Virus record (IMG/VR): IMGVR_UViG_3300032893_001230 | Span: 1 to 21,069 of that record | Direction: 5' to 3' (one strand) | Source of the DNA: a virus | Length of the DNA: 21,069 bases | The notes under the pieces: model-generated | Seen by the model: the letters and a program-made list of their open reading frames with translations, nothing else | The model's database searches: none | What the model was told of the DNA's origin: nothing | Translations under genes and position numbers: made by a program | Shown here: positions 1 through 21,069 of the stretch, piece by piece | Layout: each line of letters starts with the position of its first letter | Position numbering within the stretch: position 1 is the first letter of the stretch

Positions 1-923
1 CCTTCTTTATTGAAATTAAGATTGTATCTTTGCGCATATGCTTGAGCTTCTTTTGTCTTTTGTTCAATAGTATTAATTTTGAATTCTTTTTGCTCCATCC
101 AGTCAAGATGTTGGTTGCGTAGAGCATAACTTTTGTTGTCTTCCGATAGTTTTTCAAAGTCATCCCGATTCAACCAGTCAAGATGTTGGTAGCGTAGAGC
201 ATTACCTTTGTTATCTTCCGAAAGTTTTTCAAAATCATCCCGATTCATCCAGTCAAAATGTTGGTTGCATAGAGCATGACCTTTGTTATCTTCCGAGAGT
301 TTTTCAAAGTCATTCCGATTTATCCAGTCAAGATGTTGGTTGCGTAGAGCATTACATTGATTATTTTTCGAGAGTTTTTCAAAGTCATCCCGATTTATCC
401 AGTCAAGATGTTGGTAGCATAGAGCATTACCTTTGTTATTTTCCGAGAGTTTTTCAAAGTCATCCCGATTCATCCAGTCAAGATATTGGTTGCATAGAGC
501 ATAATCTTTGTTATATTCCGAGAGTTTTTCAAAGTTATCCCGATTCAACCAATCAAGATGTTGGTTGCGTAGAGCATGACCTTTGTTGTCTTCCGAGAGT
601 TTTTCAAAGTTATCCCGATTCAACCAATCAAGATGTTGGTTGTGTAGAGCATAATCTTTGTTATATTCCGATAGTTTTTCAAAATCATCCCGATTCATCC
701 AGTCAAAATGTTGGTTGCGTAGAGAACAACCTTTGTTGTCTTCCGATAGTTTTTCAAAGTCATCCCGATTCATCCAGTCAAAATGTTGGTAGCATAGAGC
801 ATGATCTTTGTTATTTTCCGAGAGTTTTTCAAAGTCATCCCGATTCATCCAATCAAGATGTTGGTTGCGTAGAGAACAACCTTTGTTGTCTTCCGAGAGT
901 TTTTCAAAGTCATCCCGATTCAT
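1..923 (-). CDS. 25-residue tandem-repeat protein (partial, runs off the left edge)
   Basis: Not a protein I recognise. The start ATG (923-921) follows a textbook AAGGAGG six bases upstream. The frame stays open to the window edge, so the C-terminus is missing. Residues 1-275 are eleven head-to-tail repeats of exactly 25 residues. Each has an almost fixed first half (NRDDFEKLSE), a middle NK, and an ending of the type QHLDW. Variation is confined mainly to repeat positions 12, 15, 16, 19, 20 and 23. After the repeats comes a charged, probably helical tail (MEQKEFKINTIEQKTK, then more). The repeat looks like two short amphipathic helices, so an alpha-solenoid or a binding scaffold is possible; this is inference. 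The gene is the last of a minus-strand run and carries structured leader copy A just upstream. No signal peptide or membrane segment is visible. Confidence 0.85.
   Translation of the reverse strand, partial: MNRDDFEKLSEDNKGCSLRNQHLDWMNRDDFEKLSENNKDHALCYQHFDWMNRDDFEKLSEDNKGCSLRNQHFDWMNRDDFEKLSEYNKDYALHNQHLDWLNRDNFEKLSEDNKGHALRNQHLDWLNRDNFEKLSEYNKDYALCNQYLDWMNRDDFEKLSENNKGNALCYQHLDWINRDDFEKLSKNNQCNALRNQHLDWINRNDFEKLSEDNKGHALCNQHFDWMNRDDFEKLSEDNKGNALRYQHLDWLNRDDFEKLSEDNKSYALRNQHLDWMEQKEFKINTIEQKTKEAQAYAQRYNLNFNKE
99..923 (-). repeat. Eleven 75-bp in-frame tandem repeats
   Basis: A unit of exactly 75 bp recurs at 99, 174, 249, 324, 399, 474, 549, 624, 699, 774 and 849 with no indels. Framework codons are nearly identical between copies, while a few codons take several alternative forms in mosaic combinations, as expected from unequal exchange or gene conversion plus local diversification. 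It is coding sequence and has no spacers, so it is not a CRISPR array. Confidence 0.95.
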
Positions 924-940
924 AATTTCCCTCCTTCTCA

Positions 941-1022
941 CTCTGCGTCTTCCGGAGTTGTGAACCGGCAACGCCTACATTAAGTACGCCGTCCCCTCAA
1001 CGGCGTGTCTGAATTATTTTTT
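941..1022 (-). promoter_or_regulatory. Structured 5' leader element, copy A
   Basis: GC-rich island in an AT-rich context, nearly identical to 2008-2090 (about six substitutions and one indel). On the minus-strand RNA it forms a 7-bp hairpin (ACGCCGT/ACGGCGT, loop TGAGGGG; 986-1006). A second hairpin follows, with outer GCGT/ACGC (945-948 with 971-974) and inner CCGG/CCGG (952-955 with 965-968). The element ends about 6 nt before the Shine-Dalgarno sequence of the repeat-protein gene. A further hairpin, CGCAAT/ATTGCG, lies upstream at 1025-1053. It is not a family I recognise. Its position suggests a cis-acting leader controlling translation or RNA stability. Confidence 0.7.
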
Positions 1023-1135
1023 ACCGCAATCTCCATCGTTCGGAATAATTGCGCAAAAAATCAAAATTGCAATATACAAAAAAATAAAAAATGCCATTAT
1101 AAAAACAAAAAAAATAATAAAAATAATATTTAATA

Positions 1136-1441
1136 TCATATCTTTATCCCATTGATTCTATAAAGATTTCTAACTGCCTGATTATATCTCAAAATATATT
1201 CTTTCATTTTTTTTATTCGATACATATCTATATCTTTTATTATATTTACCCATTGATCTTGCCAATCTTTCAAAACTAAATATAACCGATATGATTCTTT
1301 GGGCGTCCAGCCTTCATCTCTATTTTTTTTATCATATTTATTTTTAATTTCATCCGCATTATCCATTTCAATTTTTAGTTGTTTAGCTGTTTTTTCTAAC
1401 TCTGCTAAATTTTCTTCAATTACAATAAATTCATCATTCAT
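1136..1441 (-). CDS. Hypothetical coiled-coil protein, 101 aa
   Basis: Unrecognised phage protein. A strong GGGAGG lies 6 nt before the ATG. The sequence is rich in Lys, Glu, Asn and Asp and looks wholly helical: residues 7-45 (EENLAELEKTAKQLKIEMDN and on) have heptad-like spacing, and a second amphipathic helix occupies roughly residues 50-100 with several Trp, Tyr and Arg residues. No signal peptide, membrane segment or metal motif is visible. It sits downstream of the 60-aa gene in the same run and upstream of structured leader copy A. Function is unknown. Confidence 0.75.
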   Translation of the reverse strand: MNDEFIVIEENLAELEKTAKQLKIEMDNADEIKNKYDKKNRDEGWTPKESYRLYLVLKDWQDQWVNIIKDIDMYRIKKMKEYILRYNQAVRNLYRINGIKI

Positions 1442-1473
1442 AATAACCTCCCGCTGTAATAAAAAAATCTATA

Positions 1474-1656
1474 TCATCTGAAAATTTGTTCTATTTCAGA
1501 TAACATGTAATATTCAGCAAGCTTTATTCCTATTTTTATTCTCTTTTTTTCCGCTTGCTTAATACGTCCTGCCAAAACGTCTTTTTTCATTTCGTTATAT
1601 ATCAATGCAATTTTTTTCATTATTGAGACTTGCTTTTTTGCATATTGTGTTATCAT
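1474..1656 (-). CDS. Small basic protein, 60 aa
   Basis: Unrecognised. The frame is open upstream to 1689, but the ATG at 1656 has a well-placed GAGGGAATTATT in front of it, so I start there (MITQYAKKQVSIMKKIALIY). It is Lys-rich and helical and has no Cys motif or membrane segment. It is the first coding sequence downstream of the hammerhead ribozyme cleavage site, so its mRNA would gain a new 5' end at about position 1772 if the ribozyme is active. Confidence 0.65.
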   Translation of the reverse strand: MITQYAKKQVSIMKKIALIYNEMKKDVLAGRIKQAEKKRIKIGIKLAEYYMLSEIEQIFR

Positions 1657-1680
1657 AATAATTCCCTCTCGTTTTTTCAA

Positions 1681-1738
1681 ATTGGACATTCAAGATCATT
1701 TTCTTCTTTAAAATTTTTAACTTGATTTTTTGTCCAAT
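1681..1738 (-). repeat. Inverted repeat between ribozyme and the 60-aa gene
   Basis: ATTGGACA (minus, 1738-1731) and TGTCCAAT (1688-1681) are perfect 8-bp arms, and TCAAG/CTTGA form a second paired segment inside them. On the minus transcript this gives a long bulged hairpin in the 5' region left after ribozyme cleavage, upstream of the RBS of the 60-aa gene. Its role is unknown. Confidence 0.5.
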
Positions 1739-1766
1739 GTGAATACACTGCATTCGCTTTTCGGCT

Positions 1767-1818
1767 ATAACCGACTGGATTTCTCCGGTTTCGTCGTATT
1801 ACGACTCATCAGGGTTAT
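1767..1818 (-). ncRNA. Hammerhead ribozyme, type I
   Basis: All conserved core elements are present in order on the minus strand. Stem I 5' arm is AUAACC (1818-1813), followed by CUGAUGA (1812-1806). Stem II is GUCGU-AAU-ACGAC (1805-1793), followed by GAAA (1792-1789). Stem III is ACCGGA-GAAA-UCCAGU (1789-1774) with a GNRA loop and a single C-A mismatch. The cleavage-site C is 1773, and the stem I 3' arm GGUUAU (1772-1767) is fully complementary to the 5' arm. Cleavage is predicted between 1773 and 1772. Stem I is the open helix, hence type I. The 5' arm begins on the base right after the UGA stop of the 58-aa gene, so the ribozyme would separate that gene's mRNA from the downstream genes. 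Hammerheads are known in phages; self-cleavage here is inferred from sequence. Confidence 0.92.
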
Positions 1819-1995
1819 TCAAAATTGTACACCTGCAAAAGCACAATAGATTTCAATATCTCTGGAAACTTCATCCTTCAAGATTGCCGCATCTTCAATT
1901 CTATTCAACGAAATCAGTTCTTTTTGTCTGAAATACAAGGAGGCAATTTGAAGCGCAGTCATTACCTGTGATACTGGCGATTTAGTATATTTCAT
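1819..1995 (-). CDS. Small protein, 58 aa, between a structured leader and a hammerhead
   Basis: Unrecognised. The ATG (1995-1993) follows GAAGGAAGGAATT, and structured leader copy B lies just upstream. The product begins MKYTKSPVSQVMTALQIASL and is mostly helical, with a hydrophobic patch at residues 12-23 too short and mixed for a convincing membrane span. The TGA stop (1821-1819) abuts stem I of the hammerhead, so the ribozyme forms this gene's 3' UTR. The combination of structured leader, small ORF and ribozyme looks deliberate, but no function can be assigned. Confidence 0.75.
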   Translation of the reverse strand: MKYTKSPVSQVMTALQIASLYFRQKELISLNRIEDAAILKDEVSRDIEIYCAFAGVQF

Positions 1996-2007
1996 AATTC
2001 CTTCCTT

Positions 2008-2090
2008 CTCTGCGTCTTCCGGGGTTGCGAACCGGCAACGCTTACATTAAGACGCCGTCCCCTCAACGGCGTTTCAGGATTATTTTTTTT
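2008..2090 (-). promoter_or_regulatory. Structured 5' leader element, copy B
   Basis: Second copy of the element at 941-1022. Both hairpins are conserved: ACGCCGT/ACGGCGT (2052-2072) with an identical 7-nt loop, and GCGT/ACGC (2012-2015 with 2038-2041) enclosing CCGG/CCGG (2019-2022 with 2032-2035). One difference from copy A turns a possible G-U pair into G-C and so keeps pairing. As in copy A, an A-rich stretch and another, unrelated hairpin lie upstream (TTTCAATC/GATTGAAA, 2088-2115). The gene's Shine-Dalgarno starts right after the element. Confidence 0.7.
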
Positions 2091-2139
2091 CAATCAAAAT
2101 AGAAAAAGATTGAAATTCTCTTTCCGCTTCATTAATTTT

Positions 2140-2619
2140 CTATTCGATATAAGAAATACAAGCGTCCGCATATCTATCTGTAATGTCTATTCCTATTGCA
2201 GATAATTGTTTTTTGCTATGATAATCGGCATCATCTCCGAACATTTTTTTCAATTCTTCCCATTCTTGATCATCAATAAGATCATACATTTCAAATTCTT
2301 CGTTCCCAACAAAATTATTTTCAATGTCATAGATACAAATCACATCATTCTGGAAACGAAACTCCGTATTCCCTGCATAGGTTCTTTCGAATACTTTTTT
2401 TTCATCAAAATCAATAAAAATGTCAACATTCATGCCGGTACAAAAATTATCAAAAGCAAATCTTACGATATTTTCATCCGACAATTCTTTTTTTTCGCCT
2501 TGAAAATCAAACATTATTTCATCACCTTTTTCATCAAAAGCCTTATCAAAATAATGTGATTCTGATTCATATACCTCACGGTTTTCTTCGTCAATTTTCT
2601 TTAATAAATTAAAACTCAT
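2140..2619 (-). CDS. Strongly acidic protein, 159 aa
   Basis: Not recognised. The ATG follows AAAGGGGCTTAT. By hand count there are about 42 Asp/Glu against 17 Lys/Arg, with acidic residues spread along the whole chain (for example residues 104-130, which include NEEFEMYDLIDDQEWEELKK). There are no membrane segments; Trp is rare, and Cys are isolated. It is the first gene after a near-consensus promoter (2675-2703), which fits early or constitutive expression. Small, very acidic phage proteins are sometimes DNA mimics that block restriction or CRISPR enzymes. That is a possibility from charge and position only; a structural or regulatory role is equally open. Confidence 0.75.
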   Translation of the reverse strand: MSFNLLKKIDEENREVYESESHYFDKAFDEKGDEIMFDFQGEKKELSDENIVRFAFDNFCTGMNVDIFIDFDEKKVFERTYAGNTEFRFQNDVICIYDIENNFVGNEEFEMYDLIDDQEWEELKKMFGDDADYHSKKQLSAIGIDITDRYADACISYIE

Positions 2620-2649
2620 ATAAGCCCCTTTCTGTAATTCCTTCCTTCC

Positions 2650-2703
2650 GAGATTATTTCTAATCTCTATATATATAATACATCATATTTTAATTTTTGT
2701 CAA
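2650..2703 (-). promoter_or_regulatory. Sigma-70-type promoter and 5'-end hairpin
   Basis: On the minus strand, TTGACA (2703-2698) and TATTAT (2680-2675) are separated by exactly 17 bp, one base from consensus overall. The expected transcript starts about at 2668, directly at a perfect 7-bp hairpin with GAAA tetraloop (GAGATTA-GAAA-TAATCTC, 2667-2650). The hairpin would sit at the very 5' end of the mRNA and could protect it. The promoter drives the acidic-protein gene and probably the genes to its left. Confidence 0.75.
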
Positions 2704-3079
2704 GTTTTTTATGCAAATATTTTAAATATTTACAAATTATTTACACTTTTATTTAAATTGTTGCGTAAGTAACTTTTAGACATTTAATGTATGCTATTTA
2801 CAGTTTTTATATTTTTTATATCCTATTTTATTTCAAAATTTGTCAATAAGTTGTCAATGACTATGTATACAAAAACATACACTTTTCTATATTGCACGAG
2901 GATTGACGCTATTGAAAAATATGGTCAAAACATATATTTATTCAAATAACAAAAGTTTTTCGATTGTAGCGAAGATGTAAGCATATTTTCAAAGATCGAT
3001 TATAGTCATTTTTTTCAACAAAAAATATCCTGATAATATAATTGCTCGATTTTCAAATACTTTCATTTCAAACTCGATC
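2704..3079. other. Intergenic region without a convincing gene
   Basis: No ORF here has both a credible RBS and useful length. Visible structure: two direct ATTGACAA copies 11 bp apart on the minus strand (about 2840-2860), resembling tandem -35 boxes. A TGTAT/ATACA inverted repeat lies near 2865-2882. A half-palindrome, GTTGCGTAAGTAAC, lies near 2759-2772. CGCTA/TAGCG arms (about 2908-2972) enclose pairing GAAAAA/TTTTTC. The stretch probably holds regulatory sites for the minus-strand genes to its left. Confidence 0.4.
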
Positions 3080-3355
3080 TCACGATACATTTTTTGGCAA
3101 TTTTGCCCTATGATTCCCGATGCCTGCCCGGTTAGGATTTTTGCCTTTTCTGAAATTATATAGCGGGCAAGATTTTGATGGACAAAAATCGACTTCTTTT
3201 TCCTGGTTATTCATACAAAAAACTTTGCAATAGTTTTTGATCTTTTTTAAATTTGATAATTTCTTGTCTTTCAAAAAACAATCGATACAAAGAATTTGAT
3301 TTTTGACCGGATTGCAATCCGAACATTTTTTTCTGATAGCCTGTGCAGGATTCAT
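3080..3355 (-). CDS. Cys-rich, probably zinc-binding phage protein, 91 aa
   Basis: The N-terminus (AIRKKCSDC) and the end (CPLYNFRKGKNPNR) match a widespread small phage protein type of the form AIR.KC.DC followed by C...CPLY.FR.GKNP. Function of that type is unknown to me. Eight Cys form four pairs: C11/C14, C23/C26, C43/C47 and C58/C63, enough for two zinc sites. The middle pairs look like an insertion relative to the shorter common form. The ATG overlaps the stop of the RHH gene (ATGA) and is preceded by GAAGGAATT, so the two genes form one operon. Confidence 0.75.
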   Translation of the reverse strand: MNPAQAIRKKCSDCNPVKNQILCIDCFLKDKKLSNLKKIKNYCKVFCMNNQEKEVDFCPSKSCPLYNFRKGKNPNRAGIGNHRAKLPKNVS

Positions 3356-3549
3356 AATTCCTTCTTCACAAATTTGTATAATTCTGGATATATTTCCGGG
3401 TGCTTTTCGACGTATGAAAAAATTACATGAAATGTTTGCGAACGGTTAAGCCCTAATTTCTTCTTCATATTTGTAAGTTTTTCCTGATCGTCTTTCCAGA
3501 TACCAATACCTGTGAATTTTTCTGAATTTTCTGAATTTTCTGTTTTCAT
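3352..3549 (-). CDS. Ribbon-helix-helix-like regulator, 65 aa
   Basis: A short protein with the layout of an Arc/CopG-type DNA-binding protein. After a polar 10-residue N-terminus comes a beta-strand-like FTGIGIW, then a helix DQEKLTNMKKKL, a turn GLNRSQT with the typical G-x-N/S-R-S pattern, and a second helix FHVIFSYVEKH. Such proteins bind palindromic operators as dimers. The gene faces the plus-strand cluster across a short region whose 9-bp inverted-repeat arms overlap both putative promoters, so autoregulation and control of the divergent genes is a reasonable inference. SD AAGGAG precedes the ATG. Confidence 0.6.
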   Translation of the reverse strand: MKTENSENSEKFTGIGIWKDDQEKLTNMKKKLGLNRSQTFHVIFSYVEKHPEIYPELYKFVKKEL

Positions 3550-3570
3550 TTTTAAAACTCCTTAAAATAC

Positions 3571-3635
3571 AATTTAGCATATATTTGAAAAAATAACAAT
3601 ATTTTTCTTGCTAAATTTTTTATTTGTGATATATT
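3571..3635. promoter_or_regulatory. Divergent promoter/operator region
   Basis: Perfect 9-bp arms AATTTAGCA (3571-3579) and TGCTAAATT (3609-3617) are 29 bp apart. The right arm overlaps a plus-strand -35 TTGCTA (3608-3613), with TATATT (3630-3635) 16 bp further on. The left arm overlaps a minus-strand -10 TAAATT (3576-3571), 17 bp from TTGTTA (3599-3594). A dimeric repressor bound at both arms would control both directions; the adjacent RHH protein is the obvious candidate. Confidence 0.55.
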
Positions 3636-3654
3636 TAATTTGAAAGGAAATAAA

Positions 3655-3858
3655 ATGAATAGATTATCACTGGATAGAATAAAACGAATGTGCTACCGAA
3701 ATTATGTTATTGTTTTTTCATCTAAAGAATATAGTCTTAGTAGCTATCATCTTATTTCCAATCATATTGATTATGATGAATTGAAGGAACATTTTGAAAT
3801 AGATGGTTATGAAAACACAACAATAAGAAACATTATCAAATTAAAGGATATGAACTAA
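3655..3858 (+). CDS. Hypothetical protein, 67 aa
   Basis: First gene of the plus-strand cluster. The frame opens earlier, but the ATG at 3655 has AAAGGA six bases upstream and is the natural start. The product (MNRLSLDRIKRMCYRNYVIV and on) is mixed alpha/beta by eye, with basic residues near the N-terminus and no membrane or metal motif. Its TAA overlaps the ATG of the next gene (TAATG), so translation is probably coupled. I do not recognise a family. Confidence 0.65.
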   Translation: MNRLSLDRIKRMCYRNYVIVFSSKEYSLSSYHLISNHIDYDELKEHFEIDGYENTTIRNIIKLKDMN

Positions 3859-4133
3859 TGAGTATAAAACAAAAATTTTTTCAAGAAATAAATTCTAAAA
3901 TTGATTTTTGGAAACAAGGAGATGGCAGTATTGAAGAAAAACTTAGGGGGCTCGCTTTCTCAATCTTAGTTATAATCGATGGTGAAAGTTCAATAGGTCC
4001 ATTCGCGCTAAAACCTATTGATGAAAATGGAAATGAGGGCGAAAATATCGCAGGCGAATTACATCATGAGTTCGAGAATATTACCGATGAAGCAAAAAAA
4101 AAATTGAAGGAAATTGATGTCAAAAACTTTTGA
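3858..4133 (+). CDS. Conserved phage hypothetical protein, 91 aa
   Basis: Resembles a small conserved phage/prophage protein with a helical N-terminus followed by a KLRGLAFSILVIIDGES segment, a GPFALKP strand and a closing IAGELHHEF motif. I recall this pattern from phage genomes without a known function. It is acidic and cytosolic. It is coupled to the upstream gene by TAATG, and its end overlaps the start of the next gene by 17 nt. Three overlapping genes behind one promoter form a small operon running against the main direction. Confidence 0.7.
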   Translation: MSIKQKFFQEINSKIDFWKQGDGSIEEKLRGLAFSILVIIDGESSIGPFALKPIDENGNEGENIAGELHHEFENITDEAKKKLKEIDVKNF

Positions 4134-4350
4134 AGAAATAAAAACTTATTGTAATAAACTTCTAATTAGACAATTAAGTTTTCAAGAAACGGCATCAATA
4201 CATTTTGATAGAACAACATCAATTAGTAATAATTTTACAAATGTTTATCATTGTAAAAAACTTGATGACCATTGTTCATCCGCTCATTGTCCGCTTCTTG
4301 GTATTATCATGAAAGGAATTGAAGGTAGTTTGAATGATTGGATTAATTGA
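4117..4350 (+). CDS. Hypothetical protein, 77 aa
   Basis: The start is taken at ATG 4117, with GAAGGAAATTG before it; a TTG at 4114 is also in frame. Its 5' end lies inside the previous gene. It has a helical N-terminal half (FEEIKTYCNKLLIRQLSFQE) and a C-terminal part with Cys/His residues (YHCKK, DDHCSSAHCP) that could bind a metal, although the spacing does not match a zinc finger I know. The 3' end overlaps the start of the truncated gene at 4334. Function is unknown. Confidence 0.6.
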   Translation: MSKTFEEIKTYCNKLLIRQLSFQETASIHFDRTTSISNNFTNVYHCKKLDDHCSSAHCPLLGIIMKGIEGSLNDWIN

Positions 4351-4426
4351 TTTGGATTCAAAAATAGCAAATCTTGCATTAATGAAAATAAGATCATATT
4401 ACAGAAATAATGGAAAGATTATTTGA
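4334..4426 (+). pseudogene. N-terminal remnant of a phage radical-SAM-like protein
   Basis: The 30-residue reading frame starts MIGLIDLDSKIANLALMKI. This matches the beginning of a family of phage and bacterial radical-SAM-like proteins I know as GLIDVD...PNLALMKIS.YHK.KGD, which are several hundred residues long. Here it stops at TGA after NNGKII. The remainder is absent: a hairpin and a convergent gene follow at once. It therefore looks like the leftover 5' end of a deleted gene. It could be translated as a leaderless-context peptide by coupling to the upstream gene, but a function is unlikely. Confidence 0.6.
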
Positions 4427-4592
4427 AATGTTCCATTTCATAAGTTTTTGTATCTCTATAAATTTTACCTAAAGCAGATAATACATTAGAACTTTCACCA
4501 TTTTTACCTAATTTATACACTACATATCTATAACAATCATATATATCAGATAAATCGAAATGCTGTCCATCATCTGTTGAAATTAAATTCAT
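4419..4592 (-). CDS. Small protein, 57 aa
   Basis: Unrecognised. ATG 4592 is preceded by AAAGG at a suitable distance. The product begins MNLISTDDGQHFDLSDIYDC and has a regular alternation of charged and Tyr/Val residues (CYRYVVYKLGKNGESSNVL), suggesting a small folded domain with a strand pair. It is the last gene of the minus-strand lysis-side run and overlaps the 3' end of the plus-strand radical-SAM remnant by 8 bp. Confidence 0.6.
   Translation of the reverse strand: MNLISTDDGQHFDLSDIYDCYRYVVYKLGKNGESSNVLSALGKIYRDTKTYEMEHFK
4424..4440 (+). terminator. Weak terminator-like hairpin between convergent genes
   Basis: TGAAATG-TTC-CATTTCA is a perfect 7-bp stem with a 3-nt loop, followed on the plus strand by TAAG and five T. 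The stem is AT-rich and the T-run is short, so efficiency is doubtful. It sits at the end of the plus-strand cluster and also encodes the C-terminus of the minus-strand 57-aa gene. Confidence 0.4.
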
Positions 4593-4677
4593 ATTTTTAC
4601 CTTTCTATACTTAATTCAATTTCTACAATATCAATTATTTTATTATTTTTTGAATCAATTATTTTATTTATTTCTTT

Positions 4678-5199
4678 TTATAATTTCCATGCAAAGCCGA
4701 ATTCCCGGTAAGAATCATATGAATAAATTCCGAGGATAACTGCTATTATGGCAATTATAATAAGACATATACACAATACTGGTACTGCGACCCATAAAGA
4801 TTTCTTTAGAATGCTATTTTGTATTTCTAATTTTGTCAAGTTCGTTTGTAATGTCTGTGTTGAGGATTTCAAGTCTTGAAATGAGTTTGTCATTGTTGAT
4901 AATTGTTCCTTGAGACTTTCCACTAATTTTTGAGATTCGATCAATTGCTGTTTGAAGTTGTTCGATATATTTTGCATTTGAAGTAATTGACTCGTTAAGT
5001 CTTGCAATTGTATCTTTTGAATCGCTGAATTGCTTTTCAATTGTTTTATAATCATCATTGATTCGCTGATTTGTGATTTTAAGTTTATCAACGTTGACAC
5101 TGGCAATTTTATATATTGAAAATCCTGTGAGGCATCCGCCCAAAGCGAAACAGATAACGCCAATAATAATGTGACAAAAAACACTTTTAATTTTACCAT
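4678..5199 (-). CDS. Coiled-coil protein with signal peptide and C-terminal membrane anchor (outer frame of nested pair)
   Basis: The 173-aa product has a clear Sec signal (VKLKVFFVTLLLALSVSLWADAS, likely cut after ADA). A long Gln/Ser/Leu-rich coiled coil follows at about residues 35-130, then a strongly hydrophobic span at about 135-160 (VAVPVLCICLIIIAIIAVIL) and a short tail ending FAWKL. It would be periplasmic and tethered to the inner membrane by its C-terminus. There is no lipobox Cys. Another complete ORF (4814-5203) is embedded in it in a different frame, and the two starts are 4 nt apart. It lies near the holin and peptidase, so a spanin-like or other lysis role is the leading guess. 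Classical u-spanins also have an N-terminal export signal and a C-terminal span but are lipoproteins, which this is not. Confidence 0.75.
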   Translation of the reverse strand: MVKLKVFFVTLLLALSVSLWADASQDFQYIKLPVSTLINLKSQISESMMIIKQLKSNSAIQKIQLQDLTSQLLQMQNISNNFKQQLIESQKLVESLKEQLSTMTNSFQDLKSSTQTLQTNLTKLEIQNSILKKSLWVAVPVLCICLIIIAIIAVILGIYSYDSYREFGFAWKL

Positions 5200-5203
5200 T
5201 CAA
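4814..5203 (-). CDS. Coiled-coil membrane protein nested in another gene (i-spanin-like)
   Basis: Starts at TTG 5203, exactly 6 nt after AGGAG and thus better placed than the ATG of the overlapping gene at 5199. The 129-aa product has a basic N-terminus, one hydrophobic segment (HIIIGVICFALGGCLTGFSI, residues about 11-30), then an uninterrupted charged coiled coil to the end. This is the layout of an inner-membrane spanin (Rz-like): N-in anchor and periplasmic helix. A possible lipobox, LGGC, lies inside the hydrophobic stretch, so a lipoprotein cannot be excluded. All but the first 4 nt are inside the 173-aa gene. Both frames encode credible signal/anchor segments and coiled coils, which argues that neither is a chance ORF. 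Confidence 0.7.
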   Translation of the reverse strand: MNGKIKSVFCHIIIGVICFALGGCLTGFSIYKIASVNVDKLKITNQRINDDYKTIEKQFSDSKDTIARLNESITSNAKYIEQLQTAIDRISKISGKSQGTIINNDKLISRLEILNTDITNELDKIRNTK

Positions 5204-5212
5204 GTTAATCTC

Positions 5213-5386
5213 CTATAATAATAATTCCCAAAAATGGTTATCTACTTTTTTTGAAAATTCAATAGGCATATTTTCTATATTATTCAATAACTTTTTTTGA
5301 AAATTATCAATAATTTTTTTGGAAAAACAATCTGTATAATATAGGCATTGGCTACAAGGAATTGTCGTAGGTGAAATACATTTCAT
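5213..5386 (-). CDS. Small Cys-rich protein, 57 aa
   Basis: ATG 5386 follows AGAGGA at rather long spacing (about 11 nt). The N-terminal half carries four Cys (MKCISPTTIPCSQCLYYTDC), a pattern able to bind zinc or an Fe-S cluster, followed by a Lys/Asn-rich helix ending in FWELLL. The TAG stop overlaps the AGGAG that serves the nested gene pair, so expression is tightly linked to it. I recognise no family. Two more Cys-rich mini-proteins occur nearby (5390-5542 and 6731-6946). Confidence 0.6.
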   Translation of the reverse strand: MKCISPTTIPCSQCLYYTDCFSKKIIDNFQKKLLNNIENMPIEFSKKVDNHFWELLL

Positions 5387-5389
5387 AAT

Positions 5390-5542
5390 TTAATTTTTCC
5401 TCTCATAGCAAAATGATAATGTAGAATTCGCCGTTAAAATATCAATTGGTTTGTTTGACCTTTCTTTTATACCATCATTTGCTGTTAATAAGATACGGCA
5501 AAAATAAAAATGTATGCAATCATTTTTACAATCGCAAATCAT
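5390..5542 (-). CDS. Small Cys-rich protein, 50 aa
   Basis: The ATG overlaps the TGA of the holin candidate (ATGA), so translation is probably coupled to it. The product starts MICDCKNDCIHFYFC, with four Cys in fifteen residues, then a polar stretch (RSNKPIDILTANSTLSF) and a further Cys. The spacing C-x-C-x3-C-x5-C resembles metal-binding knuckles but matches no motif I can name. The next gene's ATG follows its TAA by 3 nt. Confidence 0.6.
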   Translation of the reverse strand: MICDCKNDCIHFYFCRILLTANDGIKERSNKPIDILTANSTLSFCYERKN

Positions 5543-5772
5543 TTTTGAATATCCTTTGATTGACCATCTTTATTTATATTTTCGGCAAATGATTGAATTA
5601 CTTTCCCACCAAATGATATACCATATATCCATTTTATTATATCTGCATTATTTATTATTTGGTTGTTAAACATTGACCAAAACAGAATAATAGTTCCGCA
5701 TACAAATAAAAAAAATGTTATTAATCTTCCCATTGAAAGACTTCCAGTATTATCAACAAAAAATTGTTTCAT
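5539..5772 (-). CDS. Probable holin, 77 aa
   Basis: A small membrane protein with a polar N-terminus (MKQFFVDNTGSLSMGRL), a first hydrophobic span (ITFFLFVCGTIILFWSMF, about residues 19-36), an Asn/Asp-containing loop, a second, weaker span (IIKWIYGISFGGKVIQSF) and a charged tail with Lys and Gln. Length, two spans, the DNTG.LS..R start and the charged end fit phage holins of the short two-span type. Position in a run with an M23 peptidase and spanin-like proteins supports a lysis role. SD AGAGGA precedes the ATG. Other small membrane proteins cannot be excluded by sequence alone. Confidence 0.65.
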   Translation of the reverse strand: MKQFFVDNTGSLSMGRLITFFLFVCGTIILFWSMFNNQIINNADIIKWIYGISFGGKVIQSFAENINKDGQSKDIQK

Positions 5773-5787
5773 GTATTCCTCTTTTAT

Positions 5788-6441
5788 TTATTCGCCTAAT
5801 TTATCTTCAAATTGTAATAGTTGATCCTTATATACTAATCCAACTCTACGACAATCTCGAAATAATTCCTTTGAAGACAAATATAGAAATTCCATTTCAT
5901 TTTCACGCAAATAATTCGATAATTGTTCACGATTAAAATCATTCTCACCCCATCCACTATCAAGAACATCTGTCATTATTCCTCGACAAATTTCTGAATT
6001 TTGCTGAATATATTCTTCAAATTCAGATTCTGACATTTTTAGAAATCCATTTTTCCTTAAAACATCTTTTATAAAATCATCGCCTATCTTAAAATAAATT
6101 AATTCCAGCAAAGATGAAAAAACTTTAACATTATCATATTTATATTTTTTCTTTATACACCAATTCCGAAACCTTTCTTTAATTTCATTAAACATTATTT
6201 TGCCTTTTTTCATAGCTATTCTTTCTTGTGCATATAAAATTTTATTTTTTAAATCATCATAATCTTTTTGATTTTTTATCTTCATCAAGTTTATTGAATA
6301 GTTTCCTTCTGCTGATAATTTACCAAATTTTATTTTCCAATGTTTAACATTTTTAAGAAATAAAATAAATACAAAAAATAATAATATTCCTATAACAACA
6401 AAAAAAATATAATTTTTGGACAAATAATCCCAAAATGTCAT
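5788..6441 (-). CDS. Single-pass membrane protein with soluble C-terminal domain, 217 aa
   Basis: Not recognised. One N-terminal membrane span (YIFFVVIGILLFFVFILFL, about residues 11-29) is followed by Lys-rich residues, indicating an N-out/C-in orientation by the positive-inside rule. The remaining 185 residues are a charged, mostly helical domain with several Trp/Tyr and no recognisable catalytic motif. AAAGGAGAATAT precedes the ATG. It lies directly upstream of the holin candidate, so a regulatory role in lysis or an exclusion function is possible but unproven. Confidence 0.7.
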   Translation of the reverse strand: MTFWDYLSKNYIFFVVIGILLFFVFILFLKNVKHWKIKFGKLSAEGNYSINLMKIKNQKDYDDLKNKILYAQERIAMKKGKIMFNEIKERFRNWCIKKKYKYDNVKVFSSLLELIYFKIGDDFIKDVLRKNGFLKMSESEFEEYIQQNSEICRGIMTDVLDSGWGENDFNREQLSNYLRENEMEFLYLSSKELFRDCRRVGLVYKDQLLQFEDKLGE

Positions 6442-6457
6442 ATATTCTCCTTTAAAC

Positions 6458-6706
6458 TTATTTTAATTTATTAGCCCAACCCTTTTTCTTATTTAATTTA
6501 TTCTCTTCTTTTTTTATCATATAATTATTTAAATTTTCAATAATGCTATTTATTTTACTTGCAATCATATAAATTACTATTTTTTCCCTAAAAAAATTAT
6601 CATATATTTCAAACAATTTGTCTTTAAAAATATTTTCAATAATTTTATTTTCTCCTTTATCAAAATTTTCCATGACTTGTTTTATACTTATTTTTTTTAT
6701 TTTCAT
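6458..6706 (-). CDS. Hypothetical Lys/Asn-rich protein, 82 aa
   Basis: Unrecognised. The frame is highly AT-rich and the product is dominated by Lys, Asn, Ile and Glu (MKIKKISIKQVMENFDKGEN, ending NKKKGWANKLK). It is probably all helical and soluble. No good Shine-Dalgarno is visible before the ATG at 6706, so the start and even the reality of the gene are less certain than for its neighbours. It is kept because it fills the operon cleanly, with no better ORF in the space. Confidence 0.5.
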   Translation of the reverse strand: MKIKKISIKQVMENFDKGENKIIENIFKDKLFEIYDNFFREKIVIYMIASKINSIIENLNNYMIKKEENKLNKKKGWANKLK

Positions 6707-6730
6707 TATTTATCATTTCAATTTGCCAAT

Positions 6731-6946
6731 TCATAATTTTTTCCAATTACAACACTCATCTTTATCAGTTTCTTTATTGTAATGTGGAATAAAACAATAA
6801 GGATAGCTTCCATTATCATCATCTTGAATTATATGAATATCGGTTGAATAATTGGCACAATTAATACAATCTTTCAATTTTTCATTACCAAATTTTAAAT
6901 TATTACAATCATTATAAACCGGGCAATCTTTATTATTGCATATCAT
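6731..6946 (-). CDS. Small Cys-rich protein, 71 aa
   Basis: Nine Cys in 71 residues: MICNNKDCPVYNDC at the N-terminus, DCINCAN in the middle, PYCFIPHYN and ECCNW near the end. This could form two zinc sites. The CPVYNDC pattern recalls the CPLY motif of the larger Cys protein at 3080-3355, but overall similarity is not evident. It is acidic and soluble. It lies immediately downstream of the peptidase gene. GAGAAAATTAAA precedes the ATG; function unknown. Confidence 0.65.
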   Translation of the reverse strand: MICNNKDCPVYNDCNNLKFGNEKLKDCINCANYSTDIHIIQDDDNGSYPYCFIPHYNKETDKDECCNWKKL

Positions 6947-6964
6947 TTTAATTTTCTCACAATT

Positions 6965-7462
6965 TTATTTAAGAGTTCCAATCCATTTTGTATTATGATT
7001 CATCGGGTCAACCGCTAATTTTTGATTAACCAACCATTTGTTACTATAATAAAATCCAGTATCATCCTTATTCCAAATCTCTTTAGTCTCAACCAAATAC
7101 GTCCCTGTGTGCAAATGTGCTGCAATTATTCCAGTTCTACCACCTGTATTTCCAGATTCAGCAATTATATCACCGGCATTAACTAATTGCCCTTTCTGAA
7201 TTATTATACAAGACAAATGTCCTGCCAGATAAAATAATCGCTCGTCTTGTGTATCTTGCAATACAAGACAATTTCCATATCCTGTAATTCCGGTTATAAC
7301 AGAGATAACAAGACAATCTCTATCTGATATTAAATCAGTTCCAGAAGGACAATTTATGTCACATCCCTCATGTGCAGTATACAAACCATCAGGAACATTA
7401 GTATAATCTTCATTGAATTTTCCGATTATTTTGAAATTTGTCATTATTTTGGGAATTATCAT
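6965..7462 (-). CDS. M23 family metallopeptidase (candidate endolysin)
   Basis: A LytM-type zinc endopeptidase, predicted to cut peptide cross-links in peptidoglycan. The HxxxD motif is HEGCD (H31, D35), the HxH motif is HLH (H116, H118), and the catalytic-loop His is in YLAGHL (H82); GQLVNAGDIIAESGNTG is typical of the family. At 165 residues it is a bare catalytic domain without signal peptide, so release would need the holin. The true start is ATG 7462, preceded by GGAGG and overlapping the HNH stop as ATGA; the longer frame from TTG 7477 is unlikely. It contains five Cys (C34, C38, C50, C65, C85), unusual for a domain with no need of disulfides. It could instead be a virion-associated hydrolase. 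Confidence 0.85.
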   Translation of the reverse strand: MIIPKIMTNFKIIGKFNEDYTNVPDGLYTAHEGCDINCPSGTDLISDRDCLVISVITGITGYGNCLVLQDTQDERLFYLAGHLSCIIIQKGQLVNAGDIIAESGNTGGRTGIIAAHLHTGTYLVETKEIWNKDDTGFYYSNKWLVNQKLAVDPMNHNTKWIGTLK

Positions 7463-7992
7463 GATATATGCCTCCAAGTTTTATATTTTAAAATAAATTG
7501 TATTGTTGTTTCAGAAACATTGAACATATCCGCCATATATTTTTGAGTATAATTATTTTTATTTTTTCTTATATAAATAATATTTTCTTCTTTTAATTTA
7601 GCTCTTGAATTATGTTCACCTTTTCTATCAATTAATCCTATTCTAAAGGCGTGTTTATTATTTTCTGATTGAGTACAAAATTCAAGATTTTCAATTTTAT
7701 TATTATAAGTATTTCCATCGATATGATTAATAGTCAAATTAGAATTTCCATAAAAAGCGGAGGCTATTAATCTATGAGATAATTTATCATAACGTTTATT
7801 ATTTTTAGATAATTGAATCATAAGATAACCTTTTTTATGTTTAAATTGTTTTAATATTTTGTTATTTTTATTTTTTATTTTACCTAAATTAGATGCTTGA
7901 TACAAACCCTCAAATCCGGGAATGTCTTTCCATATTTCTTTATCCTGATTAAAAACTCCCGTAATAGGAAATTCAATTTTGGGTTTTATCAT
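7459..7992 (-). CDS. Free-standing HNH homing endonuclease (NUMOD4 type)
   Basis: Residues about 19-60 form a NUMOD4 domain (EIWKDIPGFEGLYQASNLGK). Residues about 75-118 form an HNH_3-type nuclease (HRLIASAF, then NHIDGNTYNNKIENLEFCTQ). The C-terminus is a NUMOD1-like helix-turn-helix (RAKLKEENIIYIRKN ... FNVSETTIQFIL). Such proteins cut an allele lacking the insertion and spread themselves. The first 18 residues (MIKPKIEFPITGVFNQDK) are not part of the nuclease; they match the first residues of the following M23 peptidase in protein and DNA. The gene thus seems to have landed at the peptidase start and kept its initiation region. GGGAGTG precedes the ATG, and both ends overlap neighbours as ATGA. 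Confidence 0.9.
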   Translation of the reverse strand: MIKPKIEFPITGVFNQDKEIWKDIPGFEGLYQASNLGKIKNKNNKILKQFKHKKGYLMIQLSKNNKRYDKLSHRLIASAFYGNSNLTINHIDGNTYNNKIENLEFCTQSENNKHAFRIGLIDRKGEHNSRAKLKEENIIYIRKNKNNYTQKYMADMFNVSETTIQFILKYKTWRHIS

Positions 7993-8204
7993 ATTTCACT
8001 CCCGCTTGTTATTTTAAACTTTTGATTCTCGACTGAATCATTTCTATCAAAATATTTTATAGGGTCTGTCCAATAATCTTGACGAGGGAATGAATATTGT
8101 ATAATTGGAGATTTTTCAAATAATAATTTCAATTCCTCATATATTTGTTTAGCTTCATCATAAGTTAATTCATAATCGCCAATTTTTATTTTAATATCTA
8201 CCAT
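7989..8204 (-). CDS. Hypothetical protein, 71 aa
   Basis: Short phage protein starting MVDIKIKIGDYELTYDEAKQ: a beta-hairpin-like start followed by a helix (EAKQIYEELKLLFEK) and a polar tail with aromatic residues. This start pattern (I..GdyeLt.eEA..iy.eL..lF) is common in small uncharacterised phage proteins near lysis or fibre genes. GGAGAAGAT precedes the ATG, and its stop overlaps the HNH gene's ATG. No function can be given. Confidence 0.65.
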   Translation of the reverse strand: MVDIKIKIGDYELTYDEAKQIYEELKLLFEKSPIIQYSFPRQDYWTDPIKYFDRNDSVENQKFKITSGSEI

Positions 8205-8249
8205 ATCTTCTCCTATCTTTTTATATCATTATTCAACAAAAAAATCAAA

Positions 8250-8813
8250 TTATGGTTTAATAATATTTGTTATTACTGGTATTTTTTTATTAAGTTCATC
8301 TATTTTTATACCAAAAAAAACTGTAATTCCTAAAAATAATAATATAAATATACCTATTGCGATTTTTGGGATTGAATTGCCAATATTCTCAAAAAAACTA
8401 TTCTTAACAATATTTATTGCATTATTTCGATCTTTTTCTCTAATAATCAATTTTGTAATTAACGGTTCTTCTTTTTTCATACTTTCGCAAAATTGTTTTA
8501 TTGTTGTTTCGCATGATTCACCAGCAAGATGACCAAATGAACTTTCTATTTTTTCTATTTCATTGTCTTGATTTTGAATTTTATTTCTCATTTCAATTGA
8601 TAATTGAGTTACCGCTGTTACCATATCTCTAATTTCTGATTGAAATCCATCCAAACGTAAATTATTTTCATCAACTTTTTTTTCAATCCTTATATAATTT
8701 TCATTTGACTGTTTAACAATTGTCATTGTCATTTCGTTCATTGTAGAAATTTGATCTCTAACAGTTTTTAAAATAGAAAATAATTCAATTGATGAATCTG
8801 ATTTAATACTCAT
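8250..8813 (-). CDS. Coiled-coil protein with C-terminal membrane anchor, 187 aa
   Basis: Residues about 10-100 form a long coiled coil (KTVRDQISTMNEMTMTIVKQ and on, ending KIESSFGHL). A helical region with two Cys (GESCETTIKQFC) follows, then one membrane span (IPKIAIGIFILLFLGITVFF, about 148-167) and a short tail. There is no signal peptide, so this is a tail-anchored membrane protein with most of the chain on the cytoplasmic side. It is placed between the tail fibre and the lysis genes. A role in lysis timing or membrane targeting is conceivable; I do not recognise the family. Confidence 0.7.
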   Translation of the reverse strand: MSIKSDSSIELFSILKTVRDQISTMNEMTMTIVKQSNENYIRIEKKVDENNLRLDGFQSEIRDMVTAVTQLSIEMRNKIQNQDNEIEKIESSFGHLAGESCETTIKQFCESMKKEEPLITKLIIREKDRNNAINIVKNSFFENIGNSIPKIAIGIFILLFLGITVFFGIKIDELNKKIPVITNIIKP

Positions 8814-8834
8814 ATTATAATTTCCTAATTTATA

Positions 8835-10211
8835 TTAAATTAAACTAAAAGCACAATAAGTTGTCGTTGTAAATCCTGTTTGTGATGTCATAGTGCTACT
8901 ATAAGTATGATTTTTATATAAAGCTTTTCCACTCCAATTCACACCGCATTGAATATTAATCGCATCGCTACAATGTAAACTTACCCAAAACAGTCTATTA
9001 TTTCCTCCCAATATAGAAGATTGACTTCTTAATGAGAGAATTAAATTTATACCCTGATTTGTTGCATCAATCGTAAATTCTTGTGTTTGTACAAGAACTG
9101 TCCCCGGAGCTCCTGATCCATTATCGTTGTAAATTCCATAAACTATTTTTGATCCATTCACTGCTGTATTAATAAAAAAAGAAATATGTTGAATAATAAT
9201 ATCTGTGTTACATCGAAATCCAAACCAATGTTGGTCATTAGCTGAAATGGATAAGTTATTTGAGAGACAATTTTGAAAATATTTTAAAGAATAATCGGCA
9301 TTTGTATTATAATTTTGGGTTATATGCGTAATTCCTACAGAATCGACATAAACTTGACGAATTAATTTTTTTAAATCCCATCCACTTGGCAAAGAGGGTG
9401 TTGATGCGTTTGTAGAGGCTAATATATCTCCAGCGGTTAAGTCAGTGCTTTTTCCTATCGCATAAATATAATAATAAGTTGAATTTGCCTTTGATCCTGT
9501 ATCTAACATACCCTGATTTGTTCCTGTGACAAATGTAGCATCGAGTCTTTTTGTCAATGCCGAAACAGGTATATTGTATAAATTTGATGAATCTATTGCT
9601 GCCCCTAATGTAAAATCAATATCATTTGTTAGATCAGACGTATTATTGGACATTATAAGACCAACAATCGGAACAAATAAATCTATATAAGAATTTATAT
9701 AATTTCTTAAAGAATTTATACCAGAATCTATATAACTTTTCCCTGCCTTTTGACTTGAAAATAATATATCGGAAGGACTTGCTCCACCTAATGTAACATC
9801 TGTACTTTTATTTGCTGTATTTTCAGGAACGTATCCAATTGATACCTGCAATATAGCCCAATTCGCTGATGTTTGTCCGGGTGAGTCAGATAATGCTCTG
9901 ATTTCATCGCCAACATTTACTGTTTTCGTTCCGAGAATTCCCGCAACGGATATAGTCCATAAGTTGCCTTTTAAGATCGCACCGCCCGTTCCCGATCCTC
10001 CAGTTGAAGGAAATACGTTTACTGAAGCATCATAACTGCCTCTATCGTTGACGTATCCTTCAGTAGTTATCACTTCTTTGATTTGCGCATTAACCGACGT
10101 ACCTGTCATTTTTGCATCGGAATTGTCAACGCCTTTTTCAACGTATATAATATCAGCACTTTCAATTGTTGAAGTTGAAGCGCTTACTTGATGTAATCTT
10201 TTATCTGACAT
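8835..10211 (-). CDS. Tail fibre / receptor-binding protein, 458 aa
   Basis: The N-terminal third has the loose repeated motifs usual in phage fibres (RLHQVSASTSTIESADIIYV, then IGYVPENTANKSTDVTLGGA, then SSQKAGKSYIDSGINSL). The rest is a Ser/Thr/Asn-rich beta-structure-like region, with a C-terminal part about residues 310-458 (HWFGFRCNTDIIIQHISFFI ... GVNWSG) that resembles a jelly-roll-like binding head. By eye the first 300 bp of the gene are much richer in GC than the following part, suggesting that host-recognition modules were swapped onto a conserved anchor. AAAGGAGAAAAAT precedes the ATG. Separated from the other fibre-type gene by the plus-strand lipoprotein gene. Confidence 0.75.
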   Translation of the reverse strand: MSDKRLHQVSASTSTIESADIIYVEKGVDNSDAKMTGTSVNAQIKEVITTEGYVNDRGSYDASVNVFPSTGGSGTGGAILKGNLWTISVAGILGTKTVNVGDEIRALSDSPGQTSANWAILQVSIGYVPENTANKSTDVTLGGASPSDILFSSQKAGKSYIDSGINSLRNYINSYIDLFVPIVGLIMSNNTSDLTNDIDFTLGAAIDSSNLYNIPVSALTKRLDATFVTGTNQGMLDTGSKANSTYYYIYAIGKSTDLTAGDILASTNASTPSLPSGWDLKKLIRQVYVDSVGITHITQNYNTNADYSLKYFQNCLSNNLSISANDQHWFGFRCNTDIIIQHISFFINTAVNGSKIVYGIYNDNGSGAPGTVLVQTQEFTIDATNQGINLILSLRSQSSILGGNNRLFWVSLHCSDAINIQCGVNWSGKALYKNHTYSSTMTSQTGFTTTTYCAFSLI

Positions 10212-10247
10212 ATTTTTCTCCTTTTTTTAAATATTCTTTAAATTATG

Positions 10248-10291
10248 TTGACAAAATATATATTTATACCTCTAATATATATAGAGGTATA
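10248..10291 (+). promoter_or_regulatory. Promoter with overlapping 10-bp palindromic operator
   Basis: TTGACA (10248-10253) and TCTAAT (10271-10276), 17 bp apart, make a strong sigma-70-type promoter on the plus strand. A perfect inverted repeat, TATACCTCTA (10265-10274) and TAGAGGTATA (10282-10291) with a 7-bp centre, covers the -10 box, the expected start point and the Shine-Dalgarno GAGG (10284-10287). Because transcription should begin near 10283, the left arm is not in the RNA, so a protein operator is more likely than an RBS-blocking hairpin. Confidence 0.75.
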
Positions 10292-10293
10292 AT

Positions 10294-10572
10294 ATGAAAT
10301 ATTTAATGTCATTAATCGTTTTTATCCTTTTTTTAGGATGTCAAGTTCAACCTAATGATCGTCCTTATCGAAATATAAATATTGAAAATGCAACTAATAT
10401 ATTTCAATATGTAATAATCAATGACATATATCTTGGTTTTGAGCCATTTGAAAAGAAAATTTTTTCTTTTCAAGAAAATAAACTTGATATAAATTATCAC
10501 AACAATCCAAAAGAATTGTACTATTTCGATGTGACAATATCTCTTGATGAAGTTGGAATTAGTCTTCATTGA
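10294..10572 (+). CDS. Small lipoprotein, moron-type gene, 92 aa
   Basis: An N-terminal lipoprotein signal is clear: Lys, then SLIVFILFLGCQ with lipobox LFLGC, so mature protein would start at Cys16. The mature part is about 77 residues, Asn-rich and probably beta-structured. It is the only plus-strand gene inside the tail operon and has its own promoter and operator, the hallmarks of a moron, a gene expressed independently from a prophage. Known phage lipoproteins of this size often block superinfection by masking a receptor, or alter the host surface; that role is inference. It converges on the fibre-type gene at 10580 with 7 bp between their stop codons and no clear terminator. Confidence 0.8.
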   Translation: MKYLMSLIVFILFLGCQVQPNDRPYRNINIENATNIFQYVIINDIYLGFEPFEKKIFSFQENKLDINYHNNPKELYYFDVTISLDEVGISLH

Positions 10573-10579
10573 TATTATA

Positions 10580-11563
10580 TCATGCTTCATATTCGATTAA
10601 AACCCATCCTCTATTATAAGACAAATTTTTAAAAGCCGTTGTGTCAAACGCTCCAGATGTCAAACGACCTAAAGTTAAAAAAGTTTCCCCATATGTTGTA
10701 TATCCGATTAAATTAACTCCACACCCTTTAGCCCCTGTACCTAAGACATAATCCTTATCGCAATATTGAGTATCATTATCATCTCTAATTGTTATTCCTA
10801 ATATTCTTATTGACTTCCAATTCGTAACCCCATGATTTACGGTAATTGCATCACTTGAGTCCATATTCCAATCGCCGATCTCAATTTCCTTTGTAAATTT
10901 AACTTTTGTACTTTCAACTCCAGATGAATTCCTATATTTTATTGTTCTTCCATTTATATTTTCTGGTAATGCTCCTATAATATTAACTGACGATAGATCT
11001 GTTAATAAACTACCACTTAATTCTGGTAATGTTGATGGAAATCTTGCATCTGGAATAGTGCCGCTTGAAAGATTATCTGCATTTCTTGATAGTATTGCTT
11101 CTGCAGATACTAATCCCAAACTATACGATTCTGCCAAGCCTAAATAATAAGAAAACAAATCCCGCCATTTTGTAGGATCAGACGACGGTATTATATTGAT
11201 ATTAGGCGATAATTCAGTTCCAGTCAATGCTTGATACAATACTCCACCATAGGTTACATAAGATATATTCGCATAATAATTTTCAGTCGCTATCCATTCC
11301 GGTATTCCATTCTGAAACAAATATTTTAGCTGTGATGTTATCAAAAAAAATAGAGCATTGAAATCCTCTATCCTTGGCGGTTCTGATTTATCATTCGTCA
11401 ATGGAAATAGACCGACATCATAATAATCTGTCAAAGATTGTATCAAATCAAGGTCTTTTGTTGTTTGAGGGCTTCCGGCATTATCGCTACCTATAACTCC
11501 AAATTTATTTGTTGCACCCGATGCTCCAAAAACTTTTTGTAATATTCTACTTAATATAGCCAC
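10580..11563 (-). CDS. Tail fibre-type / baseplate-attached protein, 327 aa
   Basis: Starts at GTG (11563) with AAGGAGG five bases before it. The N-terminal 95 residues match a type found directly downstream of DUF2612 genes in related myophages (ILQKVFGASGATNKFGVIGS, then DFNALFFLITSQLKYLFQNG and IPEWIATENYY). Next is a small module like a carbohydrate-binding domain (YVTYGGVLYQALTGTELSPN ... DPTKWRDL), a fibre linker (ADNLSSGTIPDARFPSTLPE), and a C-terminal beta domain (FDTTAFKNLSYNRGWVLIEY). It probably links the baseplate to receptor binding. Confidence 0.75.
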   Translation of the reverse strand: MAILSRILQKVFGASGATNKFGVIGSDNAGSPQTTKDLDLIQSLTDYYDVGLFPLTNDKSEPPRIEDFNALFFLITSQLKYLFQNGIPEWIATENYYANISYVTYGGVLYQALTGTELSPNINIIPSSDPTKWRDLFSYYLGLAESYSLGLVSAEAILSRNADNLSSGTIPDARFPSTLPELSGSLLTDLSSVNIIGALPENINGRTIKYRNSSGVESTKVKFTKEIEIGDWNMDSSDAITVNHGVTNWKSIRILGITIRDDNDTQYCDKDYVLGTGAKGCGVNLIGYTTYGETFLTLGRLTSGAFDTTAFKNLSYNRGWVLIEYEA

Positions 11564-11573
11564 TTAATCCTCC

Positions 11574-12296
11574 TTATGTATGTGGTTCATATTCTAATAA
11601 TATTTCCGTTCCCGCTGATCTTGGCAAACAATCCGTGAACTTCAATATTGCTGATAATCTCGTCGATTGCGTCGGAAATGTATATGTTATAGTCCTGTTG
11701 AAATTATCTGTTATGTAAATATCATTCCCATAATATTTAAATAAAAAATCATCTATATCTTTCATGCTACAATTTGAATAATTCATAAGTATTCTGAATC
11801 TTAATAATGTTCTATATTCAGAATCAATTAATGTTAATATTGATCCTTTATTGTCTCCATAACCTAACATTTGTACATCTGGAGGTATTTCACTATATCC
11901 GACATTATTTATTATCCCAAATTCTTTTCCATCCGAAAATGAAAAATGATCCCCATTTGAAAATGTTAATATATTATCTGAAAGTTCTCCATATCCCATA
12001 AATCCGGCGAATGAACATAATGAAGGATTGTCACCATATCCCATGAATCCAAAATATTTTCTTGTAAATGATATACCTGTTATAATTCTGGAAACTCCTA
12101 TATATTTTCCTAAAATATCAAGTTGAACTCCTTCGGCTGTTTCAATGTCATACCCATCCTCAATACCATCAATCAATTCAAATATACATAATGTTTTTAA
12201 GAATGCTTGTATTGTCGCTTCTGCTTTTGGCATTCCTTTATATTGCAAAATCAACAAATCCACATATGATTGTATTATATCTGTATTTGATGCCAT
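11574..12296 (-). CDS. DUF2612 baseplate-associated protein, 240 aa
   Basis: The N-terminal motif (IIQSYVDLLILQYKGMPKAE, then AEGVQLDILGKYIGVSR) matches the DUF2612 family, encoded in many contractile phages right after baseplate J and before the fibre genes. It plays the part of gpI of phage P2, tying fibres to the baseplate. The middle has short repeats of the type GFMGYGDN...FAGFMGYGEL, followed by LGYGDNKG. The C-terminal half (LLRFRILMNYSNCSMKDIDD and on) is typical of the family. TAGGGGAATTT precedes the ATG. Confidence 0.85.
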   Translation of the reverse strand: MASNTDIIQSYVDLLILQYKGMPKAEATIQAFLKTLCIFELIDGIEDGYDIETAEGVQLDILGKYIGVSRIITGISFTRKYFGFMGYGDNPSLCSFAGFMGYGELSDNILTFSNGDHFSFSDGKEFGIINNVGYSEIPPDVQMLGYGDNKGSILTLIDSEYRTLLRFRILMNYSNCSMKDIDDFLFKYYGNDIYITDNFNRTITYTFPTQSTRLSAILKFTDCLPRSAGTEILLEYEPHT

Positions 12297-12304
12297 AAAT
12301 TCCC

Positions 12305-13495
12305 CTATATACTCGTTATTGAAATTCTTGCTACCGATGATACAAATTTATAATTTGCTGCCGTTGTACTTAATACTTCATACCAATGCGAACCATCATT
12401 TGAAACCATCATATTTGTTATTTGATATTTTGAATTAAGACTTTGAATATAACTTGTTATAAGCGACCCCACAGCATCCGCTCCAACTTCAAATAATACA
12501 TTCGCAACAATTAAAGTTTTCATGTTATCAGCATCAAATATTCCGTTAATCAAAACACAATTAAAATCTATGTATAAATTTTCGTTTATCGGTCTATCGA
12601 ATTTCATTATTGCTGTTTTTCCATTTGATCTCACAATTGTATAAGTTGATAAACCTTTCATGGGTGTTCCTGTAGCACGCTTTGAATATATCATATTTCC
12701 AATGTCTGCATCTGATCCGCCCTCAACAATACACCATATTCCATTTGGATCAATGCCCTTTGAATCTGTAAGTGCTGTCGGATTTTCATATACAATTGAA
12801 AAAGTTACTCCTATTATAGATAATAATCCAGCTTCAATTGCATCAATGAATCCAGTAGATGAAATAGCCGTTGATTTTGCACGTCTTATTTTTAATGCAA
12901 TATCTGTCTCTTCATCTATACCAACAAGAGATGCACTATCGGGATTATTAACGGAAGTTATTCCAGCTATTATAGAATCAGGAATAGTTATTGTGTTTAC
13001 TATAGTTTCAACTTTTCCAATATTCGCCGCTCTAAAATCAATATTATATGTTCCAGCAGCAACTATAATCTGACTTGTCAAAAGATAGAACTTAGTCCCT
13101 GCATCATCTTTGACTGTATAAGGTGAATTAGTAGGATTTAATTCAGTATTTTGTAAATCAAGTCCTTGTAGATTCAATGCTCTATCCGTTACTATTTCAA
13201 TTGGAGTTACCGTAAATGTAGCTCCGCCTCTTTTTATATTATTTAATGCAACTCTTTGGTCGAGAATAATTCCGGCGGCCTGGTCAGGATCAAATCCAGA
13301 ATTTATTTTTACAAGTAATTCTCTAAGATCAATAGCCATTTGACAATATATATTTATTAGCTGTCCATCTGGCGAATCACTTTCTAAATTTATATCTGAT
13401 CCGTATATTAACTTCATCTCATTACCGAGGTCGGTTATAAGATCATTAAGAGATTTGATAACTAATCCAGCGGAATCAAAACTATCAGTTGCCAT
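12305..13495 (-). CDS. Baseplate J-like protein, 396 aa
   Basis: A baseplate wedge protein of the Baseplate_J family (P2 gpJ, Mu gp47, T4 gp6 group). Hallmarks: N-terminal helix region (LIKSL-type, SLNDLITDLGNEMKLIYGSD), SDSPDGQLINIYCQMAIDLR, GFDPDQAAGIILDQRVALNN, and the central AAxIGKVET, then NPDSASLVGIDEETDIALKI RR and later IWCIVEGGSDADIGNMIYSK. Length is usual. Its ATG overlaps the stop of the W/gp25 gene as TAATG, and GTAGGGAT serves as SD. It would form the inner baseplate ring with the gp25-like protein. Confidence 0.92.
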   Translation of the reverse strand: MATDSFDSAGLVIKSLNDLITDLGNEMKLIYGSDINLESDSPDGQLINIYCQMAIDLRELLVKINSGFDPDQAAGIILDQRVALNNIKRGGATFTVTPIEIVTDRALNLQGLDLQNTELNPTNSPYTVKDDAGTKFYLLTSQIIVAAGTYNIDFRAANIGKVETIVNTITIPDSIIAGITSVNNPDSASLVGIDEETDIALKIRRAKSTAISSTGFIDAIEAGLLSIIGVTFSIVYENPTALTDSKGIDPNGIWCIVEGGSDADIGNMIYSKRATGTPMKGLSTYTIVRSNGKTAIMKFDRPINENLYIDFNCVLINGIFDADNMKTLIVANVLFEVGADAVGSLITSYIQSLNSKYQITNMMVSNDGSHWYEVLSTTAANYKFVSSVARISITSI

Positions 13496-13833
13496 TATAT
13501 CCCTACTTCAATTATTCCATATATAGTCATTACACTTGCATTTGATGTATAATCACGGTCTTCGCCTATTTCAGATGAAAAACTATCTATTCTAATAACT
13601 CCATCACTTTGTAATATTACTCTTTTTATATCATTGTCCAAAAAAGTTTTAGTGTTTCTATCAAGAAAATTATTATAATCGACTCCATCATCAAGAGCAA
13701 AAAAACAATCACCTTTCCAACTTTTTAAATGAGTTTGAATACTTTGCATGATAGCATCTTTTCCTGTTTTATAGTTGGCTTTTCCACGCCCAAATGTGAA
13801 GTCTCCGCTAATATCAATAGATCGCACTATCAT
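13495..13833 (-). CDS. Baseplate wedge protein, gp25/W-like
   Basis: The 112-aa product shows the pattern of phage baseplate proteins related to P2 gpW and T4 gp25: DFTFGRGKANYKTGKDAIMQ, then LKSWKGDCFFALDDGVDYNN, then FLDRNTKTFL, and a C-terminal strand region ending SVMTIYGIIEVGI. It forms the core bundle that clamps the baseplate wedge to the tube. Immediately upstream of baseplate J in the usual order spike, gp25, J. An SD of the form GGGGAATGATAA precedes the ATG. Confidence 0.85.
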   Translation of the reverse strand: MIVRSIDISGDFTFGRGKANYKTGKDAIMQSIQTHLKSWKGDCFFALDDGVDYNNFLDRNTKTFLDNDIKRVILQSDGVIRIDSFSSEIGEDRDYTSNASVMTIYGIIEVGI

Positions 13834-13836
13834 TTA

Positions 13837-14571
13837 TCATTCCCCTTTTATCTTGTCAGACAAACTTATAGGATTATTCATTGATCCTGCATTTGTCGGT
13901 GGTGTTGTCGTTCCGGAAAGTGTCCCGCTTATTGGATCACTAACAGTACAAGGATGAATATGAAATTTTATTAAATTTAATAAAGTATCAAATTGACTAC
14001 TCGTTAAATCGCCTTTTACATATGATTGTGTTGCTCCTAACATTTTTATATTCGCTGCATTTGTTATTTCAACATCTCCAGTCGTATTTAATGTTATTTT
14101 TTTGCTCTTTGCATCCAATTTGAACGGATTATCATTTGTAACAATCTGAACTATTGAGCCAAGTAATGTTAATACGTTTGATTTTGGATTGATCCCTATA
14201 ATTGCTATTCCGTCTGATAATGAATGTTTTCTTGAGCTTTTAGGTTCTTTTACATTTCCGCTACTCCACCAGTTATCAATATCCCTATCGTTGAATAGAA
14301 CAATACAATAATCATCTTTCTCAATTGGAAATTCCATGAATGCTTTCCCACCTTGTAATACAAAACAGGGACAATCAACAAGCTTTGGATATGATTTTAT
14401 ATCTCCATTTTCCAATTCTACTTTCATCTGTATTTCAATTTCAGCGGTCATTTCTTCTTTTTTAAAAGAATTTATTTTCCCAATCTGAATACAGTTTAAT
14501 TCAGAAAAAATTATTCGTTTGAAATCATCTAAAATATCCGGCAATTCTGGATCAACTTTATGTAGACTCAT
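13837..14571 (-). CDS. Baseplate central spike protein (Gp138-N/gpV-like)
   Basis: Residues about 20-120 match the N-terminal OB-fold domain of phage spike proteins (QIGKINSFKKEEMTAEIEIQ, then PKLVDCPCFVLQGGKAFMEF, PIEKDDYCIVLFNDRDIDNW). A beta-helical needle-like stretch follows (LDAKSKKITLNTTGDVEITN). The C-terminal tip has spaced HIHPCTV and GTTTPP motifs, resembling the metal-binding HxH tips of gpV-type spikes. The start is ATG 14571, coupled by ATGA to the hub gene with AGGTGG ahead; a longer frame from 14604 lacks such support. The C-terminal DKIKGE is short. It pierces the host envelope at the start of infection. Confidence 0.85.
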   Translation of the reverse strand: MSLHKVDPELPDILDDFKRIIFSELNCIQIGKINSFKKEEMTAEIEIQMKVELENGDIKSYPKLVDCPCFVLQGGKAFMEFPIEKDDYCIVLFNDRDIDNWWSSGNVKEPKSSRKHSLSDGIAIIGINPKSNVLTLLGSIVQIVTNDNPFKLDAKSKKITLNTTGDVEITNAANIKMLGATQSYVKGDLTSSQFDTLLNLIKFHIHPCTVSDPISGTLSGTTTPPTNAGSMNNPISLSDKIKGE

Positions 14572-15512
14572 ACTGCCACCTTTTGAAATACAGTCGTTCC
14601 ACAATACATCCCGATTGTAGTTTTTGCTTCATTACAACTTGACCCCGACCATACAAATTTATGTTTGAAACTTTGTATAATGTATTGTCCATTGTACATT
14701 GTATATTTGCTTCTTAAATCAGATAGATAACCTATCTTAACTTCTGGCAAAAACATTAAATCACATTCAAGCATTGTGTCTTGTCTTCGAGGGGATGAAA
14801 GCAAATGATCGGAATCTAATATTATTGCTTCATCACCCAAATACTCTTGATGATCCAATAGATATACTTTTTCATTATAAATATATGTATTTGAAAATCC
14901 TAAAGTTTTTAAAACATCATTTGATTTCCCCATTATAGAAAATCCTCTATTTCCAGTTGTTTGATCTCCTTTTTGTCCGATTGCGCCTTTAAGAGCATTT
15001 GGCATTGAATTTATAACAGTTCCGGCAATGTCTTTTATTGGAGTATTTTTCGCGGCTGTATATGAAACATATCCGTTTTGTATAGCATTTGCTCCGTCAT
15101 ATCCTTCGATTTCTGTTATCCATTCTGTACCCTGCTTTGAAGAATATGCCTTTTGTATATTCCCCTGAAATATTGTCATCATATAATCACCATAACCGGC
15201 TTTTACCTTCAAACTCCAATACTCCGAAAATGAATATTGATCTTTAGTCAATTTATTTCTTGTCTCATTTTTTAAATTGTTAATAATTATCTTAATGCTA
15301 TTACAACTTGCAAGGGTACTCGTATCAATACTAATATCAACGGTAAAAGGCGGTTTAATAGTTATTTTTTCAGATTGAACTACAGTCTTAAACCATGTAC
15401 CATATGGTGTTAATTGATATTTTATTGCCGGCGTAATAATGTCAATTTGATAATTACGATCACGACGGACATCAAGATTATAATTTGATATTTCACTCTT
15501 ATTAAATTCCAT
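14568..15512 (-). CDS. Baseplate hub protein (gp27/gpD-like)
   Basis: The 314-aa product lies between the Pam3-plug-like protein and the spike, the usual hub position. Visible features: ITIKPPFTVDISIDTSTLAS (early beta strands), CNSIKIIINNLKNETRNKL, MTIFQGNIQKAYSS and WITEIEGYDGANAIQNGYVS, then a second half with LLDHQEYLGDEAIILDSDHL and LMFLPEVKIGYLSDL. This repeats the two-barrel layout of phage hub proteins. Start ATG 15512 overlaps the preceding stop as TGATG; a TTG one codon earlier is less likely. It joins the tube end to the spike. Confidence 0.75.
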   Translation of the reverse strand: MEFNKSEISNYNLDVRRDRNYQIDIITPAIKYQLTPYGTWFKTVVQSEKITIKPPFTVDISIDTSTLASCNSIKIIINNLKNETRNKLTKDQYSFSEYWSLKVKAGYGDYMMTIFQGNIQKAYSSKQGTEWITEIEGYDGANAIQNGYVSYTAAKNTPIKDIAGTVINSMPNALKGAIGQKGDQTTGNRGFSIMGKSNDVLKTLGFSNTYIYNEKVYLLDHQEYLGDEAIILDSDHLLSSPRRQDTMLECDLMFLPEVKIGYLSDLRSKYTMYNGQYIIQSFKHKFVWSGSSCNEAKTTIGMYCGTTVFQKVAV

Positions 15513-15862
15513 CAAACACCTGCCGAATAATAATCTTCTATGACCTGAACTTCACTCGAATCTAATATCCATATAGAAATTTTACCAGATGAAAAATCAT
15601 TTATAAACATAGGTTCTTCATTGCCTTTTATCATTATCCCAAAATCTAAATAATTTTTCCATTGTCTTAATATATTTGTAGAAAGACATATTTTTATCCC
15701 GTTTATTATTTTATTGTTATAATTAATATCCATAAACCACATTTGAATAGCTGGTTTATAATTTAATGTCAATCTTATAATGCCGTTTGTACCTGATAAT
15801 GTCAACACTTGTGATCCGGTTGATATTATCCCATTTATTGTTTTTCCGTATATTATACCCAT
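15512..15862 (-). CDS. Baseplate plug protein, Pam3 gp18-like
   Basis: The beta-rich 116-aa product carries the pattern of the baseplate plug family described for cyanophage Pam3: an early LTLSGTNGIIRLTLNY, then IQMWFMDINYNNKIINGIKI, CLSTNILRQW, a GIMIKGNEEPMFI strand and a closing acidic segment SEVQVIEDYYSAGV. It is encoded between the Dit-like and hub genes, as in that system. The start is uncertain: ATG 15862 lies 1 nt after the preceding gene's stop with only a weak GGA upstream, while TTG 15874 inside that gene would add four residues. Confidence 0.7.
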   Translation of the reverse strand: MGIIYGKTINGIISTGSQVLTLSGTNGIIRLTLNYKPAIQMWFMDINYNNKIINGIKICLSTNILRQWKNYLDFGIMIKGNEEPMFINDFSSGKISIWILDSSEVQVIEDYYSAGV

Positions 15863-15863
15863 T

Positions 15864-16703
15864 TTAAAATCCAAATAATTTTGAAAATCCAGTTGTTTTA
15901 TTTATATTCCATCCCAAACTATTATTATTTATACTGCCATTGGAATTATTTACCGTATCGCTTTTTTGAAGATCAATTCTCACAGGATTTGTATCATTAT
16001 CAAAAGTCTTTGTCAGTATTGATCCGAATCTCATTTGTTTAAGAGTTATTGAAATATCGGAATATAATTCGGATTCTTCTGTTTGCGTGAAACTAAGACT
16101 TGTAATAACCATATGATCGTAAAATTCAAAAGGTGTTTGTACTGTCAGCAATTTATCGCCATTCATATCAGGTTTTAACCAAAAAGCATATAATTGCCGA
16201 TATGCTTTTTTTTGTTTTGTTTCCTGAAATGATTCTCCTTGAAAAAAAGAGACAATATTCTGAACTCGACTTAATTCCTGATTTATTCGTGATTGAATAT
16301 AATCTGATTTATTTTGAATTTTTTGAATTTGTTGAATCGCTTGAGGCGAATATTTTCCAAGATACGCTGATATTGTCGTTAATTCATTTTGCAATGTTCT
16401 TTGTAATCCGATTATTGATTTAGAATTAGGTCGAACATATACTAACTCTCCAATAAATCCTGATAAAGTTATTTGAATAGGTTTATTGACAATATGATCA
16501 TTGATATAACTTCCTGATTCCGTATAATTGTCAGTTACATCAGATTCAAGTTTTACAGATGTTTCTTTTTCAATATCGAATATCCATCCGCATAATCCTT
16601 TAGCATTTTTGGGCGAAACAAAACTATTAACATTATTATTGAGATATGATTGAGCGTTAGAAGCCGCACTTGATGTTTGTTGTAATACATTGCCAAAACT
16701 CAT
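15864..16703 (-). CDS. Dit-like baseplate/tail protein, 279 aa
   Basis: The N-terminal region matches the Dit-like phage tail protein family: GWIFDIEKETSVKLESDVTD, NYTESGSYINDHIVNKPIQI and TLSGFIGELVYV. A helical middle part (about residues 105-165, RTLQNELTTISAYLGKYSPQ and on) separates it from a beta-rich end containing YDHMVITSLSFTQTEESELY and FTQ-type strands. It sits directly downstream of the tape measure and probably forms the ring at the distal tube end. Asn/Ser-rich C-terminus (NNSNGSINNNSLGWN) may be flexible. TTAAGGGAATAAA precedes the ATG. Confidence 0.8.
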   Translation of the reverse strand: MSFGNVLQQTSSAASNAQSYLNNNVNSFVSPKNAKGLCGWIFDIEKETSVKLESDVTDNYTESGSYINDHIVNKPIQITLSGFIGELVYVRPNSKSIIGLQRTLQNELTTISAYLGKYSPQAIQQIQKIQNKSDYIQSRINQELSRVQNIVSFFQGESFQETKQKKAYRQLYAFWLKPDMNGDKLLTVQTPFEFYDHMVITSLSFTQTEESELYSDISITLKQMRFGSILTKTFDNDTNPVRIDLQKSDTVNNSNGSINNNSLGWNINKTTGFSKLFGF

Positions 16704-16712
16704 TTTATTCCC

Positions 16713-18338
16713 TTAATAAGATTTTTCATTATTTCCACCCGATTGTTGTGTATTAGCTTTTTTTATACCATCAATTGTGTAATCTTTTACTTTACTAATA
16801 TCTTCCTTTGCAATATTATTAGTCTGATTGAAAATTATCCGAGCTTCTTTTGCACTAATACCTTTTTCCTTCATAATTTGTTCAATTATTTTATGGTCAT
16901 TTTTTGTTTTTTCTAACAAATTTTCCAGTTCTTTTTGACTTTGTTTTGCTTCGTAGTTTTCTAAAGGCGCCATTGATTTTTCTGTAGTTTTAGGTATATT
17001 TACAAAACTTTCTTTTAATGATCCGCCATATCCTCCTAATCGTTGATAATAATCTTGCCAATCTTTCAAGAAATTTTTCGGATCCAAAGTAGATGTGACT
17101 AATGTTCCTATAAGATCGCCAAAAGAAAGAAATGATTGTATCACGGTATTTATAGCAGCGGATATAACAGCTCCAAATGTTTCAAGCGATGCTTTTATTA
17201 AAAGTATTTTTTTTCCGAGATCGCCTAATTTATCCATATATGCAGTTATATCATCGCTATTCCATAATGCCTTTAATAATCCGAAAACATCTTTTAAAGT
17301 TACCATTAGATCGTCAAATTGTTTTTTAAATTTTGGAAAAGCTGCCATAAAATCACCCATAAGTGAACGACCTTCGCCAGAAAAATAATGGGCCATATCA
17401 TCCAATATTATCAATAATGCAACACATGCCATTGAAAACAATCCAATAGGAGATAGCAAAAAAGCCGAATTTAATAATGCAAATCCAGCAACAAGTCTTA
17501 CAAGAGCATTCTTCCATCCTATAGTATTCTTTACAATTGTATCAATCATATGCCCCGCATTGCCTATTGCTGTTATGAACTTAATAACCCATTCTACAAT
17601 ATTCTGAAGTATTTTAAGAAAGCCTGTTTTATTAATAGACATCCATGATGTTAATAATGCCATAAATTTAATAATAGCCGGGGCGAATGCAGTAACAATC
17701 TCGGCTTTGATGTAATCGAATCCCTTCCCCATCATCTTAATAGATAAATCAGCTCTTGCCATCATATCTATTTGCCCCGGACTTAATACATAAGCATTCT
17801 TTTTCATCCTGTCAAATTGGTCATTTGTAAGATCAAGTACCTGAATCATTTCGGCATTAACTCCAAGCATTCCCAAAACATTTTTTTTCATACCTTGAGA
17901 AAGACCTTGAGTTTTTTCTCTTAATTTATCCAATACTGCAAATGGGTCTTCATTTGGATTTATTCCAAGTAATTGATACCCTGAAATATTGCCTTGACCA
18001 AGTTTTATTTTTTCTTGATTATCAACAATAGCTTTAACAGAATTTGTTACCGAATCCGCTGATATATTTGCTTGAGTCGCTACTGATTGCCACATTTGTA
18101 ATTGTCCTGTGTCTGCTCCAGTCTCTGCTCTGAATTGTTTTAATGCTACGGCAGTACGCAAAGATTCTTCAGTCATTTGTTTTATTGTAGAAGTAATTTT
18201 TGATATAGTTCCTATAACCATATCGGCACCGGCTTTAATATCGGTTAGACTTTTTATGAATGATTTTGCTTTTGAATCATCAGCAATAATTCCGATTCTT
18301 GCAAACAATTTACTTATTTCGATAGAATTACCCTCCAT
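16713..18338 (-). CDS. Tail tape measure protein, 541 aa
   Basis: Position between tail assembly chaperone and baseplate genes, length, and composition identify the tape measure, which fixes tail length and is ejected into the host. It has an N-terminal helical domain (AIVDNQEKIKLGQ, then DLTNDQFDRMKKNAYVLSPG), two hydrophobic regions (AFAPAIIKFMALLTSWM; LVAGFALLNSAFLLSPIGLF followed by MACVALLIILDD) and an amphipathic C-terminal half. It is short for the family, predicting a short tail. The start is odd: ATG 18338 directly abuts AAAGG, while a GGAGGG just after it is ideally spaced for a non-standard ATC codon. The GIY-YIG gene overlaps it by 25 nt, so its insertion may have changed the original start. 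Confidence 0.9.
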   Translation of the reverse strand: MEGNSIEISKLFARIGIIADDSKAKSFIKSLTDIKAGADMVIGTISKITSTIKQMTEESLRTAVALKQFRAETGADTGQLQMWQSVATQANISADSVTNSVKAIVDNQEKIKLGQGNISGYQLLGINPNEDPFAVLDKLREKTQGLSQGMKKNVLGMLGVNAEMIQVLDLTNDQFDRMKKNAYVLSPGQIDMMARADLSIKMMGKGFDYIKAEIVTAFAPAIIKFMALLTSWMSINKTGFLKILQNIVEWVIKFITAIGNAGHMIDTIVKNTIGWKNALVRLVAGFALLNSAFLLSPIGLFSMACVALLIILDDMAHYFSGEGRSLMGDFMAAFPKFKKQFDDLMVTLKDVFGLLKALWNSDDITAYMDKLGDLGKKILLIKASLETFGAVISAAINTVIQSFLSFGDLIGTLVTSTLDPKNFLKDWQDYYQRLGGYGGSLKESFVNIPKTTEKSMAPLENYEAKQSQKELENLLEKTKNDHKIIEQIMKEKGISAKEARIIFNQTNNIAKEDISKVKDYTIDGIKKANTQQSGGNNEKSY

Positions 18339-18760
18339 CCTTTGTATTCATTTATTCCTTGATATATGCCATATCTTAAAAATGATTGAATTTTTTGATC
18401 TTTACAAAATTGTCTCAAATTACCGACAACATCATGTCTTATTCCGCATGGAGAATAAAATATATAATGTTCCTTATTCGGATTATTGCTAAATGTATCT
18501 CCGCCTGTTCCTCCAACATGGATATTATATCCTTTTGGAGAAAAAGTATTATAATAATTAATCCAATATATTTCTAATTGATCCATTTCTTTTTTAGAAT
18601 TACATTGATTAATAATTTCTTTTTGAAAATTTTCTTTTCCATATTTTTTAATAGCACGTTTTATTAAAACTCCACTACCAAGATATTTAGGATTATCATG
18701 AGAATCTTGCCCTATATAAATTTTACCATTTATCAAATTTGTTATTTTATATACTTGCAA
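18314..18760 (-). CDS. Free-standing GIY-YIG homing endonuclease
   Basis: Residues 1-85 form the GIY-YIG nuclease: YKITNLINGKIYIGQ (motif with KIYIG replacing the usual YIG order), LIKRAIKKYGKENF, the LEIYWINYYNTF glutamate motif and GYNIHVGGTGGD. The C-terminal part (YSPCGIRHDVVGNLRQFCKD, then INEYKGW) is the small DNA-binding type that often ends such proteins. Start TTG 18760 has GAGGAG seven bases upstream, located in the last codons of the chaperone fusion. It is a selfish insertion between chaperone and tape measure and has no tail function. Its last eight codons overlap the tape-measure start. Confidence 0.9.
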   Translation of the reverse strand: MQVYKITNLINGKIYIGQDSHDNPKYLGSGVLIKRAIKKYGKENFQKEIINQCNSKKEMDQLEIYWINYYNTFSPKGYNIHVGGTGGDTFSNNPNKEHYIFYSPCGIRHDVVGNLRQFCKDQKIQSFLRYGIYQGINEYKGWRVILSK

Positions 18761-18762
18761 GG

Positions 18763-19364
18763 TTATTCCTCCTCTTTATTCAATTCATAAAAAGCATTTT
18801 GATAATCACTTCTAAAATCTATATACTCATTCAAATCCAATATAATATCAATGGGAGCATGCAAAACTTTTTCAGGGCTTCCATTATAATATCCTTCACT
18901 TGCTATCTTCAATGCTATTTGCATGGCATATGAAATATTTATTTTTACTTCAGGATATTTATAAACTTTTCCTTTATTCCCCCGAACATGGAAAGAAGCC
19001 CCTTTACAAAAGGGGCAAGATTCACCTTTGCGATTTCAATCATAATTGGAAAATAATATTCTCTATTTTCTTCTTTCTCAAAAAAATCCCAATTAATTTT
19101 ATCTTCTCCCAGAAGACATCTTTCTGCACATTTAAATATTGCGTTTTGAAGTTCTTTCGATATACCAATAGTAAGAGCCGAATTTATCAAAGTCGATAAT
19201 GCATTTTGTCCTATATCCGTTTTTAAAGGGTCATCTTTATTTATTACAATTCCATCAAGATTTATTTTACTTTCAATCAATGCTTTGCCGAATGCATTCT
19301 GTAAATCAATTCCTGACTGAAAATCAGCCAAAGTTATTCTCAATTCTTTACCATTAATTTTCAA
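18763..19364 (-). CDS. Tail assembly chaperone, -1 frameshift fusion (G-T type)
   Basis: Reading the 139-aa chaperone frame up to the slippery heptamer A AAG GGG (19005-18999) and slipping back one base gives an open frame to TAA 18765-18763. The product is 122 residues from the first frame plus 78 from the second, 200 in all. The added part (KVYKYPEVKINISYAMQIAL, then EYIDFRSDYQNAFYELNKEE) has no start codon with an RBS of its own and is a plausible helical chaperone domain. This is the organisation of lambda gpG/gpGT, where the minor fusion loads the tape measure and tube subunits. Sequence shows the site and the open frame; the frameshift itself is inferred. Confidence 0.85.
18945..19364 (-). 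CDS. Tail assembly chaperone, short form (G type)
   Basis: The 139-aa product of the unshifted frame. Start TTG 19364 follows the tube gene's TAA without a gap, and GGAG lies eight bases upstream. The sequence (ELRITLADFQSGIDLQNAFG, then LSTLINSALTIGISKELQNA and CAERCLLGEDKINWDFFEKE) is helical and soluble, as expected of tail assembly chaperones. Its position between tube and tape measure is the diagnostic one. It would be the main product; a fraction of ribosomes make the 200-aa fusion at the AAAGGGG site near its end. Confidence 0.85.
   Translation of the reverse strand: MKINGKELRITLADFQSGIDLQNAFGKALIESKINLDGIVINKDDPLKTDIGQNALSTLINSALTIGISKELQNAIFKCAERCLLGEDKINWDFFEKEENREYYFPIMIEIAKVNLAPFVKGLLSMFGGIKEKFINILK
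18998..19016 (-). promoter_or_regulatory. Programmed -1 frameshift site within a hairpin
   Basis: On the minus strand the in-frame codons GTA AAG GGG contain the heptamer A AAG GGG (19005-18999), a perfect X XXY YYZ site. The same bases form the 3' arm of a perfect 8-bp hairpin, GCCCCTTT-TGT-AAAGGGGC. A hairpin covering the slippery site, not lying downstream of it, is unusual and may tune frameshifting or simply be chance. Confidence 0.8.
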
Positions 19365-19817
19365 TTATAAACTCCTATCAGTATTAGCAAATACTATAGT
19401 ATATTCAGCGAGTGCCTGTTCAGTATCACCGGATACATTTTCTTTAGCCCCAGGAACTTTTTGAACAATACCTCCATCGACTTTGTACGTTATATTCGTA
19501 ACATTACCTGCCCCATCACCGACACGTTTAATAAATTCTCCTAACAATAATGTATAACTTGCAGGGTCATTAATATATCTGGTCATTTCTGAATTAAGAT
19601 ATTTATCATCCGAACTACCAAGCAATACTCTGCATTTTACATTTACAAGGCGCCCTGAAGCATTAAAAGCATATATCGAATTGCCATTTTTTCCAACTTT
19701 TGCTTCAACAAGATTATTAGGGAATTCGAGGTTGACGCAATCACCATCGCCAAAGTCTCCAAATATTCTATCATTCATTATTGTTGTATCTTTTCCAGTT
19801 AAACTTACGCTACCCAT
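19365..19817 (-). CDS. Tail tube protein, DUF3277-like
   Basis: The 150-aa product has the pattern of the DUF3277 tail tube family: a start GSVSLTGKDTTIMNDRIFGD, then FGDGDCVNLEFPNNLVEAKV GKNGN, YAFNASGRLVNVKCRVLLGS, SDDKYLNSEMTRYINDPASY and a final AEYTIVFANTDRSL. It stacks as hexameric rings inside the sheath and is the conduit for DNA. AAGGAGTAAAAT precedes the ATG. It follows the sheath gene after a 49-codon zinc-finger ORF, an unusual interruption as sheath and tube are generally adjacent. Confidence 0.88.
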   Translation of the reverse strand: MGSVSLTGKDTTIMNDRIFGDFGDGDCVNLEFPNNLVEAKVGKNGNSIYAFNASGRLVNVKCRVLLGSSDDKYLNSEMTRYINDPASYTLLLGEFIKRVGDGAGNVTNITYKVDGGIVQKVPGAKENVSGDTEQALAEYTIVFANTDRSL

Positions 19818-19923
19818 ATTTTACTCCTTATACCCCTTTAATAAATTATCAATTGCCCATAAAGGCTACAAATTATTCAATAATAATGCCTTTTTTACTT
19901 CATTCATATTTATTTCATTTTTT

Positions 19924-20073
19924 TCATTTTCTATAAATATAATTTTTTTCATTATATTTTTTATTCCACAAAACGTGATATTTATTACGGCATTCTTTTG
20001 AGCATACTTTTTTATTATGTATATTTGATAAAAAATATTTTTTACATATTACGCATTCAATTTGTTTGTTCAT
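19924..20073 (-). CDS. Mini zinc-finger protein, 49 aa
   Basis: ATG 20073 directly follows the sheath TAA, so translation is probably coupled; GTGGAAAATTAA gives a weak SD. The product has CVIC near the start and CSKEC 13 residues later, a CxxC...CxxxC zinc knuckle with RNKYHVLW after it. This is the pattern of the zinc finger found at the N-terminus of many HNH homing endonucleases and their remnants. After a Lys/Asn/Tyr-rich tail it stops at TGA. The 106 bases from here to the tube gene hold no convincing gene. I read it as a degenerate mobile-endonuclease fragment or a small zinc protein. Confidence 0.6.
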   Translation of the reverse strand: MNKQIECVICKKYFLSNIHNKKVCSKECRNKYHVLWNKKYNEKNYIYRK

Positions 20074-21069
20074 TTAATTTTCCACGTAAACTATTACTGA
20101 CGATGTATGCAATGCTCCGGATAATTTGCACGCAATTTGAACCGCTGGAGCTATTCGTGCTTTTCTGGATTCCTGTGATTGCAATGCAATTGGATCAGAA
20201 TAAATAAAATATCCAAAATCAGAAATATTTCTTATATGATCTTCCGGTTTCCCGAATGTTGTCGGATCATTCCATGTGCCAGGAGCAAAAGAACCGTTTT
20301 TAACAAATAAAGCACATACTTTACGATATGCCCCTTTCAATCCATTCATACCATCTTCAGTTTGCGGTCTTTTTGTATTTGTTGTCGCAAGAAAATTGAA
20401 TCCTGCTATTTGCAATCTTAATTTTAATGCTAATGAAACATATATGTCATCACTCCATCCATTAGCACCTGAAGTTATTATTTTTAGTATTCCAAAATCA
20501 ACATATACATCAACTCCGTTATTTTTAGCAGAATCGAGTATCGTTTGTGTTATACCAGTATCAGCTACAAGTCCTATAATTTCTTTCAAGTTCATTGTTA
20601 ATACTGTATTTGGTGCATCAAAATCCACGCAAAGAAATCTTGACGCATATCCAGCGGCATATGAAATAGCGTCTGTTTCAGAAATGGAATACATCAAACA
20701 TCTTGTATGCGTATATCCAGCGTCTTTAATATTTTTAAATATTCCAACTATATCTGAAATATTTTCAGAACCAATAAATTGAATTTTATCCATAGTCTGA
20801 ACTATGCCGGCAAGTTCTTCTGTAATTGGATCAGAAAACATATTTGTATATATTATTCCGAAATATGGTACGAGAAGACTTGTCCGAATAATGCAATCTT
20901 TTGCACTTTCTAATCCTGCCTCAGTACCATTTACCGTAAATTCTTCCGGTAAATTAAGAACTGGACAAATATCAGTTCCAGTATCTGAAGTAGTCGGAAT
21001 TCCAAGAGTTATATTTTTCGCTGAACCCGTCCCAATTGTTTGAAGTGTTATTTTTGCACTTGTGATTTC
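20074..21069 (-). CDS. Tail sheath protein, DUF3383-like (C-terminal 331 residues)
   Basis: The frame is open from the right window edge to TAA 20076-20074, so the N-terminus is missing; an internal Met at 20841 is not the start. The sequence has the DUF3383 pattern: AKNITLGIPTTSDTGTDICP (within an SAKDCIIRTSLLVPYFGI context), AGYTHTRCLMYSISETDAIS, AAGYASRFLCVDFDAPNTVL, then NFLATTNTKRPQTEDGMNGL and GSFAPGTWNDPTTFGKPEDH, ending HTSSVIVYVEN. Sheath proteins of this family contract to drive the tube through the envelope. It is the upstream member of the tail block and defines the phage as contractile. Confidence 0.88.
   Translation of the reverse strand, partial: EITSAKITLQTIGTGSAKNITLGIPTTSDTGTDICPVLNLPEEFTVNGTEAGLESAKDCIIRTSLLVPYFGIIYTNMFSDPITEELAGIVQTMDKIQFIGSENISDIVGIFKNIKDAGYTHTRCLMYSISETDAISYAAGYASRFLCVDFDAPNTVLTMNLKEIIGLVADTGITQTILDSAKNNGVDVYVDFGILKIITSGANGWSDDIYVSLALKLRLQIAGFNFLATTNTKRPQTEDGMNGLKGAYRKVCALFVKNGSFAPGTWNDPTTFGKPEDHIRNISDFGYFIYSDPIALQSQESRKARIAPAVQIACKLSGALHTSSVIVYVEN

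Follow-up and report, generated by a model that had tools for sequence, protein, structure and literature searches.

An element that is almost certainly a genuine type I hammerhead ribozyme begins directly after the stop codon of a 58-aa phage gene in the window, the whole 21,069-nt stretch analysed here (IMG/VR record IMGVR_UViG_3300032893_001230). Placement at the stop codon of the preceding frame (stop-docking) is the majority arrangement among about 260 hammerheads compared, and the window case is ordinary for its kind. According to the preferred reading, to which we give a probability of roughly 0.6, the element acts as an intercistronic separator that cuts the RNA just past a finished reading frame. 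The features discussed below are listed in Table 1.

Table 1. Features around the hammerhead element, in window coordinates.
Feature	Position	Strand	Basis or remark
Type I hammerhead ribozyme	1767..1818	-	Motif anatomy and two covariance-model matches
UGA stop codon of the 58-aa frame	1819..1821	-	Final A is the 5' A flanking stem I
Predicted cleavage site, C (1773) / G (1772)	1772..1773	-	Assigned from established hammerhead chemistry
Upstream 58-aa frame (MKYTKSPV...AGVQF)	1822..1995	-	Shine-Dalgarno-like GAAGGAAGGAA ahead of ATG
Downstream 60-aa frame (MITQYAKKQ...)	1477..1656	-	Shine-Dalgarno-like GAGAGGG
Predicted competing hairpin UCGGU-UAUA-GCCGA	1760..1773	-	Pairs over the cleavage site; folding prediction
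Structured leader of the 58-aa gene, twister-P5-like	2019..2076	-	12 bits, E 7.6, sub-threshold

Anatomy of the element and model scores

Read along the minus strand, the hammerhead has the order AUAACC-CUGAUGA-GUCGUAAUACGAC-GAA-ACCGGAGAAAUCCAGU-C-GGUUAU (1818-1767). Stem I forms 6 of 6 pairs between its 5' strand AUAACC (1818-1813) and its 3' strand GGUUAU (1772-1767), stem II forms 5 of 5 (GUCGU-AAU-ACGAC), and stem III, capped by a GAAA loop, forms 5 of 6 (ACCGGA-GAAA-UCCAGU), the third pair being a C.A mismatch. All bases of the consensus core (CUGANGA, GAAA, and UH at the cleavage site) are present as CUGAUGA, GAAA, and UC, with C at position 1773 as H17, and the pairs adjoining the core are all standard. 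Since the open stem is stem I, the hammerhead is of type I. The spacing between UGA (1821-1819) and stem I equals 0 nt; the A flanking stem I on its 3' side is position 1766, and the A.A flank and a 5-nt UAAUA loop II, the two parts between which a tertiary contact would form, are both of the kind found in most phage examples. Thus, the complete type I hammerhead that the original prediction placed at 1767-1818 is borne out in its coordinates, core, and stems by the sequence and by the model scores given below, as is, by the sequence, its zero spacing between UGA and the first pairing base. The cut that it placed between 1773 and 1772 agrees with the hammerhead consensus as a predicted site.

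Regarding the Rfam type I model (RF00163), which the original prediction had proposed as a check, the element matches at 27.2 bits (E 1.3e-4 for all 4227 families over 451 nt, and E 1.5e-6 for RF00163 alone over the whole window). This score, however, is below the gathering score of 34, which is a curation threshold and not a structural feature, so that a default Rfam scan stays silent and misses the element. Among ten loci rich in phage hammerheads only 5 matches exceed the Rfam cut-off, which is thus ill-suited to phage hammerheads, many of which score below it. For this reason a dedicated covariance model was built from 59 other viral hammerheads with the window sequence left out of the training set. 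It reports 55.0 bits (E 4.2e-13) for the element and no second match in the window. Plain folding of the 52 nt gives a z-score of −1.4, which is not significant; a weak folding z-score is expected for a motif as small as the hammerhead.

Two features of this particular copy could slow it, namely the C.A mismatch and the competing hairpin predicted over the cut site. The third pair of stem III is standard in 57 of the 57 model sequences that have letters at that place, and this is the only statement taken from the training alignment, which covaries strongly but consists of sequences pre-selected for paired stems. The census below permitted one mismatch. As for the hairpin, transcription of the next ~14 nt lowers the predicted pairing of stem I from 0.95 to about 0.1, and an equally low value is predicted for 6.6% of 227 other hammerheads, by a program that ignores tertiary contacts.

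These features raise the question of decay, i.e., of a formerly active hammerhead that the mismatch and the hairpin have rendered slow or dead and that is retained by recent descent only. In favor of decay, an otherwise identical stem III in the viral contig L053 has U where the window element has C and is thus perfectly paired, and relatives of the phage do not conserve a hammerhead at the same place. However, the core bases and all core-adjacent pairs are intact, the score against a model of other phage hammerheads reaches the 55 bits reported above, and stem I gains a head start of several nucleotides over the hairpin in co-transcriptional folding. Moreover, hammerheads generally tolerate much variation in stem III. 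Decay is therefore rather unlikely, and a functional separator remains the preferred reading.

Placement of phage ribozymes at stop codons

The original prediction also described the element as fused to a stop codon, and this description extends to a property of the class. A pattern scan of viral contigs yielded an initial sample of 151 distinct type I hammerheads, on the 5' side of which the stop codons of upstream frames crowd. Three samples were then compared with one fixed script: viral hammerheads with GTC/GAC in stem II (S1), viral hammerheads with GCC/GGC in stem II from an independent scan (S2), and hammerheads from prokaryote genomes (S3). Non-redundant upstream frames of at least 60 aa were counted. 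The docking zone comprises the 17 nt from −12 to +4 relative to the core C (negative values lie before it), and a stop counts as docked if it ends there; the zone was chosen after S1 had been seen, and S2 and S3 serve as its tests.

The stop falls into the docking zone for 68 of 90 hammerheads in S1, 68 of 108 in S2, and 10 of 16 in S3; for random positions drawn from these contigs and having a frame end nearby, the share is 6.9%. Upstream frames of at least 150 aa behave similarly (20/26 and 13/18 docked in S1 and S2, respectively). Ten long upstream frames were checked, and all ten match phage families; the long frames include thymidylate synthase, primase-helicase, DNA ligase, and an anti-restriction protein. 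On the antisense strand, which was used as a control, docking is found in 2 of 21 cases. Cleavage sites also tend to avoid same-strand frames of at least 100 aa, lying inside them in 10/138 (S1) and 16/123 (S2) cases versus 45% and 41% of random positions. Some viral contigs (L053, L057, L086, L099, L104, and L075) carry four to nine successive hammerheads, gene after gene, and in L104 four of them lie within 1.6 kb.

As for the sequence shared by stop and ribozyme, an A on both flanks of stem I is present in 98/138 (S1), 87/123 (S2), and 18/25 (S3) hammerheads. Since the A.A flanks occur with or without a stop codon, the flanking A is probably structural. The hammerhead sequence itself holds stop triplets, UAA ahead of the core and UGA within it, which can end any frame that enters, and these may add to the peaks at offsets 0 and +4. 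In 15/90 (S1) and 12/108 (S2) cases the UGA inside the CUGAUGA core is the stop itself. However, most docked stops precede the hammerhead core, and two unrelated ribozyme folds dock as well, which indicates that the rule is not an accident of the hammerhead's own triplets. For pistol (RF02679) the stop offsets are −1, −5, −6, and −75, i.e., 3 of 4 docked in a small sample; for twister-P5 (RF02684) they are −1, 0, −3, −5, −6 (the last from a 46-aa frame), −17, and +10, i.e., most of 7 docked. These examples (L450-L459) come from one viral record and Clostridia genomes, and mostly lie 0-6 nt after the stop.

Genome compaction could produce the same placement without any function of the position, if short gaps simply force hammerheads onto stops, and the usual layout of stop, hammerhead, 13-45 nt, and start is in line with it. 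However, docking persists where there is room. In gaps with at least 30 possible placements, some of which may conceal short uncalled genes, 30 of 40 hammerheads are at the stop versus 7.9 expected under the first gene-calling rule, and under the second the values are 30/44 versus 7.3 (S1) and 32/63 versus 10.4 (S2). Only 2 (S1) and 10 (S2) hammerheads in such gaps are found at the downstream end. In the window, about 110 nt remain free between the 3' end of the hammerhead and the start of the 60-aa frame (1656), although a spacer longer than usual for phage hammerheads counts against the separator reading. Tight packing alone is thus insufficient to explain placement at the stop, and compaction as the whole explanation is improbable in comparison with the separator.

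The window element belongs to an already known class. Prophage hammerheads between genes cleave in vitro and in E. coli (PMC3088659), and Perreault et al. 2011 hypothesized that phage hammerheads divide long transcripts into gene-length mRNAs (PMC3088659). The clustering of phage ribozymes at genes has likewise been published, as has the idea that they may cleave polycistronic RNA (PMC3088659; PMC6155905; PMC10085705; PMC4604425). The window element shares with the phage and prophage type I hammerheads (RF00163; PMC3088659) the core, the three stems, the open stem I, and the location between small genes on the coding strand, and differs from RF00163 phage hammerheads in its sub-cut-off score and the C.A in stem III. 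The phage hammerhead HHphage (haloviruses HF1/HF2; PMC3088659) likewise lies at the border of a gene, and a 5' end has been mapped near its cut; it has a variant core and lies 13 nt before a start codon, whereas the window element has a canonical core directly after a stop. Pistol and twister-P5 of prophages resemble the window element in position and not in fold. Theta ribozymes (HDV-like) of gut phages (PMC10879173) are another self-cleaving class in phage transcripts; the paper connects them with tRNA-based recoding, and its text yielded nothing that relates them to the stop codon of the gene ahead. The text of PMC3088659 is likewise silent on docking at stops, and no report of the rule was found in the open literature searched; priority is not claimed.

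Genomic surroundings, relatives, and the leader

The contig is a myophage fragment, in which a DUF3383-type tail sheath, a baseplate wedge protein, and an M23 peptidase were identified. Its late structural genes run leftward between about 21 and 4.4 kb. Three small rightward frames follow at 3640-4350, and the hammerhead sits in another leftward group, made up of small unassigned frames, that begins near 3.55 kb and reaches the end of the contig. Promoter-like sites near 3.6 kb are no commoner than in shuffled sequences. The 58-aa frame has no family match and no relatives in viral contigs or annotated phages; nor did the viral contigs searched yield a relative of the 101-aa or the endolysin protein. 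By DNA similarity, the hammerhead region gives only scattered short matches to annotated phages.

Several other features of the window were recorded. An inverted repeat ATTGGACA...TGTCCAAT (1680-1740, minus strand) lies 3' of the hammerhead, inside a short stop-to-stop frame GYSRKANAVYSHWTKNQVKNFKEENDLECPI that is protein-like in look and for which no convincing relative was found. A 323-aa frame at 3-971 (minus strand) contains about a dozen near-identical 24-residue repeats (NRDDFEKLSEDNKGHALRNQHLDW), and its low-level Pfam matches are spurious in appearance. At 4678-5203 (minus strand) two nested frames of 173 and 129 aa in different phases, the smaller with a lipobox-like ALGGC, resemble by eye an Rz/Rz1-type spanin pair. 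Frames similar by eye to homing endonucleases are located at 7459-7992 (HNH/NUMOD-like) and 18314-18760 (GIY-YIG-like), both on the minus strand; the first residues of the former are similar to those that begin the neighboring M23 peptidase frame.

The search with the sheath family returned many related phages, and no sheath relatives were found in genome contigs. Over 50 sheath-related viral records RF00163 reports no hammerhead, and the phage-hammerhead model reports 1, in L208 (G002), the closest ribozyme-bearing relative, with a sheath 66% identical to that of the window. This hammerhead (2220-2284, plus strand) starts at the UAA of a 127-aa frame. The following frame ends with UAA at 2531, and 1 nt further on starts a twister-P5 (2533-2585, plus strand; 56.8 bits, above the threshold), so that one small gene is flanked by a stop-docked hammerhead and a stop-docked twister-P5. 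The ribozyme pair stands near a run of six tRNA genes, and at 4308-4787 L208 has a nested frame pair similar to the one in the window. The L208 genes beside these ribozymes are not homologous to the window genes and, relative to the structural genes, are encoded on the opposite strand; the two phages thus share the docking habit and not the locus. As for conservation in related phages, which the original prediction had named as one criterion, the answer is mixed: a hammerhead at the same place is absent from the 50 records, while a stop-docked one exists elsewhere in L208.

The leader of the 58-aa gene suggests a different role for the hammerhead, in which a twister-like element and the hammerhead together free a short 58-aa mRNA, whose 2',3'-cyclic phosphate and 5'-OH ends could be joined into a circle. 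The leader retains UAAUG and CCGGU..CAA..CCCGG and aligns to the true twister of L208 better than 1999 of 2000 shuffles, and in L208 a single gene separates hammerhead from twister. However, its score of 12 bits is far from the cut-off of 37.6, it has CAAC instead of CAAG (the catalytic G replaced by C), the P2 stem is not formed, and alignment to the twister-P5 family consensus is at chance level (572/2000 shuffles). In addition, circular products of prophage hammerheads have been sought and none were seen (PMC3088659). Such excision is accordingly very unlikely compared with simple separation.

A twister-P5 ribozyme in the leader was not accepted on the basis of its score and the missing P2 and CAAG, nor was a circular RNA, to which the weak twister match is the sole pointer. 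A pseudoknot between the GAGGGG loop of the leader and CCCC is also conceivable. No twister-P5 was found in 50 hammerhead-bearing records, and a twister pattern scan of viral contigs gave 4 matches, with an Rfam match at none of the 4 loci.

Finally, a mere chance resemblance to a hammerhead, for which the score under the Rfam gathering cut-off could be cited, is hardly credible given the E-values from two models and the fact that the single match of the phage model among the 50 related records is stop-docked too.

Proposed role in the phage transcript

Acting as a separator, the ribozyme would cut its own RNA between 1773 and 1772 soon after transcription, as expected from established hammerhead chemistry. 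Hammerhead cleavage leaves a 2',3'-cyclic phosphate and a 5'-OH. The 58-aa message would thus retain its full frame, followed by the folded body of the ribozyme, a 46-nt 3' end carrying the cyclic phosphate, and the downstream message would begin with 5'-OH-GGUUAU. The original prediction had the ribozyme cutting a polycistronic early mRNA between the 58-aa and 60-aa genes: the anatomy would indeed separate these frames, but "early" is unsupported, the contig carrying late structural genes and the hammerhead lying in the leftward group of small unassigned frames.

A docked stop and the ribozyme have nucleotides in common, a UGA or UAA providing the flanking A of stem I. With docking within about 12 nt, a ribosome terminating at UGA would cover the stem I strand and the CUGA box. 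Because these parts would lie in the ribosome footprint, translation of the upstream frame and cleavage would be mutually exclusive, and the cut would either follow the last ribosome or hit untranslated RNA. The 17-nt docking zone matches in size the ribosome's reach beyond a stop. Such gating of cleavage by translation is put forward tentatively, and the present evidence fits gating and simple trimming alike. A broader proposal is held with similar reserve: phage ribozymes of at least three unrelated folds may have been selected onto the preceding stop, where ribosome termination and ribozyme folding would compete and thereby tie cleavage to the end of translation, dividing polycistronic phage mRNA after completed frames.

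The placement rule bears on the role of bacterial and phage hammerheads, a question that dates from their discovery. A strict rule narrows the possible functions to those exerted where a reading frame ends, as opposed to anywhere between genes. Docking also offers a cheap filter for real ribozymes that score below the Rfam cut-off, the window case included. Translation would be the natural controller of stop-docked ribozymes; if gating is wrong, the rule still means that phages trim their messages directly after the stop codon.
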